The notes under the pieces are model-generated. The model was given only the letters and a program-made list of their open reading frames with translations. It ran no database searches and was not told the DNA's origin. Below, piece after piece: positions 1 through 64,000 of a DNA stretch of 64,000 bases. Source of the stretch: Dehalobacter sp. DCA (GTDB lineage Bacteria; Bacillota; Desulfitobacteriia; Desulfitobacteriales; Syntrophobotulaceae). The stretch lies in NCBI RefSeq assembly GCF_000305775.1, contig NC_018866.1, positions 1,488,001-1,552,000 on the forward strand. Direction: 5' to 3'. The translations under genes were made by a program, and so were the position numbers. How positions within the stretch are numbered: position 1 is the first letter of the stretch; each line of letters starts with the position of its first letter.

Positions 1-831
1 CTTCGTTGACTTCAAGCAGGGTCAGGCTTGGACCGCCGGTGATATTCAGCAGAACACCCTTCGCACCTTCAATCGAGGTTTCAAGCAGCGGACTCGAAAT
101 TGCCTTACGGGCGGCGTCGACCGCTCTGTTTTCTCCGGAAGCCTGTCCAATACCCATCAGTGCCGAACCGGTATCGGACATGATGGTCTTGACATCGGCA
201 AAGTCAAGGTTGATAAGTCCCGGAATAGTGATCAGGTTGGAAATCCCCTGTACGCCTTGCAGCAGTACGTCATCCGCAATGCTGAAGGCTTCCTGGACCG
301 TCGTATGTTTATCGACAACCTGCAAGAGTCTGTCATTTGGAATGGTAATCAGCGTATCAACCTTTTCCTTCAGTTCAAGGATTCCTCTTTCAGCCTGCAT
401 GGCTCTTTTGCGTCCCTCGAACGAGAAAGGCCTTGTAACAACGCCGACAGTCAGGGCTCCAATTTCCCTGGCGATCTCGGCAACAACGGGAGCGGCTCCC
501 GTTCCTGTTCCCCCTCCCATACCGGCGGCAACAAAAACCATATCGGCACCGAGCAGCGCTTTGGCAATCTCGTCACGGCTCTCTTCAGCCGCACTGTGAC
601 CGATTTCCGGATTAGCTCCTGCACCGAGTCCTTTGGTGAGTTTAATGCCGATTTGTATTTTTTCAGCTGCCCTGGACATTTGAAGCGCCTGAGCATCTGT
701 ATTCAGCCCGATGAACTCTACTCCTTTAAGACCAACGGAAATCATTCTGTTTACGGCATTGTTTCCGCCGCCGCCCACTCCTATTACCTTGATCCGTGCA
801 AACTGCATCTCATCACTAATGAATTCGAGCA
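1..831 (-). CDS. ftsZ: cell division protein FtsZ (N-terminal part, runs off the window)
   Basis: Tubulin-like GTPase that polymerises into the division ring. The visible 277 residues begin [20 protein letters not shown]. They contain the glycine-rich nucleotide loop ([10 protein letters not shown], about residues 18-27), the NTDAQAL segment and the tubulin signature GGGTGTG near residue 107. The ATG at 831 follows a good AGGAGAG ribosome binding site. The 3' end lies before base 1, so no stop codon is visible. It is the last visible gene of the dcw cluster, 153 bp downstream of sbp. That gap may hold a private promoter, but I could not assign one with confidence. Confidence 0.97.
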
Positions 832-984
832 TCTTTTCCCCTGCCTCTCCTTATTCTAGTCCTCATCTATTGGTTATGTTTTTCCGATGCAAACGGTTAA
901 TAGTCAACCCAACTATATGAGTTCGAGATGAGAAACTATTACTCCTCTTTTTCCGTCATAATATTTAAATTTTTTTGGTTCCAA

Positions 985-1329
985 TCAAGTTTTATGATAT
1001 TTATTAATGATATGCCGGCGAATAATACTGATGTTTTGGAATAATCTGGTGCCAAAGGCCACCACGGCAGCAAGATACAGGTCGACGCCTATTCTGTCCC
1101 CGATAAATGCCAGCAGGCTGGCCATAATGATATTGACAATAAAACCGCTGAGAAAGATTGTACTGTCAAAATGATCTTCCTGATAGGACCTTATACCGCC
1201 CATGACTGAGTCCAGTGCGCCTAAAATCGCCACTGAAAAGTATTTGGTATAATCAACCGGAATACTAAACGGACTTACAAACCCAATGAACAGTCCAATA
1301 ATTAATCCGAAAACCGGCAGCAGCCACAT
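985..1329 (-). CDS. sbp: small basic protein (Sbp/DUF1290 family), membrane
   Basis: A 114-residue protein with three hydrophobic segments (about 1-20, 30-45 and 60-90) and a basic C-terminus (IIRRHIINKYHKT). Its sequence and position match the Sbp family found between divIB and ftsA/ftsZ in Firmicutes dcw clusters. The family is conserved but its biochemical role is not established. It lies 13 bp downstream of divIB, so the two are probably co-transcribed. In B. subtilis ftsA comes next, whereas here the next gene is ftsZ. Confidence 0.85.
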   Translation of the reverse strand: MWLLPVFGLIIGLFIGFVSPFSIPVDYTKYFSVAILGALDSVMGGIRSYQEDHFDSTIFLSGFIVNIIMASLLAFIGDRIGVDLYLAAVVAFGTRLFQNISIIRRHIINKYHKT

Positions 1330-1342
1330 GATCTATCCCTCG

Positions 1343-2068
1343 CTATCTTCCTAAAACAGGTTTCCCTGCAGTTAAATCGATATATTTAATTGCTTTTTCA
1401 ACTGTTTTGTATTCTTCACTGTTTAACAATTCCTGAAGCAGCGTCAGCTTTTCTGTAAACTCGGCATCAAATCCTATTTTCACTTCAATGCCGGAGGTCA
1501 TATAAAGGCTTATTTGCCCGTCCGTTGTACTGTGAACCTCTCCAATCAGCGGCAGAAGTTCCGCAGGGGCTTGTCCCAGCAAAAGAAGGGCTTTGTTCAG
1601 ATTCACATTGTCAATCTTTTGCCCAGGCCCGATTGTTCCAGGGACTTCGATTCCGGTCAGCACTGGGTTGTCTTCCGCGGGCCAGGAATCATAAAACTTC
1701 AGAATGACGCCGTGCAGATCCACGACGACAACCCCGTCACCAGTTAATATCATTGCGACCGGAACACGTTCCTGTACTTTGACCACCAGCGTTGCCGGCA
1801 GTTCTTTTTTTACCTGCACCTGATCAATCAGAGGGTGCAGCTTGACCTTCATCGCCAGGGCTTCGGTATCGGTCAAAAAAATATTCTCACCCTTTACTGT
1901 TCCCAAAAGCTGTAATACTTCATTCGCGGTGACATTGCTTAATCCTTCTGTCCTGACTTCCTTCACGTTAAAAAAATCCGATTTGGAAAACATATAAAAT
2001 CCTACAGCAATGAGACAGATCAAAGCCGCTGCGTAGATCCAAAATGTATTTGATCTGGTTTGAACCAA
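1343..2068 (-). CDS. divIB: cell division protein FtsQ/DivIB
   Basis: A 241-residue bitopic membrane protein of the divisome. A short cytoplasmic tail precedes one transmembrane helix (about residues 10-27, WIYAAALICLIAVGFYMF). A POTRA-like domain follows (FFNVKEVRTEGLSNVT), then the FtsQ beta domain (VKVQERVPVAMI). It acts outside the membrane with FtsL and DivIC-type partners to control septal peptidoglycan synthesis. It lies between murA and sbp, the usual Firmicutes order. The family is sequence-divergent, so the call rests on domain order, length and position together. Confidence 0.9.
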   Translation of the reverse strand: MVQTRSNTFWIYAAALICLIAVGFYMFSKSDFFNVKEVRTEGLSNVTANEVLQLLGTVKGENIFLTDTEALAMKVKLHPLIDQVQVKKELPATLVVKVQERVPVAMILTGDGVVVVDLHGVILKFYDSWPAEDNPVLTGIEVPGTIGPGQKIDNVNLNKALLLLGQAPAELLPLIGEVHSTTDGQISLYMTSGIEVKIGFDAEFTEKLTLLQELLNSEEYKTVEKAIKYIDLTAGKPVLGR

Positions 2069-2129
2069 AATCTTCCTCTCCTGCTCTCGTTTTATCTATT
2101 TTACATTATCCGGCTGGCAAGGTGCAACA

Positions 2130-3392
2130 CTATTGTTTGACAACCCGCTGTATTTTTGCTCCCAAAGCCCTGTATTTTTCCTCAAGATCTTCATAACCCC
2201 GGTCAATATGATCGATTTTCTCCAGAACCGTACCCTCTTCAGCAGCCAAAGCTGCCAAAAAGAGAGCTGCTCCAGCGCGCAAATCAGTTGCTTCCACAAA
2301 CGCACCTTCGAGGTTGGGCCGGCCGTTAATAATTGAGGTTCTTCCCTCAACGGTGATCCTGGCACCCATCCGTCTCAACTCAGCGACATGCTGGAAGCGG
2401 TTTTCGAAAATCGTCTCGGAAACAATACTCGTTCCGTCAGCAATCGTTAACAGTGCCAGGAACTGCGGCTGCATATCGGTCGGGAATCCTGGATAGACCA
2501 GCGTTTTAATTTCGAGCGCTTTAAACTGTCCTTTTTGGCGTACCCTGACGCTGTCTCCATAAGGGGTTACTTCAGCCCCCCCCTGGCGCAGTTTGGCAAT
2601 AATGGGGCTGATATGTTCGGGAATCACGTTTTCCACCAGGATATCCCCGCCTGTCATGACAGCAGCGACCATATGCGTGCCGGCTTCTATCCTATCAGGG
2701 ATAACGGTATGTTCCGTACTCTTAAGTTTCGCGACGCCGTCGATGCGCAGGACGTGAGTCCCGGCCCCTCTGATCCTGGCTCCCATTTTATTCAGTAGAT
2801 TCTGCAGGTCAACAATTTCCGGTTCTCTGGCCGCATTGCGGATGATGGTTGTGCCTTCGGTCAGAACCGCAGCCATCATGATATTTTCCGTAGCCCCGAC
2901 ACTCGGGATATCCAGATAGACATCTCCGCCTCTGAGTTTCCCCGCTGTGGCCTCTATGTATCCATGTCTCTCTTCAACACGTACGCCGAGCTCCTGCAGT
3001 CCTTTAATATGTTGATCCATCGGACGTGTCCCAATCGCACAGCCGCCCGGTCTGGATATTTTTACCCTTCCGTTTCGTGCGAGCATCGGGCCTAAAATCA
3101 AGTTGGATGCCCGCATTTTTCGCATTAACGCTTCATCGACAATGCAGTCATTCAGTGAAGAGGAATCAATGGTCAGTTCATTTGAGCTGAATTGTGTTTT
3201 ACAGCCAAGGCTTTTCAGAACTTCGCCCATACAAAGGATATCTGTGAGATGAGGAATTCCCTGCAGTCCTGTTTTTCCATCGGCCAGAATGGCGGCTGCC
3301 ATGAGCGGCAGTGATGCGTTTTTTGCTCCGCTGGTCCGAATACTTCCCTCAAGTCTTTGTTTTCCCGTAATGACATAACGATCCATCGTCAT
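2130..3392 (-). CDS. murA: UDP-N-acetylglucosamine 1-carboxyvinyltransferase (MurA)
   Basis: First committed step of peptidoglycan synthesis: transfers enolpyruvate from PEP to UDP-GlcNAc in the cytoplasm. The 420-residue protein has the typical start MTMDRYVITGKQRLEG and the catalytic loop RPGGCAIGTRP with the fosfomycin-target Cys near residue 115. I chose the ATG at 3392 because a strong GGGGGAGGAG site lies just upstream. A longer reading from a TTG at 3413 would place that ribosome binding site inside the coding sequence. It directly follows murB and precedes divIB. Confidence 0.96.
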   Translation of the reverse strand: MTMDRYVITGKQRLEGSIRTSGAKNASLPLMAAAILADGKTGLQGIPHLTDILCMGEVLKSLGCKTQFSSNELTIDSSSLNDCIVDEALMRKMRASNLILGPMLARNGRVKISRPGGCAIGTRPMDQHIKGLQELGVRVEERHGYIEATAGKLRGGDVYLDIPSVGATENIMMAAVLTEGTTIIRNAAREPEIVDLQNLLNKMGARIRGAGTHVLRIDGVAKLKSTEHTVIPDRIEAGTHMVAAVMTGGDILVENVIPEHISPIIAKLRQGGAEVTPYGDSVRVRQKGQFKALEIKTLVYPGFPTDMQPQFLALLTIADGTSIVSETIFENRFQHVAELRRMGARITVEGRTSIINGRPNLEGAFVEATDLRAGAALFLAALAAEEGTVLEKIDHIDRGYEDLEEKYRALGAKIQRVVKQ

Positions 3393-3413
3393 GTCTCCTC
3401 CCCCTTTAGCCAA

Positions 3414-4289
3414 TTAAATGACGCGTATTTCTGTTTCGAGCTGAATATCAAATTTTTCGGACACATCTGTTTGAATTACCTGAATAAGCGTTAAAATGTC
3501 AGTGGATGAGGCGTTCCCTCTGTTCACAATGAAATTGGTATGTTTCTCAGATACCTGAGCATCCCCAAGGCGGCGTCCTTTCCACCCTGCCTGCTCGATC
3601 AGCCTTCCCGCGGAGTCTCCGGCAGGATTGCGGAATACACTTCCTGCATTGGGATACTCCAGCGGCTGATGTTCTTTCCTTTTGGTCATAAGACCCTGCA
3701 TCTGAGCCTGGATCACGGCCTGATCCCCTGGATGGAGGGACAGCGTACATTCCAGGACAATGCATTCCTTTTCTAAAAGGGAACTGCTGCGATACCCAAA
3801 AGCAATCTGGTCCTTCGGTATAATTTCAATTTTTCCCTCGGCCGTCAATACACTAACTTTCTTAACCAAATCACCAATTTTTCCGCCATAAGCACCTGCA
3901 TTAATGGCTGCTGCTGCGCCGAGTGTCCCTGGTATCCCGCAGGCAAACTCGAGCCCGCTAAGGCCGCTCTCTCCTGCCTCCCGGGCCAGACGCATCAGAG
4001 AATAACCTGCTTCGGCCGTGACTTCTTCACCATGCCAGCGAATGCTGTCCATGGCTGTAACAACAATCACCACACCCTTGAATCCGTGATCCGGCAGCAA
4101 TACATTTGAACCCCGGCCCAGAAGCAGAAACGGTATGTTATTCTTCCTGCACCCATCAATCACGGAGACCAGTTCCTCAGTGTCCCGGGGCCAGACAGCA
4201 AGTTCGGTCATACCGCCGATTCTCCAGGTATTCAGCTTTTTTAAAGGATAATCTTTTTCAATCCTACCCTTTATGTTCGGTAAGTACAT
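3414..4289 (-). CDS. murB: UDP-N-acetylenolpyruvoylglucosamine reductase (MurB)
   Basis: FAD/NADPH-dependent reductase that converts UDP-GlcNAc-enolpyruvate to UDP-MurNAc, the step after MurA. The 291-residue protein shows the FAD-binding start KLNTWRIGG, the GRGSNVLLPD motif, the GIPGTLGAAAAINAGAYG glycine-rich segment and the catalytic-serine motif YPNAGSVFRNP. Its length fits the shorter Gram-positive type. Its stop codon sits close to the murA ribosome binding site, so the two steps are probably translated from one message. Confidence 0.96.
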   Translation of the reverse strand: MYLPNIKGRIEKDYPLKKLNTWRIGGMTELAVWPRDTEELVSVIDGCRKNNIPFLLLGRGSNVLLPDHGFKGVVIVVTAMDSIRWHGEEVTAEAGYSLMRLAREAGESGLSGLEFACGIPGTLGAAAAINAGAYGGKIGDLVKKVSVLTAEGKIEIIPKDQIAFGYRSSSLLEKECIVLECTLSLHPGDQAVIQAQMQGLMTKRKEHQPLEYPNAGSVFRNPAGDSAGRLIEQAGWKGRRLGDAQVSEKHTNFIVNRGNASSTDILTLIQVIQTDVSEKFDIQLETEIRVI

Positions 4290-4354
4290 GATATTCCTTT
4301 CCCTCTTCCTTACAGCATATCTTATGCTGATCCGGCTTGCAGTGTTAAAGAAGT

Positions 4355-5464
4355 TTATCTCCAGGCAGTCTGCAGGCAGAGATTGATAATGCGGTTCAAA
4401 GCTCCAGGCGCAAATACCTCCCTGGCCCGCGCGGCCATTTCTTCCAGTTTAAATGAATTCAACAGTACTTTTTGAATATTGTCCCACAAAATCTCCGCAT
4501 TCAGTTCCTTATCTAAAATAACACAGGCTGCTCCCTTATTTTCAAAAACCCTGGCGTTATATTCCTGGTGATTTTCAGCCGCATACGGGTACGGGATCAG
4601 GATACCGGCCTTCCCTGCAGCCGAGATTTCTGCCAGCGTGGATGCCCCAGCCCGGCAGATGCACAAATCGGAGCAGGCCAGAGCTTCAGGCATATGCTCA
4701 ACGTAGGCTAAGATTCTCCATTGTTCTCTTTGCCAGTTAATGTTATGCGTTTCAAGCTCATGTAAAATCGTATCATGCGTCGCTGTCCCGGTTGCCCAGA
4801 TCAGCTGGACATCCGGGTATTCGGCCAGCTTTGGCAGGAGTCCGGTCAGCGCCTGGTTGATGCTCAGTGCACCTCTGCTGCCACCGGTGACCAAAATTGT
4901 TCTCTTGCCGGGATCAAGACCAAAGGCCTTAGCTCCGACTTTGCGGTCAATCTTGCCAATTTTTTCCCTAACCGGCAGGCCGACAACCTGAAGCTTGTCT
5001 TTAACCCCAAAATATTTTTCACTTTCCGGAAAAGTCAGTAAAATACGTTTAACCATTCTGGCCAATATTTTATTGGTCTTGCCCGGAAAAGCGTTCTGTT
5101 CGTGTAAAACGGTCGGGATACCAAAAAAGGCTGCTGTCAGGACGACCGGACCGGATACATAGCCACCGGTCCCTACAACCAGATCAGGATCAAACTCCTT
5201 CAAGATCCTTTTCGTTTCCCATAAGGCCCGAACGTTCGTGCCGGCTGCTTTCAGTATTTCGGCGCTTAACTGCCGCGGCATCCCTTGACCGGATATCCCG
5301 CGGAATTCGAGACCGTTTTCCGGAATCAGCTTCGCTTCCATGCCGCTTCTTGTTCCAACGTATAGGACGCGAATATCATTCAGCTGCTCCTGCAGCGCTT
5401 TGGCGATTGCCATTGCAGGATAGATATGCCCGCCTGTACCGCCTCCGGTTACAATAACCCGCAA
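4355..5464 (-). CDS. murG: UDP-GlcNAc transferase MurG (lipid II synthesis)
   Basis: Peripheral membrane GT-B glycosyltransferase that adds GlcNAc to lipid I to form lipid II. The 369-residue protein begins MRVIVTGGGTGGHIYPA with the GGTGGH acceptor loop, and the UDP-GlcNAc donor site shows GASTLAEI and PYPYAAENHQ. It starts at a TTG directly after the ftsW stop. A GGAGGT site seven bases upstream supports this start, and the overlap of signals suggests translational coupling to ftsW. Confidence 0.96.
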   Translation of the reverse strand: MRVIVTGGGTGGHIYPAMAIAKALQEQLNDIRVLYVGTRSGMEAKLIPENGLEFRGISGQGMPRQLSAEILKAAGTNVRALWETKRILKEFDPDLVVGTGGYVSGPVVLTAAFFGIPTVLHEQNAFPGKTNKILARMVKRILLTFPESEKYFGVKDKLQVVGLPVREKIGKIDRKVGAKAFGLDPGKRTILVTGGSRGALSINQALTGLLPKLAEYPDVQLIWATGTATHDTILHELETHNINWQREQWRILAYVEHMPEALACSDLCICRAGASTLAEISAAGKAGILIPYPYAAENHQEYNARVFENKGAACVILDKELNAEILWDNIQKVLLNSFKLEEMAARAREVFAPGALNRIINLCLQTAWR

Positions 5465-6580
5465 TTAAAAGACCTCCTCAGATCTGCCCGCAGCCGCAGA
5501 AATATTCAAGAGCAGCCCGGCTCCGATCATTGTAAATAAAAGTGATGTACCCCCATAGCTTAGGAATGGCAGGGTGATTCCCGTTACCGGCAAAACGCCC
5601 GATACCACACCCATATTGATCATTGCCTGAATCCCGATCAGGGATGTCAGACCCACAGCCATCAAACCAAGAAATGGTTCCGGCGCCAGCATGGCTGTCC
5701 GGAAACCGCGCCAGATGAAAAGGAAAAAGAGCAGAACAACGAGTGAGGCACCGACAAAACCAAGCTCTTCTCCAACCATGGCAAAAATAAAGTCTGTATG
5801 GTTCTCAGGCAGATAAAGAAATTTTTGTCTGCTTTGACCGAGTCCCAGTCCGAATAATCCGCCAGGCCCGAGAGCCAGGAGCGACTGGATCGTCTGATAG
5901 CCCTTGCCTGAAGGATCAGCCCACGGATCAAGGAAAGCAAAGATCCTGCGCATTCTGTACGGAGCAGCTGCAATCGCGGCAACCACCATCGCCAGCCCGG
6001 CCAGACCAAGGCCTGCCATGTGCCACATTCTGGCCCCTGCGGCCAGAAGCATAAAGAAAACAGTAGCGGCAATTACCAGCGTTGTGCCGAGATCAGGCTG
6101 CAGCATAATCAGGGCACAGACCACACCCAGCAAAGCCAGGGAAGGGATGATGCCCTTACGGAATGACTTGATCTGATAAGGATTCACGGTAAGGAACCTC
6201 GCCATGGTCAGCACCATGGCCAGTTTCGCCACTTCGGAAGGCTGGATGGACATCGGACCAAGTCCAATCCAACGGGTTGCACCATTCACTGTCCTGCCGA
6301 TTCCCGGGATCTTAACCAGGATCAGCAGAACCAAAGCTGCGTATAAAATAGGTTTCGCCCACTTATGCAGAAACGCGATATCGATCATGACGGCGACACC
6401 CATGGCTGCAAGCCCCAGAGCCACCCACAGCAGATCCGCTTTGAAATAATGATAAGGATCCTCATAGTACAGGTAGCCTTTCACAGCACTGGAACTATAG
6501 GTCATGATGATCCCGATCAGCAGCAGGATAAGAATCACGCCTAGCAGAACCGGGTCGACCTTTAGGAATTTTCGGATCAC
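5465..6580 (-). CDS. ftsW: peptidoglycan polymerase FtsW (SEDS family)
   Basis: SEDS-family polytopic glycosyltransferase that polymerises lipid II at the septum with its partner PBP. I place the start at GTG 6580 (VIRKFLKVDPVLL), preceded by a GGAGGGGGG site. This gives 371 residues and about ten hydrophobic segments. An upstream in-frame extension of 61 residues is antisense-like in composition and would overlap murD by more than 150 bp, so I rejected it. Family motifs visible are PSEVAKLAMVLTMARF, QPDLGTTLV and the C-terminal LPFLSYGGTSLL. Confidence 0.94.
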   Translation of the reverse strand: MIRKFLKVDPVLLGVILILLLIGIIMTYSSSAVKGYLYYEDPYHYFKADLLWVALGLAAMGVAVMIDIAFLHKWAKPILYAALVLLILVKIPGIGRTVNGATRWIGLGPMSIQPSEVAKLAMVLTMARFLTVNPYQIKSFRKGIIPSLALLGVVCALIMLQPDLGTTLVIAATVFFMLLAAGARMWHMAGLGLAGLAMVVAAIAAAPYRMRRIFAFLDPWADPSGKGYQTIQSLLALGPGGLFGLGLGQSRQKFLYLPENHTDFIFAMVGEELGFVGASLVVLLFFLFIWRGFRTAMLAPEPFLGLMAVGLTSLIGIQAMINMGVVSGVLPVTGITLPFLSYGGTSLLFTMIGAGLLLNISAAAGRSEEVF

Positions 6581-6599
6581 ATAGCTCCCCCCTCCAAAA

Positions 6600-7967
6600 T
6601 CATTCGGGTTCGCTATAATGCTTACGCACCAAATCCTTAAACAATTCCCCTCTTTCTTCATAACTTTTAAACATATCCCAACTTGTACAGGCTGGCGACA
6701 GTAAGACGACGTCACCCGGCACTGCCTCGGTAATAGCAATATTGACAGCATCCTTAAAATCAAGCGTCCGGATAATGTTCGGGAACCCTAAGCGGACAGC
6801 AATCTCCTCGAGCTCCGGAGCCGCCATCCCCACTAAAATCAGACTTTTTACCCTTATGCGTGCTTCCTGCAAGAATTCCGTCATATCAAGGCCTTTGTTC
6901 TTACCTCCGGCAATCAGCACGATCGGTTCCTCATAGGACTGAAGGGCTTTGATCGATGAGTCAGGATTGGTTCCCTTGGAGTCATTAATATACAGAACAT
7001 TATCAAATCTGCCGACGATTTCCTGGCGGTGTTTCACCGGCTGGAAATGACGCAGTACGTCAGCAATTTTGGAGATATCGAGTCCGAACTCAAGCGCAGC
7101 TGCCACTGCAGCCATCACGTTCTCAAGATTATGGCCACCCCTCAGCAGCAGTTCCCTGCGTCCGATGATCGTCGCGGCAACGCTATGATCTTTTTTTAGG
7201 ACAATATCCTCTCCGTTTAAGCAGATTCCGTCTGGCAAATTTTCCTTCAAGCTGAAGAATACCACCCGAGCCTTGGCTTTAGCGGCTAATTCTTTAACAA
7301 TCGGATCATCCCAGTTTAGGATGGCCAAATCCTGTTCCGTCTGGTTTTCAAGGATCCTGGCTTTGGCTGCAGCATATTTCTCCAGTGAACCGTGCCGGTC
7401 CAGATGGTCCGGTGTCAGGTTCAAAAAGATCGCAATGTTCACCCTGGTCCTATTAATCAGTTCCAGCTGAAAGCTCGAAAGCTCTGCAACGATAATCCCA
7501 TTCTGATCAAGATGTTCAACCTGGCCGCATAAAGCAAGCCCAATATTCCCGGCGACGACCATCTCACGTCCGGTTTCCTTAGCCAGCTCTCCGACAAGCG
7601 TTGTGGTCGTCGTTTTGCCGTTGCTTCCGGTTATGCCGGCAATCACTGCCCTTGAATCCCTCAAAGCAAGCTCTACCTCGCTCCAGAGTGGAATACCCGT
7701 CGCTGAGGCCTGCCGGATAAACGGCAGGAATGGGGAGACACCCGGCGATAAAACCAGTAAATCAGGCCTGATCTCCTTTATATCCGGTTCCCTTTCCAAA
7801 ATAAGATGAGCAGCGTCCAGTTTCAATTCATCTATACCTGTAAGCTTGGCCAAAGGCTGCATATCGGTGAGAAAGACCTCAGCTGCTTTGCTCTGAAGCT
7901 TATGAGCCGCAGCCAGGCCGCTTCTGCCACCGCCTACGACCAGCACTCTTTTTTCGGCTAATTCCAC
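6600..7967 (-). CDS. murD: UDP-MurNAc-L-alanine:D-glutamate ligase (MurD)
   Basis: Cytoplasmic ATP-dependent Mur ligase that adds D-Glu to UDP-MurNAc-L-Ala. The 455-residue protein has an N-terminal Rossmann fold (VLVVGGGRSGLAAA), the Mur P-loop GITGSNGKTTTTTL near residue 115, the NLTPDHLDRHGS motif and the C-terminal NDSKGTNPDSS loop. It starts at GTG 7967 with a GGAGGG site. It is 18 bp downstream of mraY and 19 bp upstream of ftsW, consistent with one transcript. Confidence 0.96.
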   Translation of the reverse strand: MELAEKRVLVVGGGRSGLAAAHKLQSKAAEVFLTDMQPLAKLTGIDELKLDAAHLILEREPDIKEIRPDLLVLSPGVSPFLPFIRQASATGIPLWSEVELALRDSRAVIAGITGSNGKTTTTTLVGELAKETGREMVVAGNIGLALCGQVEHLDQNGIIVAELSSFQLELINRTRVNIAIFLNLTPDHLDRHGSLEKYAAAKARILENQTEQDLAILNWDDPIVKELAAKAKARVVFFSLKENLPDGICLNGEDIVLKKDHSVAATIIGRRELLLRGGHNLENVMAAVAAALEFGLDISKIADVLRHFQPVKHRQEIVGRFDNVLYINDSKGTNPDSSIKALQSYEEPIVLIAGGKNKGLDMTEFLQEARIRVKSLILVGMAAPELEEIAVRLGFPNIIRTLDFKDAVNIAITEAVPGDVVLLSPACTSWDMFKSYEERGELFKDLVRKHYSEPE

Positions 7968-7985
7968 AATACGATCCCTCCAACC

Positions 7986-8993
7986 TTAATTGATCATCAA
8001 CCAAAAGGCGCTAACTCCAATCAACGTGAAGATGGCTGCAGCCAGCCAAAAAACGCGTACAACCTTTTTTTCGCTCCAGCCGCCCAATTCAAAGTGATGG
8101 TGCACCGGACTCATCCGAAATATCCTCTTCCCCCTGGTCTGAAAAGAAACAACTTGAAGAACAACGGACAGACCTTCCAGGACAAAGACCCCGCCGAGAA
8201 TTAGCAAAACAAATTCACTCTTGCTGAGGACCGAGACCGCAGCCAACGCTCCGCCCAGAGCAAGTGATCCACAGTCGCCCATAAAGATCCTGGCCGGGTG
8301 GATGTTAAACCTTAAGAATCCCAGACAGCCTCCCGCAATGGCCGCGGCAAAAACCGCGAGGTCGCTGGAAGAAACATCGATGCCGTCAATAAATCCTGTC
8401 CGCGCAGCCAGATAAGCAATGCCGACATAGCCGACAGCTGAAATAACTGTACAGCCTGCGGCCAGTCCGTCCAGTCCGTCTGTCAGGTTAACCGCATTGG
8501 ACATATACACCACAATAAGTATGACCAGCGGATAATAGAAAATCCCTAAATCTATTTCCAAAGCAGTGAACGGAATATCTACCGCTGTACCCCTACCAAG
8601 GTACAGGGTGGAAACTCCGACTAATATCACCGCAAGCAGGATTTGCCCGGTCAGTTTCTGCCATGCTCGTAAGCCAAGGTTCTGCTTCCTAATTACTTTT
8701 AAAAAATCATCTAGAAAACCAAGCAAGCCAAAGCCCAAGGTCACAAGGAGCATGGTTATTATTCCGGGTGAATAAGGTTTTTCCGCAATAATCAGCACCC
8801 CGGCTGTAATTCCAATTAGAAATATAAGTCCGCCAATCGTCGGTGTCCCGGCCTTGGCAAGATGCCGTTTGGGGCCATCTACCCTGATACTTTGACCAAA
8901 TTTTAACGTACGCAGAACCGGAATCAAAAAAGGTCCCGCCAGAAGACTTACCAGCAGGGCAATTCCTGCCGCCAAATAGATTTTTTCCGTCAC
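7986..8993 (-). CDS. mraY: phospho-MurNAc-pentapeptide translocase (MraY)
   Basis: Integral membrane enzyme that moves phospho-MurNAc-pentapeptide to undecaprenyl phosphate, forming lipid I. The 335-residue protein has about ten hydrophobic segments. It carries the family signatures [27 protein letters not shown] (catalytic Asp) and [10 protein letters not shown]. The GTG at 8993 is preceded by AAAGGAAC. The 426 bp between it and murF is unusually long for this cluster and is filled by two copies of the 105-bp repeat. Confidence 0.96.
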
Positions 8994-9041
8994 TTCCCGA
9001 ATGTTCCTTTCTTAGCCTTGATAATTGAATTATTGGGGCAG

Positions 9042-9146
9042 GTCAGCGAGCCACAATACCGCTTTTCGGCCGTTGTGCCCTCCGTGGCACAAACGTCCGC
9101 GCTCCGCATCCATGCTCCGCTTGACGCGGAACTGTGGCTCGCTGAC
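9042..9146 (+). repeat. 105-bp structured repeat, copy A (forward)
   Basis: Exactly 105 bp, beginning GTC and ending GAC. A perfect 14-bp outer stem (GTCAGCGAGCCACA with TGTGGCTCGCTGAC) encloses an inner stem TTGTGCC/GGCACAA (near 9073-9092) and a third stem TCCGCG/CGCGGA (near 9096-9130). The core shares CCGCTTTTCGGC and TGCTCCGC blocks with the copies at 9300, 47422 and 47698. No plausible coding sequence runs through it. It lies in the mraY/murF gap and forms an inverted pair with copy B. Confidence 0.9.
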
Positions 9147-9299
9147 TGATCACCGGAGATAATAGACGTATTTGGGACCAGTTCAAGATGCTTTGTAGTT
9201 CTTTGCTTCAAAGAAGTGCTATGCTTGATACCTATTTGCCTCAGCGTGTAAGCGGTGGTATGAAACACCTGAAAGAAATGCTTTCATATCTTGTAATTA

Positions 9300-9404
9300 G
9301 TCTGCAGGCCACAGTTCCGCGAAAAGCGGAGCACGGATTGCGGAGCGCGGCATTTGCGCCATGGATGGCGCAATTCGCCGAAAAGCGGTATGTGGCCTGC
9401 AGAC
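9300..9404 (-). repeat. 105-bp structured repeat, copy B (reverse)
   Basis: Exactly 105 bp and inverted relative to copy A. Its outer stem is a perfect 14 bp (GTCTGCAGGCCACA with TGTGGCCTGCAGAC), and the stem sequence differs from copy A while remaining complementary. The inner stem is TTGCGCC/GGCGCAA, a compensatory change from copy A's TTGTGCC/GGCACAA. It is separated from copy A by 153 bp with no recognisable gene, and it ends 15 bp before the murF stop. Confidence 0.9.
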
Positions 9405-9419
9405 AGACCCGAGAAGAAT

Positions 9420-10829
9420 TCACTCTTCACGCTTCAAAGCAGCGCTTACGCGCTCCATCCGCATGCCGCGAGATCCCTTGACAAGAACCCAGACATTACT
9501 GCCCATCTCCTCTATAAGCGTCTTTGCCACAGAAACGGCTTCAGTGCATTCGCTGCAAACATGAATGCCAGAGGCGGGAAAACCTGCCCCAGAGGCTCCC
9601 TGCGCAATATCTTCAGCCATTTTGCCAACTGTGATCAGTGTGTTGATCCCCAGCTCCGCTGCAGCCCGGCCGACATCCTGGTGACCAGTAACGGCAGAAT
9701 CTCCCAATTCATACATCTCACCCAGTACTGCGATCGTTTTTGCCCCTCCCCTTTCAGCCAGCACGCGCAGTGAAGCTTTCACGGAGGTAGGATTGGCATT
9801 ATACACGTCATTAATGATCGTACTCCCAAAAACGCCCTGCTGAATCTCGAGCCTCATTTTGGACAGTTCCAGTTCTTCGAGTGCTTTGGCTCCTTCAGCC
9901 AGGGATACCCCTTTGGCCAGTCCAACACTCAAAGCCGCTAGTGCATCGAGTACATTGTGCTCTCCTGGCAACGGGAGGCGAACCTCAGCTCTGTCCTCTC
10001 CGGATACAACTTCAAAACACGTCGTTAGCGTCCCGGAGCTGTGGATATTGACAGCATAAACATCTGGAGACGCATATTTACCGGAAATCCCGTAGAAGAC
10101 TTTTTTCACATCAGCAGCGGCTGCCTTGTTGACACTGAACGCATCCTCCGCATTCAGTACGGCTATGCCTCCTTCCGACAGAGCAGCAACCAGTTCCCAT
10201 TTGGCCTTCGCAATATTCTCCTGTGATCCTAACAGCTCCAAATGTGTTGTCCCGATATTCGTGATCACAGCAACCGAAGGGCTGCAAATATCGCAAAGGG
10301 CCCTAATCTGCCCGAGTCCGCGCATTCCCATTTCCAGAACCATGATCTCGGTTCCTGCCGGTGCATTCAGGATGGTCAGCGGCAGCCCGATCTCATTATT
10401 GTGGTTTTCCAGATTTTTATGGACCTTAAAGCTTTTGGCAAGTACGGCAGCCGTCATATCCTTGGTCGTAGTTTTGCCGCAGCTGCCGGTAATCCCAATG
10501 ACCACAGGATCAAGCGTTTCTCTCCACGCTCTGGCTAAATCCTGCAAAGCCAGCAGTGTATCCTTTACAGCAATGATTGCTTTGTCGGCAGGTATGACTG
10601 GAAGGCCGTATTCCTCCAGGCTTCGTGTTTCTGCCAGTGCAATCGATGCCCCGCCTTGAAAGGCTTTATTGATAAATAAGTGTCCGTCGGTCTTTTCTCC
10701 GCGGATCGCAGCAAACAATACTCCCTCAGAAGCTGCTCTGCTATCAATGACACACCCCTTGAAATATGTGGATGCTGATCCGTAAAGTTTGCCGCCGAGA
10801 ATTTCCGCCATGGTACCACTATTCCACAT
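9420..10829 (-). CDS. murF: UDP-MurNAc-tripeptide D-Ala-D-Ala ligase (MurF)
   Basis: Mur ligase that adds D-Ala-D-Ala to complete the pentapeptide precursor. The 469-residue protein has the CVIDSR N-terminal motif, the P-loop GITGSCGKTTTKD, ENHNNEIGLPLTIL and a C-terminal region with NDVYNANPTS. I start it at ATG 10829 (MWNSGTMAEILGG), which overlaps the murE stop by 11 bp. The upstream in-frame extension of 15 residues lies wholly inside murE and was rejected. Confidence 0.95.
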   Translation of the reverse strand: MWNSGTMAEILGGKLYGSASTYFKGCVIDSRAASEGVLFAAIRGEKTDGHLFINKAFQGGASIALAETRSLEEYGLPVIPADKAIIAVKDTLLALQDLARAWRETLDPVVIGITGSCGKTTTKDMTAAVLAKSFKVHKNLENHNNEIGLPLTILNAPAGTEIMVLEMGMRGLGQIRALCDICSPSVAVITNIGTTHLELLGSQENIAKAKWELVAALSEGGIAVLNAEDAFSVNKAAAADVKKVFYGISGKYASPDVYAVNIHSSGTLTTCFEVVSGEDRAEVRLPLPGEHNVLDALAALSVGLAKGVSLAEGAKALEELELSKMRLEIQQGVFGSTIINDVYNANPTSVKASLRVLAERGGAKTIAVLGEMYELGDSAVTGHQDVGRAAAELGINTLITVGKMAEDIAQGASGAGFPASGIHVCSECTEAVSVAKTLIEEMGSNVWVLVKGSRGMRMERVSAALKREE

Positions 10830-12297
10830 AACCCAATCTCCTAAGAACTTTATCTGCTTCTTCCCGGTCATCAAAATGTATTTTTTCCGTGCCTAGAATC
10901 TGATAGTCTTCATGTCCTTTGCCGGCGATAAGTACCGTGTCCCCGGAACCGGCTGCCGTACAGGCTTCGTCGATCGCACTGCAGCGGTCTTTTATCACCT
11001 TGTAATTGGCTGATTTAAGCCCCGGAATAATATCTTCAATAATTTTATCAGGATCTTCAGTCCGGGGATTATCCGAGGTTACGACAATATAGTCGCTAAA
11101 ACGGCCGGCGGCTTCTCCCATGAGCGGCCTTTTTTTTCGGTCCCTGTCACCGCCGCAGCCAAATACTGTGATCAGCTTTCCAGCAGTGATTTCTCTGGCC
11201 GTACGCAAAACATTTTCCAGGCCGTCCGGTGTATGTGCATAATCGACAATAACTAAAAAAGGCTGGCCTTTGCGAATACTCTCAAATCTGCCCGGAACCC
11301 CTTTGATACTGTGAAGCGCTTGCACCACAATCTCAGTCGGATATCCGCTTTCCAGTGCCCAGGCAATTGCGGCCAGAACATTGTAAACACTAAATTTACC
11401 AGGGGTACTATAAAAAATCTCGGCGCTTTTCCCGTGAAAAATCACGTCAAATTCAACACCTCTGTCTGAAAGCCGGATATTCACAGCCCGGTAGTCCGCC
11501 TCGTGGTCAACACCATACGTGACTGCCCTGCAACCCGCCTGTTCTTTCAGAAAGACACAGGAGACGTCGTCAGCATTGAGCACAGCCAGCTGGCCGGCTT
11601 TTCCGCCGTTCAAGCCGGAGAAAAGTAGCGCTTTCACTTTGAGGTATTCCTGCATATCCTTATGGTAATCCAAATGATCCTGTGTCAGATTGGTAAAAAT
11701 CCCGGCATTGAATACACAGCCATTGACTCTTCCCAAATCGAGTGCATGCGAGGATACTTCCATCACGGCGAGATCCACATTTTCCGCAACCATTTCAGCT
11801 AATAAAAGTTGAATTTCCGTCGATTCAGGCGTGGTATGCTGGCCGGGATACGCATTGTTTCCTATTCTGCTGCCAAGTGTACCGATCAGACCAGTTTTCT
11901 TGCCGCTTTGCTGAACGATCCGCTCAATCAGGTGCGTCACTGTGGTTTTACCGTTCGTCCCGGTTACACCGACAAGTTCAAGCCGGTCGGATGGATTCCC
12001 GAAGACCTCAGCCGCTAAAAAACCCATGGCCTTCCGGGTATCCGTAAATTTAAGCTGGGGTACGGCTAGCGGCAGGAACTCCTCCACGGCTAACGCTGTA
12101 GCGCTGGCCCGGACCGCAGCCTCGGCAAACGCATGACCGTCCGCCTGATAACCTCTAATGCATACATATAGATTGCCTGGAGATACCGTTCTTGAGTCAT
12201 GGGTGATCCCATTAATTACCGTCTGCGTATCTCCAAGCACTTCAACCTGTTTCATACCGTCAATGATTTCCGCCAGCGTTTTTTCAGAACTAGACAT
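10819..12297 (-). CDS. murE: UDP-MurNAc-tripeptide synthetase (MurE), meso-DAP type
   Basis: Mur ligase that adds the third stem-peptide residue. The 492-residue protein has GITHDSRTV, the P-loop VTGTNGKTTVTHL near residue 110, HTTPES and the C-terminal specificity motif DNPRTEDP. DNPR is the known signature for meso-diaminopimelate, so the wall probably carries meso-DAP rather than lysine. The ATG at 12297 follows an AGAGGTG site. It overlaps murF, so the two ligases are coupled. Confidence 0.96.
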   Translation of the reverse strand: MSSSEKTLAEIIDGMKQVEVLGDTQTVINGITHDSRTVSPGNLYVCIRGYQADGHAFAEAAVRASATALAVEEFLPLAVPQLKFTDTRKAMGFLAAEVFGNPSDRLELVGVTGTNGKTTVTHLIERIVQQSGKKTGLIGTLGSRIGNNAYPGQHTTPESTEIQLLLAEMVAENVDLAVMEVSSHALDLGRVNGCVFNAGIFTNLTQDHLDYHKDMQEYLKVKALLFSGLNGGKAGQLAVLNADDVSCVFLKEQAGCRAVTYGVDHEADYRAVNIRLSDRGVEFDVIFHGKSAEIFYSTPGKFSVYNVLAAIAWALESGYPTEIVVQALHSIKGVPGRFESIRKGQPFLVIVDYAHTPDGLENVLRTAREITAGKLITVFGCGGDRDRKKRPLMGEAAGRFSDYIVVTSDNPRTEDPDKIIEDIIPGLKSANYKVIKDRCSAIDEACTAAGSGDTVLIAGKGHEDYQILGTEKIHFDDREEADKVLRRLGYVE

Positions 12298-12375
12298 GAG
12301 CTACACCTCTTCTCAGCTATCTTACCACAATCATGTTTTTTTTTCTAACTCCATCCTGATTATGACATATCGTCT

Positions 12376-14433
12376 TTATTCGGCCAGGTCCGGATTCAGG
12401 CTGATCGGGATCCGCTCTCCCAGGTTTTCAATTGCTTCCACATCCGGGTCACTCACTTCGAGCCATGGAGCCAAGGTTTCTTTGCCTGTTTCTGTTCCAA
12501 AATAAAGCAGCACCGTGGAGCCTTTTTCGACCTCTGAGTCTCCATGCGGGATCTGGTCAACTACGACCGCACCACTGCCTTTCACTTTCACGTTAAATCC
12601 CTGCTTTTTCAGGGCAGCTTGGGCCTCAGCTGAAGTATATCCCAGAACGGAAGGTACAGTGGCGGCTTCTTTGACAGCGGGGAACTCCACACCATAAAGC
12701 GGTTCTCCCGGAGTGAGCGGAGCATCCAGATCAGGCTGGACGCCAAGATATTTCAGGGAATCGAGCATAACGCTCGAGAATACCGGGGCTGCCACGACCC
12801 CGCCGTAGAACGGGACACCATCAATGACGACCAGAATTGCCAGACGTGGATGATCTGCCGGTGCAAACCCGATAAAAGAAGCAACATATTCTCCCTGGAT
12901 ATAACCACCGCTGCCGACTTTCTGGGCTGTGCCGGTTTTCCCGGCTACCCGGTAGCCGGGAAGAAAGGTCCTTCTGCCCGTGCCATTGGTGACGACAGAC
13001 TCCAGGATTTCACGCTCGAGCTTGGCAGTATCCTCACTGATGACCCGCCGCACCGTCTTCTTCGCAAATGGGACAAGTACCTCATCTGTCGGCACTGTAA
13101 TTTCCTGAACCAACTGGGGCTCAAGCAGCGTACCTCCGTTGGCAACCGCCGAAACTGCTGTCAGGAGCTGAATGGGGGTAACATTATTGGTTTGGCCAAT
13201 GGACATCGTGGCCAGATCCAAGGCCGTTGCTTTCTTCTTTTTGGCCAGGATGCCTTTCGCCTCTCCGGACATTTCAATCCCTGTCTTCTGCCCGAAACCG
13301 AACGCCGTCAGATATTGATAAAACTTATCCATCCCGAGGCGCTGCCCCAGCATAATAAATCCCGGGTTGCAGGAGTTCTCGACAACTTCCACCATGGTTT
13401 GAGTTCCGTGCCCGCCAGCTTTCCAACAGCGGATTTTTTTGTTTAAAATTGTCGCATAACCGGGATCTGTAAAGCTTTCATTCGGCTTATAGTCACCCTC
13501 TTCAATCGCTGCTGCGAGTGTAATGATCTTAAAGGTTGACCCTGGCTCATAGCCATTTTGAATTGCAATATTCCGTCGGGTTGACGCATTGGACGCTTGG
13601 TAGTTATTCGGATCATAAGTGGGTGCAGAAGCGATCGCCAGCATCCGTCCTGTTGAAGGCTCCATAACAAGAATAGAGGCATTCTTTGGGACTTTGCCTT
13701 CCATGTTGACACCCTGGCCGGCCATCAGTTTAGCCAGCTCTCTTTCGGCAAAAGCCTGGATGTTTTTGTCAATGGTGAGTTTGACTGTATTCCCCTGAAC
13801 CGGCTGGATAAATTCATGCTGGCCTCCGGGAATTTTTATGCCGTTTGCTCCGTATTCGGTAAGGATGCTGCCGGATGTTCCTGTAAGTTCTTCATCCCTG
13901 GAGTATTCAATTCCTTCCAGCCCCTGACTGTCAATTCCGGTAAAACCTAAAATATGCGCCGCCAATGAGCCATTCGGATAAAACCGTGTACTGTCTTCGA
14001 TAATACCTATACCCGGGAAATTTTTCCTGGTGATCTCTGCTGCAGCTTCCGCAGATACTTTCTTTTTGACATACTCGACGGAAGTCCGTTTCGTAATTTT
14101 TTGCAGAACCTGTCCTTGGTCCGTGTCCAGAATAGCGGCAAGTCCGGCCGCTATTTCATCCTGCCGCTTGGATTTTCTGACTTCGGCCGGAATCGCATAG
14201 ACTGTCTGGGCACTGACACTCATCGCTAGGATATTGCCGTTGCAGTCTTCAATATTGCCTCTTTTAGCTGCGACCGGAACACCGCGGTAATGCTCGGCAT
14301 CCGCCAGGTCTTTTAGGAAAGGGCCATCCCGCAGCTGAACAAACGCGAGCCGGATAATCAGAATCAGCAGGAAAAGGCTGCATAGCCCAAATAATAAGAG
14401 AATTCTTTTACGCGTCTTGATGTATTGCACCAT
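12376..14433 (-). CDS. septal/sporulation penicillin-binding protein with one PASTA domain (FtsI/SpoVD-like)
   Basis: Class B PBP transpeptidase, 685 residues. A basic N-terminus and signal-anchor helix (about 8-30) precede the dimerisation domain. The transpeptidase domain has the active-site motifs STFK (about residue 300), SCN (about 355) and KTGTAQ (about 495). A single PASTA repeat follows near the C-terminus (PSVLGYTSAEAQAALKKQGF). One PASTA repeat is SpoVD-like, whereas B. subtilis PbpB has two. Only one such gene lies here, so it may serve septation, sporulation or both. It directly follows ftsL. Confidence 0.92.
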   Translation of the reverse strand: MVQYIKTRKRILLLFGLCSLFLLILIIRLAFVQLRDGPFLKDLADAEHYRGVPVAAKRGNIEDCNGNILAMSVSAQTVYAIPAEVRKSKRQDEIAAGLAAILDTDQGQVLQKITKRTSVEYVKKKVSAEAAAEITRKNFPGIGIIEDSTRFYPNGSLAAHILGFTGIDSQGLEGIEYSRDEELTGTSGSILTEYGANGIKIPGGQHEFIQPVQGNTVKLTIDKNIQAFAERELAKLMAGQGVNMEGKVPKNASILVMEPSTGRMLAIASAPTYDPNNYQASNASTRRNIAIQNGYEPGSTFKIITLAAAIEEGDYKPNESFTDPGYATILNKKIRCWKAGGHGTQTMVEVVENSCNPGFIMLGQRLGMDKFYQYLTAFGFGQKTGIEMSGEAKGILAKKKKATALDLATMSIGQTNNVTPIQLLTAVSAVANGGTLLEPQLVQEITVPTDEVLVPFAKKTVRRVISEDTAKLEREILESVVTNGTGRRTFLPGYRVAGKTGTAQKVGSGGYIQGEYVASFIGFAPADHPRLAILVVIDGVPFYGGVVAAPVFSSVMLDSLKYLGVQPDLDAPLTPGEPLYGVEFPAVKEAATVPSVLGYTSAEAQAALKKQGFNVKVKGSGAVVVDQIPHGDSEVEKGSTVLLYFGTETGKETLAPWLEVSDPDVEAIENLGERIPISLNPDLAE

Positions 14434-14480
14434 AGAAAATCTACCCCTTTTGAACAGAGGTAGATTAAACTCAGGCGACG

Positions 14481-15005
14481 CTATCTTTGGGTTGAAGCAA
14501 AAAAGCTAGAAAATATGCTGAATACATTTTCAAATATAGAATTGGCTTTGCCTTCAACCGGCACCGCCGCAGTCTTCTGAGTTTGGTCAACCTCTGCTGT
14601 ACTCTCAGGCTGGATCAGGCTGCTGGCAATATAGATCGTTCCTTCCGGCTTCTCCATACCCATTGCCAGGGCAACCTTTTCAATTCTGGAAACGGAGCTG
14701 AGCTTGTCGACTTCAACCTGCAACAGATCATTTTCTACGTTCAGGGTCTGAATTTCCTTTTGCAGGGCTTTGATTTCCGCAGCTTTGACCACGGTGATAT
14801 GTACTGTTTTGGCCCCAATCAGACCGAACATCCCAATAATCCCCAATATGACCAAGAGTGCCATGGCCCGATACTTCAGCATCTGAGAGGTCTTTTTGGA
14901 CGGGGCGGCTTTTTTGGCCTTTGGCTTGCCTTTATCAAGAATTTGATCATATTCCTGATAGGCAAAGGATTCATTGAATTGTAGTTTTCTCTGTGCTGTT
15001 AACAT
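14481..15005 (-). CDS. ftsL: cell division protein FtsL-like
   Basis: A 174-residue bitopic protein: a basic cytoplasmic N-terminus, one transmembrane helix (about residues 47-67, ALLVILGIIGMFGLIGA), then a heptad-rich coiled coil (AAEIKALQKEIQTLNVENDLL). It sits between rsmH and the PBP gene, the standard ftsL position. The tail of roughly 60 residues after the coiled coil, rich in Ser, Thr and Pro and ending SIFSSFFASTQR, makes it longer than typical FtsL. The call rests mainly on architecture and position. Confidence 0.85.
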   Translation of the reverse strand: MLTAQRKLQFNESFAYQEYDQILDKGKPKAKKAAPSKKTSQMLKYRAMALLVILGIIGMFGLIGAKTVHITVVKAAEIKALQKEIQTLNVENDLLQVEVDKLSSVSRIEKVALAMGMEKPEGTIYIASSLIQPESTAEVDQTQKTAAVPVEGKANSIFENVFSIFSSFFASTQR

Positions 15006-15026
15006 CGTATTCTTCTCCCCCCCTAT

Positions 15027-15965
15027 TTAGACCTTGAGTTTCTCAGCAGTACGAAGCTTGGCGCTCCGCGATCTGGGATTATCATTTTCCTCTTCCCTGG
15101 ATGGAACAACCGGTTTTTTATTGACCAGCCTCGCAAGGGGTTTTACCCCGCAGCAACATACCGGAAGAGAAGGAGGACATGTACATTTGCCCATCCAGGA
15201 CTGAAATTTGTTTTTAACAATTCTGTCTTCCAAAGAATGAAAGGTAATGACGGCTATTCTTCCGCCATCCTGCAGGCAATGCAGAGCCTGATCCAATGTT
15301 TCTTCCAGTACCTCAAGTTCTTTATTCACAGCAATCCTTAAAGCCTGAAAAGTGCGCTTGGCAGGATGAGGTCCTTCTCTGCGGGCTGCAGCAGGGACCG
15401 CATTCTTTATGATTTCAACAAGTTGCCCTGTTGTTCTGATTCTATCGTGAGTCCGGGCTTCGCCAATAAACTTTGCAATTCTCAGCGCCCATTTTTCTTC
15501 TCCGTAATCCCGGATAATTCCGGTCAGGTCTTCCACACTCCAGCTGTTGACGATTTCTTCGGCAGTAAGCGGTTTTCTGCGGTCCATGCGCATGTCGAGC
15601 ACTGCATCCCGCATATAGCTGAAGCCTCTTTCCGCTTCATCCAGTTGGGGCGACGAGACCCCTAGATCATACATGATCCCTGCTGCCGGTAATAAGCTAT
15701 TCGCTCGGATCGTATCTTCAAGTTCCACAAAGTTCTTTTGAAAAACAGTGACCCTTGGGTCATTGGCAAACTTCATGCGGGCATTGGCAACAGCAGTTTC
15801 ATCCTGATCAAAACATACCAGCCTGCCCGAAGCGCTCAATCGCTGGAGCAGCAGTGCCGAGTGTCCGGCTCCCCCCAGCGTACAGTCCACGTATAATCCG
15901 TCAGGGTCTGTAAACAGCATTTCAATTGTCTCTTGCAGCAGGACGCTTTGGTGTTCAAAAACCAC
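15027..15965 (-). CDS. rsmH: 16S rRNA (cytosine(1402)-N4)-methyltransferase RsmH
   Basis: SAM-dependent methyltransferase acting on 16S rRNA C1402, a standard dcw-cluster member. The 312-residue protein begins at GTG 15965 with FEHQSVLLQETIEML, then shows the SAM motif VDCTLGGAGHS, FDQDETAVANA, GIMYDLGVSSPQLDEAERGF and the C-terminal ITFHSLEDRIVKN. An AAGGAA site precedes the GTG. It lies just downstream of mraZ. Confidence 0.96.
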   Translation of the reverse strand: MVFEHQSVLLQETIEMLFTDPDGLYVDCTLGGAGHSALLLQRLSASGRLVCFDQDETAVANARMKFANDPRVTVFQKNFVELEDTIRANSLLPAAGIMYDLGVSSPQLDEAERGFSYMRDAVLDMRMDRRKPLTAEEIVNSWSVEDLTGIIRDYGEEKWALRIAKFIGEARTHDRIRTTGQLVEIIKNAVPAAARREGPHPAKRTFQALRIAVNKELEVLEETLDQALHCLQDGGRIAVITFHSLEDRIVKNKFQSWMGKCTCPPSLPVCCCGVKPLARLVNKKPVVPSREEENDNPRSRSAKLRTAEKLKV

Positions 15966-16041
15966 TTAGGGCCATTCCTTTCTTTGCTTTATCGCAAGCG
16001 TACCCACTTTTTGTTCAACCTATGTACGATGGTATATTCTG

Positions 16042-16479
16042 CTATATCATTAAACCCATCGCAGCAAGGGACTCAGCATCATCTTCATAATTTTGGGCTG
16101 CGTTGGTGCTGTATTCTCTCCATTTCAAGGAATCCCAGACCTCGATTCTATCCATGACACCGACAACAACGACATCTTTTTCCAAAAAAGCACGCTCCCG
16201 TAAATTTGCAGGTACCAAGATCCTCCCCTGCTTATCAAATTCGCACTCGGCAGCGCTGGAAAAGAACAAGCGGGTAAATTCACGGGCTCTGGTTTGCGAT
16301 ACCGGAAGCTGTTTCAGCTTCTCCACGAAATCAAACCATCCGCTTTCAGGGTAAAGAAAAAGACAGTCCTCCATCCCCTTGGTAATAAACGACTTATTGC
16401 CAAGAAGCTCTCTGAACTTTGCCGGTATGATCAGACGACCTTTATTGTCTATCGTATGGAGAAATTCCCCCATGAACAT
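16042..16479 (-). CDS. mraZ: transcriptional regulator MraZ
   Basis: DNA-binding AbrB-like regulator that heads the dcw operon and binds its own promoter. I start it at ATG 16479 (MFMGEFLHTIDNKGRL, 145 residues) because a GGGGTGAAG site precedes it. A GTG eight codons upstream has no better site. Both SpoVT/AbrB-like repeats are visible, with DNKGRLIIPAKFRE near the start and FDKQGRILVPANLRE at about residues 85-99. Repeats matching MraZ binding boxes lie immediately upstream. Confidence 0.95.
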   Translation of the reverse strand: MFMGEFLHTIDNKGRLIIPAKFRELLGNKSFITKGMEDCLFLYPESGWFDFVEKLKQLPVSQTRAREFTRLFFSSAAECEFDKQGRILVPANLRERAFLEKDVVVVGVMDRIEVWDSLKWREYSTNAAQNYEDDAESLAAMGLMI

Positions 16480-16509
16480 AATCTTCACCCCACCAGGCAC
16501 CACTTACTT

Positions 16510-16533
16510 ACCACTTCAACCCACTATACCCCA
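16510..16533 (-). promoter_or_regulatory. MraZ-type repeats (10-bp spaced TGG boxes)
   Basis: Read on the minus strand, TGGG/TGGG/TGGT boxes recur every 10 bp just upstream of mraZ (positions about 16533, 16523 and 16513). Further TGG motifs continue toward the start codon. Arrays of spaced TGGG-like repeats are the known binding sites of MraZ, so autoregulation of the dcw operon is inferred. The last boxes are imperfect. Confidence 0.6.
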
Positions 16534-16536
16534 CAT

Positions 16537-16563
16537 ATTCTCTATTTTTTTAAGAATTCCTGC
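16537..16563 (-). promoter_or_regulatory. sigma-H-like promoter for mraZ/dcw operon
   Basis: On the minus strand the sequence reads GCAGGAATT, 11 bases, then AGAGAAT. This fits the sigma-H consensus RnAGGAWWW-N11/12-RnnGAAT at every defined position. It lies just upstream of the MraZ boxes, about 60-85 bases before the mraZ start. Sigma-H control would link cell-wall and division gene expression to entry into stationary phase or sporulation. The assignment is by consensus only. Confidence 0.6.
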
Positions 16564-16581
16564 TGACAAAAAAAAGAAAAC

Positions 16582-16612
16582 AAAAAAAATAGGAATTTAG
16601 TCCCTATTTTTT
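16582..16612 (-). terminator. intrinsic terminator after patatin-like gene
   Basis: A stem of AAAAATAGG paired with CCTATTTTT, with T-rich sequence on both strands. It lies about 45 bp beyond the stop of the patatin-like gene and upstream of mraZ, so it separates the two units. It is AT-rich and may work in both directions. Confidence 0.6.
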
Positions 16613-16658
16613 ATGTTTTCCTTAAGCCGTTAACCAAAAAAAAATCCAAACATAATGG

Positions 16659-17918
16659 TTAGGTAATGTCCTGCGAATTTTTATTTGGCAGGATCGCAGC
16701 AGCAAAATTCTGTTCTTGGAAAAGTTCACGAATCAGTTCCCGCAGAATCAGATTTTTCACCATCTTGGGCAGAACGCCGCTTTGCTTCACGAAAGCAGGC
16801 AGGGCGAATGCTTCCCCGCTGCTTTTTGTTTTCACTTCCCGTAAATTCATACTGACCAATTCCAAAAAATCCTGAAACGAATAGACTCGAAACCTATAAA
16901 TATCCTGTTCCAGGGCAATAAATTCCAAAAGAGCAATTACCATTTCCTCATAACTTGTTTCTTTTTTCATATCGAGCAAAGCAGCAATCTTCGGTATAAT
17001 ATATTCATAAAGCATCCTCCTGTAAGGAATGCCTTTAAAGCCCAGCTTTTCTCCCAACGCCAAAATTTTTTTCTCACCGAGAGACAGCATCATGCGGATA
17101 AAAAAGTCCTCATCCCCTGTTGGTTCAATATAATATTTTTGGCCTTTCAGACGCCTGAACTGCCTTATAACATCGTAATAACCAAGTTTAAGATGGTATC
17201 TGGCCTGTTCATTGCTGAAATCCAGGATACTGCCAAGCGTCTCGGCGGGAGAAATATATTGAACATGAACCTCCCTGTCCGCAAGCTTTCTGCGACGGCC
17301 CAGCGCGTTGGTCCTGATAGCAATGATCTCTTTGAAACCTTTGCCCACCAGCATGTTTAAAGGCAGATTGTCATAGAAACCGCCGTCAAGATAGTGTTTT
17401 CCATCGATTTTTTCTTGCTGAAAAGCAGGAAGGTTTGAGCTTGCCAGTAAATACTCTACAACTTTACCCTTGGGGACATCCTCGAGAAAAAATTCCATGG
17501 GTTTCATATCCGACAGGGAGACCGTCGTAAATCCGAATAACATTTTGGATTCTCTAAGCTTGTCTTCATCCACGATTTCCTGAAGCAGTTTTTTGATAAA
17601 TGTGATATCCAGACCTTTGCTGGAGGCAATCTCCTTGGTCTTCTTCATATAGTAAAGCAGTCCGTCATGAGATATGTCCAACTTTTTAAGTTCTTCCAGC
17701 CGTACTTCTTCAATATCAAATACCTTCGAGGGAGACATCTCATACCACAGCTCATACGCTTTATCCAGTTCACCCTGAACAATCATCGCCCCATTCAGCG
17801 CCCCGATGGACGTACCGGCCACTGCCCCGTAGCTTATGCCCAATTCCCGCATCGCCTTACAGGCTCCGATCTGATAGGCGCCTTTTGCGCCTCCGCCTTC
17901 CAAAACAAGACCGTACAT
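16659..17918 (-). CDS. patatin-like phospholipase/esterase
   Basis: A 419-residue protein of the patatin (RssA/YqhO-like) family of serine acyl hydrolases. The N-terminal domain has the oxyanion-hole motif GGGAKGAYQIG, the nucleophile elbow GTSIG (Ser near residue 42) and the dyad Asp in YLDGGFYDN (near residue 175). The C-terminal roughly 200 residues are a helical extension with no motif I recognise. No signal peptide is seen, so it is probably cytoplasmic or membrane-associated. A GGAG site precedes the ATG. Substrate unknown. Confidence 0.9.
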   Translation of the reverse strand: MYGLVLEGGGAKGAYQIGACKAMRELGISYGAVAGTSIGALNGAMIVQGELDKAYELWYEMSPSKVFDIEEVRLEELKKLDISHDGLLYYMKKTKEIASSKGLDITFIKKLLQEIVDEDKLRESKMLFGFTTVSLSDMKPMEFFLEDVPKGKVVEYLLASSNLPAFQQEKIDGKHYLDGGFYDNLPLNMLVGKGFKEIIAIRTNALGRRRKLADREVHVQYISPAETLGSILDFSNEQARYHLKLGYYDVIRQFRRLKGQKYYIEPTGDEDFFIRMMLSLGEKKILALGEKLGFKGIPYRRMLYEYIIPKIAALLDMKKETSYEEMVIALLEFIALEQDIYRFRVYSFQDFLELVSMNLREVKTKSSGEAFALPAFVKQSGVLPKMVKNLILRELIRELFQEQNFAAAILPNKNSQDIT

Positions 17919-18047
17919 CCTTCCACTCCTTCACTCAAACTCCTGAAGTTAATACCAGATAAGGAAAACTTAATCGGCGCCAAACTTTGGCGGCAACCTC
18001 ACCTGCACTTACTTTTATCAAAAATACTTACACTTTTATGATACACT

Positions 18048-18081
18048 AAAAAAGCCCTGCAGAATATACCGCAGGGCCTTG
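18048..18081 (-). terminator. intrinsic terminator after DUF1858 gene
   Basis: Minus strand: stem GGCCCTGCGG...TCTGCAGGGC followed by TTTTTT. It lies 35 bp beyond the stop of the DUF1858 gene and separates it from the patatin-like gene. Confidence 0.8.
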
Positions 18082-18114
18082 TTGTTGCGAGAATGATCGG
18101 GGTACTTGGAGTCC

Positions 18115-18309
18115 TTACTGTCCGACGGCTTTGTTAAGCTCTGCCACCAGATCATCAGGGTTTTTGCCATGCGTGATCGCAGCGCCTTCAACACTCTCCC
18201 TTGTTGCGGACGGGCATCCCAGGCAGTGCATACCAAGTGCCACAAAAATTTCTGCAGTTTGCGGGTATTGTCTGAGAACCTGGCCGATAACCATATCTTT
18301 CGTGATCAT
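18115..18309 (-). CDS. DUF1858 redox-disulfide domain protein
   Basis: A 64-residue protein with the DUF1858 pattern: MITKDMVIGQVLRQYP, then GMHCLGCPSATRESVEGAA, where the CxxC (CLGC) is the conserved redox or metal pair. The family is common in anaerobes and is associated with hybrid-cluster proteins, but its exact function is unknown. I start it at ATG 18309 because AGGAGG lies just upstream. A longer in-frame reading from 18381 lacks a comparable site. It appears to be a single-gene unit ending in a strong terminator. Confidence 0.88.
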   Translation of the reverse strand: MITKDMVIGQVLRQYPQTAEIFVALGMHCLGCPSATRESVEGAAITHGKNPDDLVAELNKAVGQ

Positions 18310-18407
18310 TCGATTTCCTCCTGTACAAGTTAGTTCAATGCTATTATAAAATATTTCATTATAAGAAGCAAATAAATTCATCCACGATTAGAATTTAGAA
18401 ATAGATA

Positions 18408-20576
18408 TTAAAACAATTGAAAAGAAAAGTCGATGTTGGGCAAGACCATTTGAATCAGATAGGAAAAATCCTGGTAATGCCATAAACACGTGATCAGAAT
18501 GCCAAAAAAGACTGTAGCTGGAACGATCAGCAGGCGTGAGTGTTTCCCACCGGCTTTCCAGGAGCCTCTGATCCTAGCAGGCAGGAATATAACAGACAGA
18601 AGGATATACGTTGCAATCGGGAAATAGTAAGGCATGCCGTATATTGTCAGCACGAAAGCAACGCCAACAAGAACAATCCAGCCGTATTTTCTTTCCATCC
18701 AGCATGTCAGCCCCAACGTCCCTGGATTTCGAGGGAAGGCTGAAGCTGCAACACCAACCTGCAGCAGTCTTAAGACGATCAAAAAGAAGGAGATAAGGAT
18801 GCAGACAAGTGCGAACGGGAGATCCTGTACTTCCTTAAGCCAGGTGAAGTCGTAAGAAATCCAGGGCGGTATGGTATCGACCGGTAAATTAAAAAGCGGA
18901 GAAGCAACAATCGCTCCGAGCGTTCCCATGCGGGCGACGAGTGACAGACAACACCAAAAAAAAGCTCTGCGCACGGCCCTTTTGGGTAAATCATTAAACA
19001 GCTCCTGGTATTTCCATTTAATCGAGAAGAAGTTTTGGGCACTTAAAAACACGAGACAGATCAGCCATAAAATTACGGCGACTTTCTCCGTTTTCCATTT
19101 AGAATCTGATGGTTGCACCACGTTGGCTGACCCATCGGAATAATAAGTCAGCTTCCCCCATTCGCCCTGCAATCCTTCAGGCAAGATCAAAATATTCTCT
19201 GTTATGCTTGAATCGACCGGATCTTTCGGAAATGAAAGTTGATACTGCGAAAATCCGGAAATCATATCCCCGGTCTTCTGAAGGTATTCTGAGGAAGCCG
19301 CGGAATCATCAATGCCTTTGGCAACCGTCCAGGCTAATACCGACGGATGCTTTGCCGCAACGGCAGCAAGATCTTCAAAAACCGCCGGATTCGGTATTTT
19401 AGACGATGCCGTGAAACCGACAGGCATTTCCAGCCATACGCCCACGCCAAGCTTGTCTGCAGCATACAGCCAGCTCTCATCAGGGAAGAAGCCCATAAAG
19501 CAGATCACATGATAGCCGCCGGATTTAAGGTTCTTCAGAAAGGCCTCCGTCTGGCGCTGATTTCGAATTGTGTACTCCTGTTCCTGGGAAATGATTTGGC
19601 CCCGGACGTCCAAGGCTGTACCGTTCATTGTCCATTTTCCGTTTGCTGTTCCCAGCTGACGGATTCCGACGGGGAGCTGAAGACTATCATAGCCTCCGCG
19701 GTTATTGGTTATATTCAGATTAAGCTCATACAGGAAAGGATCTTCCGGACTCCAGGAATGCGCAGTCGGCACCTGAAAAATCAGCTCCGCGTCTTGCTCA
19801 AATTTGCCGTTGGTACTCAGCGGAAGCACACATTCGGCGAGCTTCTGCTGATTAGTAGTTAAAGCTCCGTTTAAGACCCAAGGTCCTTGCTCCAGCATAT
19901 CGTGATGCTTGATCTTCACGCGGGCCTTCACTTGCTTTTTCGCTGAATCATATGAAACAGCTATGCTCGATAAATCAATGGTCGTTTCTGATACTGCCTC
20001 CAAGCGTATCTGACCGGTAATTTTTCCTTGTTCCGGCCATAACCAGCCAAAAATTCTGTTCTGCTGAATGCTGTTTTTCTCAGTCTTCAGGTACAACGTG
20101 TTTTCCTTGCTGAAATCAAATCTAGAGGCAGGAAAGTTTAAAATATATACGCCGCCGTTTCCTTCAACTTCACCGATCAAATTCACATCATCAATGCCGT
20201 TTAAGAATACGCTGACCTTTCCGTTTACCCCTTCCAAAACCAGCTGAGCCGTCTTGTAACTCCATTTGCCGGTAACAGAAAATTTTTTAGCGGCAACATC
20301 GAACCCCTGACTCGAAGGTATAATCAAATCTTTGGCCTGGTTGAGGTCCAAAACATCAATCATGTTATCCATTGCCTCATTTTCATAGGTCAAAGCCTGC
20401 CTTAAGCTTGAATAGCTATTCCATTTTCCGCCTAAATCCTGGGCAATCCTGTACGGTTTAGTGACAGGATTATCACTGTATAGTTCAACACCCTGAATAT
20501 TTTCCCAACATATGGATACTGCAAGAGCAGCAATAATAAACATTGAAACAAGTATGACTGTAAATCTTTTAAACAT
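18408..20576 (-). CDS. membrane protein with degenerate glycoside hydrolase family 2 ectodomain
   Basis: 722 residues starting at ATG 20576 after a GCGAGG site. A signal-anchor helix (about 5-25) is followed by a GH2-like jelly-roll sugar-binding region (about 85-190), an Ig-like region (about 215-320) and a TIM-barrel-like segment (about 325-480). About six transmembrane helices make up the C-terminal 220 residues. The barrel keeps the scaffold motif AAKHPSVLAW, but the position of the usual GNE acid/base motif reads AKG. The RxSHYP-like segment reads CFMGFFP. I infer a non-catalytic carbohydrate-binding membrane protein; a divergent enzyme is possible. Confidence 0.7.
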   Translation of the reverse strand: MFKRFTVILVSMFIIAALAVSICWENIQGVELYSDNPVTKPYRIAQDLGGKWNSYSSLRQALTYENEAMDNMIDVLDLNQAKDLIIPSSQGFDVAAKKFSVTGKWSYKTAQLVLEGVNGKVSVFLNGIDDVNLIGEVEGNGGVYILNFPASRFDFSKENTLYLKTEKNSIQQNRIFGWLWPEQGKITGQIRLEAVSETTIDLSSIAVSYDSAKKQVKARVKIKHHDMLEQGPWVLNGALTTNQQKLAECVLPLSTNGKFEQDAELIFQVPTAHSWSPEDPFLYELNLNITNNRGGYDSLQLPVGIRQLGTANGKWTMNGTALDVRGQIISQEQEYTIRNQRQTEAFLKNLKSGGYHVICFMGFFPDESWLYAADKLGVGVWLEMPVGFTASSKIPNPAVFEDLAAVAAKHPSVLAWTVAKGIDDSAASSEYLQKTGDMISGFSQYQLSFPKDPVDSSITENILILPEGLQGEWGKLTYYSDGSANVVQPSDSKWKTEKVAVILWLICLVFLSAQNFFSIKWKYQELFNDLPKRAVRRAFFWCCLSLVARMGTLGAIVASPLFNLPVDTIPPWISYDFTWLKEVQDLPFALVCILISFFLIVLRLLQVGVAASAFPRNPGTLGLTCWMERKYGWIVLVGVAFVLTIYGMPYYFPIATYILLSVIFLPARIRGSWKAGGKHSRLLIVPATVFFGILITCLWHYQDFSYLIQMVLPNIDFSFQLF

Positions 20577-20738
20577 AAAACCTCGCAAAATCTTGCATTT
20601 CCATATTTATTTCGAGCAAAGCCCTAAAAAAACCTGCAAAAATTTAGAAAACTTGGCTGCCAAAGCTTGGCTGCCTTAGTTACACTTAGCTCTATCAGAA
20701 AGATGTTATGACCGCGGCATTTATCCATCCACGAACAT

Positions 20739-20776
20739 CAAAAATGCTGATAACAGTCTGAAACTATTACCAGCAT
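20739..20776 (-). terminator. intrinsic terminator after perR
   Basis: Minus strand: a 13-bp stem with G-U pairs (ATGCTGGTAATAG with CTGTTATCAGCAT) followed by TTTTT. It lies about 50 bp past the perR stop. Confidence 0.7.
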
Positions 20777-20829
20777 CATATTTAGAGTTCTCTTGTTTAG
20801 AAGTTCACCCTAACATTTGACTAAGAGCC

Positions 20830-21252
20830 TTATTCTTTGCTGTCTTGACAGCCTGGACATACCCCATAAAATACCAGGTTATGGGTATGTACATCAAATC
20901 CTGTTTTATCAGTGACCATTGCATCCATATCAATCAATGAGCTATGAAAATCGACAACTCTGCCACATCTCGAACACATCACATGATAATGGTTTACCGG
21001 ATTACCATCGAAACGGCTGGACATATCCCCACAAGGAAGTTCCAGAAGAAACCCATGTTCCTTGAGCATATTCAGTGTGTTGTAAATCGTGCCCAGGCTC
21101 ACACCGGGGAACTTCGTCTTCACCTGTTTGTAGATCTCTTCCGCAGTGGGATGGGAATCAGTAACTAATAAAAATTCCAAAATTGCCTGCCTTTGGGGAG
21201 TAAAGCGTATTCCCTTATCCTTTAATCCCTTTAGAATTTCGACAGCATTCAC
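20830..21252 (-). CDS. perR: peroxide-responsive repressor PerR (Fur family)
   Basis: A 140-residue Fur-family metalloregulator. The winged helix (RFTPQRQAILEFL to SLGTIYNTLNML) is followed by the HYHVMCSRCG metal-binding segment and a second Cys pair, CPGC, near the C-terminus for structural zinc. PerR represses oxidative-stress genes and is inactivated by metal-catalysed His oxidation. I prefer GTG 21252 (AAAGGA upstream); a TTG three codons earlier is also possible. The PerR rather than Fur/Zur call is by resemblance. An AT-rich box in its leader may be its own operator. Confidence 0.85.
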   Translation of the reverse strand: MNAVEILKGLKDKGIRFTPQRQAILEFLLVTDSHPTAEEIYKQVKTKFPGVSLGTIYNTLNMLKEHGFLLELPCGDMSSRFDGNPVNHYHVMCSRCGRVVDFHSSLIDMDAMVTDKTGFDVHTHNLVFYGVCPGCQDSKE

Positions 21253-21325
21253 GGCTTTCAATTCCTTTCGTCAATTGTTGAGAAACTTTGAGTTTGTATA
21301 TAAATTTAGTCTATTTTTAGAATCA

Positions 21326-21340
21326 TTATAATTATTTGTA
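21326..21340. promoter_or_regulatory. candidate Per/Fur box upstream of perR
   Basis: TTATAATTATTTGTA matches the first half of the PerR box (TTATAATnATTATAA) fully and the second half only partly. It is about 75 bp upstream of the perR start, a plausible place for autoregulation. The second half is weak, so this is tentative. Confidence 0.35.
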
Positions 21341-21369
21341 TTATATACCCACTGGACAAATGCCGTCAA

Positions 21370-21407
21370 TAAAAAGAAAGAGCATCCTTCAGATACTCTT
21401 TCTTTAT
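21370..21407 (-). terminator. intrinsic terminator after ferredoxin gene
   Basis: A perfect stem AAAGAAAGAG/CTCTTTCTTT with a short loop, followed on the minus strand by TTTTTATTG. It is 13 bp beyond the ferredoxin stop codon. Confidence 0.8.
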
Positions 21408-21419
21408 TGCAGTATTTAA

Positions 21420-21590
21420 TTATCCTTCAATAATTGCACCAGAAGGACAAGCGTCTACACAAGCGCCACATTCTGCGCAGGTATCAGCATCGATGACATA
21501 TTTGCCGTCGCCTTCGCTAATAGCTCCTACTGCACATTCGTCAACACAGGATCCGCATGTTGTGCAGTCGTCAGTAATAACGTATGCCAT
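21420..21590 (-). CDS. 2[4Fe-4S] ferredoxin
   Basis: A 56-residue clostridial-type ferredoxin, MAYVITDDCTTCGSCVDECA in its first half. It has two CxxCxxCxxxC motifs (CTTCGSCVDEC and CAECGACVDAC, each completed by CP/CA), so it should hold two [4Fe-4S] clusters and carry electrons at low potential. The ATG at 21590 follows a GGGGG-rich site. It is a single-gene unit with its own terminator, typical of abundant ferredoxins in anaerobes. Confidence 0.95.
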   Translation of the reverse strand: MAYVITDDCTTCGSCVDECAVGAISEGDGKYVIDADTCAECGACVDACPSGAIIEG

Positions 21591-21723
21591 AGTCCCAACC
21601 CCCCTTTTCCTATTTCACCAGCAACTATATCAAAGTGCAGACAAAAAAACAAGTGTATTTTTGAGCTAAGCTATTTTCGGAAAGAAAAATAATTGCCATG
21701 CAAACCTTAAAATATTTGAGGTA

Positions 21724-21867
21724 CTAAGGCCTGTATGGCACCTTGTATAATCTCCTCAGGCAATAGGAACAGTATGGAAGCATCCGGTTGCTGACGTGGT
21801 TGCGGCGAAATATGACCCTGGAAATATCATCGTGTTCGTGTCCGCAGGAACGGCATCTTTCAATCAT
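21724..21867 (-). CDS. small putative zinc-ribbon protein
   Basis: A possible 47-residue protein starting MIERCRSCGHEHDD, with a second pair in YCSYCLRRLYK. Two CxxC pairs 28 residues apart would fit a zinc ribbon. A GGGAG site lies about 12 bases before the ATG, which is long. It directly follows the PHP phosphatase gene on the same strand. I do not recognise the family. It could be a chance reading, but the Cys pattern argues for a real gene. Confidence 0.45.
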   Translation of the reverse strand: MIERCRSCGHEHDDISRVIFRRNHVSNRMLPYCSYCLRRLYKVPYRP

Positions 21868-21928
21868 TGAATTTCCATCTCCCATTTGTGTTATTGTGAA
21901 CAAAGAAAACGTCAATTGTTTAGTTCTA

Positions 21929-22708
21929 TTATTCTCCAATCAACCAGTTTTTAAACATCAAAGCATGAGGTCTTTGCCCCGCAAACCCGGTTATTTCTTT
22001 TACGCCGAATAGCTTTAACTGCTGGACAACCTCTTCAAGATCACGTCCCACTGCACTTGGTTCATGCGCATCTGAGCCCAGGGTGATTGGGATGCCCATC
22101 TGGTAAATCAGTTCAAGCAGTTTCGGCTCCGGATAAAATTCCTGCACAGGCTTATACCGTCCGTTGGTATTGACTTCGATGGCCAGTCCTTGCTTCCTAA
22201 TCGTTTCCAGGGCCCTGGCTGCAAGAATTTTTACGTCTGTCCGCGGCCTTATTTTGAACAGTTTGATCAAATCGAAATGCCCGATAATCTGAAACATTCC
22301 GCTGGCAGCTGCTTTTTCCACCAGCGCGAAGTACTCCAGATACAAGCTGTCAGGGTCCCGCCTGAGATGTTCTTCTTCTTCCTCGGGATAATCGAAGAAC
22401 CATCCGCTAATTTCATGGACAGAACCAATCGTATAGTCAAAAGGATATGAACTAATCCGTTTGCGGATCAGTTCTTCATTTTCTTCCCGATAGTCGACCT
22501 CAAGACCTATTCTCACCTGCAATTCAGGATACTCTTCGGCGACGTCCCTGATCAGATCTAGGTTTAGGTCATTCCAGTACATATCATGATCTGCAAAACC
22601 GATCTGAACTAAATTCTTCTTTTTAGCCTCGTCAAGAAAAAGACGGATATTTCCCCTTGTTACTTCCCGGTCAAGATGTCCGAGCAAATGAACATGTAAA
22701 TCAAGCAT
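21929..22708 (-). CDS. PHP-domain phosphatase (histidinol-phosphatase-like)
   Basis: A 259-residue metal-dependent hydrolase of the PHP family. Metal-binding motifs are visible in order: DLHVHLLGH at the N-terminus, FADHD (about residue 40), GLEVDY (about 68), GSVHE (about 95), GHFD (about 142) and GSDAHEP (about 215). The arrangement resembles HisK-type histidinol phosphatases. No other his gene is nearby, so another phosphoester substrate is possible. The ATG at 22708 follows a GAGGT site. Confidence 0.85.
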   Translation of the reverse strand: MLDLHVHLLGHLDREVTRGNIRLFLDEAKKKNLVQIGFADHDMYWNDLNLDLIRDVAEEYPELQVRIGLEVDYREENEELIRKRISSYPFDYTIGSVHEISGWFFDYPEEEEEHLRRDPDSLYLEYFALVEKAAASGMFQIIGHFDLIKLFKIRPRTDVKILAARALETIRKQGLAIEVNTNGRYKPVQEFYPEPKLLELIYQMGIPITLGSDAHEPSAVGRDLEEVVQQLKLFGVKEITGFAGQRPHALMFKNWLIGE

Positions 22709-22767
22709 AACCTACCTCGTAACCTTTAATACTTTTTTTAAACCTTAGATCGACTGATTCATTCTAT

Positions 22768-24117
22768 CTAAAGATTATCCGGCGGAATATGAAACATCAG
22801 ATACGGATGATTGTACAGTGGATGATCCGCATAAACTGTATCTTCTCTCCACAGAATGTCCCAGAAATTCCCATTTATTCTGACATCCGTTTTCCCGTCG
22901 ACAACTCCGTTTTTAATGCGCAAAGCGCAGGGCGCAGTCAAGGAGAAAGTGCCGGTAACCGGATTCTGCGTATGGAGACCGAGAACAGATAAGATCATGA
23001 TCCCGTCTTCAATCGTTCCGACCAGATCTTTCCAGCTTATCTTCCTGGTATGCTTCACACGTATCCCTGCCGAACTGTAAGGGATGGCAGTCGGACCTGC
23101 CCCGAAGCGTCCGGCGTCTTTCAGATTCAGATACGGTGTTTCCAAGCGCCCATCACGAAGCAGCTCTGTGCGCATTGCAGGTACACCTTCATTTGTGAGC
23201 ACATAGCTTGCCCATTTGCCCGGCAGAAGAGGATTGATCTCTATTGTCAGTTCCGGATCAAATAATGGTATATGTCCGGAGAAATCCTGCGTTGTGAATC
23301 TGCTCTGCCTCTCCAGAACATTTTCTCCTCTGAAATTTGGCAGGATATATTGATCGATCATCTGGGATACCACCGCAGGCGTCAAAATTACTTTTGTTGC
23401 AGACCGGACCGGTTCTCCCTGATTCTCAAGAAGACGGTATCTACAGACAGATTCTTCCCATAACCCCAACCATTCCTCAGCCGTAATCAAGCGCCTTTCC
23501 GCAAACCCTTCAGCAACGATACTGTCAAAGGACCAAGATACGGCGTATCGGCTCTCCTCAAAAGCGACCTGGACCCCTGTCGATGTCAGGATATTGCTTT
23601 TTCCCCAAATTGCCATGATTTGTCCGTTTTTTAAAGCTTCGACAGGTTCATCCGCCCTGATCCTTCCCTGCTGTTCAAATAAACAGCTGTGGTCTCGGCA
23701 GACAATATCATGAAGCTTCTGTTCGGCAATCCCGACATCTGGAAGCTCCGAAGGTTCGGGAATTTTTGCTGCATACTTGTCTTCAAAGGCTGCTGCCCGC
23801 CAACCGTTTAATTCCGTTTGCCAGTGATCTTTCCGACCCGGAGGCGGATTCTGAACGACGGAGCGGCTGCATTTTCCGTCTTCCCAGATAAGATAAATCT
23901 CTGCTTTTTCCGAATCTTTTAACGCCGGCGGAGAATAAACACCGCCAGTGGCATTGTTCTTAATCCCCAGCGTTATCATCTGGGTCTGAGAACAGGTAAT
24001 TCTCCAATCCAGGATCCTTAAACCGCCGGCCATATGCTTGCCAGCCTGCGCTTTCCGGAGAACATCAAGAATTTGATCAAGCAGGCTGCTCAACAGTATC
24101 CCCTCCCAACTTGACAT
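22768..24117 (-). CDS. PmbA/TldE-like protease subunit
   Basis: About 449 residues, the partner type of TldD. The TldD/PmbA pair is known to act as a zinc protease on peptides such as microcin precursors and CcdA. This member has a diverged N-terminus but keeps the C-terminal fold seen in the family (ATGGVYSPPALK, NPVTGTFSLTAPCALRI, GNFWDIL). It has no HExxxH motif, as expected for the PmbA side. The start is uncertain: ATG 24117, or TTG 24093 which has a better GGGAGGGG site. Either overlaps the tldD end. Confidence 0.75.
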   Translation of the reverse strand: MSSWEGILLSSLLDQILDVLRKAQAGKHMAGGLRILDWRITCSQTQMITLGIKNNATGGVYSPPALKDSEKAEIYLIWEDGKCSRSVVQNPPPGRKDHWQTELNGWRAAAFEDKYAAKIPEPSELPDVGIAEQKLHDIVCRDHSCLFEQQGRIRADEPVEALKNGQIMAIWGKSNILTSTGVQVAFEESRYAVSWSFDSIVAEGFAERRLITAEEWLGLWEESVCRYRLLENQGEPVRSATKVILTPAVVSQMIDQYILPNFRGENVLERQSRFTTQDFSGHIPLFDPELTIEINPLLPGKWASYVLTNEGVPAMRTELLRDGRLETPYLNLKDAGRFGAGPTAIPYSSAGIRVKHTRKISWKDLVGTIEDGIMILSVLGLHTQNPVTGTFSLTAPCALRIKNGVVDGKTDVRINGNFWDILWREDTVYADHPLYNHPYLMFHIPPDNL

Positions 24118-25582
24118 TCTCGTTTTTGTCCAAAAGAATGTAACCACTTCCTCCGCCGCTGGACGGAACCATTTGACCGGCTTTGCCGCAGGTTCCGATG
24201 GCATCGTAGCGTGCTTCTCCAAGGCTTAATTTGACAGAATCTAACACAGAAAGGATTTTCCCGCTAAAAATTCCGGGCCGGTAAACCGGCAGCTTTGAAT
24301 CGGCGAGGTTTACCGCCCCATCGCATTGAAAAACAAAATCTCCGGTTCTGGTATTGACCTGCCCTCCCCGATAACCTAAAAGTAAAATATGAAAACCCTC
24401 CCCGAGCAGGCCTGCATCTTGAAGTCCCCGCCGCAAGCGGCTGATTTCTTCCGTCAAACCGTCACTTGTAGGTATTGGTATATGCGTAGCTGTCACCAAT
24501 CTGATATTGGTCATCCTGGGCAGCGCAACGGAGCCAAAATATTCTGATCTTCCTGCTCCGGTTACCAGCATGCCGGCTTTGGCGGCCGAAAAAATGTCGC
24601 CAAGTCCTTGTTTAAGTACCCCATTTTGGACCACGTGTACGGTTTCCCGGAAGAGACCGTTGGCCGAATAGGGCTGATAAGCCCAATCCCCTTCAAGGGG
24701 ACCGTCAATGATATCGACATCAGGACGTGCAATAACAAGTCCGGTTTTCAGCTTGCCGACCTCGCCCAGGATCGATTCTTCCATTAAATCAGATTCCACC
24801 GCATGCCCGAAAGCCTCATGGGCCAATCCCTTAGCAAGCCCATAGTCTATGAGCAAGGGATAGCTTCCCACCGGCAGAAGCGGAGCTGTACATACTTTTT
24901 GCACGAATCTTGCTTTGTCAATCGTTTTATGCAGCAGTGCGCCGCTGCTTCTTTCATCCAGCAGTACTCCGGCATCGACACCGCTGCTGTTTACCGAAAA
25001 GCTTTGTGCCTGCCCGCCTTCTTTTACCGTTCCCTGATGAGACAAGACGGCTCTAGGAATAAAAAAAGAAACTAGAGTCCCATCCGACCTGCCAATACAC
25101 CAAAAATCCTCGATTAGCCTGAAATTTGTCTGCCAGGAAATTTCCGACTTTTCAGACCCTTTTTCTCTCAATTGCCGGTGAATTCCTCCCGCTAACTCTG
25201 CAAGTTCTTCCGGTGTAAACGAATCAAAACCATAAACCGCTTTATTCGGAATCTCACTGAAAATTTTGGGAGCGCCAAAGATTTCCCGGTTTAACTCACA
25301 GCCTGTATTCTCGTTTTCCTCAGCCAGTTCCATCGCTTTTTGTGCTGTATGGACAGCCTCTGCATCGCTGATGCGGTTTACGGAAGCAAATCCACAGGCT
25401 CCTTTTTCCGTAAAGGCCTGAATTCCAATCCCATTTTCACTTGAGGTAGCTATATTTTCAAGCCTTCCATTATTCAATCTAATATTGATTTCCCGTCTGG
25501 CCTGGGCTCTGACGATCAGGTATCCACACGGCAGGCATCCAGCCGTTCTACCGACGACCATTCTGATTTTTCTTGGGTTCAA
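24077..25582 (-). CDS. tldD: metalloprotease TldD
   Basis: About 501 residues with the TldD zinc motif HEAFGHAVESD (near residue 240) and downstream family blocks TGAGRSEYFG, GYRGGQVNTRTGDFVFQ and GTCGKAGQMVPSSGGGSG. It would form the catalytic half of a TldD-PmbA heteromer in the cytoplasm. I prefer the TTG at 25582 with a GGGGGG site five bases upstream; an adjacent GTG (25585) is also possible. It overlaps the pmbA-like gene, so the two are coupled. A sigma-H-like GCAGGAATT element lies about 65 bp upstream. Confidence 0.88.
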   Translation of the reverse strand: MNPRKIRMVVGRTAGCLPCGYLIVRAQARREINIRLNNGRLENIATSSENGIGIQAFTEKGACGFASVNRISDAEAVHTAQKAMELAEENENTGCELNREIFGAPKIFSEIPNKAVYGFDSFTPEELAELAGGIHRQLREKGSEKSEISWQTNFRLIEDFWCIGRSDGTLVSFFIPRAVLSHQGTVKEGGQAQSFSVNSSGVDAGVLLDERSSGALLHKTIDKARFVQKVCTAPLLPVGSYPLLIDYGLAKGLAHEAFGHAVESDLMEESILGEVGKLKTGLVIARPDVDIIDGPLEGDWAYQPYSANGLFRETVHVVQNGVLKQGLGDIFSAAKAGMLVTGAGRSEYFGSVALPRMTNIRLVTATHIPIPTSDGLTEEISRLRRGLQDAGLLGEGFHILLLGYRGGQVNTRTGDFVFQCDGAVNLADSKLPVYRPGIFSGKILSVLDSVKLSLGEARYDAIGTCGKAGQMVPSSGGGSGYILLDKNENVKLGGDTVEQPA

Positions 25583-25928
25583 CACGTCCCCCCCTAAAAT
25601 GGATGTATGCAATCTATTTTCCATAAAAAGCACCAAATTCCTGCAAAAAAAACTTTTGCATAGTTTCTTAGAAAACAGGACACAATGATATTAGTCTCAC
25701 GTTTTCCAATTTTATCCCCACTCCTCTCTTTTCTTAACTTGCGGCAGATGGTCGCAAGTTTTTTTGTTATTTAACGGAAATATATAAATTAAAAATCATG
25801 TTGTTAGGGCCCCTTGTGTAATTATTTAACGAAAGTTGTACTAGCGTTTGATAATTCAGACATGCGGCTGGTTCAAGCGAATAGAATTAACCGAGTAATC
25901 TTATTCTGAAAAGCTGAAGGAGCTGCTG
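25583..25928. other. divergent intergenic region between tldD and the Na/Pi cotransporter gene
   Basis: 346 bp without a gene. On the minus strand it holds a sigma-H-like GCAGGAATT element near 25640-25650. On the plus strand it has a terminator-like hairpin at 25736-25766, about 160 bp before the cotransporter start. The rest is AT-rich with no other structure I can support. Confidence 0.6.
25736..25766 (+). terminator. terminator-like hairpin in the leader of the Na/Pi cotransporter gene
   Basis: A perfect 8-bp stem AACTTGCG/CGCAAGTT followed by a run of T (AAGTTTTTTTG) in the plus direction. No plus-strand gene lies upstream, so this is either an attenuator in a long leader or the end of an unseen small transcript. 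Confidence 0.6.
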
Positions 25929-26846
25929 ATGCTTGTCCCTATCTGTTTTACTTTTTTAGGCCTGATGATATTATTGACAGGAATAAAAATTCTTAGAGAT
26001 GGCCTGGAAAAATTCACAGGGTCTTATTTTCAGCTCGTTCTGCAGAGATTCACCGCAACCACCGCGAGAGGATTCATCAGTGGCATTCTGGCGACGAGTA
26101 TCCTGCAATCGAGCACAGCGCTGACCGTAATGGCAATTTCCTTTGTTGACGCCGGTTTGTTAAGCTTTCAAAATACGCTCGGACTGATCCTCGGAAGCAA
26201 TATTGGCAGCACGGTAACGCCCCAGCTTTTGTCTTTGCCGCTCAAAGATTTCGCCATATGGCTGGTCCCGCCCGGATTTCTAGGGTTCTGGCTGCTGAAA
26301 GGCAAAATAAAATTCTTTTGCTATGCGTTGGCCGGCTTAGGGCTGATGTTTTTCTCTCTTTCCGTTTTGGAATCCGCGATGATCCCGCTTGCCTCGACCT
26401 CATATTTCCAGGAACGGCTGCTCCATCTGAACAGCAGCTATCTTGAAAGCATTGTGGCAGGTACCGTTCTCTCGGCGGCCCTGCATTCTTCAAGTGCAAC
26501 GGCAGGCCTTGTGATGGTTTTAACAGAAAGAGGCTGGCTTGATTTGCCAACCTCCCTTGCTTTTATTTTCGGAGCCAATATCGGGACCTGCTTCACCGCT
26601 TTGATTGTCTCAGCTTTTACCTCAAGATCCGCTCAATGGGTTGCGTTATTTCATGTGTTCGTTAACGTTTTTGGCGTTCTGATGTTTTACCCGCTTCTGG
26701 ATCCGCTGACCGAGACGATCAGGTTCCTTGGAGGTAGCCTAAGCCGCCAGATTGCCAACGGTCATACAATTTTTAACATCCTGTCTTCACTTATGGTTCT
26801 TCCTCTGCTGCCCTATATCAGCCGGTTACTGGCCAGACCCCGTTAG
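25929..26846 (+). CDS. Na+/phosphate cotransporter family protein (NptA-like), no PhoU domain
   Basis: A 305-residue polytopic membrane protein of the Na/Pi-cotransporter II family. Both inverted-repeat signature motifs are present: QSSTALTVMA (about residue 60) and HSSSATAGLV (about 185), each followed by a GSNIG/GANIG motif. Many bacterial members carry a C-terminal PhoU-like domain, but this one ends after the membrane domain. Substrate could be phosphate or another anion. GGAG precedes the ATG. Its stop codon overlaps that of the convergent fapA gene by two bases. Confidence 0.88.
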   Translation: MLVPICFTFLGLMILLTGIKILRDGLEKFTGSYFQLVLQRFTATTARGFISGILATSILQSSTALTVMAISFVDAGLLSFQNTLGLILGSNIGSTVTPQLLSLPLKDFAIWLVPPGFLGFWLLKGKIKFFCYALAGLGLMFFSLSVLESAMIPLASTSYFQERLLHLNSSYLESIVAGTVLSAALHSSSATAGLVMVLTERGWLDLPTSLAFIFGANIGTCFTALIVSAFTSRSAQWVALFHVFVNVFGVLMFYPLLDPLTETIRFLGGSLSRQIANGHTIFNILSSLMVLPLLPYISRLLARPR

Positions 26847-28792
26847 CGCGTACTACCGTCCCATCTTAGCTTTCCAACCTGAAGGTTCCCTTTGTCCCTG
26901 AAAATATCAACTTTTTGAGCCGGTTCATCAATCTTGATCAGCTCTTTGCCAATGAAAATTTTAATATTGGCGTGGCAGAACTCGATATTGATATGGCTGT
27001 TTTTGGATGCCTTGATTGTCGTGGCACTGATATTCGAGCCGCCAAGTTCCCAAATGTAAAGATCACCTGAGCAACTGATTTCGCCACCACGGCAGACACC
27101 ATGGATTTTAATTCCGCCTTCAATTTTCAAAATGGAATTATACACGCCTTTGTGGCAGAAGAAATCGCCCGCGCAGCTGATTTCAGAATTTTGGACATAA
27201 CTAACATCGCAGAGAACACTTACTAAGGCGGCCAGTCCTTTGGTGGCCATGAATAAGCCTACAATCTTCAGGGCATTTTTAAGGTAAAGCGTGTCTTTGA
27301 GCTGAAGCGGTCCTAATCCGATCATAAAGTGCTTCATCGAACGTATCGCCAGATCAAGTTCCTGGGATACAAACCCGGTTTCCTGGCTGTTAAGCAGTCT
27401 CTCCAGCTCTTCAACTTTTTTGGGCAACTGCTGGAAATTCTTCTCGAGGATGACCTTGAAAAGCTGGCCAACACTCGTATTAGTGGATGCTCCCTGCAGC
27501 TGCTCAATCTGATGAACACAGAGCGTGAGCTCTTCACTGACTTCATGTATGGTTTTGATAAACTCGGATCTAGAGACATGTTTCTCTCCAACAAGTATTT
27601 TACTGGCTATAATATTATTTCTTACTGCCAGTCCCGTTTCTGCTTTAATATCAGCGCCTGAGATAGAACCCTGTACTTTGACTGTGCCGGAGGAATGAAT
27701 ATACAGTCCGTCCGCAACATTGCCCCCGATAAACACATCGCCTGGAAAGTCGATGCTTCCGGTACTCAGATCAACATCTTTGTTTTGAATAAACGCGTTT
27801 TCAACCAAGTATGTATTTTTATTGACCCTTACTGGTGTACCGGAACAGGAGGCTTTAACTTCCATATTCCCAGTCAGATAGACATTCTTCTTCATTGTAA
27901 TAATGAAGTCTTTGATTTTATCAACCTGAGTGGCTTTTCCGAAAATGTTCGTACCGGGGACCCCTTCTTTACCCGGGATCTTCCTGGCCAGAATATCATC
28001 CTTCTGGCAAAGGACAATCTTACAGGCGAAATAATCAATTTTTTCTTCATTGCTTTCTTCATTCTGAAATACGGGTTCACCAACATAGTCGATTAACTGG
28101 GGCTGAACAGTTGGAATCGGCAGGTTTGCTTCAGCGATGACAATTTCGCTTTCACCATCGACTACCATAAAATCCGCCCAAAGATTGCTTTTTATTCCAT
28201 AAACAATTCCTTTGTCATTGATTTCTTTCAGTAGGTTTGCTTCCGTTGGCAGCTCATCAGGTTCAGGAGAAGCATCCCAGGAAACATGTTGTTCCAGTAC
28301 AAGCTGCGAATAATTTGGGAGAGAATTGGCCAGGACAAATTTACCCGCACGGGCATGTCTGACTCTCGCGACAGCTTTGCTGCCATCCGGCTCAACTGAG
28401 ATTTTCCACGATAGTTCACCCTGCTGGACCAAAGGATAGAATTCAAAGGTATCGCCTTTATTAACAGGCATTTCATATCCAATCTCGTTGCCCAGCATAA
28501 ATAATTTTCCGGCATGCGGATAAGGAACGATGCTTTGAACCCGCGATCCGGGATAAATCGTATATTTGACTTGATCCCAGAGGACCCGGGTATCTTCCTC
28601 CTGGGTATCTTCCTGTGGAAAATTTTGTTTGTCCGGATTCGACAAAATTACGTTTACCTTATAGAGCCTGCTGAAGACTCCCGGTTTCTCTATGGTTTCT
28701 ATCTGCAGCTCTTCAGGATCACAGCCCCATTCCCGAGACCATTTCTCTCTGATTTCTTCCAACGTTTTACCTGTTGCAATCATTTCTTTCAT
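26843..28792 (-). CDS. fapA: FapA (DUF342) family protein
   Basis: A 649-residue protein with an N-terminal Jag-N-like segment (MIATGKTLEEIREKWSREWG), then the DUF342/FapA beta-helical domain of repeated short strands (GSIDFPGDVFIGGNVADG, SSGTVKVQGSISG). A helical insertion (about 420-500) and a further helical-repeat end (CRGGEISCSGDLYIWELGG) follow. FapA proteins are linked to flagellar assembly or polarity, or to membrane-associated signalling. The molecular role is not settled. I start it at ATG 28792, with AGGAG 10 bases upstream. It is convergent with the cotransporter gene and about 6 kb from the flagellar cluster. Confidence 0.82.
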   Translation of the reverse strand: MKEMIATGKTLEEIREKWSREWGCDPEELQIETIEKPGVFSRLYKVNVILSNPDKQNFPQEDTQEEDTRVLWDQVKYTIYPGSRVQSIVPYPHAGKLFMLGNEIGYEMPVNKGDTFEFYPLVQQGELSWKISVEPDGSKAVARVRHARAGKFVLANSLPNYSQLVLEQHVSWDASPEPDELPTEANLLKEINDKGIVYGIKSNLWADFMVVDGESEIVIAEANLPIPTVQPQLIDYVGEPVFQNEESNEEKIDYFACKIVLCQKDDILARKIPGKEGVPGTNIFGKATQVDKIKDFIITMKKNVYLTGNMEVKASCSGTPVRVNKNTYLVENAFIQNKDVDLSTGSIDFPGDVFIGGNVADGLYIHSSGTVKVQGSISGADIKAETGLAVRNNIIASKILVGEKHVSRSEFIKTIHEVSEELTLCVHQIEQLQGASTNTSVGQLFKVILEKNFQQLPKKVEELERLLNSQETGFVSQELDLAIRSMKHFMIGLGPLQLKDTLYLKNALKIVGLFMATKGLAALVSVLCDVSYVQNSEISCAGDFFCHKGVYNSILKIEGGIKIHGVCRGGEISCSGDLYIWELGGSNISATTIKASKNSHINIEFCHANIKIFIGKELIKIDEPAQKVDIFRDKGNLQVGKLRWDGSTR

Positions 28793-28850
28793 GGCCCGCA
28801 CTCTCCTTAAACAACCTGGAAAAATAGTCTGATTTCAAAAACAAAGCACA

Positions 28851-28866
28851 TAGGACTTTAGTCCTA
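28851..28866. promoter_or_regulatory. palindrome in the fapA leader
   Basis: TAGGACT-TT-AGTCCTA, a perfect 7-bp inverted repeat about 60 bp upstream of the fapA start. It could be an operator or a small RNA hairpin. No regulator can be named. Confidence 0.35.
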
Positions 28867-28947
28867 AAAATCGTATATATTAAATAAATGTATTAGATTA
28901 TTAACTAAAATAAGCCAAAGAATCATCTGTTAAACTACAATTTTTTT

Positions 28948-28982
28948 AAAAAAAGAATACTGTAATAGCATGATTACAGTAT
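28948..28982 (-). terminator. intrinsic terminator after the LCP gene
   Basis: A perfect 10-bp stem ATACTGTAAT/ATTACAGTAT followed on the minus strand by CTTTTTTT. It lies about 55 bp beyond the LCP stop and ends the selA-selD-LCP unit. Confidence 0.8.
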
Positions 28983-29038
28983 TTTATGATCATTCTCTCT
29001 CATTTTACTGACTATTTCGATATTTGTCTACAAGAGAA

Positions 29039-30283
29039 TTATTCAGGAATGATTAATAGCTTTATTTCCTTTGTCTTTTTATCTGAAGCATTGCCATTGT
29101 TCAAATTACTTTCATCCTGGCCCAGGCTGTTGCCCTGGTCCGGACTACCCGCACCCTGTCCAATGTCCGTACCGGTTCCGTCGCTTGTTCCCGTACTTCC
29201 GTCATTCAGCTCTGCTCCGGATGGATCTTCACTGTTCCCGCTCGCACTGCCCGAGTCATCGTGACCTGGAGATGCGGTTCCGTTTGGATCTGAAGAGCTT
29301 CCGGGTACCGTGATATGGGACTGCAGTTCCGGGCTCAGCAGGTCGAGGACTGTCCCGTCGATGGTTATATCGGTGGTAATCCCGAGCAGAAGATTCTTAG
29401 CCACTTGTTTGGCATGATCGGGATTGACTTCCCAGTAACTGATATTGTCAAGATAAAGTCCATAGCCAGGCAGTGTTTGATTCACCATGTTTGAACTGTC
29501 GAAAGCCGCGGCTGCCTTGGATAGTCTTAGAATATCCGCGAGTTTCAGATCGGTTTCAACAACTTCATTGATTTGAGGAATAAGTTTTGGTAGTTTAATA
29601 ATGGTTGAGGGCTGCAGGACTGCTTTGGCCACCGCTTTCAAAACCTTCTGCTGCCGTGCAGTTCTGCCGATGTCCGCGGTGCTGTCTCCCCGGAATCTGG
29701 CATACTGGAGCGCCTGAGTCCCGTTCAGATGCTGCTCTCCGGCTTTCAGGTCAATCACGCCGTCAACTTCGTCTCCGGTCTCTTTGTACATATCCATTTC
29801 AACATCGAGTTCAATTCCATCCACTGTGTCGATAATACTTTTAAAACCGTCAAAATTGGTTACGACATAGCCGTCAAGCAGTATACCCGTCAGTTCAGTA
29901 ACCTCATCCATCAGCTCAGGAATTCCTCGGTACATCACGACCGAATTGATTTTGACGTAAGAATTTGATCCGGGAAGGCTGACCCTGGTATCCCTGGGAA
30001 TGGACAAGAGAGAAATTAATTTCGTATCGGGATCCACACTCGCAACAATGATAGTATCCGTATTATAGGAAGTTTGTCCGGGCCTTTTGTCTGCACCGAT
30101 TAACAGGAAGCTTATCCGTTTGTTAAGAGAGTCCGTACTTGAGTTTTCTGTGCTGCCTCCCGCGCCTGTACTTCCTTGATTTAAGAAAAAGTAGCCAAAG
30201 GCAGCCGAACCGGCAATAATCCCTGCGAGCAAAACTGCAATGATCGTAAAAGCTTTCCTTTTTGTATTTTTTTTCTTCCTCAA
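29039..30283 (-). CDS. LytR-CpsA-Psr (LCP) family cell-wall polymer ligase
   Basis: A 414-residue protein with a basic N-terminus and signal-anchor helix (about 10-33). An extracellular LCP domain follows, with LLIGADKRPG, TDTIIVASVDP, SIPRDTRV and YARFRGDSTADIGRTARQQ. LCP enzymes attach teichoic acids or other glycopolymers to peptidoglycan. The last roughly 100 residues are low-complexity Ser/Gly/Asp/Asn, ending in the basic KKTKEIKLLIIPE. Its TTG start overlaps the selD stop (TTGA), with GGAGTGGG as ribosome site inside selD. This unusual partner for selD is probably translationally coupled to it. Confidence 0.9.
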   Translation of the reverse strand: MRKKKNTKRKAFTIIAVLLAGIIAGSAAFGYFFLNQGSTGAGGSTENSSTDSLNKRISFLLIGADKRPGQTSYNTDTIIVASVDPDTKLISLLSIPRDTRVSLPGSNSYVKINSVVMYRGIPELMDEVTELTGILLDGYVVTNFDGFKSIIDTVDGIELDVEMDMYKETGDEVDGVIDLKAGEQHLNGTQALQYARFRGDSTADIGRTARQQKVLKAVAKAVLQPSTIIKLPKLIPQINEVVETDLKLADILRLSKAAAAFDSSNMVNQTLPGYGLYLDNISYWEVNPDHAKQVAKNLLLGITTDITIDGTVLDLLSPELQSHITVPGSSSDPNGTASPGHDDSGSASGNSEDPSGAELNDGSTGTSDGTGTDIGQGAGSPDQGNSLGQDESNLNNGNASDKKTKEIKLLIIPE

Positions 30284-31374
30284 GTCTGTCCCACTCCATT
30301 TATCGTAGTCTTGCCAAAGGCATGGGTTCCCCCACGAATTAATACTTTTCCGGGTTCTCCCTTCGATACTCTGCCAATGATCTCGACAGGATGCACATCC
30401 CTGTTATGACATTCCGTGATTAGCATTTCAATTTTTTCTTCAGGCACTGCCAGAAGCAACCCCCCTGAAGTCTGAGCATCACCGAGGATCAATTTCCAGT
30501 CCAAACTGCACGCTGCTTCCAGATAATCCTCGAGATAAATCAGGTTGGACAACGTTCCTCCGGGGATTGTTCCTTTCTCTAGGCAGTCCCAGGCACAGTC
30601 CAAAACCGGAACATTCCCTGCAAAGATCTCAGCCTGCATACCACTGGCTTTCATCATTTCGTGAAGATGCCCCAACAGACCAAAGCCGGTAATATCCGTA
30701 CAGGCATTTACCCCGGTCAAGACTGCAATCTCCGACGCTTCCTTATTCAACCGTGCCATGACCTCAATGGCGGCTTTCTCATCCGTTGCTGGGACAATCC
30801 CGTTTTTTATCCCAGTCGTGATAATCCCAAGTCCTAATGGTTTTGTCAGAACGAGCAAATCGTTTTCCCTGGCGCTGGAATTCGTCAGCACCCGATCAGG
30901 ATGAACAATGCCTGTTACGGACAGACCATACTTCGGTTCAGGATCATCGATCGAATGCCCGCCGATGATTAATGCTCCGGCTTCTTCAACTTTGTCTTTT
31001 CCCCCTCTTAGTATCTCCATTAATATGCTTTTATCAAGCTTATCAATCGGAAAAGAAACAAGATTCAGCGCAGTCAGCGGACGCGCACCCATGGCATAGA
31101 TATCACTGAGGGCGTTGGCTGCGGCAATTTGCCCGAAAGAATATGGATCATCAACGATCGGAGTAAAAAAGTCAACGGTCTGGACGATCGCCTGATTGTC
31201 ATTAAGACGGTAGACACTCGCATCATCTGACGTATCAAAGCCGACCAGAAGATCCGGGTTGGACGTTTGCTTTGGAAAGTGACACAAAACTTGTGCCAGG
31301 TCACCAGGACCAATCTTGCACCCTCAGCCAGATTTGCTCGAGTACTGCGTCAGTCTTATTTTGTCTCCGGACAT
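30280..31374 (-). CDS. selD: selenide, water dikinase SelD, a selenocysteine-containing form
   Basis: Makes selenophosphate from selenide and ATP for Sec-tRNA synthesis. The full gene starts at ATG 31374 (MSGDKIRLTQYSSKSG), with AGGAGG upstream. An in-frame TGA at 31324-31326 encodes residue 17 in the active-site motif SGUGCK, where other SelD proteins have Sec or Cys. Reading continues (GCKIGPGDLAQVL) through FDTSDDASVY and the GGHSIDDPEPKYG block to 364 residues. Without recoding, an ORF caller would begin near 31287 and lose the catalytic residue. It lies 153 bp downstream of selA. Confidence 0.95.
31293..31326 (-). promoter_or_regulatory. selD UGA codon with candidate bacterial SECIS hairpin
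   Basis: Immediately 3' of the TGA on the minus strand, GTGC...GCAC (starting five bases after the T) encloses the hairpin GGTC-CTGGT-GACC. The apical loop begins about 19 bases after the T of TGA and contains GGU, the placement expected for SelB recognition. Pairing was checked by eye only. Confidence 0.65.
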
Positions 31375-31527
31375 TGCTTTCCCTCCTTTCGTTTTCTCCT
31401 TTTTGTTGCTCACTTGCTTTTTTCAAAAGCAATTATAACATAACATGACCTGCAGACCTAATATAAAATAAAAAAGGATAAATCAACAGTTTAGTAAGTA
31501 ATTTTAGAATGCTGTACGAGTATTTTG

Positions 31528-32973
31528 TCACGGACCCCATTTCCGTAAACGGTCTGCAATCACCTGATAATCCTCCGGGAGTAGCGTCCGAGGGTCAAAA
31601 ATAACTGCATCTTTCACAATGCGGGCAAGAATAGGTACGTCTCCCTGTCTTAAAAAACTTTCAAGATCAACTACGGAATTCTGCTTTGGCTTTACCGCAC
31701 ATACGCAAGTGGGAAGCACCGCCGTCGGGAAAGCCCCGCCTCCGACGCAGGATTCAGCGTCCATAACCTCTATTTCCAAACCGGGCAGGCCGGCAAGCAT
31801 TTCACTAAGCTTCAGCGCGTCTTTCCAAAGATCATCTTTTGTATGGGAAAGCATATTCCAGACAGGTATTTTACCAGTTTCCCCTCTCTGATAGAAACGG
31901 AGCGTCCCGATCAAGGCAGCCAGAACCAGCTTATCAACTCTCAAAGCCCGAGTAAGCTGATTTTTTTTCAAGCGGTCAATCAGTTCCTTTTTGCCGATAA
32001 TAATTCCGGCCTGAGGGCCTCCCAAAAGTTTATCCCCACTGAAAGAAACCAGTGAAGCCCCGCTTTTCAGCGTATCCTGCACCGTCGGTTCCTGCGGAAG
32101 ACCATATTCCGATCCATCCAGGAAACTGCCGCTGCCAAGATCCACGACAACTGGGATCCCCGACTCTTTACCGAGCACCACAAGCTCATCAACCGGAACT
32201 TCATGCTGGAATCCCTGAATCCGATAATTACTGGTATGTACTTTCAACAGCATCGCCGTCTCCGGGCCAATCGCCTCCTGGTAATCCTTTGGCCAGGTCT
32301 TATTCGTTGCTCCGACTTCCACCAGTTTTGCCCCTCCTGCTTTGAGCACTTCAGGAATACGGAAAGATCCGCCGACTTCCACCAGTTCTCCGCGGGAAAC
32401 AATGACTTCTTTATGGACGGCAAAAGTATTCATGATTAAAAGTACCGCTGCTGCATTGTTATTCACAACAAGGGATGCTTCGGCCCCGGTCAGCTCTGCC
32501 AAAATCTCTTCGATATGGCTATACCTCGAACCACGATTCCCGGTTTCAAGGTTAAGCTCAAGATTGCTGTAAACAACAGCCTGTTCCGCGACATAGGCGG
32601 CGGCTTCCGGAGCAAGCAGTGCGCGTCCGCAATTCGTATGCAGAATTACACCTGTAGCATTGATGACTCTCTTCATACTTCCATAACCTCTCAATTGTGC
32701 TTGGATCTCCTTATACAACCACGCTCGAAAGACCGGTACAAATTCCTCAGGCTGACAGTACAAAAAATTGTGAAGTTTTTTAGTTTTTCCACTATTCAAT
32801 TCTTCACCATCTTGATTCAGATCATCCAAAAGAATCTTTCTGGCTTTTTCCAAAGCCTTCCTTACAGCCCAGGTAATTGCCGAAAGTTCATAACCGTTAC
32901 AGTCATCGTTTTTTGCTAATTCGGCAATGACCTCGTTTACCGGAGGAAGAAGACGCAGTTTGCTGTTTCTCAA
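31528..32973 (-). CDS. selA: L-seryl-tRNA(Sec) selenium transferase SelA
   Basis: PLP enzyme that converts Ser-tRNA(Sec) to Sec-tRNA(Sec) using selenophosphate from SelD. The 481-residue protein has an N-terminal tRNA-binding region, VINATGVILHTNCGRALL, NNNAAAVLL and the PLP lysine motif SFSGDKLLGGPQAG (about residue 305). It starts at a TTG after a GGGGTG site. With selD downstream it forms a selenocysteine synthesis unit; selB and the Sec tRNA gene are not in this window. Confidence 0.96.
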   Translation of the reverse strand: MRNSKLRLLPPVNEVIAELAKNDDCNGYELSAITWAVRKALEKARKILLDDLNQDGEELNSGKTKKLHNFLYCQPEEFVPVFRAWLYKEIQAQLRGYGSMKRVINATGVILHTNCGRALLAPEAAAYVAEQAVVYSNLELNLETGNRGSRYSHIEEILAELTGAEASLVVNNNAAAVLLIMNTFAVHKEVIVSRGELVEVGGSFRIPEVLKAGGAKLVEVGATNKTWPKDYQEAIGPETAMLLKVHTSNYRIQGFQHEVPVDELVVLGKESGIPVVVDLGSGSFLDGSEYGLPQEPTVQDTLKSGASLVSFSGDKLLGGPQAGIIIGKKELIDRLKKNQLTRALRVDKLVLAALIGTLRFYQRGETGKIPVWNMLSHTKDDLWKDALKLSEMLAGLPGLEIEVMDAESCVGGGAFPTAVLPTCVCAVKPKQNSVVDLESFLRQGDVPILARIVKDAVIFDPRTLLPEDYQVIADRLRKWGP

Positions 32974-33116
32974 AAAAACACCCCGAATTCTGCAATCTAA
33001 GACAAAATGTTCATTCTTACCCGCTTGGTTTTTTTTAGGATTTCGACAAGCCGGATCGTTTAATATGATTATAATAACATTTCAGCCCACTAAAATAAAT
33101 CCAAGGGGGAAAGGTA

Positions 33117-33299
33117 ATGGAGCCTTCCGGAACAAAGATATACGACTTCCGCATGTTTCATGCTAAAAAAAGATCCAAATGCATTTTCTGCAATGGCACG
33201 GATCAGCTTCTGTTGTTCAAAAGACAAACCGTTTGTCCAGATTGCCTGAACAGTATCCGCAAACTCTACGAGACAGGCCATTTCAATCCTGCCGGATAG
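33117..33299 (+). CDS. small four-cysteine protein, unknown
   Basis: A 60-residue protein with one zinc-finger-like pattern: KCIFCNGTDQLLL then TVCPDCLNSIRK (two CxxC pairs about 17 residues apart). A GGGGGAAAGG site lies just before the ATG, and a terminator follows the stop codon, so it looks like a real single-gene unit. It is divergent from selA. The cysteine spacing recalls the small sporulation regulator Gin (CsfB), but similarity elsewhere is too weak to name it. Confidence 0.7.
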   Translation: MEPSGTKIYDFRMFHAKKRSKCIFCNGTDQLLLFKRQTVCPDCLNSIRKLYETGHFNPAG

Positions 33300-33313
33300 T
33301 ACTTATATATAGC

Positions 33314-33341
33314 AAAAGGAGCTTTTAGCTCCTTTTCTTTT
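33314..33341. terminator. bidirectional terminator between small Cys4 gene and mecA-like gene
   Basis: A perfect 9-bp stem AAAAGGAGC/GCTCCTTTT with U-rich flanks on both strands. It lies just after the plus-strand gene, and the stop codon of the minus-strand mecA-like gene is inside the stem. Confidence 0.8.
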
Positions 33342-33948
33342 TCTCGAGGCGTTTTAAGATTTTTACGGCATCTTCCTCGATAATCGTTTCACCGTGCTCT
33401 TTGAGGAAAGTATCCGTAGTCATTACAGATTCCCCAAATTCGTCCAGTATCGCTTCAGCCAGTTTCTTTTTACGCGGGTTTCCAATGTTGCTGATTGTCA
33501 GGTAATATTCATCCTCGTATTGGAACAACGCGGATTGAAGCTGGAGAATCCCCGGTAAAAGACGGACTGCGGAAACCACATCTTCAAATTCTTCAAATAA
33601 ATATACCCATTGCTCTTCAGACGCAAACTTCGGAGAAGGGCGCGGATTCTTTTTCTTTTCTCCAAAAGCGGTTTGAATAATATGGTTAATCTCCGCATCA
33701 ATTTGTTCTTCCTGCTTAATTACCGTTATGACAAATTCATCTTCTGAAGCAACAGTAGCCTGGATCCAGAAAGGCTGATCTAAACTAAAGTCTACCTCAT
33801 CTCTGGCTTTTGAAATCAATTCCCAAAAAAACTGTTCAGTTCTCGCGGAACGTTGAAACAAGTCAGCAAGAGATATATTGCGATCTGCGAGCTCGGTAAA
33901 GGAGATAAAGATGCGAACCGTATTGTCATTTACCTTAAGAATACGCAT
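33325..33948 (-). CDS. MecA-like adaptor protein
   Basis: A 207-residue acidic protein resembling MecA/YpbH. The N-terminal domain starts MRILKVNDNTVRIFISFTEL and contains RTEQFFWELI, as in MecA. A charged linker (about 95-110) precedes the C-terminal ClpC-binding type domain (LFEEFEDVVSAVRLL). MecA proteins deliver substrates to ClpCP and affect competence, sporulation and motility. I start it at ATG 33948 with AGGAGAGG upstream. The in-frame 14-residue extension covers that site and was rejected. Confidence 0.85.
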   Translation of the reverse strand: MRILKVNDNTVRIFISFTELADRNISLADLFQRSARTEQFFWELISKARDEVDFSLDQPFWIQATVASEDEFVITVIKQEEQIDAEINHIIQTAFGEKKKNPRPSPKFASEEQWVYLFEEFEDVVSAVRLLPGILQLQSALFQYEDEYYLTISNIGNPRKKKLAEAILDEFGESVMTTDTFLKEHGETIIEEDAVKILKRLEKKKRS

Positions 33949-34063
33949 AAATTCCACCTCTCCTTTCCATGGACGTATTGATAAAAACACTATTGCTTAA
34001 TTATATTATATCATGAGACGTCAATAATCAATTCCATTAAATGTCAAACATAGAGCTATGCTA

Positions 34064-34516
34064 TTATATGAAACTGTCAGCTTGTCGGGTTAATACGCTG
34101 CATTGAACTACCTGTTGTTTCTGGTGAAGATAAGTGACTTCCACTAAATCGTTCTTATGAAGCTTATGAAAAGCAGCTGCATCAATACTTAACGTGAGTA
34201 TCTCTTCTCCGCTGCGTAAAATGAGCGTATACTGCTCAGCTTCCGCCGCGAGGCTTTCGATGACTCCTTTCGATACTACCGGATCGTTCAACCAATCCTG
34301 ATTGTAATCCATAAACATCAGGACGTAAATAAAAACGGTCGAGACCAGGAAAAGCGATTTGGCTGCAGCAACAAATTTGCTGAAATAATTCTTTTCGGCC
34401 AACGCCTTTCTGAGTATAGAAAGACATTTTGTCCCTATAAAAATGCAGACAAGAAAAAGACCGCTCAAAGCCGGCCAACTAATTTTAAAAAGATATAAAT
34501 AATAGTCGATATGCAC
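34064..34516 (-). CDS. hypothetical membrane protein
   Basis: A 150-residue protein with two transmembrane helices (about 10-30 and 48-68) followed by a small soluble domain rich in beta strands (about 80-145; GVIESLAAEAEQYTLILRSG). I do not recognise the family. It begins two bases after the stop of the 36-residue rubredoxin-like gene, so the two are probably expressed together. Confidence 0.65.
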   Translation of the reverse strand: MHIDYYLYLFKISWPALSGLFLVCIFIGTKCLSILRKALAEKNYFSKFVAAAKSLFLVSTVFIYVLMFMDYNQDWLNDPVVSKGVIESLAAEAEQYTLILRSGEEILTLSIDAAAFHKLHKNDLVEVTYLHQKQQVVQCSVLTRQADSFI

Positions 34517-34518
34517 TG

Positions 34519-34629
34519 CTAATCCTTTTTCACTATCTTTTCTTTATCAGCGCCGCATTCGGGACATTGTTTTGGACGACATCTTCCTTCAGAGACCTTT
34601 TTGCATACACTACATTCCCACAAAGCCAT
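34519..34629 (-). CDS. 36-residue rubredoxin-like zinc/iron ribbon protein
   Basis: MALWECSVCKKVSEGRCRP followed by KQCPECGADKEKI: two CxxC pairs with the short spacing of rubredoxin-like RCKP proteins. It should bind one Fe or Zn. The ATG at 34629 has a GGAGGG site about nine bases upstream. It is only 36 residues, so most gene callers would miss it. It stops two bases before the hypothetical membrane protein. Confidence 0.8.
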   Translation of the reverse strand: MALWECSVCKKVSEGRCRPKQCPECGADKEKIVKKD

Positions 34630-34760
34630 ACTCAGATGCCCTCCTTTTCTAATTTAATTTAAAATGAATTCAATTTTAAATTAATATAAATCAATATCTG
34701 AAAAAAGTCAAGTTAGCCTACCAAACCTCCAGCCACCAGTAAACAGGCAGGCGGAGCCAA

Positions 34761-35189
34761 TCAGGCCAAAGCCTTTAAACCTTCCAGCTCATCGGTTCTA
34801 AAAATAAATGCCGGATCAAGCTGAACGATCAGTCTGTCCGGGAGATTGACAATTCCTCCGATAAATGAGGCAGCAACCAAAGGAGGAGCCTGGACAACAT
34901 TCTCGAGTGTCCTTACCTCAATGATCTCATCAACGGCAATGCCGACAACATTATCATTAATTTTCATAATGATTGCAAAACCAGCCTCATTCCGGGACGG
35001 AATCTCAAATTTGGCATGCAGATCAATCAGCGGAATTGCCTGACCTCTGATAATAATAAGGCCCTTGACATATTTCGTGGACTGGGGTACAGGATGAACT
35101 TCTGTCAGCTGTGTTATTTCCTGCACGACCTCAATCGGGAGGCCATATTCTTCGCCACCCAGCAAAAAAATAACGGATTGGAAGCCCAT
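34761..35189 (-). CDS. cheW: chemotaxis coupling protein CheW
   Basis: A 142-residue CheW-domain protein: SVIFLLGGEEYGLPIEVVQEI, the GLIIIRGQAIPLIDL core and GIVNLPDRLIVQLDPAFIF. CheW couples receptors to the kinase CheA at the membrane. The ATG at 35189 is preceded by AGAGGTGAT. It is the last gene of the late flagellar unit, after flgF/G. A second cheW-like gene sits at the other end of the cluster (63577-64000). Confidence 0.92.
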   Translation of the reverse strand: MGFQSVIFLLGGEEYGLPIEVVQEITQLTEVHPVPQSTKYVKGLIIIRGQAIPLIDLHAKFEIPSRNEAGFAIIMKINDNVVGIAVDEIIEVRTLENVVQAPPLVAASFIGGIVNLPDRLIVQLDPAFIFRTDELEGLKALA

Positions 35190-35231
35190 AGTTATCACCT
35201 CTTACGCATGTTCTGCTTTTTCAGAAGCCGG

Positions 35232-36011
35232 TTACACCTTTCCTATTTCATTGACGGCTTTCTGTAAAATTTCATCATTGGTTTGGACCACTTTTTGATT
35301 CGCTGAATACGAGCGCGTTACCTGAATCATTTTGACCATTTGCGCATTTAGGTCGACGTTTGATTCCTCAATAAAACCCTGTTCAACCCGGATGTTTTTC
35401 GGTAGTATTTCCGTAGGCTGATTCTGGCTGTTATAAAGACTTGTAAGTCCGTCACGATCCAGATCTTCCGCAGGGATGTCCACAATTGTAAGTCTGTCTA
35501 TGACCTGGCTGCTCTCAGTACTGATAATTGTTCCATCCTGCAGAATGGTGAAATCGTCCGGCAAAGGGCCGATTGCTCCGTTTTGACCAAGAACAAGATT
35601 ACCGCCTGCTGTTCTGAGCATGCCGGAAGGATCAACCTGAAAATGTCCGTTTCTGGTATAACGTTCCCCGTCAAGCGTCTCAACGGCGAAAAAGCCGTCA
35701 CCGTTAAGCGCCACATCAGTCATATTTCCGGTTTCCCGGATCAAACCGGGTTCTGTGCTGTATAAGACTTTCTCCGCGTAGACACCCGTTCCCATGATTC
35801 CCAGCGGAACATTTTCCGAAGGCTTATCACTGGTCGTAGAAGGGGTAAGCCTACTGACCAGCAGACGCGGAAATGAAGTGACTCTTTCACTTTCCTCAAG
35901 ATAACCGGGATTGTTCATATTTTCAAGATTCCGGTCTATTGCCTCACTCTGTTGGTTATTCATAATCATACCTGAAGCTGCTGTATATAATCCTCTGAGC
36001 AAAAAACTCAC
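35232..36011 (-). CDS. flagellar hook-basal body protein, FlgF/FlgG type
   Basis: A 259-residue axial protein. The N-terminal rod/hook motif is present (FLLRGLYTAASGMIMNNQQ, with NNPGYLEES in place of NTxGYK), then the central domain GDGFFAVET with YTRNGHFQVD. The C-terminal helix EESNVDLNAQMVKMIQVTRS is canonical. It is one of two FlgF/G-like genes here. The B. subtilis equivalents are FlhO/FlhP. I cannot decide between proximal and distal rod roles. It follows flgB. Confidence 0.88.
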   Translation of the reverse strand: MSFLLRGLYTAASGMIMNNQQSEAIDRNLENMNNPGYLEESERVTSFPRLLVSRLTPSTTSDKPSENVPLGIMGTGVYAEKVLYSTEPGLIRETGNMTDVALNGDGFFAVETLDGERYTRNGHFQVDPSGMLRTAGGNLVLGQNGAIGPLPDDFTILQDGTIISTESSQVIDRLTIVDIPAEDLDRDGLTSLYNSQNQPTEILPKNIRVEQGFIEESNVDLNAQMVKMIQVTRSYSANQKVVQTNDEILQKAVNEIGKV

Positions 36012-36042
36012 GCCCCTCCAACGAACGTCTATTCTTGGATAG

Positions 36043-36450
36043 CTATTCTTGAATTGCCTGTTTCAGCATGGAAAGATGCATCGTCAGCATCCTGGATAAT
36101 GAATTGTATTGAAGCGTATTTTCTGCAAGCCTGGTCATTTCGAGGTCAATATCCACGTTATTTCCGTCATTGCGGTAGGTGGTGTTCTCATCCTTAACTA
36201 CAAAGCCGTCTGAAGTCAGCCCTGTCCCGGTGATAGGGATATGGCCGGGCTCTGTGCCGGATACTGCTGCTGTATTGTTCATGCTGTCCATCGTGGCCTG
36301 CAGGATTTTATCGAAACTAACATCTGATCTTTTAAAATCGGGCGTGTCATTATTAGCAATATTGTCGGCTAAGACACGCTGACGTAGTCCGAGTCCATCC
36401 AACCCGCCCTCGAGTAAATTAAAAATTGGACTATCCAGCCAACCTGCCAT
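36043..36450 (-). CDS. flgB: flagellar basal-body rod protein FlgB
   Basis: A 135-residue proximal rod protein: ADNIANNDTPDFKRSDVSF near residue 35 is the conserved rod motif. The C-terminal LEMTRLAENTLQYNSLSRML is typical of FlgB. I prefer ATG 36450 with GAGGAG six bases before it; an ATG two codons upstream overlaps the preceding stop. flgB normally sits immediately before flgC, but here it is some 26 kb away, between two FlgF/G-type genes. Confidence 0.92.
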   Translation of the reverse strand: MAGWLDSPIFNLLEGGLDGLGLRQRVLADNIANNDTPDFKRSDVSFDKILQATMDSMNNTAAVSGTEPGHIPITGTGLTSDGFVVKDENTTYRNDGNNVDIDLEMTRLAENTLQYNSLSRMLTMHLSMLKQAIQE

Positions 36451-36452
36451 AC

Positions 36453-37271
36453 TCATCTCCTCATCGCAATGGTTTGGACCGTCATCTCATCCTCGTCCTG
36501 CGTAATCCTGACATCCACCTGATATGCTCTCTGGATCCGTATAAGATCAGTCATCGCCGTTAATAGATTCGTATTGGATCTTTCCAGCATCGCGCTCTTA
36601 ATGACGCCAAATCCGTCTTTCCCAGGGACCCCTGCAGTCGCCTCGCCCGAGGCTTCGGTTGCAAAAAAGACATTGTTTCCAGCCTGTTCTAAGCCATCGG
36701 AATTCGTAAAGCGGAAAACAGAAATCTTGCCCAGGGTGACGATGTTGCTCTGGTTTTTCTCTTCCCCAGTAAGGACAGTCGTATCCGCATTTTCTGCCGC
36801 TGTCCGTACGCCATAGATGGTACCATCGCTGTTAACACTGATGTCCGTCACATTGTCCGGAACTGTCACCTTCGGTTCAAGCAGCATGCCTTCGTTGTTA
36901 ACCAGGTTTCCGGCAGCATCGACACCGAAAACCCCTGACCGTGTATAGCCAAGCTTTCCGTCCGCGGTTTTCACCCGAAAAAATCCATCTCCGTAGATCA
37001 CGAGGTCCAAAGGATTCCCGGTACCCACCAGAGACCCTTGAGTAAAATTGATGCGGTTTCCATCGTATTGATTGATGTGAATTACCGGATTTTGCGTCAC
37101 AGGCATACCGCCGTACTGTGCCATCGTATTACTTCTGTCTTGAACGTCGTAACACTCTTCGATGGACAGCAGCTGCTCCTTGAAACCTGTCGTGCTGGCA
37201 TTGGCCAGATTGCTGCCAATTATATCGATACGATCCTGAAGCGTTTGCAAGTATTCCGTTGACAACTTCAT
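36453..37271 (-). CDS. flgG: flagellar basal-body rod protein FlgG-like
   Basis: A 272-residue axial protein. The N-terminus (IDIIGSNLANASTTGFKEQ) carries the rod motif, the middle GDGFFRVKTADG with YTRSGVFGVD, and the C-terminus ERSNTNLLTAMTDLIRIQRA. Start at ATG 37271 with AAGGAGA upstream. It directly overlaps flgB at its 3' end. FlgG forms the distal rod; FlgF is the alternative assignment. Confidence 0.88.
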   Translation of the reverse strand: MKLSTEYLQTLQDRIDIIGSNLANASTTGFKEQLLSIEECYDVQDRSNTMAQYGGMPVTQNPVIHINQYDGNRINFTQGSLVGTGNPLDLVIYGDGFFRVKTADGKLGYTRSGVFGVDAAGNLVNNEGMLLEPKVTVPDNVTDISVNSDGTIYGVRTAAENADTTVLTGEEKNQSNIVTLGKISVFRFTNSDGLEQAGNNVFFATEASGEATAGVPGKDGFGVIKSAMLERSNTNLLTAMTDLIRIQRAYQVDVRITQDEDEMTVQTIAMRR

Positions 37272-37330
37272 CGTTCGCAATCTCCTTTACCGCTTAATAG
37301 TTCTCCGTCAACGACAAATATCCTTCATTC

Positions 37331-38272
37331 TTAGCTGCGTTTCAGGTTGATCAGTTCTTCAAGCAGGGTGTCGGAAACTGTAATTACTCTGGAGTTAGCC
37401 TGAAAGCCGCGCTGGGTTACAATCATGTCCGTGAACTCCTGGGAAAGGTCAACGTTGGACATTTCAAGGTATGATGTCATGATATCGCCCTTGTCGCCAC
37501 TGCCTGCAACCCCGAGTTCAACGTCACCTGAGTTGTTGCTTTGTGTATAGAAGTTGTTCCCCTCATAATTCAGTCCGCCTTCATTGTTGAACGTAGCAAG
37601 GGCCAGCTTAAACATTTCACGGCTGACAGAATTGCCCGTTACATCCGTGAAGACTCCGGTAACGACGCCTTTGGAATCAATCCCGTAGCTTTCCAGCGTA
37701 TAATCAGTACCACCGATCTGATACGTCTCTCCCTGCTGAATAATGATATCGGACAACGTGGTCATATCATAATCGGTTGTTGAAGGAAAATGATCATTCG
37801 TATTATCAGCTAATGCATAATCTCCATTCAGATACCCTTGGACTTTCGCTCCTGTGTTCGTATCGACCAGCATACCGTTTTCATCAAGATCAAAATTTCC
37901 GGTTCGGGTATAATAGGTGTTTGGCCCAATCTCAACAACAAACATTCCTTCTCCCTGGATCATCATATCTGTCGGTTTGCCGGTATAGGAAGAGCTTCCC
38001 TGCGTCATAATCTTATCGACGGATCCAAGCACGCTGCCGAGACCTATTGTAATGCCATTGGTCCCCCCTATCGTTGCTGTTGAAGGATTGCCCGCAGTGG
38101 CTAGGCTTGGAGCTGAAGCTCCTTGGGAAGCCTGCCCGAGCATTGTCGCAAAACTGGCTCTTTCTCTTTTATATCCACTCGTGTTGACATTGGCGATATT
38201 GTTACCAATCACGTCCATCGCGGTCTGGTGATTTCTTAAACCCGTAATTGCGGAATATAGTGAACGCATCAT
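37331..38272 (-). CDS. flgE: flagellar hook protein FlgE
   Basis: A 313-residue hook subunit with the N-terminal MMRSLYSAITGLRNHQTAMD and NNIANVNTSGYKR. The middle has GEGMFVVEIGPNTYYTRTGN, and the C-terminus EMSNVDLSQEFTDMIVTQRG. It is shorter than enteric FlgE but similar to Firmicutes forms. It follows flgD, its scaffold cap, and a GGAGG site precedes the ATG. Confidence 0.93.
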   Translation of the reverse strand: MMRSLYSAITGLRNHQTAMDVIGNNIANVNTSGYKRERASFATMLGQASQGASAPSLATAGNPSTATIGGTNGITIGLGSVLGSVDKIMTQGSSSYTGKPTDMMIQGEGMFVVEIGPNTYYTRTGNFDLDENGMLVDTNTGAKVQGYLNGDYALADNTNDHFPSTTDYDMTTLSDIIIQQGETYQIGGTDYTLESYGIDSKGVVTGVFTDVTGNSVSREMFKLALATFNNEGGLNYEGNNFYTQSNNSGDVELGVAGSGDKGDIMTSYLEMSNVDLSQEFTDMIVTQRGFQANSRVITVSDTLLEELINLKRS

Positions 38273-38345
38273 AAGGCGTTTCCTCCTGTTAGTTCAATTT
38301 TATTCAAAAGTTGTTCTGATCAAACGCATTTTCTTTGTTTTTTGC

Positions 38346-38798
38346 TTACGGTGCAGTAGTGGAGCCTTTGATCTCTGTAATATCCTCTAAAGACAATTCA
38401 GCGTCCCCGACCACCAGGGCCAGCGAACCATCGGACCATTTTACCGAAGTGACCGTTCCGCTCTGCGATGCTCCAGCACTGTCAGTCCAGGTTACCTGTT
38501 TGCCGATCATGGCCGCTCCCTGAGTCAGAAGAGACTGGCTGTTCAAAGTAACCAGGCTTTCTTTCAGTTCCGTCATGGCTGTTGACATGTTCGAGAGCTG
38601 CTCGAGGGAACTGAACTGGGCAAGCTGGGCAACGAACTGGGTATTATCTGTCGGAGACATCGGATCCTGGTTTTGCAGCTGAGCAATCAAAAGTTGAAGA
38701 AAGGCCTGTTTATCCAAGGTAGCACCGTCAGTACTGCTGGTGCTGACGTTTGTGGCTGTATCCGGAGTTGTGCCGGTTACATTATAAACGCTTGTCAT
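38346..38798 (-). CDS. flgD: flagellar hook capping protein FlgD
   Basis: A 150-residue hook-cap protein required for FlgE polymerisation. The N-terminal motif LDKQAFLQLLIAQLQNQDP with MSPTDNTQFVAQLAQFSSLE is diagnostic. A short beta domain (GKQVTWTDSAGASQSGTVTS) follows; the Ig-like half of longer FlgD proteins is absent, as in other Gram-positives. It lies between fliK and flgE. Confidence 0.94.
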   Translation of the reverse strand: MTSVYNVTGTTPDTATNVSTSSTDGATLDKQAFLQLLIAQLQNQDPMSPTDNTQFVAQLAQFSSLEQLSNMSTAMTELKESLVTLNSQSLLTQGAAMIGKQVTWTDSAGASQSGTVTSVKWSDGSLALVVGDAELSLEDITEIKGSTTAP

Positions 38799-38813
38799 GA
38801 TTTCCTCCTCGTT

Positions 38814-40151
38814 TCAGACACTGACATTAATTCTATTACCCTGTATATTTGAAGTCAGGTAAGACGTAAATACCGGTAACATCGTGCTTGCTTCTTCTTG
38901 AAAAGTTAAGGCTGTTTCCTGACTGCGGTAGTTATTCCTGTCCTGTGAAGACTGCTGGCCATTCTGGCGGTAACCCATTTCAAGGGTTCCGCACGAAACG
39001 CCGATCTGCGCCAGGCCGTTCCGCAAATCCTGCAGATTGTTCTGAAGCAACGATCCCGTAGCTTGTTCAGAAGCATTGATAATCAGATGCAGTTGCCCAT
39101 TTTCAAGCTTCATGGATACATTCAGCTTCCCAAGGTCCTGCGGCTGCAACTGAATGGAGAGTTCCTTAATCTCCTGAGAATTCAGATCCTGTTTGTTCAG
39201 GATGCCCAGAACCTGGTCCCAAACCGCACCTGGATTGAGCAATCCTGCCTTGACACTGCTTACATCAATCGCCGAACTGGCAAGAGTACCATCAGTCCTG
39301 TTTCCTGAAACCAGTATCTGGTTCGGATCTGTTGAGCTGTCCATCAAATAGTTTTGAGAGTTGTTTCCCGAAGAAGATGAATTCTGCTTGTTTTCTGCAG
39401 AATCGTCCGCCGCTGTAACGCCGCTCAGGCTATTCTGAGTGGTTGTCTCCTGGGCTGTTGCGGCAGAATTGTCCGCTCCGTTCTTATCTTGAATCAGAGA
39501 CAATTTGTCAGTCAGCCAGTTGAGCAGCTTCGCATTCGTATCCAAAGGTTCTGTTGCTTGATTATTCTGGTTTTTTTGTGAAACAATCTTCCCAGAGAGC
39601 TCTTTTAAATATCCTAATATATCATCCAACTCCGCTGGATCGAGAGAATCGGCCGTCGAACCAGAAATCCCTTTAAGTCCGAAAGCCTGCAGGTAGTTCC
39701 CGAGGTGTAAACCTTCGCCATTGGTCATAGTCTTATTGGCTTGCCCTGCGCCCGAGGAAAGAACTTCTTCCAAGGCTTGTCCGAGCATCATCCAGGCAGC
39801 ATCGTTTCCTTTCAGTGCTAAACCTGATACCAGGGAACTATTTTGATCTCCATTTGATCCGGAAGTGGCCTCCATGCCAGCCGGAAATAGGTTTTGAAGA
39901 ATTTGCAGATACGTGCTCAGTTCCGAAACAGTCCCGTCAGAAATGGTGACTTCTCCTGAATCGGAATCCGGACCGGCTTCCGCCAATTCTCCAAGAATTT
40001 GTTTATCAGCCTTGTTGGAAGGATTCAATTTCTGCATAAAAAGCGCAAACAGAAGGTTGTTCTGGTCAATGCCCTTACCTTCTTTTCCTGCTGCAGAATC
40101 AGTTTTTGTTCCTTCAACATTTACAGGCGTCAAAACATTCGCTACATTCAT
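38814..40151 (-). CDS. fliK: flagellar hook-length control protein FliK
   Basis: 445 residues: a long Gln/Asn/Ser-rich N-terminal and middle region (about 1-320) of low complexity, then the conserved C-terminal domain (IQLQPQDLGKLNVSMKLENG at about 340-360). FliK measures hook length and switches export specificity through FlhB. It is the first gene after fliA. A CAGGAGGTG site and a strong sigma-28 promoter precede it, so it heads its own transcription unit. Confidence 0.93.
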   Translation of the reverse strand: MNVANVLTPVNVEGTKTDSAAGKEGKGIDQNNLLFALFMQKLNPSNKADKQILGELAEAGPDSDSGEVTISDGTVSELSTYLQILQNLFPAGMEATSGSNGDQNSSLVSGLALKGNDAAWMMLGQALEEVLSSGAGQANKTMTNGEGLHLGNYLQAFGLKGISGSTADSLDPAELDDILGYLKELSGKIVSQKNQNNQATEPLDTNAKLLNWLTDKLSLIQDKNGADNSAATAQETTTQNSLSGVTAADDSAENKQNSSSSGNNSQNYLMDSSTDPNQILVSGNRTDGTLASSAIDVSSVKAGLLNPGAVWDQVLGILNKQDLNSQEIKELSIQLQPQDLGKLNVSMKLENGQLHLIINASEQATGSLLQNNLQDLRNGLAQIGVSCGTLEMGYRQNGQQSSQDRNNYRSQETALTFQEEASTMLPVFTSYLTSNIQGNRINVSV

Positions 40152-40181
40152 CCTTTCACCTCCTGTATACTGTTATTTAAT

Positions 40182-40209
40182 ATATCGGCGAACTTTGACC
40201 CGAACTTTA
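40182..40209 (-). promoter_or_regulatory. sigma-28 (SigD/FliA) promoter of fliK operon
   Basis: On the minus strand: TAAAGTTC, 12 bases, GCCGATAT. This is a near-perfect match to the sigma-D consensus (TAAAGTTT-N11-GCCGATAA). It is 31 bp upstream of the fliK start codon and 18 bp downstream of the fliA terminator stem. It implies that fliK, flgD, flgE, flgG, flgB, flgF/G and cheW are sigma-28 dependent, read directly by the product of the gene just upstream. Confidence 0.88.
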
Positions 40210-40226
40210 GTTTCTGCCAAATAAAA

Positions 40227-40253
40227 AAACCATTTTGTCCTCCAAAATGGTTT
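40227..40253 (-). terminator. intrinsic terminator after fliA
   Basis: Perfect 10-bp stem AAACCATTTT/AAAATGGTTT, followed on the minus strand by TTTTTTAT. The fliA stop codon overlaps the stem base. It separates the early flagellar operon from the fliK unit. Confidence 0.8.
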
Positions 40254-41004
40254 AGAAAATATTCTTTTTCTGTCTTCCCAGATAGCCTCGTAATCGTAAG
40301 ATGGCCTGAGAATGAATTTGTGAGATCCGTGATTCTGATAAATTCATCACCGCCGATATCTCTTTTAAAGTCAGTTCTTCCCGATAATATAAAGCGACCA
40401 CCAGCTTCTCTTTCTCCGATAATCTCTCAATGGCTTCCGTCAAAATCTGTTTCTGTTCCTCTTTTTCGATCTGGCCAAACGAATCCTGTGAGCTCGGGTC
40501 AATAATCAGATCAAGAGGTGAACTGGTGATGTCCTCGTTATCGTTGGAATTGACATCTTCAAGCGACACGAGTGTCATATACTGTCCCTGCAGCAGGGTG
40601 GCATTCAATTCCTCAACGGAAATATCGAGGTGCCGAGCTGCTTCTTCCAGGGTTGGGCTGCGTCCGAGTTGGTTTTCCAGCCGGGCATAACCCTGCGTAA
40701 CCTGCTTGACCTTCTGGCGCGCTGAATGCGGAACCCAATCCATCGTTCTTAATCCATCAATAATCGAACCTCTGATTCGTAACGTTGCATACGTTTCAAA
40801 TTTTACGCCGCGAGAAGGGTCAAATCTTTGAAGCGCATCCAGCAAGCCAAATACGCCGTAACCAAATAAGTCCTCCTGATCAATATGTTCTGGCAGAGAC
40901 ATGGCCAGCCGGCCTGCAATCCTTTTCACGAGCGGCAAGAATTTCTCTAAATGCTCTTCTGTCCATACAGCTTGTTTGGGTGTATCATATTGTCCTTTAT
41001 ACAT
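40252..41004 (-). CDS. fliA: flagellar sigma factor FliA/SigD (sigma-28)
   Basis: A 250-residue sigma-70-family factor. Region 2 carries DLFGYGVFGLLDALQRFDP and FETYATLRIRGSIIDGLR. Region 3 carries RSPTLEEAARHL, and region 4 LTLKEISAVMNLSESRISQI. It directs late flagellar and chemotaxis genes. GGAGGTG precedes the ATG. A matching promoter lies just past its terminator. No flgM (anti-sigma) gene is visible in the window. Confidence 0.96.
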   Translation of the reverse strand: MYKGQYDTPKQAVWTEEHLEKFLPLVKRIAGRLAMSLPEHIDQEDLFGYGVFGLLDALQRFDPSRGVKFETYATLRIRGSIIDGLRTMDWVPHSARQKVKQVTQGYARLENQLGRSPTLEEAARHLDISVEELNATLLQGQYMTLVSLEDVNSNDNEDITSSPLDLIIDPSSQDSFGQIEKEEQKQILTEAIERLSEKEKLVVALYYREELTLKEISAVMNLSESRISQIHSQAILRLRGYLGRQKKNIF

Positions 41005-41019
41005 GCAGTATACACCTCC

Positions 41020-41436
41020 TTACTGATCATCGCCCCAACCCATTTTTCTGACAATCTCCGCTCTGGCCGCGGCATCCGGTAAATGATCCATGATCTGGTT
41101 GTTGATTTGGCCCGGAACCCGTTTTTTTAGCGACAGAAGGCTCTCTGCAGGCTGCCCCGTCTTATTCGGGGCGTTCTCGTCCTGACTTTCAGTATCCCCA
41201 AGGAAGATATCAATTTTGGAAGGTGTTTTTTCTTCTTTGACCGGAGGAGAGGCCTTGTTCCATAACAGAATAAGCCCTTTGCCCAAAAGATAAATAAATA
41301 AAAAAGCCAGCACGGTTCGTAGTATGATAGCAGGATAACGATAACCGTTGAATATGGAGAATACCAGAACGATTCCGGCGCTGATAACTGATAATCCAAA
41401 TGCGTTTTTTTCAAGTATTTTTTCTGGCTCTGCCAT
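41020..41436 (-). CDS. hypothetical membrane protein of flagellar operon
   Basis: A 138-residue protein with two hydrophobic helices (about 13-30 and 35-58), then a charged cytoplasmic tail (SPPVKEEKTPSKIDIFLGD onward). No known motif. It lies between cheD and fliA and overlaps the cheD stop by one base, so it is co-translated with chemotaxis and sigma-factor genes. A B. subtilis operon protein of unknown role (SwrB/YlxL) occupies a comparable slot upstream of other genes, but I cannot claim homology. Confidence 0.7.
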   Translation of the reverse strand: MAEPEKILEKNAFGLSVISAGIVLVFSIFNGYRYPAIILRTVLAFLFIYLLGKGLILLWNKASPPVKEEKTPSKIDIFLGDTESQDENAPNKTGQPAESLLSLKKRVPGQINNQIMDHLPDAAARAEIVRKMGWGDDQ

Positions 41437-41918
41437 CAGATCACCTTTTCCCCATGGTTAATGGTCCTCACATGCAAATCGCCGGATTGAATGTCAAAAG
41501 TGATCGTTCGCCCGAAGTTGCCGCCAACATCGTGGACGAGCAGCGGAATCCCGGACTTTTTTAATTCCTGTTCCACTGACTGGGCGTTGCGCTCCCCAAT
41601 TTTCAAGAGCGGTGCCTTATTCCCAAACGAAAACATCTGAGCCCCACCGGCCATTTTGGCTTTGAGTCTCGATTTTATAACCCCAAGCTTAAACATTTCC
41701 TCGAGCATCATGGTCAGGCATGTATCGGCATACTTCATCGGATTGCCCTGAAGGCTCTCCAAAGAATTGGGAAGCATGATATGGGCCATTCCCCCAATCT
41801 GGGATAACGAATCATAAACACATACCCCGATACACGAACCCAGGCCTGCCGTCATCAGCTTGTCAGGAGCCTTTTCCACTTTGTAATCAGCCATTCCTAC
41901 AATGATTGTCTTGCTCAT
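41436..41918 (-). CDS. cheD: chemoreceptor glutamine deamidase CheD
   Basis: A 160-residue deamidase acting on receptor glutamines and binding CheC. The catalytic Cys is in TAGLGSCIGVCVYD (near residue 31) and the His in GGMAHIMLP (near 48), with SFGNKAPLLKIGERNA further on. It overlaps cheC by four bases, matching the known CheC-CheD functional pair. Confidence 0.95.
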   Translation of the reverse strand: MSKTIIVGMADYKVEKAPDKLMTAGLGSCIGVCVYDSLSQIGGMAHIMLPNSLESLQGNPMKYADTCLTMMLEEMFKLGVIKSRLKAKMAGGAQMFSFGNKAPLLKIGERNAQSVEQELKKSGIPLLVHDVGGNFGRTITFDIQSGDLHVRTINHGEKVI

Positions 41919-42517
41919 ATACCAAATACTCCCAATAATTTATCAAGAGAACCTTTACTCGGAATAAAGAAAAATTTCCCTTCCACTTCTTTAACCCCGG
42001 ATAATTTCGTATCAATGATTAAAACGTCGTCATCGATTATTCCTTCTTCCAGCAGGACACCGTCAATAATCGCGCCGACCATGTCAATGGCCATGGCCGG
42101 AATTGACGGATGCAGGAGGACTCCGGAAAACTTGGACAATGCGATGATGAAGGAACTGACCAGAATATTTCCGACTTCCTGCAGCGCCGACTGCGCCATT
42201 TCGTCACTGAAGATATCCGGACGTTCCGGAAGTGAAAGCAGTTTTTGGGCTATGACCCTGGCACTTTCAATCGGGAGGACAAAAATAGCCTTTCCGGGTG
42301 CGTCCCCCTCGACTTTCAGATAAAGGGCCACCTGGACGGTATCGTATTCACCGAGCGCCTCGCCGAGTTTTTCGAGCGGGACAAGCCATACTTTCGGCAC
42401 GGACATGTCTATTCTTGCCTGCAGCAGTTTAGAAAGTGATGTTGCCGCATGCCCGGAACCTATATTTCCAATTTCCTTTAAAGCTTCCAGCCTGATTGCA
42501 GATATCTCCATGTTCAA
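41915..42517 (-). CDS. cheC: CheY-P phosphatase CheC
   Basis: A 200-residue CheC. Both phosphatase motifs are visible: LKEIGNIGSGHAATSLSKLL near the start and MAQSALQEVGNILVSSFI in the middle. It removes phosphate from CheY-P and is stimulated by CheD. Start is either TTG 42517 (five bases after AAGGA) or ATG 42511. FliY in this cluster also has CheC-like motifs, so two phosphatases are encoded. Confidence 0.94.
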   Translation of the reverse strand: MNMEISAIRLEALKEIGNIGSGHAATSLSKLLQARIDMSVPKVWLVPLEKLGEALGEYDTVQVALYLKVEGDAPGKAIFVLPIESARVIAQKLLSLPERPDIFSDEMAQSALQEVGNILVSSFIIALSKFSGVLLHPSIPAMAIDMVGAIIDGVLLEEGIIDDDVLIIDTKLSGVKEVEGKFFFIPSKGSLDKLLGVFGI

Positions 42518-43158
42518 ACCAGTCCTTTCTTACGCATTTCTCGTTGCAGCTCAAACACATAGGTAATAATTTTATCACGCGTTTTTTCAGAAATCTCATA
42601 AAACTCCGCAGAAACCAGATAAGAATCTTTTTCTTCTTCTTTCATGCAGCGAACGACAATTGCCGGAATCTGCATCGGCGTATCCCCGATGACAGGCTCC
42701 ACCAAAACCGGTGTCTTTTCAGGTATGGATTCTCTAGCGTGAAAAAGCAAACCGCCGCCACTCAAATCATGCATAAATCCTTTCTGCTCTATCCCTAAAC
42801 CGTTTCTCTCCACTATCCTGTATTGGAGAGGCCTAACCACCTGGACTCTGACATATTTTCTTCTTTGAACTTTGGATATTTTCTCGGGAAATTCGATGAT
42901 AAACGTTGGAATAGGAACAGAAAACCTTTTGATCAGGACGGTCGAAAAGGAATACGCCGACAGGTCGTCGACAAATACCACTTCCAGCTGTGTTCCCTCT
43001 CGAAGCGGAATAAACTGGCCGCCAGCGACCGGTACCCCGATGGTTATGATTTTTTGCCCAACCTCTTCTACCCTGGTCTTATATCTGCCCTGATATTCTC
43101 CTTCAGGGACAACAATTTGGACACTTAAGCCTTCATATATTTTGTCTTTATAAAGCAT
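42514..43158 (-). CDS. PilZ-domain c-di-GMP effector (YcgR/YpfA-like)
   Basis: A 214-residue protein with an N-terminal PilZN/YcgR-like domain and a C-terminal PilZ domain. The c-di-GMP motif residues are visible in QRRKYVRV (RxxxR, about residue 97) and DLSGGGL (D/NxSxxG, about 130). Such proteins bind c-di-GMP and slow or stop the flagellar motor. I chose ATG 43158 with GGGGAG eight bases upstream. It lies between flhG and cheC and overlaps cheC, so motility control by c-di-GMP is built into the operon. Confidence 0.9.
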   Translation of the reverse strand: MLYKDKIYEGLSVQIVVPEGEYQGRYKTRVEEVGQKIITIGVPVAGGQFIPLREGTQLEVVFVDDLSAYSFSTVLIKRFSVPIPTFIIEFPEKISKVQRRKYVRVQVVRPLQYRIVERNGLGIEQKGFMHDLSGGGLLFHARESIPEKTPVLVEPVIGDTPMQIPAIVVRCMKEEEKDSYLVSAEFYEISEKTRDKIITYVFELQREMRKKGLV

Positions 43159-43228
43159 CTTCATCACTCCCCAAATAGCTCTGACCAGGCTAGTCACATC
43201 GTTTGATGTCTGACGTTATCTTAATTCA

Positions 43229-44095
43229 TTATTTCAATTTTAGTAGAGAAGAAATAAATCCTCTGATTCCGCTGCTTTGAGTCGGAGGCTGCATATATAC
43301 GCCTGCAACATTTCCGGCGATCCATTGCACGCAGCGATAGGCATAACTATCAGGATCCGATAACCCGACCGGCTTCTGTTCCATCACGGAACGTCCGACT
43401 GATGGGTCGTCGTAAACCCATCCCAATAAACTGATGGGCATACCCAAAAACTTCGTAACCGCATGCTCCAGTCTTTCATAGGCCTGCTTGGCTTCTGCCT
43501 CACTCTTAACCCGATTCACCACAATGTTGAGATTCACTTTCCCGGTCGGACTTTTAATTGATTTGATCAGTCCATAAGCATCGGTCATGGAAGGCGGCTC
43601 CGGCGTCAGAACGAGAATGACATCATCCGCCGCGCTGATAAAGTTCAGTACGGTATGTCCTAAACCCGCTCCGGTATCAATCAGTAGAATATCTGCCATT
43701 TTTTCAAGGCGGCCAAGATTAACAAGAACATTTTTCAGCTGTCCTCTGTCCAAATTTGCGAGCTCTACCATTCCAGATGCTCCAGGCAATACTTTGATTC
43801 CTTTGCCAATCGGGTAAAGAATATCTTCAATTCTTTTTTCGCCAGTCAGCAGGTGTTTAATATTGTATTTCGGCGTGATCCCAAAAGCTACATCGACATT
43901 GGCCAGTCCAAGATCTCCGTCGAGAATAATCACCCTGTAATTGTATTCAGTCAGAGCAAGCGCCAAGTTCACCACAAAACTGGTCTTGCCCACACCGCCT
44001 TTGCCGCTGCTGACTGCAATGACCCGCATATTTCTTGGCATTGCAACTTCTCTTTCACTCGCCATCTGCCTGAGTATACTTGCTTGGTCATGCAT
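43229..44095 (-). CDS. flhG: MinD-like ATPase FlhG (YlxH)
   Basis: A 288-residue P-loop ATPase that sets flagellar number or placement together with FlhF. It starts MHDQASILRQMASER, and the DQAxxLR segment is the known activator of the FlhF GTPase. It then has the deviant Walker A SSGKGGVGKTSFVVNLA and DGDLGLANVDV. The ATG at 44095 overlaps the flhF stop by eight bases. Confidence 0.95.
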   Translation of the reverse strand: MHDQASILRQMASEREVAMPRNMRVIAVSSGKGGVGKTSFVVNLALALTEYNYRVIILDGDLGLANVDVAFGITPKYNIKHLLTGEKRIEDILYPIGKGIKVLPGASGMVELANLDRGQLKNVLVNLGRLEKMADILLIDTGAGLGHTVLNFISAADDVILVLTPEPPSMTDAYGLIKSIKSPTGKVNLNIVVNRVKSEAEAKQAYERLEHAVTKFLGMPISLLGWVYDDPSVGRSVMEQKPVGLSDPDSYAYRCVQWIAGNVAGVYMQPPTQSSGIRGFISSLLKLK

Positions 44096-45278
44096 ATAGA
44101 TTATCCTCCCCAAGAACGTACCGGGTTAGTTTCTCGGATGTAGCTGCATCAATATCATCCGGAACATTCTGTCCGTTTGTTAAATATGCAACAGGCAAAT
44201 TGGTCTTTGCCAGGAGATCAAGTATGGAACCGAGAGAAAAGCTCTCATCCAGCTTTGTTAAGATCAGATGCGTGGATAACCCATTGAACCTTTCGTAGAC
44301 TTTCATCTGGTCTGTCAGATTGGTCGTGACACTCATGACAAGCATTGTCAGGTCAGGTTTGGCCTTGTCCAAAAAAGCTTCCAGTTCATCCATATGAAGG
44401 TCGTGCTGTGGACTGCGTCCGGCTGTGTCAATAAAAATAAGTTCTTTGTCGGCATGGATATCAATCGCTTCCTTCAACCCTTCCGGCGTCATGACGACTT
44501 CAACGGGAACACCGATGATTTCTCCGAAAGTTCTGAGCTGTTCGACCGCCGCTACTCTGAATGTGTCGGCAGTCACCAGTGCCACCTTTCTTCTTTCAAT
44601 GATACTGAAACCGGCTGCAAGCTTCCCAATGGTTGTTGTTTTCCCGACTCCGGTGGGTCCTACCATCGCGACCACTAGTGTCCTGGATTTGCTAGGCCTG
44701 ATAACCTCGGTATTTGAACATAACCTTTCTACTTGATTTTTCAAAAGTTCAAATACTTTTGCATTGTTTTTCCACTGGTCTTCGGCAAGATCGTTTCTGA
44801 TAGGTTCGAGCAGCTCAGCGGCAGTCTCTCTGCTGGCACCTCTGTCCGTCAGAAAATTAACCCAGTGGGAGTAGGGTTTGGATTCAGCACTGCTGCTTAA
44901 GTCCCCTTTGGTGATATGCCCTTTGATTTCTTTTAGAATATTGTGCATCTGTTTGATTTCGGACTGGGCATCATCGGAAATACTCTGCTCTCTAGTGTTT
45001 TCATTTTCTTTTTCTCTGTAAGCTTCATAGGCCTTTTTTATCGCATCCGTATTAACGACTTTGACAGGTTCATCCTCCGCTGGCTTCATCGCGGCATAAT
45101 TTTGCTGTCTTTCTTCAATCGCTGCGGTAATTTCCACTTTTGTACGCGCAAAAAAGCCCAGGAATCCTCCTTCTTTAATCTGACGGGTCTGCAGAATCAC
45201 TGCCTCCGGCCCAAGCTCCCGTTTAATCTTCCCCATTGTATCTGCCACATTGTCACCGACGAACCGTTTCACCCTCAT
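44088..45278 (-). CDS. flhF: flagellar SRP-like GTPase FlhF
   Basis: A 396-residue SRP-family GTPase. The N-terminal B domain (KRFVGDNVADTMGKIKRELG) is followed by a charged linker and the NG domain with GPTGVGKTTTIGKLA (about residue 210), VTADTFRVAAVEQL, DTAGRSPQHD and LTKLDE. It recruits early flagellar components to the membrane and pairs with FlhG. It overlaps flhA by one base. Confidence 0.95.
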   Translation of the reverse strand: MRVKRFVGDNVADTMGKIKRELGPEAVILQTRQIKEGGFLGFFARTKVEITAAIEERQQNYAAMKPAEDEPVKVVNTDAIKKAYEAYREKENENTREQSISDDAQSEIKQMHNILKEIKGHITKGDLSSSAESKPYSHWVNFLTDRGASRETAAELLEPIRNDLAEDQWKNNAKVFELLKNQVERLCSNTEVIRPSKSRTLVVAMVGPTGVGKTTTIGKLAAGFSIIERRKVALVTADTFRVAAVEQLRTFGEIIGVPVEVVMTPEGLKEAIDIHADKELIFIDTAGRSPQHDLHMDELEAFLDKAKPDLTMLVMSVTTNLTDQMKVYERFNGLSTHLILTKLDESFSLGSILDLLAKTNLPVAYLTNGQNVPDDIDAATSEKLTRYVLGEDNLYA

Positions 45279-47341
45279 TAATCCAACACCACCATTCCAA
45301 GAGCCTGAACCTCTATTCCCTGTACAAGTTCATTATAAGACAGGATGACCAGGTGAGGAAGCTGACGCTCTGTCATTCTTTTTAAACTTATCCTGACCAC
45401 AGGAGCACACAACATTACGGGATTGTGTCCCTGCAGCATAATTTTTTCTACTTGAGCGCCTATCCTTTTTAAGAGCTTCTGTATGACATTCGGATCAATA
45501 TTCACGTAACTGCCGAAGTCCGAGGGGCGAAGATTATCCAAAATCATCTGCTCAATCTTGGGCTCAAGCGTAATTACCGGCAATTTTTTTTGAGGATTCA
45601 GGAAGGGCTGTACGATCTGGCGGGCCAAATTCTGCCGGACATATTCGGTGAGCCTGTCAATATCTTTTGTCAAAGGAGCACAATCAGCAAGCGTTTCCAG
45701 GATCGTCACCAGATCTTTAACCGATACTCTTTCCCGCAGCAGGTTGCTGAGTACCTTCTGAACCTGCCCTATACTAAGCAGGTCGGGAATAAGCTCTTCG
45801 ACAACTGCCGGCGACTGTTCCTTGGCATGATCAATTAATTTCTTCACATCCTGCCGGCTAATAATCTCATGGGCATGTGTTTTTAGAACTTCCGTCAGAT
45901 GGGTGGCGAGTACAGTCGGTGCATCGACCACGGTATACCCGGAAAGTTCAGCCTGCTCTCTGACCGACGCGTTAATCCATTTGGCATCAAGACCAAAGGC
46001 CGGTTCTTTTGTCGGAATGCCCTGGATGGAATCATCCTCAATCCCCCCACTGAAGGCCAGGTAATGATCGGTCATCAATTCCCCGGAAGCAACCTCGGCG
46101 CCTTTCAGTTTGATCGTATACTGATTCGGCTGTAGATTCATATTATCCCTGACCCTGATCACCGGAACGATAAATCCGAGTTCCCCGGCCAGCTGCCTGC
46201 GGATCAGAATAATCCTGTCCAGAAGGTCCCCGCCCTGACCGGCGTCAACCAGCGGAATCAGCGCATAGCCGATTTCCAGTTCCATATGATCAATTCCAAG
46301 CATATTCATTACATTTTCAGGCTTTTTGGTCTCGTCAATATCGCTTCTAACTGCTGCCTCCGATTCTTTCTTGGCTGCCTGAGCAGTGTTGCGCTGAAGG
46401 TAGTAACCCATTCCGGCTGTAGCGGTGGCGAACATCAGCATCGGTACCTGAGGCATGCCAAAAATTGCAAGAGCTACCAATACCCCAGAAGTAATATAAA
46501 GCGCCTTTGGAGTCCTGAACAGCTGTTTGGCCAGATCCTGCCCGAGGTTACTATCTGATGCAGCTCGGGTTACGATAAGGCCAGTAGCGGTTGAAATCAG
46601 CAGCGCCGGGATCTGGGTTACCAGACCGTCTCCGATCGTCAGCAGCGTGTAGGTGTATAGAGCGTCGGTGACCGCCATACCCTTGGTTACCATCCCGATA
46701 ATAAAGCCGCCGATAATGTTAATTAGCAGGATAATGATTGCCGCAATGGCATCCCCTTTGACAAACTTGCTAGCGCCGTCCATCGCACCGTAAAAATCTG
46801 CTTCCTGCTGGATATGCAGTCTTCGGGCTCTAGCTTCCTGATCCGTGATGATGCCGGCGTTCAGGTCGGCATCGATGCTCATCTGTTTCCCGGGCATTGC
46901 ATCCAGGGTAAAGCGGGCCCCAACTTCGGATACGCGTTCCGCACCTTTGGTGATGACCAGAAACTGTACCACGACCAGGATACAGAACACAATAAAGCCA
47001 ACAATCGGATTTCCCTGGATGACAAACTCTCCAAACTGCTGAATGACCTGCCCCGCCTCAGCCTCGAGTAAAATCAGTTTCGTCGTGGAAAGATTCAGGG
47101 CAAGTCGGAACAGTGTCATGGTCAGCAGCAAAGAAGGCAGTACGGAAAACTCCAGTGGATCCTTTGTAAAGACAGCCAGCAGAAGAATCAGAACTGATCC
47201 AGTAATGTTTAAGGTAATAAGAAAATCAAGCCAGCCTGCGGGTACGCCAATGACCATGACAACAATAATGCCGACAATGCTGATGGCTGCGATAATATCC
47301 GTATTTCTTGCTAATCTGCCCGCGCGAGTTGTCGTGGCCAT
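45278..47341 (-). CDS. flhA: flagellar export protein FlhA
   Basis: A 687-residue core subunit of the flagellar type III export gate. Eight transmembrane helices in the N-terminal half contain the FHIPEP region (RFTLDAMPGKQMSIDADLNA). The cytoplasmic domain that forms the substrate-docking ring follows. A GGAGG site precedes the ATG. In most relatives flhB ends just before flhA. Here 534 bp lie between them, including two 105-bp repeats. Confidence 0.97.
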   Translation of the reverse strand: MATTTRAGRLARNTDIIAAISIVGIIVVMVIGVPAGWLDFLITLNITGSVLILLLAVFTKDPLEFSVLPSLLLTMTLFRLALNLSTTKLILLEAEAGQVIQQFGEFVIQGNPIVGFIVFCILVVVQFLVITKGAERVSEVGARFTLDAMPGKQMSIDADLNAGIITDQEARARRLHIQQEADFYGAMDGASKFVKGDAIAAIIILLINIIGGFIIGMVTKGMAVTDALYTYTLLTIGDGLVTQIPALLISTATGLIVTRAASDSNLGQDLAKQLFRTPKALYITSGVLVALAIFGMPQVPMLMFATATAGMGYYLQRNTAQAAKKESEAAVRSDIDETKKPENVMNMLGIDHMELEIGYALIPLVDAGQGGDLLDRIILIRRQLAGELGFIVPVIRVRDNMNLQPNQYTIKLKGAEVASGELMTDHYLAFSGGIEDDSIQGIPTKEPAFGLDAKWINASVREQAELSGYTVVDAPTVLATHLTEVLKTHAHEIISRQDVKKLIDHAKEQSPAVVEELIPDLLSIGQVQKVLSNLLRERVSVKDLVTILETLADCAPLTKDIDRLTEYVRQNLARQIVQPFLNPQKKLPVITLEPKIEQMILDNLRPSDFGSYVNIDPNVIQKLLKRIGAQVEKIMLQGHNPVMLCAPVVRISLKRMTERQLPHLVILSYNELVQGIEVQALGMVVLD

Positions 47342-47421
47342 GATGCAGTATCCTCCTGTTTCTTAATTCAGTGTTTTGCGATGATGATATTAGATCTATT
47401 CAAAAAAAGCTTTTGGGGTAG

Positions 47422-47526
47422 GTCTCCGTAATATATAGCCGCTTTCGGCCGTTGCATCCTCCTTGACGCAAAAGGCCGCGCTTCGCACTCCATGCTCCGC
47501 TGACGCTGGCTATATATTACGGAGAC
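47422..47526 (+). repeat. 105-bp structured repeat, copy C (forward)
   Basis: Exactly 105 bp from GTC to GAC. It has the longest outer stem of the family, a perfect 18 bp (GTCTCCGTAATATATAGC with GCTATATATTACGGAG plus AC). The stem sequence is completely unlike copies A, B and D beyond the GTC/GAC ends, while the core still carries CCGCTTTCGGCCGTTG, CCGCGCTTCGCA and CATGCTCCGC. Located 81 bp upstream of the flhA start, in the flhB/flhA gap. Confidence 0.88.
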
Positions 47527-47697
47527 TTATCTCTGACGCTATCTTTGTTTGGGTATTTCTCCAAGAAGAATGCTGCTTGCGTATTCTCATAGCTTGGAAT
47601 GGATCTACAAACACAATACTCTTCAAATAACTACTAAGCTGATTAGAAAGCATAAACAATCTTCGGGATAAGACTTACATAAGCAATCATAAGATCA

Positions 47698-47802
47698 GTC
47701 TGGGGGCCACAGTTCCGCTGTGAGCGGAGCAGGATTGCGTAGCGCGGCCTTTTGTGCTATGGATGGCACAACGGCCGAAAAGCGGTATTGTGGCCCACAG
47801 AC
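47698..47802 (-). repeat. 105-bp structured repeat, copy D (reverse)
   Basis: Exactly 105 bp, inverted relative to copy C and 171 bp from it. Outer stem of 14 bp with one mismatch (GTCTGGGGGCCACA with TGTGGCCCACAGAC). Its reverse complement is very close to copy A through the core (ACAATACCGCTTTTCGGCC, GTTGTGCC), so the two operon sites hold members of one family. It ends 74 bp before the flhB stop. Confidence 0.9.
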
Positions 47803-47875
47803 TTGCCCTAACATAATGGTTTTGTATATACAAGAAGTTAAGTCAACAAGTAATTTTACATGCAGTGCTAGTCCT

Positions 47876-48943
47876 CTACGCGGAATAGGATCGTCTCTTT
47901 TTGTTAAGACGGAAGACAAACGCTAGGACTTCGGCGACTGCCTTGTATAATTCCCTTGGCACGGACTGCCCAAGCTCAACCTGGGAATAAAGCGTTCTGG
48001 CCAAAGGCTTGTTTTCCATAATCACAATGTTGTTTTCCTCGGCGACCGCCCTGATTCTTAAAGCTATTTCATTCTGCCCTTTGGCGACGACATAGGGAGC
48101 AGGATATTTGGCTGTATCATACTTCAGGGCGACTGCATAATGTGTCGGGTTCGTAATAACAACATCGGCCTGCTTGAGATCCTCCATCATTCTGCGCATG
48201 GCCATCATGCGCTGGCGTTTCTTAATCTGGCTCTTAATGAGCGGATCTCCCTCAGTCTGTTTATATTCTTCTTTGATTTCTTCTTGGGACATTCTGAGGT
48301 TTTTCTCATAGTCCCACCATTGATAAAGGAAATCGGCAAATGCAATAACCAGAAAGGCCAGCGCTATTTTCCAGGCCATTTCAAACAACAACCCGCTTAG
48401 GAAAATGAGGGACTGACCAACTTCTGCTCCTTGCAGTGCCGAAAATACATCAATGTTTTTTCGAATGACATCGATAAGAAAATAACCAATCACCAGCACT
48501 TTGAACAAGGACTTAACCAAATTGACCAGGGCCTTTAGACCAAACATTCTTTTGACCCCTTCAACAGGACTCATTCTTGAGAATTTCGGGATCATAGGCT
48601 CGGTAATGAACACCGGCCCCGTTTGCAGAAAATTTACGGCAAAGGCGATCACCAGCGCGGCAGCAAATACCGGAGCCAGGATCAGCAGGCACTGCCAGGA
48701 AACATCGATGACAACCTTCCAGAGGGACTGAACATTCCAGTCCACGGAGAGACTTGCTGTATACGTAAAAATGTTAGCTAACCTTTGAAACACATATGGC
48801 AGCCATATTTTCAGCAAACCGATAATTGCCAGAAGCATTACCGCCGAAGTCAGTTCCTGACTTTTAAGTATCTGGCCTTTTTTACGAGCGTCCTGCTTTT
48901 TCTTGGGAGTCGCCGGGAACCTTTTCTCAGCTATACACTCCAC
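47876..48943 (-). CDS. flhB: flagellar export switch protein FlhB
   Basis: A 355-residue export-gate protein. The N-terminus TPKKKQDARKKGQILKSQEL leads into four transmembrane helices. The cytoplasmic domain carries the autocleavage motif NPTHYAVALKYD (about residue 265), which governs the substrate switch with FliK. The GTG at 48943 lies inside the 3' end of fliR, giving a 13-bp overlap. The exact start is uncertain because fliR and flhB signals are superimposed. Confidence 0.95.
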   Translation of the reverse strand: MECIAEKRFPATPKKKQDARKKGQILKSQELTSAVMLLAIIGLLKIWLPYVFQRLANIFTYTASLSVDWNVQSLWKVVIDVSWQCLLILAPVFAAALVIAFAVNFLQTGPVFITEPMIPKFSRMSPVEGVKRMFGLKALVNLVKSLFKVLVIGYFLIDVIRKNIDVFSALQGAEVGQSLIFLSGLLFEMAWKIALAFLVIAFADFLYQWWDYEKNLRMSQEEIKEEYKQTEGDPLIKSQIKKRQRMMAMRRMMEDLKQADVVITNPTHYAVALKYDTAKYPAPYVVAKGQNEIALRIRAVAEENNIVIMENKPLARTLYSQVELGQSVPRELYKAVAEVLAFVFRLNKKRRSYSA

Positions 48944-49710
48944 CCCCTGAACAGTTCAAAAATCCACTGCATCGTAATATCGAAAACTCTTGATACCGTA
49001 TCTCCAAAGAAAGCAATCATCAAATACAGCATGGCCAAGCCAAAAATGATCTTTACCGGGAATATCACGGAAAACATATTCAGCTGCGGTACGATCTTCG
49101 CTAAAAGGCCGACACCGACATCCGCCAGTAATATGGCGCCAAAGACCGGCATTGCAATCTGCAGCGATAAACTTAAGACCTTCCCGGTAATTTCAATAAA
49201 AAATTCTGCGCCATAGTTCACCCCGGCAGGATTAATCGGCAAAAACTCATAACTTTTGGTCACCGCAGCGATGATATAGTAATGGGAGTTTGTGGCCAGA
49301 AGCAGCATCGTTGCAATCATAGCCAGGAAACTTCCCGTCATCGGACTTTGCATACCGTTGATCGGATCGACAACATTCCCAGTCATAAACCCGAGCTGAA
49401 AATCAATCAGTTGCCCAGCTCCCTGCATGACCATGGAAAGCAAGTTGATAATGAATCCTATCGTAAGGCCCAGAAGCGTCTCCTTCACCAGTATCCCAAT
49501 CAAAGGGAGCAATTCATTCGGTATGACAGGGTTTTGGGCTTGAATCAGTGGGTATACTACAACGGACAGTCCTGCGGCGAGACCAAGTCTTATCATCGCC
49601 GGAACGCCTTTTGCGCCGAACACCGGAGCAAGCATGACCATTCCTGCCCAGCGGGAAAAGATAAGCATGAATAAAGTAAGATTCCACTGTAAGTAATCAG
49701 ACAGGTTCAA
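48931..49710 (-). CDS. fliR: flagellar export protein FliR
   Basis: A 259-residue polytopic export-gate subunit with about six transmembrane helices and the family segments LIFSRWAGMVMLAPVFGAKG, VVDPINGMQSP and MPVFGAILLADVGVGLLAK. It starts at TTG 49710 with GGAGG nine bases upstream. It sits between fliQ and flhB in the standard fliP-Q-R-flhB order. Confidence 0.95.
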   Translation of the reverse strand: MNLSDYLQWNLTLFMLIFSRWAGMVMLAPVFGAKGVPAMIRLGLAAGLSVVVYPLIQAQNPVIPNELLPLIGILVKETLLGLTIGFIINLLSMVMQGAGQLIDFQLGFMTGNVVDPINGMQSPMTGSFLAMIATMLLLATNSHYYIIAAVTKSYEFLPINPAGVNYGAEFFIEITGKVLSLSLQIAMPVFGAILLADVGVGLLAKIVPQLNMFSVIFPVKIIFGLAMLYLMIAFFGDTVSRVFDITMQWIFELFRGWSV

Positions 49711-49734
49711 GTTACTTCCTCCATTGGGCTGCTT

Positions 49735-50007
49735 TTAATACCGGGCATATGTGGCAATCTCAGTAAAGAGCGTTGCCGTGTAAGTGGTCATGACATTTAG
49801 CATCCAGGGACCCAAGATAAGCAGAATCACGGCAACTCCCAATAATTTTGGAATAAAAGACAGCGTTTGCTCCTGTATTTGCGTCATGGCCTGGAAAATA
49901 CTCACAATAAGACCGATAAGCAAGCTTACCGCCAGGACCGGTCCGCCAACAATGACTGCGATCGCTATTGCTTCTTTGGCCATAGCAAGAATTTGATTTT
50001 CAGACAT
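49735..50007 (-). CDS. fliQ: flagellar export protein FliQ
   Basis: A 90-residue export-gate subunit with two transmembrane helices (about 15-40 and 50-75) and the conserved core GLIVSIFQAMTQIQEQTLSF. The ATG at 50007 follows an AGAGGTG site. Standard position between fliP and fliR. Confidence 0.95.
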   Translation of the reverse strand: MSENQILAMAKEAIAIAVIVGGPVLAVSLLIGLIVSIFQAMTQIQEQTLSFIPKLLGVAVILLILGPWMLNVMTTYTATLFTEIATYARY

Positions 50008-50043
50008 TCCATTTCACCTCTGGCAAATTTCTTGGAAATCCAT

Positions 50044-50694
50044 TTAACTGAAACTTGAAACCAGAGACTTCACCACCAATGACCATCCGTCAACCAGAAC
50101 AAACAGTAATATCTTGAACGGCAGGGAAATCATCATCGGAGGCAGCATCATCATCCCCATCGACATCAGCGTACTCGATACAACCATATCGATAATAATA
50201 AAAGGAATAAAAATCGCAAAACCCATCTGGAAAGCCGTCTTTAATTCACTAATGACAAAAGCCGGGATTAAAACATACGTCGGGATATCCCCATACGTTT
50301 TGGGCTGCTCAATTTTTGCCATATTCACAAACAACGCCAGATCTTTTTCTCTGGTTTGTTTAAACATAAACGTTCGCAACGGCTGTTGGGCTTTGTCCAG
50401 GGCTTCCTCCTTCGTTATCTGGCTTTGCAGGTAAGGCTGAAGCGCATTGGTATTGATTTCGTTGAACGTTGGCATCATGACAAAAAAAGTAAGAAATAAG
50501 GAAAGTCCGATAATGACTTGGGTAGGGGGCAGCGTTTGTGTTCCCAGCGCATTACGGACAAAAGATAAAACGACAACAATCCGGGTGAAAGAAGTCATTA
50601 ATACCAGAATAGCCGGTGCAAAGGAAAGGATAGTAACAAGTAAAAGGATCTGAACCGCTGAGCCAGTCTGCCCTACATCAAGTGTTATGTTCAT
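50044..50694 (-). CDS. fliP: flagellar export protein FliP
   Basis: A 216-residue gate subunit with the family segments [20 protein letters not shown] and [57 protein letters not shown] and [12 protein letters not shown] follow. Four membrane helices. It is shorter at the N-terminus than forms with a cleaved signal peptide. It overlaps fliO by four bases. Confidence 0.97.
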
Positions 50695-51167
50695 TTTTTC
50701 TCCTCCTTGAGATAGTACTCAAGTTCAGCAGAGAACGATTCATTCTTTTGCTTCCTTCTTAACCTCTTCCAGATGCCGGACATCCATCTGTCCATTTTTT
50801 CCTGCGGTTGTCGGGCAATTTCTTCAAGAATTTCAGCAGCAACATCAAGATCGTCAATCTCGGCCACCTTTGTGATATGATGATCCGTCCCGCCAAGCAC
50901 CTGAATCTTACCGGCAATTTCGACCAAATACAGGGTCTGTTGGCCGTTTAAGACCTGCCGGTCAAGGACTCTTACCCACGGAGACTGAATATTGCGCACC
51001 GAAAAGCGGTTCAGACGTTTCATCAGCCATAAGGCCACGACGAGAATAATCAGAAAGACGACAATCATCCCGATCAGACCGGCCCAGGAAAAAGGTTCCG
51101 TTGCGGTTGTCGCTGATGCTGCAGCTTCTGAAGCACCCGGATAAGGCTGATTTTCATATCCGTTCAT
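50691..51167 (-). CDS. fliO: flagellar biosynthesis protein FliO (FliZ-type)
   Basis: A 158-residue single-span membrane protein: a short extracytoplasmic N-terminus, a helix at about 27-48 ([20 protein letters not shown]) and a cytoplasmic FliO domain ([20 protein letters not shown]). A charged tail follows ([16 protein letters not shown]). It helps FliP assembly. Position cheY-fliO-fliP matches the B. subtilis order. Confidence 0.9.
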
Positions 51168-51169
51168 GG

Positions 51170-51532
51170 CTATTTCAGCGCCTTGGCGATCGCTTCAAGT
51201 ACTCTTTCCGCTTGGAAGGGTTTGACAATAAAATCTTTTGCTCCGGACTGGATAGCTTCAATAACCATGGCCTGCTGACCCATTGCACTACACATGATGA
51301 CTTTGGCCTGCGGATCCTTGGTTCTGATCTCTTTCACAGCCTGAAGCCCATCCATTTCGGGCATTGTAATGTCCATAACCGTGATATCCGGTTTCAATTC
51401 CATGTATTTGTCGACACCAACCATCCCGTTTTCTGCCTCACCGACAACCTGATAGCCATTATTGACCAGGATATCTTTGAGCATCATTCTCATAAATGCG
51501 GCGTCATCAACAAGCAAAACTGTTTTACCCAC
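51170..51532 (-). CDS. cheY: chemotaxis response regulator CheY
   Basis: A 120-residue single receiver domain: VLLVDDAAFMRMM (acidic pocket), ITVMDITMPEMDG (phospho-acceptor Asp near residue 54), MCSAMGQQ (Thr/Ser switch) and the Lys in DFIVKPFQ. I start it at GTG 51532 with AGGAGG upstream. An in-frame reading of 90 more codons crosses hairpin-rich noncoding DNA and was rejected. It is cut off from fliY by the IS110 element, so it may need a new promoter or readthrough. Confidence 0.95.
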   Translation of the reverse strand: MGKTVLLVDDAAFMRMMLKDILVNNGYQVVGEAENGMVGVDKYMELKPDITVMDITMPEMDGLQAVKEIRTKDPQAKVIMCSAMGQQAMVIEAIQSGAKDFIVKPFQAERVLEAIAKALK

Positions 51533-51564
51533 TACTCTTCCTCCTCGTATAATTGATTTAGTTC

Positions 51565-51600
51565 CACCCCACGAGTCCAAAAAACTAATGGAACGTGGGG
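51565..51600. repeat. hairpin just upstream of cheY
   Basis: An 8-bp perfect stem ACCCCACG/CGTGGGGT with an inner TCCA/TGGA pair in the loop, about 35 bp before the cheY start. No T-run follows on the cheY strand. It may be part of the cheY leader or of the flanking inserted DNA. Confidence 0.5.
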
Positions 51601-51694
51601 TATTTAAATGACCATAGAAAACTGGAAATTCAGTTAGTATGGTTAACATCAACAAGATGCGCGCAGGATAACGCATACTCCATGTACTGATCGT

Positions 51695-51823
51695 GCCTGT
51701 GGGCAGTGTGGACAAGTCAACCCCAAAGCATACTTCAAATTCAACTTGTCCAAAGCCTGTTGGGAAAGCTCTTTTAAGACAGACCCCAAAGTGCTTTTCC
51801 ACAGGATGGCACTGCCCACAGGC
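51695..51823. repeat. 129-bp structured palindromic element
   Basis: A perfect 14-bp terminal inverted repeat (GCCTGTGGGCAGTG with CACTGCCCACAGGC) encloses an inner hairpin GGACAAGT/ACTTGTCC (51710-51717 with 51744-51751). A second short stem, AAAGC/GCTTT (51752-51756 with 51793-51797), follows. Architecture is like the 105-bp family (long outer stem, two inner stems), but the sequence is different. No convincing coding sequence. It lies between cheY and the IS110 element. Confidence 0.7.
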
Positions 51824-51861
51824 TCAGGATGAGGAATACTTGATTTTGGGAAGGGGGTGCG

Positions 51862-51916
51862 GGGGAAACCCTTTTTGTTAGAGACTCTTTTGATGACTAA
51901 CAAATGGCTTTTCCCC
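51862..51916. repeat. long imperfect hairpin near IS110 left side
   Basis: GGGGAAA...TTTGTTAG pairs with CTAACAAA...TTTCCCC around a 15-base loop, about 55 bases in all. The inner 8-bp stem is perfect. It could mark the edge of inserted DNA or act as a transcription barrier. No protein-coding signal is seen. Confidence 0.5.
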
Positions 51917-51959
51917 TTTAAAGGAACACACTTTCACTAAAAAGATTCCTCAGATCGTT

Positions 51960-52265
51960 CTTTAACAAAATAGTATTTAAGTTTGTTGGGATTTCAGGCA
52001 AAATGGTACCGTGAGGTTCGTTCTGGCAAGGCCTTCTCCTCCTTGAGGCTTTGACCTCTTTATTAAGTCTGACTGCCAGCCCACAATTTGAACTTTTAAC
52101 TCGAAGGTTGCACAGCTTAAAGGGAATCCCCTCCGATGGTAGCAGATCGGCTGGATCCAAGGTCTTTTTAAGACAAGTGCTGATTCGGCGAGGTTGTTGA
52201 CCTGTTGTGGTGCCTGGTCCCAACGTTAATCTTACACATTCTTCGGCTCAGAAAGTGAGGTGATT
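51960..52265 (+). ncRNA. candidate IS110 bridge RNA region
   Basis: The long noncoding stretch just upstream of the transposase is where IS110-group elements encode their bridge (seek) RNA. Visible structure includes a stem CTGGCA/TGCCAG (about 52023-52079) with internal loops, CCGAT/ATCGG (about 52132-52149) and a small GTC..GAC hairpin near 52163. I cannot identify the target- and donor-binding loops without the element ends. This is inference from position and partial pairing. Confidence 0.4.
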
Positions 52266-52269
52266 TTAC

Positions 52270-53510
52270 TTGAGTTTATTTGTCGGTATTGATGTGAGTT
52301 CCAGTGATTTTAAAGTGCGAATCTTAGATGAGCGGGGTAATGAACCGGTAAAAAAACTGCGGGCTTTGAATGATCAGCCTGGTTGTGAGCAAGTTACCCG
52401 ATATCTCTCTGAAGCCTGCGCTAAAGAGAATGAGGACCGGCTGGTTATTGGTTTAGAGGCCACTTCCGTGTACAGTTGGCCGTTACAAATGTTCTTGGCG
52501 GAAGACCCTTGTTTAGCACCTTTACAGCCCCAAATCTATTCCTTTAACCCCAAGGTCGTTGCTAATTTCAAGAAAGCTTATGTGGACCTTCCGAAGAACG
52601 ACTGGATTGATGCCTGGGTCATTGCCGAACGTTTACGCTTCGGCCGGCTCCCAGAAGGCTCTCAGGTTGATTTCCGCTACTTACCATTACAGCGCCTCAC
52701 TCGCTTTCGTTGTCATATGATTGAGATGATCTCCAGAGAGAAGAACTATTTTCTCACGAACTTGTTCTTGAAGTTTAGCACGCTTGCCCAAGGTACGGTT
52801 TTTAGCAACACTTTCGGCGCTACTTCTGAATCCTTGACACTTGAGTTTTTTTCTCCAGAAGAGGTTGCGGCTCGACCGCTTGATGAACTGATTGATTTCC
52901 TCATGGAGAAAGGAAAAAGTCATTTCGAGGATCCAGAAGCCAAAGCCAGAGAGTTGAAGGAAGCCGCCCGCAAGGCCCATCGACTACGTGGAAGCCTATT
53001 GCAACCCATTAACCTTATCCTGGCCACGAGCATCGAAACCATCCACACTTTAGAGAAGCAGGTAAAGAAAATCGATAAGGCGATCGAAGCAGAAATCAGG
53101 CATTTCTCTAATACGCTCATTACCGTTCCCGGTATTGGCCCAGTGCTTTCAGCTGGTATTATTGCTGAGATTGGAGACATCCGTCGTTTTCCAAATGAAG
53201 GAGCCTTAGCAAAGTTTATTGGGTTAACCTGGCGTTCTCACCAGTCAGGTGATTTTACAGCCGATGACACACCCTTAACCCGAACCGGCAACACCTACTT
53301 GCGCAGTTATATCATCCAGGCTGCTAATTTAGTACGCCAAAAGGAACCGGAGTACAAAGCCTTCTACCACGTAAATTCTCGGAAAGTAAGACTCACCATC
53401 ATCGCCGTGCTCTAGTGCTTACTGCACGTAAACTCGTCCGTATGGTTGATGCTCTGCTACGCAGCAACCAAATCTATATGCCACATGGCAATAGGGGGAA
53501 TGCAAACTAA
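52270..53510 (+). pseudogene. IS110-family transposase, frameshifted near its C-terminus
   Basis: The N-terminal RuvC-like DEDD domain has GIDVSS (Asp8), GLEATSVY (Glu63) and NDWIDAW (Asp111, Asp114). A helical linker precedes the C-terminal transposase domain with VPGIGPVLSAGIIAEIGD and SHQSG, likely site of the catalytic Ser. It starts at TTG 52270 after a GAGGTGAT site. The open frame stops at 53415 (381 residues). Losing one T near 53371-53374 explains this: restoring it gives YHVKFSESKTHHHRRALVL and a natural end at 53508-53510. About 45 C-terminal residues are lost, so it is probably inactive, unless this is a sequencing error. Confidence 0.8.
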
Positions 53511-53666
53511 GCATGAACTACGATAATTGAAATCCCATTTTTGTAACTTTTTCCCATATCTTTTTGGGAATGAGATGGTTTCTTATTGTCTTTTTTACCC
53601 ACTGATTATTAACTTACTGAAAAATTGACTCGCTTAGGGTCTTGACATATTACCGAAGGACTTGAT

Positions 53667-54848
53667 CTAGTTTAATGTGTCGATTCTTTCATTTGGATTC
53701 ACAATTTCTGTGATACGGATTCCAAAGGTCTCGTTGATTACGACAACCTCGCACTTGGCGATAAGTTTGCCGTTAACAATCATATCGACCGGCTCGCCTG
53801 CCAGGCGGTCAAGTTCAACGACGGATCCGGGACCCAAATCCAGGATTTCCTTGATCGTTTTTATTGCTTTACCGAGCTCAACATTGACCTGGAGCGGAAC
53901 ATCATAAATCAGTCCTAGATTGCTTGGCAGACCTGCGAGCCCCCCCGAAGAAAGCGGTGCAAACTGCGCCGGCTGCACAAAGGTCGGTTGAACTCTCTGG
54001 GAAGGGAAATCCACAGGCGGCTGCCATATTGTCTCCATCGGCGAAGGTGGCGGAGCCTGCGACTTCGGTATCTGTGGCTCAGGCTGTACAGACATGGCTG
54101 GTGCAGTGTATTGGGGCTCCGGCACTGTCTCCTGTACCGGCGAGGTATACATCTGTCCCAGAAGCCTGTCGGCCATGCCTTTGGCAACTTCAAACGGGAG
54201 CACCTGAATCAGAACGCTGTCAATGATTCCTTCTATGATCATTCTAAAAGAAACTCTGATCAATGGTTCATCGGCATTCAGATTCTTGCTTAACTCATAA
54301 ACCTCATTCTCCTCCTCCGCTACGATGACGCGGGGAGGCGTGATGTCCACAACCGAATTGAACATCGTAGACATGGATGTGGCTGCCGATCCCATCATTT
54401 GATTCATGGCCTCTGAGATACCGCTTAACTGGATATCAGATAGTTCATTTGTCGGACTCTTGCCGGTCCCCCCCATCATCAGATCCACAATAATGGAACC
54501 GTCTTCGCGGGAAAGAACCAGCATATTGGATCCTTCAATCCCTTTTTTATATTTGACATCAATGAGAACATGCGGCACAGGATAATCTTCAAATATTTTC
54601 TGCGCTGTGGTCAGGTCAACTTTTGGAGCAGTTATCTCTACGCGCTTTCCGACAAGTTGAGATAAAGTTGTTGCCGCTGTCCCCATCGATATATTCGCAA
54701 TTTCCCCCATGGCGTCTTTTTCCATATCGGTAAGCTGAATCGTCTGGCTGCTACCTGAAACAGGCTCGTCGGCCTCTTGGGAATTGATATCCATCGAGCC
54801 GGACAGCAAGGCATCTATCTCCTCCTGCGAAAGCATTCCGTTACCCAT
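53667..54848 (-). CDS. fliY: flagellar motor switch phosphatase FliY
   Basis: A 393-residue switch protein. The N-terminal peptide MLSQEEIDALLSG resembles the CheY-P binding segment of FliM. The middle CheC-like domain has two phosphatase motifs (MGEIANISMGTAATTLSQLV and SEAMNQMMGSAATSMSTMF). A Pro/Gln-rich linker (about 240-310) leads to a C-terminal FliN/SpoA domain (VPLQVNVELGKAIKTIKEIL). Start chosen at ATG 54848, seven bases after GGGGGG. It overlaps fliM. Transcription past its 3' end now meets the IS110 element. Confidence 0.95.
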   Translation of the reverse strand: MGNGMLSQEEIDALLSGSMDINSQEADEPVSGSSQTIQLTDMEKDAMGEIANISMGTAATTLSQLVGKRVEITAPKVDLTTAQKIFEDYPVPHVLIDVKYKKGIEGSNMLVLSREDGSIIVDLMMGGTGKSPTNELSDIQLSGISEAMNQMMGSAATSMSTMFNSVVDITPPRVIVAEEENEVYELSKNLNADEPLIRVSFRMIIEGIIDSVLIQVLPFEVAKGMADRLLGQMYTSPVQETVPEPQYTAPAMSVQPEPQIPKSQAPPPSPMETIWQPPVDFPSQRVQPTFVQPAQFAPLSSGGLAGLPSNLGLIYDVPLQVNVELGKAIKTIKEILDLGPGSVVELDRLAGEPVDMIVNGKLIAKCEVVVINETFGIRITEIVNPNERIDTLN

Positions 54849-55833
54849 CCTCATTCCCCCCTTTTTTAATGACATTAGTAATCTGCACTGCCATTCTGTT
54901 TCCGAATAAACCAGGCATTCCTCTGAATTTGATGTATTCTCCGACGTAGACAGCGAGAGGATCCTTGATGCCCTGATTCAGAGGGATCACGTCCCCCCGT
55001 TCCAGGTTGATCAGATCCTGTATGGTAATCTGGGCTTTGCCGATAATGGCTTTCATCGGTACTCTGGCCCATTCAATCTTTTGCCGGATCAACTCTCTTT
55101 CCTCAGGGGATATGACCTTCCCTCCCGAAGAAAACAGCAGCAGATTATTTAATTTTTCTAAAATTGGTTTCATAACAATATAAGGAAGACAAACATTGAT
55201 CATCCCAGACTGCTCTTCAATCTTCACCTCCATGGTCACAACAACCACCATTTCGTTTGAAGCAACAATCTGCGTAAACTGGGAATTTGTCTCCACATTA
55301 ATTAGCTGAGGATTACCTTCAAAAATTTCAGCCCAGGCTTCCCCCATTAACTGAACAATCTTGCTGAGCCGGCTGACAATAATCTTACGTTCGATTTCCG
55401 TCAAATCACGGTTTTTAGCCGGTTCCATCCCATGTCCGCCGAGCAGTCTGTCCACCAGAATGAAGGCCAGTGAAGGACTGAGCTCGAGCAGACCATTTCC
55501 TTCCAGCGGCGGCATGCTGAAAATTCCAAGGATTGTCGGATAGGGCAGAGAACGGCTAAATTCATCATAAGTTACCTGCTCTGTAGACAGCACTTTGGCA
55601 TCTACAGCAGTGTGCATGTTCCCAGCCAGAAAAGTCGCCAGTGAGCGGCAAAAATTTTCATGGATATTCAGCAAGGAGTTCAACTGTCCTTTGGAAAACT
55701 TGTTGGGCCTTTTAAAATCATAAACTTTAATTTTATGAGGGCTGGACATTTTTATGGTTTCTTCATCAACTGAGCCGTCTGATAATGCATTTAGCAAAGC
55801 ATCGATTTCCGCCTGGGATAATACTTCACCCAT
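54841..55833 (-). CDS. fliM: flagellar motor switch protein FliM
   Basis: A 330-residue C-ring protein. The N-terminal LSQAEIDALLNAL is the CheY-P docking peptide. The middle domain has YDEFSRSLPYPTILGIFSM, and the C-terminal SpoA-like domain lies near RMAVQITNVI. Standard position after fliL. The ATG is preceded by AGGAGGG. Confidence 0.97.
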   Translation of the reverse strand: MGEVLSQAEIDALLNALSDGSVDEETIKMSSPHKIKVYDFKRPNKFSKGQLNSLLNIHENFCRSLATFLAGNMHTAVDAKVLSTEQVTYDEFSRSLPYPTILGIFSMPPLEGNGLLELSPSLAFILVDRLLGGHGMEPAKNRDLTEIERKIIVSRLSKIVQLMGEAWAEIFEGNPQLINVETNSQFTQIVASNEMVVVVTMEVKIEEQSGMINVCLPYIVMKPILEKLNNLLLFSSGGKVISPEERELIRQKIEWARVPMKAIIGKAQITIQDLINLERGDVIPLNQGIKDPLAVYVGEYIKFRGMPGLFGNRMAVQITNVIKKGGNEDG

Positions 55834-55868
55834 CCAATCCCTCCTCCTTTTAAACCATTTGAGATTTG

Positions 55869-56303
55869 TTAATCATAAATGAAATTTTTGAACAATACTT
55901 CTTTGATCTGGTCACCGCAGACATTATTCAGCTCGGTCAGCAGCTCCTCTTTGAGTTTTTCACGTCCTTCATTTGTCCGAATATCGTCAATTCCTTTCGA
56001 ACCAATCACGGAAATGATACGGTCTCTCAAGAATATCTCTTTTGCAGTAATCTTCTCTTGAGATTTCTTGTTCACGCCTTCCAGCACAATATTCGTCTTT
56101 ACCATTCCACCTCCGTCGAGGTTGATCATGAATTCGTCTTTCATTTCAATCAGCGGTCCGACTTCCTCCGTAACTTTTTCGACCTGTGCGGTGCCAGAAC
56201 TGGAACCCGGGAAGATTTTATCTTTAGCAATCGTGCCGCCTACGCCAAGCCCTGCTCCGATAACAATAAAGATAAGGGGTACAATAATTCTTTTAATTTT
56301 CAT
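55869..56303 (-). CDS. fliL: flagellar basal body-associated protein FliL
   Basis: A 144-residue single-span membrane protein: a helix at about 5-28 (IIVPLIFIVIGAGLGVGGTI), then a periplasmic-side FliL domain (FLRDRIISVIGSKGIDDIRT). It stabilises stators around the motor. Start at ATG 56303 with AGGAGGA 10 bases upstream; a GTG two codons before is also possible. It overlaps flbD. Confidence 0.92.
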   Translation of the reverse strand: MKIKRIIVPLIFIVIGAGLGVGGTIAKDKIFPGSSSGTAQVEKVTEEVGPLIEMKDEFMINLDGGGMVKTNIVLEGVNKKSQEKITAKEIFLRDRIISVIGSKGIDDIRTNEGREKLKEELLTELNNVCGDQIKEVLFKNFIYD

Positions 56304-56508
56304 TACCACGGGTTCCTCCTCTGAATTCTGGATGGCAGCGTCTTCGAAATTCTGCAATCCTTTCGATGAGCTCATCAATGGATTCTTTGACGACGTATTT
56401 CTTTTCAGTGGTCAGTGTAATGACCGTGTCGGGAGTAGCCTCCGCCGTCTCAATCAAATCGGGGTTTATTGTAAATTCTTTGTTGTTCAGTCTTGTCAAA
56501 TAAATCAC
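56293..56508 (-). CDS. flbD: flagellar FlbD family protein
   Basis: A 71-residue protein that starts at GTG 56508 (VIYLTRLNNKEFTINPDLIE), preceded by AGGAGG six bases upstream. The segment ATPDTVITLTTEKKYVVKES is the family hallmark. This is the small FlbD found in Gram-positive flagellar operons (also called SwrD), which affects motor torque or stator function in B. subtilis. It is unrelated to the sigma-54 activator FlbD. Confidence 0.9.
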   Translation of the reverse strand: MIYLTRLNNKEFTINPDLIETAEATPDTVITLTTEKKYVVKESIDELIERIAEFRRRCHPEFRGGTRGNEN

Positions 56509-56521
56509 ATCAATCCTCCTG

Positions 56522-56956
56522 TCATTTCCAGCCTCTGAGGTTCTGGGCAATTTCATCAATCTCAGATTGTTCTTTTTTTAATTTTGTCATATAAAAAAGT
56601 CTTATTTTTTTTTCTTTAAGCCTTTTGTATTTTTCTGTTTTAATTCGGCATTCCAGCAGCTTTTCCCTTTGTTTTTCGACCCGAATATTTTGTTCTTCGA
56701 CTTCTTTTTCTCGCTTCAGCAAAATATTCTTTTGATCACAACAGTATCTTTGCCAGAGGTTCAGTATCTGCGGCTCTTCAAGACAAGCTATTTTTTGTTT
56801 CTCGAAGGCCTTGTTCAAAAGCTGCGTTTGGAGATCTCTTTGTTCAGTCAAGTTGTGCAGCGTTCTGAGCTCCTGCGCCAGTAACCCCTGCTCGATGTCC
56901 ATATCCTGCTCGGCAAGCCGCAGAGAAGCCTCCAAACGGAATTTGAAAGGCATCAC
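56522..56956 (-). CDS. fliJ: flagellar export chaperone FliJ
   Basis: A 144-residue, almost wholly coiled-coil protein (PFKFRLEASLRLAEQDMDIE, then long charged heptads). It is a stalk-like partner of the FliI ATPase and interacts with FlhA. The family is poorly conserved in sequence; the call relies on coiled-coil content, size and position right after fliI, with a four-base overlap. Base composition is slightly more AT-rich than its neighbours. Confidence 0.88.
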   Translation of the reverse strand: MMPFKFRLEASLRLAEQDMDIEQGLLAQELRTLHNLTEQRDLQTQLLNKAFEKQKIACLEEPQILNLWQRYCCDQKNILLKREKEVEEQNIRVEKQREKLLECRIKTEKYKRLKEKKIRLFYMTKLKKEQSEIDEIAQNLRGWK

Positions 56957-58266
56957 TTATCGCCCTCTTCAAAAACATTTTTCATGAAGCTCAGCATTTC
57001 GGCAAAACAGCATTTTTCATCCGTATTCTGACAGACGAAAGCGCGTATCTTTTCATGATGCTTGATAGCCTGGTCAATCCGACTGCTGCTTCCCGCCACA
57101 TAGGCACCGATGTCAATCAAGTCCTTGGCTTCGTGATAGACTGCGAGATGCTCCCGGATTTTCCCGGCGAGTTCCCTGACCTGCGGATCCGCAACATCGC
57201 TCATTAAGCGGCTGATGGATTGCAGGATGTCGATGGACGGATAATGGTTTTTCGACGCCAGTTCCCTGGTCAGAACAATATGGCCGTCCAGTATTCCCCT
57301 TACAGCATCCGCAATCGGTTCATTATGGTCATCACCGTCAACAAGGACGGTATAGATCCCTGTAATACTGCCTTTTTCGGATAGACCAACCCTTTCCAAC
57401 AGTTTTGGCAGCATGGCAAATACCGACGGAGGATATCCCCTGGTTGCCGGAGGTTCTCCGACTGTTAAGCCTATCTCCCGCTGGGCCATCGCGAAACGGG
57501 TCACGGAGTCCATCATGAACAGCACATTTTTACCTTTGTCGCGGAAATATTCGGCGACTGCAGTTGCCGTGAAGGCGGCTTTCATTCTGACGAGAGCAGG
57601 TTGGTCGGATGTCGCGACAACGATCACAGACCGGGATAGACCCTCTTCTCCAAGGTCTTTCTCCATAAAATCCCGCAATTCCCGTCCGCGTTCCCCAACG
57701 AGCGCAATCACGTTCACATCGGCTTCCGAATTCCGGGCCATCATCCCCAAAAGGGTGCTTTTACCGACACCTGATCCGGCAAATATCCCCATTCTCTGGC
57801 CTCTGCCCATTGTCAGCAGCCCGTCGATGCCTCTAACCCCAACGTTAAGAGGCTCACAAATACGCGGTCTGAACAGCGCACTGGGTGGCTTATTATGAAG
57901 CGGATACGATTGATCCGTATTCAAAGGTCTGCCATCAAGCGGCTGACCAAGCCCGTCAAGGATTCTGCCCAGCAATTCAGGCCCGACTTTGACATTCAGC
58001 GTTTCATCCTGGGGGATCACCTTATCGCCCGGGGCTACACCTTCCAACTCCCCGAGAGGCATAAGCAGTGTTTTTGTTCCTCTGAAGCCAGCGACCTCAG
58101 CAGGGATCGCTTTGGAGTTTGAAGCCATAATATGGCAGTATTTTCCGACGCTGGCCCTCGGGCCATCCGCTTCAACCAAAAGGCCGCTGATTTTAGAGAC
58201 TAATCCCCGGGCCGAAATAGGCTCGTATTGTTCAATTTTCTGGGCCAGCGCCTTCCAGTCGGCCAT
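56953..58266 (-). CDS. fliI: flagellar export ATPase FliI
   Basis: A 437-residue F1-like ATPase. Walker A is GIFAGSGVGKSTLLGMMA (about residue 165), then ALVGERGRELRDFMEK, Walker B FMMDSVTRFAMAQREIGL and GEPPATRGYPPSVFAMLPKL. It energises export with FliH and FliJ. GAGGAG precedes the ATG. It overlaps fliH by 35 bp. Confidence 0.97.
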   Translation of the reverse strand: MADWKALAQKIEQYEPISARGLVSKISGLLVEADGPRASVGKYCHIMASNSKAIPAEVAGFRGTKTLLMPLGELEGVAPGDKVIPQDETLNVKVGPELLGRILDGLGQPLDGRPLNTDQSYPLHNKPPSALFRPRICEPLNVGVRGIDGLLTMGRGQRMGIFAGSGVGKSTLLGMMARNSEADVNVIALVGERGRELRDFMEKDLGEEGLSRSVIVVATSDQPALVRMKAAFTATAVAEYFRDKGKNVLFMMDSVTRFAMAQREIGLTVGEPPATRGYPPSVFAMLPKLLERVGLSEKGSITGIYTVLVDGDDHNEPIADAVRGILDGHIVLTRELASKNHYPSIDILQSISRLMSDVADPQVRELAGKIREHLAVYHEAKDLIDIGAYVAGSSSRIDQAIKHHEKIRAFVCQNTDEKCCFAEMLSFMKNVFEEGDK

Positions 58267-59098
58267 ACTTCAACTCCTCCTTGAGGTATTTCTCTATCTT
58301 TTCCAGCTGCAGTTCGATCCGGGCATCAAATATTCCCTCGGAACATTCCAAAAATGCATCTCCGGCCTTGAGCGTTTCATCGACAATGACCGGATAACCA
58401 GGTTTGTACTCAGCCGGGAGATCTTTATACCAATCCCAATCTTTACTGGACAGATGAATTTTTATGCTCTGTTTGTCACTGGGCAGCAGGGTAAGATTCT
58501 TGATGATGCCCAAAAGAATTTCAGGATCGATGTCCAATGAGGTATGAATAATTCTGCTGCAAATCTTCAGGCAAAGGTCTGACAGTTCCCTGTCTGCTTT
58601 ATTTAATTCATCCGCCAGGATCTTTTGAGCCATCTCCAGATAGTTTCTGGCCTGCTGGGTAATCACGTCGGCCTGAGACTGAGCTTCTTCAAGCCCCTTA
58701 TTATAACCTTCCGTGAAAGCGACAGGTGCAATCTCGCTTTTGACTTTTTCCTGATACTCGACGGTTAAAGCTTCGCTTTCCTTCCGAGCATTTTCAATGA
58801 TTTCAGCCGATGTTTTTTGGGCTTCGGCAATCAGCTCATCGGCTTCAGCCCTAGCTTTCGCCAGGATATCGGAGACCTCCGGTCCCCAGTCTTCCTCTGC
58901 AATCGAAGCCGTTTCAGTCACACACTGCTCCATGACCGTACGGTCCTCAGTAACGGACAGCACGGCCAAGGCAGACGAAGTATCGTAAACATTCGTCCTA
59001 TTTCTGTATTTCTCCGGATCAGGTGACTCCAGAATACGTGGAGAAGTAATTTCAATGACTTTGCTCTTCAGAACTGAGGTTTTAGTAGATAATTTCAT
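58232..59098 (-). CDS. fliH: flagellar assembly protein FliH
   Basis: A 288-residue stator-like regulator of FliI. A long coiled coil (about 75-190) with repeated Ala/Glu (AKARAEADELIAEAQKTSAE) precedes the C-terminal FliI-binding domain (LLGIIKNLTLLPSDKQSIKI). Start at ATG 59098 overlaps the fliG end by 17 bp. Sequence is divergent; context makes the call secure. Confidence 0.9.
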   Translation of the reverse strand: MKLSTKTSVLKSKVIEITSPRILESPDPEKYRNRTNVYDTSSALAVLSVTEDRTVMEQCVTETASIAEEDWGPEVSDILAKARAEADELIAEAQKTSAEIIENARKESEALTVEYQEKVKSEIAPVAFTEGYNKGLEEAQSQADVITQQARNYLEMAQKILADELNKADRELSDLCLKICSRIIHTSLDIDPEILLGIIKNLTLLPSDKQSIKIHLSSKDWDWYKDLPAEYKPGYPVIVDETLKAGDAFLECSEGIFDARIELQLEKIEKYLKEELKYGRLEGAGPEN

Positions 59099-60089
59099 CT
59101 GCACCACCTCTGGAGATCACAATCGCTCCAGCTTCTTCCAGCTTACGAATTACTTTGACAATCTTCTGCTGGGCCTCTTCAACTTCACGCAGCCGAACGG
59201 GGCCCATAAACTGCATATCTTCCTTCAGCATACCGGCAGACCTGCTGGACATATTCGTGAGAATCTTCTGCGTGACATCTTCGTTGGAACCTTTCAGGGC
59301 CAAGGCAAGGTCCTTGGTTTCAACTTCACGCAGCACCAGCTGAACAGAACGATCGTCAAGCAGGATGACATCATCAAACACAAACATCTGCCGCTTAATC
59401 TGTTCGGCGAGATCCGGATCATCCATTTCCAGAACATCCATGACGGTTTTTAACGTACCAGGATCTGCCCTGTTAAGCATATCAACGACAGACTGCATCC
59501 CGCCTGAAGATGTATAATCGGTCGGGGCAAGATTGGAGATTTTGTTTTCAAGGACCTTCTCAATTTCTTTCAGCACTTCCGGGCTTGTTCTTCCCATCAG
59601 GGCAATCCTTTTTGTTACTTCAGCCTGCAGATCCTGAGGCAGACTCGCTAAAATCGTAGCTGCTTTATCCGGCGGAAGGTGAGTCATAATTAAAGAAATT
59701 GTTTGCGGATGCTCGCCTTGGATAAAAGAAAACAGCTGTTTAGGATCCGTGCGGCGGACAATGTCAAACGGACGCATCTTCAAAGAAGAGGACAAGCGTC
59801 CAATAATATCAAATGCTCTTTGCTGTCCCAAAGCCCTTTCTAATACATCCCTGGCATATTCAATGCCGCCTTGCGCAATGTAATTGCTGGCCAGACACAT
59901 TTTATGAAATTCATCAATGACCGAGTCTCTCTGTTCCTCAGACACCTTGCGCATATTAGACATTTCCAACGTAAGCTGTTCGATCTCCGGCTCCGAAAGA
60001 AATTTAATGATCTCCGAAGATCTTTCCGGACCCAAGGTAATCAGTAGTACTGCTGCTTTTTGTAATCCCGTAAAAATTCCGCTGCTCAT
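59082..60089 (-). CDS. fliG: flagellar motor switch protein FliG
   Basis: A 335-residue C-ring protein that transmits torque from the stators. The N-terminal domain has QKAAVLLITLGPERSSEIIK, the middle the EHPQTISLIMTHLPPDKAA (EHPQ) motif, and the C-terminal charged torque helix VSTKDLALALKG-like VETKDLALALKG and MSSRSAGMLKED. Standard order fliF-fliG-fliH. Confidence 0.97.
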   Translation of the reverse strand: MSSGIFTGLQKAAVLLITLGPERSSEIIKFLSEPEIEQLTLEMSNMRKVSEEQRDSVIDEFHKMCLASNYIAQGGIEYARDVLERALGQQRAFDIIGRLSSSLKMRPFDIVRRTDPKQLFSFIQGEHPQTISLIMTHLPPDKAATILASLPQDLQAEVTKRIALMGRTSPEVLKEIEKVLENKISNLAPTDYTSSGGMQSVVDMLNRADPGTLKTVMDVLEMDDPDLAEQIKRQMFVFDDVILLDDRSVQLVLREVETKDLALALKGSNEDVTQKILTNMSSRSAGMLKEDMQFMGPVRLREVEEAQQKIVKVIRKLEEAGAIVISRGGADEIIY

Positions 60090-60091
60090 CC

Positions 60092-61693
60092 TTATTGCTC
60101 CTCAGTCAGCCAAGTTTTGACTAATCTTGCCACATCATCCGGATTTTCCACCGTATATTTTTCGACTTCTTGACGGATCTTCTCTTTTTCAATTTCTTCC
60201 GTAGTTTTTGCTTTCTTCCGTGCAAGTTTCAAGTCGGCTTGACGTTCGGCCTCAATCTGCGACGCCAGGATCTGCTCAGCTTCCTGCAGCGTGACAAATC
60301 TCGATCCATCTGCCATATTCATCGACTCGATCGCCAATTCTTTCTTTTTCGATCTGGACCGTAAGAATGCAATCAGAAGAGCAATCGCCAGCAGCACACC
60401 TCCGCCAATCTCCGCATACAGTAGAATTTGAGCCTTGCGGGCGGCTTCTTCTATCGCCGCCTGCTCTTCAAGCGCCGTCGTCTTTTCAAAAGGCAGTCTG
60501 GCCGCCTCAATCACATCACCGCGATCCTGATTATAACCGACCGCGGAAGAAACAATATTTTTGATATTATCAAGCTGTTCATCCGTCACACTGTCCGAAT
60601 CCGCCAGAACAGATACGGTCAGTCTTTTGATTTGCCCGGGACTTACGACCGTTTCTTCCTGGGTCATGCTTGGCTGGAAATTCTCCGTCAAACTGTTTTT
60701 TTCTGAAGTCGAAGTTGTGCCGTTCTGTCCGGTGACAGGATATCCGGGCACATTGGTTTCTGTCCCTGCAACACCGCCGTTAGAAGAAGTATTACTACTT
60801 TTCTCTGTGACTTCCTGACGGCTGGTAACAGCCCCGGTTTCATTTTTCTGACTGGTAATCTTTTTTTGATCAAAGTCAATGGTAGCATTCGCTCTGACAA
60901 TCGTTGTACCGGCCCCAAATACTTTATCCAGCATCGTTTGCACGGAATTCTGAATGTCATTTTCATATGTTTGCTGAACCTGAAGCTGGGTCGCGGATAA
61001 TTTTTGCGGGGAAGTGCTGCTCCCGAGAATGTCGGATAAGACATTGCCATCGGTATCAACAATCGTCACTTTATCAATACTAAGTCCTTCGACCGAATAA
61101 GATAAAAGATTTGCGATTGCCCTAACCTTATCTTCCGACATCTCCTTTCCGTATTTTCGTTTGATCGTTACAGCAGCGGTTGTGTCTTTCTGTTGTTCGG
61201 AGAACAGCGCGTCTTCCGGCATAACAATATGAACCCTTGCATATTCCACACCGTCAAGCGTTCCAATCGTTTGTTCCAGTTCAGTCTGCAATCCCAATAC
61301 ATACCTCAGTTTACGGTCTTCGTCAGTTTCACCGATTCTCATCTGATTCAGATAATCAAAACTGAACTTGCTTTCACTGGGCAGGGCTTGATTGGCTAGC
61401 TGCAACCGGACTTCTGCAACATCCTTTTGAGGAACCTCGATAGTTGAACCCCCATCCGCCAGTTGATATTCAACATTCAATCCTTTGAGTGCCTCCGTGA
61501 TCGCTCCGGCTTCCGTAGTTTCCAAATTAGAAAACAGAACCGTATACTGAGGACGGCTTGCCCAAAAGATAAGGCTGATCAAAGCAGTCGCAACAATAAC
61601 CGGTGCGGCCACTAGAATAATCCTTTGCGGGCTGGTCAGTTTTTCCCAAAAATTACGTACAGCATTCAGTATTTCCGTTAAGGAAAAATTCAA
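60092..61693 (-). CDS. fliF: flagellar MS-ring protein FliF
   Basis: A 533-residue membrane ring protein. Transmembrane helices at about 25-45 and 435-455 flank a periplasmic region with the YscJ-like ring domain (ARVHIVMPEDALFSEQQKDT). The C-terminal cytoplasmic tail that binds FliG is present. It starts at TTG 61693 after AAAGG. Ser/Thr/Gly-rich segment around 300-340 is typical of the beta-collar loop. Confidence 0.96.
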   Translation of the reverse strand: MNFSLTEILNAVRNFWEKLTSPQRIILVAAPVIVATALISLIFWASRPQYTVLFSNLETTEAGAITEALKGLNVEYQLADGGSTIEVPQKDVAEVRLQLANQALPSESKFSFDYLNQMRIGETDEDRKLRYVLGLQTELEQTIGTLDGVEYARVHIVMPEDALFSEQQKDTTAAVTIKRKYGKEMSEDKVRAIANLLSYSVEGLSIDKVTIVDTDGNVLSDILGSSTSPQKLSATQLQVQQTYENDIQNSVQTMLDKVFGAGTTIVRANATIDFDQKKITSQKNETGAVTSRQEVTEKSSNTSSNGGVAGTETNVPGYPVTGQNGTTSTSEKNSLTENFQPSMTQEETVVSPGQIKRLTVSVLADSDSVTDEQLDNIKNIVSSAVGYNQDRGDVIEAARLPFEKTTALEEQAAIEEAARKAQILLYAEIGGGVLLAIALLIAFLRSRSKKKELAIESMNMADGSRFVTLQEAEQILASQIEAERQADLKLARKKAKTTEEIEKEKIRQEVEKYTVENPDDVARLVKTWLTEEQ

Positions 61694-61711
61694 CTACCTT
61701 TCCCCCTAGAA

Positions 61712-62032
61712 TTAGATTTGCATCTGCATGATCTGATTATAAGCATCAACAACTTTATTGCGCACGGTAACCGCCAGTCCTAAAGCCAGGCTGGCTTTTT
61801 CCATCGCAATGACCGGCGTATGGAAATCATCGACTTGACCCGTGGCCAGATCTGCCGCAGCCTGTTCAGCTTCAGACTGCGTACTCTCAAGCTTATCGAG
61901 CGCGTCACTCAGGAAAGAAGAAAAATCAGCGGAACCATTGGTATTGTTCGCTTTGGATGTTTGGGAAGTACCAGAGTTATCCAAAGGGGAAAGCGGAACA
62001 ATTGTCGTGAAAGGACCAATCGCATTACTCAT
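61712..62032 (-). CDS. fliE: flagellar hook-basal body protein FliE
   Basis: A 106-residue rod adaptor linking the MS ring to the rod. The conserved C-terminal half reads EKASLALGLAVTVRNKVVDA and ends YNQIMQMQI. It follows flgC with three bases between, the usual flgC-fliE-fliF order. Confidence 0.94.
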   Translation of the reverse strand: MSNAIGPFTTIVPLSPLDNSGTSQTSKANNTNGSADFSSFLSDALDKLESTQSEAEQAAADLATGQVDDFHTPVIAMEKASLALGLAVTVRNKVVDAYNQIMQMQI

Positions 62033-62035
62033 TTT

Positions 62036-62518
62036 TTACCCCTTTCCAATCCCGAGGGCTGTGGAAGCCATCGCTTTACTCGCGTTCAGGGCGGTTACAT
62101 TCGCTTCATAAGACCTGTTAGCTGAGATCATATCAACCATTTCCTCTACAAGGGTCACATTAGGATAGCGCACATATCCGACAGGGATCCCATCTTCGGC
62201 TGTTTTGGCCGCGTCCGGATTATTCGGATCGTATTCCAGCCTGAACTCATTGTTATCCTGAATAACAGCAGTGACCTGAACTCCTTCGCTTCTTAACTTG
62301 GTGCGGGTATCCTTAAATATATCTGCAAAATCTGTTTCAGATGGGCGAGAAGAAAAGACGGCAACTTCGCGCTGATAAGGAATGGGGTTACCGGCCGCAG
62401 TTGTTTGTCCTGTATTGGTTGTATTGATATTGGCAATATTATTGGATATCAGATCAAGCCTAAGTTTTTGGGCGGTAAGACCAGAGGCGCTGGTATTCAT
62501 ACCGGTAAACAGACCCAT
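62036..62518 (-). CDS. flgC: flagellar basal-body rod protein FlgC
   Basis: A 160-residue rod protein: GMNTSASGLTAQKLRLDLIS then NNIANINTTNTGQTTAAG, and the C-terminal VTLVEEMVDMISANRSYEAN with KAMASTALGIGKG. An AGGAGG site precedes the ATG. In most operons flgB lies just upstream; here the upstream neighbour is cheB. Confidence 0.95.
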   Translation of the reverse strand: MGLFTGMNTSASGLTAQKLRLDLISNNIANINTTNTGQTTAAGNPIPYQREVAVFSSRPSETDFADIFKDTRTKLRSEGVQVTAVIQDNNEFRLEYDPNNPDAAKTAEDGIPVGYVRYPNVTLVEEMVDMISANRSYEANVTALNASKAMASTALGIGKG

Positions 62519-62525
62519 GTTTTTA

Positions 62526-63593
62526 CTACCTCCTTTTCACACACTCTATCATTGTATTCCCGATATCAGGAAGCATTTCGATTCTGTCGGCCAATTTCGC
62601 TTCAATAATGGAGCGGGGCATACCGTAGACAATGCAGGTCTTTTCAGATTCGGCAATTGCATAAGCCCCTTTGGCCTTCAAGGCTTTCATGCCTGCCAGA
62701 CCATCGTTCCCCATCCCTGTCATCACGACACCCAGCACACCGGCTCCGGCTTCTTTCGCCAGAGACAGAAACATTACATCGACAGAGGGCTTGTAAAGTG
62801 TGGCAATCGGCGATTCCGCGGTGACATTCGCGGTAAGCCCGCTGCTGTTTCTTGCCACCTGGAACTGTTTCCCGGCCTGTCCGATATAAACGGTACCTGC
62901 TTTCAGCAGCTCGCCGTGCTCAACTTCCTTCACTGTAACCTCACAGATACTGTTCAGCCTGGAAGCCAGGGAGGAGGTAAATCCAGCCGGCATATGCTGG
63001 GCGACAATTACGGGGACCGGAAAATTTTTGGGCAGTTTGCTCAGAACATTCTGCAGGGCGCTTGGTCCGCCCGTCGAAGTACCAATTGCAACAACTTCTA
63101 TTTTGCGGCCAATTGGCTGTATTTGCTGTTTGACAAGCGTTGGCGCAGACCCCAGGCTTTTTTTGTTCAAACGGGTAGGATCTACCCCGGCGACACTCTT
63201 TATTTTCAAAACAATCTCTTCAGCCAGGGCCGAGAGATCATCTCCTTCTTTGCCCGAGGGTTTCGCGACAACATCAATAGCGCCAAGGTCAAAAGCTTTC
63301 ATCGTCATCTTAGTGCCGTCAGTTGTTACGGAACTTAACACAATGACCGGCGTCGGCTGCCAGCGCATAATCTCTTCCAGGGCTTCCAAGCCGTTCATCA
63401 CCGGCATCTCAACATCCATGGTCACGACATCCGGTTTTAGGGCCTGAAGCTTTAATATTCCTTCTTTCCCGTCCTGTGCAGTAGCCACTACTTGAATAGC
63501 CGGATCACTGCTCAGAATTTTTTTCAGGGACATCCTGATGAAAGGTGAATCATCAACAATCAGGAGCTTGACCGGCTTAAGCAATTTGTTCAT
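62526..63593 (-). CDS. cheB: chemotaxis methylesterase CheB
   Basis: A 355-residue two-domain protein: an N-terminal receiver (IVDDSPFIRMSL, VVTMDVEMPVMNGLEAL with the phospho-Asp near residue 59) and a C-terminal methylesterase with IGTSTGGPSALQ (Ser near 173) and QHMPAGFT (His near 200). GVVMTGMGNDGLAGM follows. It demethylates receptors. Its start overlaps the cheW stop by 17 bp. Its place between cheW and flgC, at the head of the rod genes, is unusual. Confidence 0.96.
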   Translation of the reverse strand: MNKLLKPVKLLIVDDSPFIRMSLKKILSSDPAIQVVATAQDGKEGILKLQALKPDVVTMDVEMPVMNGLEALEEIMRWQPTPVIVLSSVTTDGTKMTMKAFDLGAIDVVAKPSGKEGDDLSALAEEIVLKIKSVAGVDPTRLNKKSLGSAPTLVKQQIQPIGRKIEVVAIGTSTGGPSALQNVLSKLPKNFPVPVIVAQHMPAGFTSSLASRLNSICEVTVKEVEHGELLKAGTVYIGQAGKQFQVARNSSGLTANVTAESPIATLYKPSVDVMFLSLAKEAGAGVLGVVMTGMGNDGLAGMKALKAKGAYAIAESEKTCIVYGMPRSIIEAKLADRIEMLPDIGNTMIECVKRR

Positions 63594-64000
63594 TCACGCC
63601 ATCTCCACCCATAAGTTGATCCAGCTTCAGGAGGATGAGCAGTCTTTCACCTATCTTGCCAACTCCGCGGATGTAATTTGAATCCATGCCAAGTGCAATC
63701 GGCGGGGGTGGTTCTATTGCTTCGCTGTCCAACCACAGCACTTCTGTCACGCTGTCAACCATAACGCCAAACACCCTGCTGTCGATTTGCAGAACAACGA
63801 TCCTGCTTAAATCGGTTTCTTCCCTAGGGGGCATACCGAAGCGGGACCTGAGATTAACAATCGGGATGACGTTCCCGCGCAGGTTGATGACACCCTCAAT
63901 ATAGCTGCGGGCCTTCGGCACCCTGGTAACAGGAGGGATCCGGATAATTTCCTGGACTTTCATAATATCGACTCCAAATTCCTCCGAACCTAACGAAAAA
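63577..64000 (-). CDS. cheW: chemotaxis coupling protein CheW (5' end beyond window)
   Basis: The visible 140 residues run SLGSEEFGVDIMKVQEIIRI, then SYIEGVINLRGNVIPIVNLR, VVLQIDSRVFGVMVDSVTEV and YIRGVGKIGERLLILLKLD, a standard CheW domain. An internal ATG at 63963 is not the start: upstream codons (FSLGSEEFGVDI) stay open to the window edge and match the family. The true start lies past base 64000. It is the second cheW in the window, presumably close to cheA. Confidence 0.93.
   Translation of the reverse strand, partial: FSLGSEEFGVDIMKVQEIIRIPPVTRVPKARSYIEGVINLRGNVIPIVNLRSRFGMPPREETDLSRIVVLQIDSRVFGVMVDSVTEVLWLDSEAIEPPPPIALGMDSNYIRGVGKIGERLLILLKLDQLMGGDGVNEQIA

Follow-up and report, generated by a model that had tools for sequence, protein, structure and literature searches.

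A facing pair of GGA-loop hairpins between murF and mraY of Dehalobacter sp. DCA belongs to a dispersed palindromic repeat family with a conserved fold

The region separating murF from mraY in Dehalobacter sp. DCA, located in the 64,000-nucleotide stretch of DNA analysed here (the window), harbours two hairpins in inverted orientation that are members of a dispersed repeat family. The members of this family are present in high copy number, share a conserved fold, are recurrently arranged in facing pairs, decay by deletion and have their cores replaced. As best explanation of these properties we tentatively propose that both arms are copies of a palindromic mobile repeat, which lacks a transposase and carries a structured, protein-binding RNA of about 105 nt. 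The working molecule would be an RNA read outward from the spacer between the hairpins, which would bind a protein of the CsrA/Rsm kind via GGA motifs in its loops and act in trans as a decoy, as proposed for TwoAYGGAY RNA. Its copies would spread as miniature elements mobilised in trans, in one subfamily by an IS630-type transposase. We infer both the RNA function and the binding of CsrA from the fold and from this published look-alike family.

The inverted pair in the mur gene cluster

In the direction of transcription, the pair follows murF and precedes mraY, both of which are encoded on the minus strand (Table 1). Its arms, which a preliminary description had recognised as an inverted repeat enclosing 153 bp, are indeed 81% identical over 112 columns (E 9.1e-20). 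This match reaches past the arms, to 9153 on the side of A and from 9293 on the side of B, and the limits of the spacer follow if each arm is taken to extend up to the final base of its outer stem. The likeness of A and B is not a product of chance, since a search of the own genome returned matches to the arms at many places, with E-values down to 6e-39, and since both are recovered by the covariance model R1 with the scores listed in Table 1, with A and B both being among the 54 rows from which the model was built. The spacer, as previously described, is unique, with no second match in the own genome, where only the arms recur. The suggested folding of the pair into one large structure is possible, as A and B together are predicted to form a single hairpin of -209 kcal/mol as RNA. 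The promoter-like sequence in the spacer was found once, compared to 0.3 occurrences expected in shuffles, and it is also present in the alignment with the Dehalobacter genomes G002 and G003. An intrinsic terminator was not found at the window pair.

Table 1. Positions of hairpins and neighbouring features in the window
Feature	Position	Strand	Remarks
mraY	7986-8993	minus	TIGR00445, 361 bits
Mechanical 92-codon frame	8990-9268
Hairpin A	9042-9146	minus (GGA strand, presumed RNA strand; as murF and mraY)	model R1: 113.8 bits; loops read GGA on the listed strand
Spacer, 153 bp	9147-9299		single-copy in the Dehalobacter sp. DCA genome
Promoter-like TTGAAC-16-TATTAT in spacer	9159-9186	minus, leftward into hairpin A	judged by consensus alone
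Hairpin B, inverted copy of A	9300-9404	plus (GGA strand, presumed RNA strand; antisense to murF and mraY)	model R1: 106.2 bits
murF	9420-10874	minus	TIGR01143, 404 bits
Second pair, hairpin 1, other outer-stem type	47422-47526	minus (GGA strand)	94.9 bits
Second pair, hairpin 2	47698-47802	plus (GGA strand)	103.6 bits

At the orthologous mraY-murF locus, the pair is present in G002 (94% identity over the unit) and G003 (82%) and no copy is found in G004. The spacer is retained throughout in G002 and in its left half in G003, and it was lost in D. restrictus (G001), where the left end of A is fused with the right end of B in a short remnant. Since the pair is common to three species it is old at this site, and it is a long-standing resident of the mur gene cluster rather than a recent insertion. 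A comparison of this gap between strains had been expected to define the inserted unit from an empty site. It did deliver a more distant congener without the element, G004, but its flanks are too diverged to define the exact unit or a target duplication, and the site in D. restrictus is the remnant of a deletion instead of an empty one. At mraY-murF, where no clean empty site was found, the arms are at most candidates for the termini of a small mobile unit.

A fold retained across genera

The model R1 is based on 54 rows picked for diversity from 137 distinct rows and describes a unit of about 105 nt consisting of an outer helix P1, an inner helix P1b, a hairpin P2 and a small hairpin P3. Across these rows, which span several genera, 88.3% of cells pair compared to 73.8% in shuffles, 24 of the 34 base pairs vary on both sides and the covariation score is 0.361, against 0.124 for shuffles and no more than 0.113 for slid controls, with the relatedness of the rows preventing the shuffle counts from being read as probabilities. 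The sequence of the outer helices differs between genera with their pairing kept, and the fold is thus retained across genera while its sequence changes. The linkers surrounding P3 read GCGGAGC and GCGNAGC, for which the consensus fold, being blind to non-standard pairs, shows a 3x3 internal loop. A long form of the hairpin contains an insert with two additional hairpins with the loops ACGGAU and AUGGAU. A 120-nt stretch of the own genome with a hairpin of the CTCCTTACCATCCGTGGCAC type (L021 3800-3921), which is missing in G001 and G003 and partially present in G002, looks like this insert standing alone.

The model also finds the fold in distant genomes, with 27 copies in the Oscillospiraceae genome Pal332_bin15, which is outside the alignment, and 8, 7 and 6 copies in Marinospirillum alkaliphilum, UBA6116 and Dichloromethanomonas, which contribute one alignment row each. 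In the control genomes of Saccharopolyspora, Thiohalocapsa and Ancylobacter R1 found no match, and pattern hits in these organisms are thus attributed to chance. The covariation, the same fold in genomes outside the model and its absence in the three controls argue for an RNA as cargo of the repeat. Dispersed palindromes of bacteria are mostly viewed as selfish DNA of unknown use. The alignment of this family holds enough compensatory change to argue that the fold and its presumed protein-docking loops are kept while the surrounding DNA moves, decays and recombines. Pal332_bin15 contains a high-copy look-alike (L232-L243) with outer ends AATAATATTCTTAT and the same layout of GGA loops, which has little sequence in common with the hairpin.

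Strand preference and putative transcription

On the strand opposite to the model, 53 of the 54 rows have GGA in the P2 loop, 49 have it in the P3 loop and 48 in both. The same strand folds better, with an energy of -83.3 compared to -78.3 for the alignment and an advantage in all five rows that were folded singly, and it contains more G-U cells than the model strand, in a ratio of 63:33 for the 54 rows, of 28:8 for those 43 rows in which 10 or more of the 14 P1 pairs are Watson-Crick and of 37:15 for 47 own hairpins. The GGA loops, the folding energy and the asymmetry of wobble pairs suggest an RNA read from the strand that leads away from the spacer, so that the presumed RNA of A would extend leftward and that of B rightward.

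This direction would also be favoured by a hexamer (TAnnAT) located 8 nt before the RNA unit. For the common outer-stem type, its average agreement with TATAAT over 24 own copies is 4.33 of six positions, compared to 1.91 at other offsets, with T1, A2 and T6 present in 15 of the 24. At the window pair, the site reads TGTAAT in hairpin B and GGTGAT in A, which thus lacks a -10-like hexamer and has the TTGAAC-16-TATTAT sequence of the spacer in its place. Several observations weigh against our best explanation. The hexamers were inherited with the repeat and are therefore not independent, the 24 copies contain no conserved -35 box, a terminator is missing at the window pair, and a csrA gene was not found in the fetched stretches, which constitute a minor part of the genome.

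Relationship to known RNA families

No Rfam family matches the hairpin at cut-off in the loci and the window region compared. The closest is TwoAYGGAY RNA (RF01731), found on the GGA strand of L058 (2559-2440) with 34.2 bits (E 0.042 to 0.12) as single match among 14 different loci and thus short of its cut-off of 43 bits, and it showed no match at E 1 in the region 8000-11000 of the window, which includes both arms. The layout of this family, with two GGA-loop hairpins in a common stem, is present in the repeat, which is therefore built like TwoAYGGAY RNA and remains below the cut-off for membership, for which reason we do not file it as a member. An article by Gardner and Eldai bears on this resemblance. 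In its excerpt, TwoAYGGAY is proposed as CsrA-binding RNA with tandem G-A pairs in one stem as feature, and CsrA-binding motifs are described as occurring mostly in pairs (PMC4333381). This proposal and the match at L058 support an RNA of CsrA-type, whereas the low score, its restriction to one place and the failure of the window arms to reach E 1 count against it.

Weinberg et al. 2010, in the part of the article at hand, list TwoAYGGAY from human gut, gamma-Proteobacteria and Clostridiales as a probable RNA that is not cis-regulatory (PMC2864571), and the Rfam type of the family, cis-reg, is at odds with this table. The repeat described here resembles TwoAYGGAY RNA in the outer helix around two GGA-loop hairpins and in a taxonomic range that includes the Clostridiales and gamma-Proteobacteria named in that excerpt. 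Its long form bears two further hairpins. In contrast to TwoAYGGAY RNA as described in these excerpts, the repeat is dispersed in high copy number and frequently arranged as facing pairs. A link between both would tie an RNA of unknown function to a high-copy repeat of organohalide-respiring bacteria. With decoy RNAs of the CsrB/RsmZ type the repeat shares the presence of several GGA motifs in hairpin loops, but in contrast to these, which are encoded by one abundant gene, it is found in many scattered copies and its partner protein is putative. Two weak matches to the Yersinia sRNA Ysr224, with 22 and 28.5 bits at the window and a Marinospirillum locus, compare to a cut-off of 70. A sub-threshold match to Ysr141 in Gracilibacter BRH_c7a (L139 223-455; 34.9 bits versus 196) is probably due to chance.

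Copy number, distribution and gene context

The genome of Dehalobacter sp. DCA consists of a single contig of 3,069,953 bp, in which arm A as query yielded 46 matches. With R1, 55 copies were found in 34 fetched stretches and the window and one more elsewhere, amounting to at least 56 copies. A scan of the whole genome identified at least 52 copies (with 52 of 53 scored candidates matching) and, with the best 53 candidates scored per genome, at least 47 to at least 53 copies in each of four congeners. The G+C content of the own hairpins ranges from 54 to 67%; that of the D. restrictus genome is given as 44.6% in the excerpt of its description (PMC3910700). Of the 73 genomes of the order, 13 are positive at 1e-4, and the presence of 37 copies in G042 and none in its congener G041 suggests that the repeat either spreads horizontally or is often lost. 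Among 299 genomes drawn from the phylum, at least four were positive at 1e-6 with the best 13 candidates scored per genome, three of them from the genus itself. Collections of plasmid, phage and viral contigs contained no match to the hairpin. At the level of titles and abstracts, and in the portions of the genome papers at hand (PMC3528712, PMC3910700), we found no description of the repeat in Dehalobacter.

Among 40 units placed relative to genes, 22 reside between codirectional, four between convergent and one between divergent genes, and 13 overlap with a mechanical frame of at least 100 codons, a context that is usual for intergenic repeats. Single hairpins with codirectional neighbours are oriented in sense in 8 and in antisense in 11 cases, according to our own reading of the copy and context tables, and this missing strand preference argues against our best explanation. 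It equally counts against a cis-acting element on read-through mRNA, which would affect stability or attenuation or allow hairpin A to control the translation of mraY. Such an element would fit the sense orientation of hairpin A 49 nt before the start of mraY, the predominance of codirectional sites and a predicted capability of A and B to switch from two separate hairpins to a single long duplex and back. We consider it quite improbable, as G001 has lost nearly the whole mraY-murF unit, as G004 is devoid of it and as TwoAYGGAY is listed as not cis-regulatory in the excerpt of PMC2864571, though not in its Rfam type.

Facing pairs, their decay and the exchange of cores

Neighbouring copies less than 400 bp apart in the own genome are facing in 14 cases, tandem in one and never back-to-back. 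The probability of at least 14 facing arrangements among 15 under random orientation is about 4e-8 by hand calculation, if copies are assumed to be independent, and inverted pairing is thus a recurrent and non-random arrangement. Single unpaired copies, which would have spoken against the preliminary description had they been the rule, are not, since 28 of 55 copies reside in facing pairs and several singles are decayed pairs. Close neighbours in fetched stretches of other genomes include eight facing and one tandem arrangement in G001, five facing in G002 and four facing in G003, which are in part orthologous to the own pairs. In other genera, all six neighbours within 300 bp are facing, and one weak tandem was found at 478 bp (Oscillospiraceae). 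The close neighbours in G004, with two facing, two tandem and one back-to-back, are not mainly facing, which weighs against our best explanation. The second pair of the window (47422-47802), which is also paired in D. restrictus, combines two different outer-stem types.

A comparison with G001 illustrates how pairs decay. A pair of the own genome corresponds to a mini-hairpin at L030, to a single copy at L015, where the junction in G001 falls on a short repeat common to the left arm of hairpin 1 and the inner arm of hairpin 2, and to the first hairpin only at L006. At L031, the one hairpin of the own genome is complemented in G001 by the other together with a remnant of the first; L005 (5690) corresponds to a mini-hairpin in G001 and at L027 precisely the hairpin is missing from this genome. 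Pairs were retained in both genomes at L003, L010, L011, L012, L021 (two) and L025 and in the second pair of the window. For this subfamily, the paired state, as read from family-specific flanks and without an outgroup, appears to have come first and many single copies to have arisen from it. The clearest candidate for an exact insertion unit is L002, where 240 nt are missing from G001 at a 4-nt direct repeat, a difference that can equally be an insertion unit or a deletion at microhomology.

In the 14 of 47 listed hairpins that are covered by an alignment between the own genome and G001, 97 of 1470 positions differ, compared to 456 of 7082 in the flanks, and the hairpins as a set thus do not evolve more slowly than their surroundings, which is a further argument against our best explanation. 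Within this set, seven cores are 99-100% identical with flanks that differ by 2 to 11%, and in six cases the core in G001 resembles some other own copy more than its orthologue. The outer helix of these six is closer to the orthologue in two, equal in two and closer to a paralogue in two, and the misplaced cores are most simply explained by replacement from other copies, affecting either just the core or the entire hairpin. Among seven changes on both sides of a pair, five keep a standard pair, one creates and one breaks it.

The same data would be explained if the hairpins were neutral relics, whose compensatory changes originate from hairpin-templated repair and gene conversion between copies without selection. 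The misplaced cores, an overall rate equal to that of the flanks and the frequent deletions of palindromes are in line with such a process. It is nevertheless very improbable in view of the seven nearly identical cores in diverged flanks, the near-invariant GGA in loops across genera in which stems vary, and the wobble pairs on one strand, which would not be expected from templated repair. Tandem duplications of 12-13 nt immediately ahead of the hairpin at L008 (~1505-1541) and L021 (~1490-1527) perhaps originate from slippage at the palindrome.

Our favoured interpretation of a mobile repeat with RNA cargo can be extended to a family of CsrA-type decoys, where a facing pair would constitute a divergent unit of two RNAs with outward promoters in the spacer, which titrates a global regulator and which spreads, duplicates and swaps cores while keeping its RNA. 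Although this specific scenario appears unlikely, it would imply fifty or more scattered GGA-loop RNAs per genome and a regulator sponge as cargo of a mobile element outside Gammaproteobacteria.

Mobility of the repeat

We infer the mobility of the family from one of its subfamilies. In G004, five copies of a unit of about 199 bp, which are 95 to 98% identical and contain the hairpin in the middle, carry the terminal inverted repeat (TIR) CTAGTACAACGTTCT at both ends and TA in their flanks, most of them in CTAG. CTAG with its TA is a typical target of IS630, and the TIRs and TA duplication in CTAG of the G004 subfamily are those of an IS630-type MITE. G004 contains 43 occurrences of the TIR and every other Dehalobacter genome 5 to 7, and all mapped TIR stretches of G004 contain a hairpin match except for L160, where a hairpin remnant is located beside the TIR. 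In a map of the TIR and hairpin sites of G004 and in the frame lists of two lone TIR sites, no transposase was recognised. G004 also holds three identical copies of an IS630-type element (L244 1466-2697, L245 and L246) in CTAG, whose ends CTAGTACAGTGTT have only the part CTAGTACA..GTT in common with the TIR subfamily. An IS630-type enzyme with related ends has likely moved this subfamily, whose presence beside such an element, together with the decay of pairs, argues for a mobile repeat.

The window pair is devoid of these TIR ends, and DDE_3 was not found in Dehalobacter sp. DCA itself (G000), G002, G003, G056, G058 and G042. As these genomes hold many copies, IS630 was rejected as sole mover of the family. 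An autonomous element with hairpin ends was considered at L078, where two facing hairpins are 2.7 kb apart, and rejected as the long frame between them, with its translation read by eye, is asparagine synthetase-like.

The recent and nearly identical TIR copies would also fit a purely selfish miniature transposable element, whose fold matters as DNA, in form of a cruciform or single-stranded hairpin recognised by a transposase acting in trans, and where any RNA is incidental. The patchy distribution in 13 of 73 genomes of the order, exemplified by G042 and G041, the missing strand bias relative to genes and the facing pairs, which might represent protein-bound DNA ends, are compatible with this alternative. 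We still regard it as somewhat unlikely, since wobble asymmetry and GGA loops favour an RNA from one strand, since ends are recognised in the TIR subfamily but not in other pairs and since most hairpin-rich genomes lack DDE_3.

The preliminary description had compared the pair to the BIMEs formed by REP units and mobilised by RAYT enzymes, which share its dispersed intergenic palindromes and inverted dimers, the head-to-head form being the common arrangement of REPs according to the excerpt of PMC3733652. This analogy did not hold, and mobilisation by RAYT appears extremely improbable. The genomes G000, G002 and G003 contain no Y1_Tnp despite as many copies of the hairpin, and this domain shows no association with the repeat in the 73 genomes of the order, occurring in 8 of the 13 genomes with and 41 of the 60 genomes without the hairpin. 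Eleven RAYT-length Y1 loci from five hairpin-bearing genomes contained no hairpin at E 1, and eight of them show short inverted repeats that flank the gene or lie close to it. The form differs as well, since the hairpin, with about 105 nt, a variable outer stem and varying preceding bases, is four to five times longer than REPs, which comprise 20-40 nt with a GTAG/CGTC tag, and is without an associated Y1 transposase.

In their size of about 100-240 bp and their palindromic, intergenic and transposase-free nature, the repeats resemble ERIC and NEMIS/Correia elements, a class whose transcripts form stable stem-loops, as stated in the excerpt of PMC10969869. Unlike these, the family described here has an RNA fold with stems that covary across genera and fixed GGA loops, and its TIRs with CTAG targets are known for one subfamily, to which the window pair does not belong. 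At L197 (~8021-8262), G001 carries a miniature element of another kind, about 240 bp long with TGTAGCCTTACACAGATAT at its ends, which is missing at the corresponding site of the own genome (L009 1657-1662).

Follow-up and report, generated by a model that had tools for sequence, protein, structure and literature searches.

Two inverted palindromes between flhB and flhA

In Dehalobacter sp. DCA, the gap between flhB and flhA, two genes of a flagellar operon, contains two palindromic repeats in opposite orientation, named C and D. They raise the question of what such repeats are, and whether the pair or each of its members is the unit that functions or moves. With moderate confidence, we regard C and D as the centres of two old IS630-type MITEs placed back to back, with a TwoAYGGAY-like RNA that would be a target of CsrA. 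The window, i.e. the whole stretch of 64,000 nucleotides that was analysed, corresponds to positions 1488001–1552000 of the single 3,069,953-bp contig of this genome (G000), and contains a second pair of the same family, A and B. Positions in the lists are those of the window.

47422..47526, plus strand (forward): palindrome C, 105 nt, imperfect, outer stem GTCTCCGTAATATATAGCC/GGCTATATATTACGGAGAC around the family core
47698..47802, minus strand (reverse): palindrome D, 105 nt, imperfect, outer stem GTCTGTGGGCCACA/TGTGGCCCCCAGAC, type X, around the family core
9042..9146, plus strand (forward): palindrome A, first member of the other pair in the window
9300..9404, minus strand (reverse): palindrome B, second member of the A/B pair

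The coordinates and orientation proposed by a sequence-only reading of this locus are borne out: C and D are an inverted pair enclosing 171 bp (47527–47697), and the same forward-reverse layout is present 38 kb away in A and B, with an inner gap of 153 bp. The two spacers, said to share no clear identity, are nevertheless alike in kind, both being built from the inner, right arms of two elements. C and D have the core in common, which aligns as inverted copies (80% over 49 nt), while their outer stems are unlike. The outer stem of C consists of GTCTCCGTAATATATAGCC and its exact complement (type Y), that of D of GTCTGTGGGCCACA and a nearly matching arm (type X). Folded singly, C and D form hairpins with z-scores of -6.3 and -6.4, respectively, and none of 200 shuffles was as good. 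In the following, the 15 pair loci of the genome are numbered from i0 in genome order, C/D being i8 and A/B being i7.

Copy number, polarity and spacing

The core pattern has 69 matches in the 3.07-Mb genome, compared to 3 for a reversed control. The family thus has about 70 copies, or around 80 when BLAST matches and fragments are included. Among neighbours at most 600 bp apart, 15 are in forward-reverse, none in reverse-forward and none in tandem arrangement. In a simulation confined to 15% of the genome, random placement gave a mean of 0.9 forward-reverse pairs and a maximum of 6 in 2000 runs, so the polarity, seen in 15 of 15 cases, is real. The spacing is loose, with core-to-core distances of 110–415 bp and gaps between palindromes of 21–325 bp. 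The genome-wide listing therefore confirms the expected forward-reverse polarity, but not an enrichment at 150–175 bp; of the random orientation and spacing named as the contrary outcome, only the random spacing was found.

In the related genomes G001 and G002, close neighbours are again mostly forward-reverse (seven, with no reverse-forward and two tandem cases, i.e. 7/9, in G001; 15, none and one, i.e. 15/16 as counted by hand, in G002). In G004, which belongs to the genus but is less closely related, the core pattern reveals no forward-reverse, two reverse-forward and two tandem neighbours. The polarity is thus a property of the clade formed by G000 and its close relatives.

The copies are unevenly distributed over the chromosome: none are present from 1,535,817 to 2,018,598, against a mean spacing of about 40 kb. 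In other genera of the same family the repeat is patchy, occurring in 4 of 11 (G007–G010 and G021); the copies of G021 have different flanks and, in the bases read, no obvious CTAG TIR. Five copies of G000 (251555, 517310, 757945, 773870 and 2679457) have extra stem types, CGTCATGTA or CGTATCTTCGTAACCG, around the same core, and several of these five share a 3' flank like ATTAAGCCATCATATAAAGAATG.

Structure and mobility of the element

The anatomy of the element is best seen in G004, where six copies (L050–L054 and L062) of about 215 bp, CTAGTACAACGTTCTCTAAAT...GAATGCTGTACTAG, are inserted at CTAG. They are nearly identical and therefore recent. Their shared part runs from CTAGTACAACGTTCTCTAAATACC through the central palindrome to GAATGCTGTACTAG; CTAG flanks both sides of all of them except L050, where it is imperfect (CTAA/CTAT). 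With TIRs of 17–21 nt, a short length and no coding capacity, the unit is a MITE, probably of IS630 type, and its TIR has 77 matches in G004, against none for the reversed control. Each unit bounded by TIRs and CTAG holds one palindrome, which argues that the single-palindrome MITE is what moves. In G000, each palindrome likewise forms the centre of a MITE of about 220–270 bp with CTAG targets, and intact single MITEs are present at 2132969 and 2255157.

G004 also contains three identical 1.23-kb IS630-type copies (DDE_3 plus HTH), ending in or beginning with CTAGTACAGTGTTAAATCTAAA and also located at CTAG; there are four DDE_3 matches in that genome. Mobilisation of the MITEs by an IS630-type enzyme is our best inference. 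Two observations weigh against the preferred reading here: the TIR of the G004 IS630 element is only partly like that of the MITE (CTAG and TACA..GTT..TCTAAA), and a search of G000, G001 and G004 for an autonomous element with the MITE's own TIR (at most three mismatches) gave only MITE-sized spacings. G000 has no match to DDE_3, the IS630-type transposase, so mobility there is past or lost. An IS630-type transposase, no longer detectable here, would have acted in trans in an ancestor, moving single MITEs and perhaps fused pairs too.

In the stretch L134 of G004, an IS630-type insertion (867–2100) and a palindrome MITE (2096–2360) lie side by side with a common junction at CTAG. In the window, a lone CTAGTACAACTTTCGTTAAAT at 25824–25844, two mismatches away from the MITE TIR and also present in G001, has no adjoining palindrome core in the bases read.

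Intergenic palindromes in inverted pairs are also found as REP dimers, REPINs and BIMEs, among which certain pair polarities are strongly preferred (PMC3733652). REPs differ in being 20–40 bp long with GTAG or CGTC tags, the GTAG REPs occurring with a RAYT. That the present family should be of the REP/REPIN type and moved by a Y1 (RAYT) transposase is highly improbable: its units are branched palindromes of about 105 nt within MITEs bounded by TIRs and CTAG, and the Y1 transposase domain (Y1_Tnp, PF01797) has no match in G000.

The junction of the two elements

Applied to the flhB-flhA gap, the MITE anatomy gives the following arrangement.

45278..47341, minus strand: flhA (FHIPEP; PF00771, E 1e-275)
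47390..47608, plus strand: MITE with palindrome C, 219 bp, left end TTAGATCTATTCAA (at 47390), right end TTGGAATGGATCTAC (to 47608), type Y stem
47605..47608, no strand: CTAC, a degenerate CTAG common to the right ends of both MITEs
47605..47871, minus strand: MITE with palindrome D, about 267 bp, outer end CTAG at 47868–47871; a tentative assignment
47876..48943, minus strand: flhB (Bac_export_2; PF01312, E 7e-131)

The two MITEs fill 482 of the 534 bp of the gap; the start codon of flhA is 81 nt downstream of palindrome C, and flhB ends 4 bp outside the D MITE. The ends of the C MITE are inverted (11 of 14 positions complementary). Its bounds rest on sequence, on the right-arm consensus and on the abutment at better-preserved loci of the same kind, and its length fits that of the G004 MITEs. 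On its outer side, the D MITE has a weakly preserved TIR, which speaks against the preferred reading. The C and D MITEs have their right ends together, at a single CTAG-like site. At i9 and i12, the overlap of the right arms is precisely the 4-bp CTAG, at i1 and i4 the MITEs directly adjoin each other by their right ends, and at i2 the abutment is probably also of this type, with one CTAG. In the best-preserved copies of i1, i4, i9 and i12, the inner lengths are 134–138 bp. This repeated right-to-right junction is what the previously described pair consists of. Under independent insertion it would be expected in one quarter of cases; a composite element may lie behind it, or else a directional process.

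It is conceivable, if rather improbable, that the pair itself is the transposing unit, a composite double MITE bounded by outer left TIRs in a REPIN- or BIME-like layout, of which the single elements would be remnants. Such a unit fits the polarity of all 15 pairs, the recurrent junction with its one shared CTAG and inner lengths of 134–138 bp, and the collapse of some G000 pairs to one palindrome in G001 or G003. It agrees less well with the recent copies of G004, which are single MITEs in a genome where the core pattern finds no forward-reverse pair, or with the intact single MITEs of G000. The outer arms also differ among pairs and several have been lost, and no locus was seen with the whole pair in one species and a clean absence in another. 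The proposal that the pair is the functional or mobile unit is partly supported: it holds as to recurrence and polarity (in G000, G001 and G002), less clearly as to a mobile pair. A composite origin of the pairs is suggested by the shared 4-bp CTAG at i1, i4, i9 and i12, while single palindromes that are exchanged or lost as the neighbour stays argue against a composite unit. Copying of one member as the origin of the pairs was ruled out, the members often being of different stem type (Y and X).

Age, exchange and collapse of the loci

The flanks of all 15 pairs are present in G001 and G002, and most of them in G003. In these relatives, the pair sites are occupied by intact, reduced or collapsed pairs. 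Given these occupied sites, and no detectable IS630-type or Y1 transposase in G000, the elements look old and immobile here. Palindrome D matches a copy from a different locus at 97%, but its own orthologues at values down to 83%, and the orthologue of C in G001 is of the long form. Between species, single palindromes have been exchanged or lost within a locus with the neighbour retained; differences of this sort at one site are typical of exchange. At orthologous sites, the stems change on both sides together. Pairs i2, i7 and i13 have collapsed, in G001 or G003, to one palindrome made from two left halves, with differing breakpoints. The opposite direction, in which the collapsed state would be ancestral and the inner part an insert, is less likely, since the three collapse junctions are at different positions. 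At present the loci are fixed, changing chiefly by exchange of palindromes among copies and by collapse of pairs to one palindrome.

The collapsed pairs (L100, L119, L092 and L097, from i13, i2 and i7) preserve a natural trace of how inverted repeats undergo deletion between them. In the orthologues of G000 2740792–2740960 (L101, L112 and L086, from G001–G003), one palindrome is nested in the stem of another; G000 itself looks like a deletion derivative there, with a core-less remnant hairpin alongside. A long variant of the palindrome (L018, L024, L036 and others, for example at G000 652471, 898257 and 2119881) has about 50 extra nucleotides in the core and more ANGGA hairpins, and long and short forms alternate between species at the same locus.

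Covariation of the stems and the GGA loops

The stems show strong covariation. Across 37 different stems of type X, 92.1% of the cells in the outer 14 pairs are paired, both sides have changed in 42 cells versus 13.8 in shuffles, and the covariation score is 0.209 versus 0.074; sliding the partner by 1–3 columns destroys the signal. An alignment of 27 whole palindromes contains compensatory changes at 17 of 36 consensus pairs.

At the gathering threshold, Rfam has no match in the window, and near the G004 copies it has only riboswitches. Below it, cmscan of the C/D region aligned the whole TwoAYGGAY model (RF01731) with C on the minus strand, at a score of 27.3 bits (E 0.038). In 4.5 kb containing other copies, the sole matches with E<1 were three more to TwoAYGGAY, in the same register. 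The four matches score 25.6–27.3 bits, all well below the gathering score of 43, which counts against the preferred reading; the palindrome is for that reason not filed as RF01731. The architecture of RF01731, an outer stem and two hairpins with AYGGAY loops, is present, with the first loop degenerate (ACGAT) in about 13 copies. On the strand opposite to the forward one, at least one predicted hairpin loop contains ANGGA in 62 of 69 copies, on the other strand in none of 69; for shuffles, the figure is 4.9%. Across an alignment of 51 copies, the consensus of the second loop is C (94%), A (96%), N, G (100%), G (96%), A (98%), N, G (96%), the N positions being free. CsrA and RsmE bind ANGGA in hairpin loops. 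In sequence, the loop C-A-N-GGA-N-G has the form of a CsrA site, and its fixed letters around varying N positions are the pattern expected of a protein-binding RNA loop. As the copies are homologous, the shared loops partly reflect descent.

47460..47464, minus strand: loop AAGGA (ANGGA), second hairpin of C, on the sense strand of flhB-flhA
47489..47493, minus strand: loop ATGGA (ANGGA), first hairpin of C, on the sense strand of flhB-flhA
47759..47763, plus strand: loop ATGGA (ANGGA) of D, antisense to the flhB-flhA operon

D has only this one ANGGA loop, another point against the preferred reading. The csrA gene (PF02599) is located at 1581062–1581217 of G000 and is also present in G001–G004. 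The form of the loops suggests that CsrA may bind the palindrome RNA, and TwoAYGGAY has been predicted to bind CsrA on the same ground in a 2014 analysis (PMC4333381). The transcript of the strand opposite to the forward one would be a TwoAYGGAY-like RNA, offering CsrA one or two hairpins with GGA in the loop (up to four in the long form).

The palindromes might instead be DNA structures only, serving as transposase recognition sites or cruciforms, with stems kept paired by template-switch correction and exchange and with GGA loops that have no RNA function. We find this doubtful. Exchange is evident from the likeness of D to a copy at another locus, the two stem sides do change together at orthologous sites, and the copies show no transcriptional orientation bias (see below), all of which would agree with it. 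Pairing correction or descent alone do not predict a loop conserved at 94–100% in C-A-(N)-GGA-(N)-G with its N positions free. The inverted pair is real and statistically strong, and partly what the sequence-only reading had in mind; our preferred reading is of a family that works like an IS630-type MITE and has a core evolving like a TwoAYGGAY or CsrA-site RNA.

Genomic context and possible function

The copies are intergenic. Going by crude ORF calls, no more than roughly 2 of 58 loci have divergent genes on their two sides, and 12 of the 15 pairs are flanked by co-directional ones. In co-directional gaps with a single copy, the orientations are divided evenly, 15 sense and 15 antisense, so there is no visible selection for transcription in the direction of the CsrA site. 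In sense orientation, a copy like C, ahead of flhA, could turn the mRNA into a target or a decoy for CsrA; the regulatory role of any single copy is putative. A canonical terminator or promoter role was rejected: no promoter match was obtained, and the only terminator-like site was one of five pairs inside D, at the rate of shuffled sequence.

The polarity could also stem from selection or stability and not from transposition, if recombination deletes tandems and if a sense hairpin is favoured near the downstream start and an antisense one near the upstream stop. Loss of direct repeats is indeed expected, the prevalence of co-directional gaps among the pairs and the rarity of divergent ones are in line with it, and G004, a younger population, does have tandems and reverse-forward pairs. 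Yet single copies lack a sense or antisense bias, and while stability would explain the absence of tandems, it does not account for one inverted arrangement having 15 cases and the other 0. We consider this origin of the polarity unlikely.

Comparison with known systems

A literature search for palindromic repeats in Dehalobacter found none, and searches on DUF3800 and on CsrA and MITEs returned nothing relevant; MITEs and CsrA-binding RNAs are already known separately. The closest RNA is TwoAYGGAY, which occurs in Clostridiales and is predicted to bind CsrA (PMC4333381); a screen of 2010 judged the motif to be a probable RNA, but not cis-regulatory (PMC2864571). The palindromes resemble it in having a poorly conserved outer stem around two hairpins with AYGGAY or ANGGA, in the same order and register, and differ from it in being a high-copy repeat borne by MITEs, with a 50-nt insertion variant containing extra GGA hairpins. 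If the core of the MITE is an RNA of this type, this would help to explain an orphan motif.

As small, intergenic, folded MITEs, the elements also resemble BOX and RUP, an IS630-related MITE of S. pneumoniae, the TIRs of which resemble those of IS630-Spn1 (PMC3049150). RUP is a simple 107-bp repeat, whereas the elements described here measure about 220–270 bp, have a branched core like that of an RNA, contain GGA loops and occur in back-to-back pairs; no matching autonomous IS630 was found in G000.

With several GGA-in-loop hairpins per RNA, the palindromes can further be compared to the sponge RNAs CsrB, CsrC and RsmX/Y/Z, which, when one analysis (PMC4333381) was made, were known from Gammaproteobacteria alone. 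Those are products of dedicated sRNA genes, unlike the dispersed intergenic repeats seen here. Since about 70 palindromes are scattered over G000, and others over its close relatives, transposition may have spread regulator-like RNA sites. Speculatively, a transposon family might have dispersed dozens of CsrA-binding hairpins over intergenic regions of Dehalobacter-like bacteria, as a sponge in trans or by recruiting operons, such as the flagellar one with flhA, to the CsrA regulon in cis, and TwoAYGGAY might be a MITE-derived CsrA ligand of the Firmicutes. If true, this would show concretely how a transposon can spread the binding sites of a global post-transcriptional regulator. Having about 70 sites in each genome, the family allows a direct test of the prediction that CsrA-binding RNAs exist outside Gammaproteobacteria (PMC4333381).
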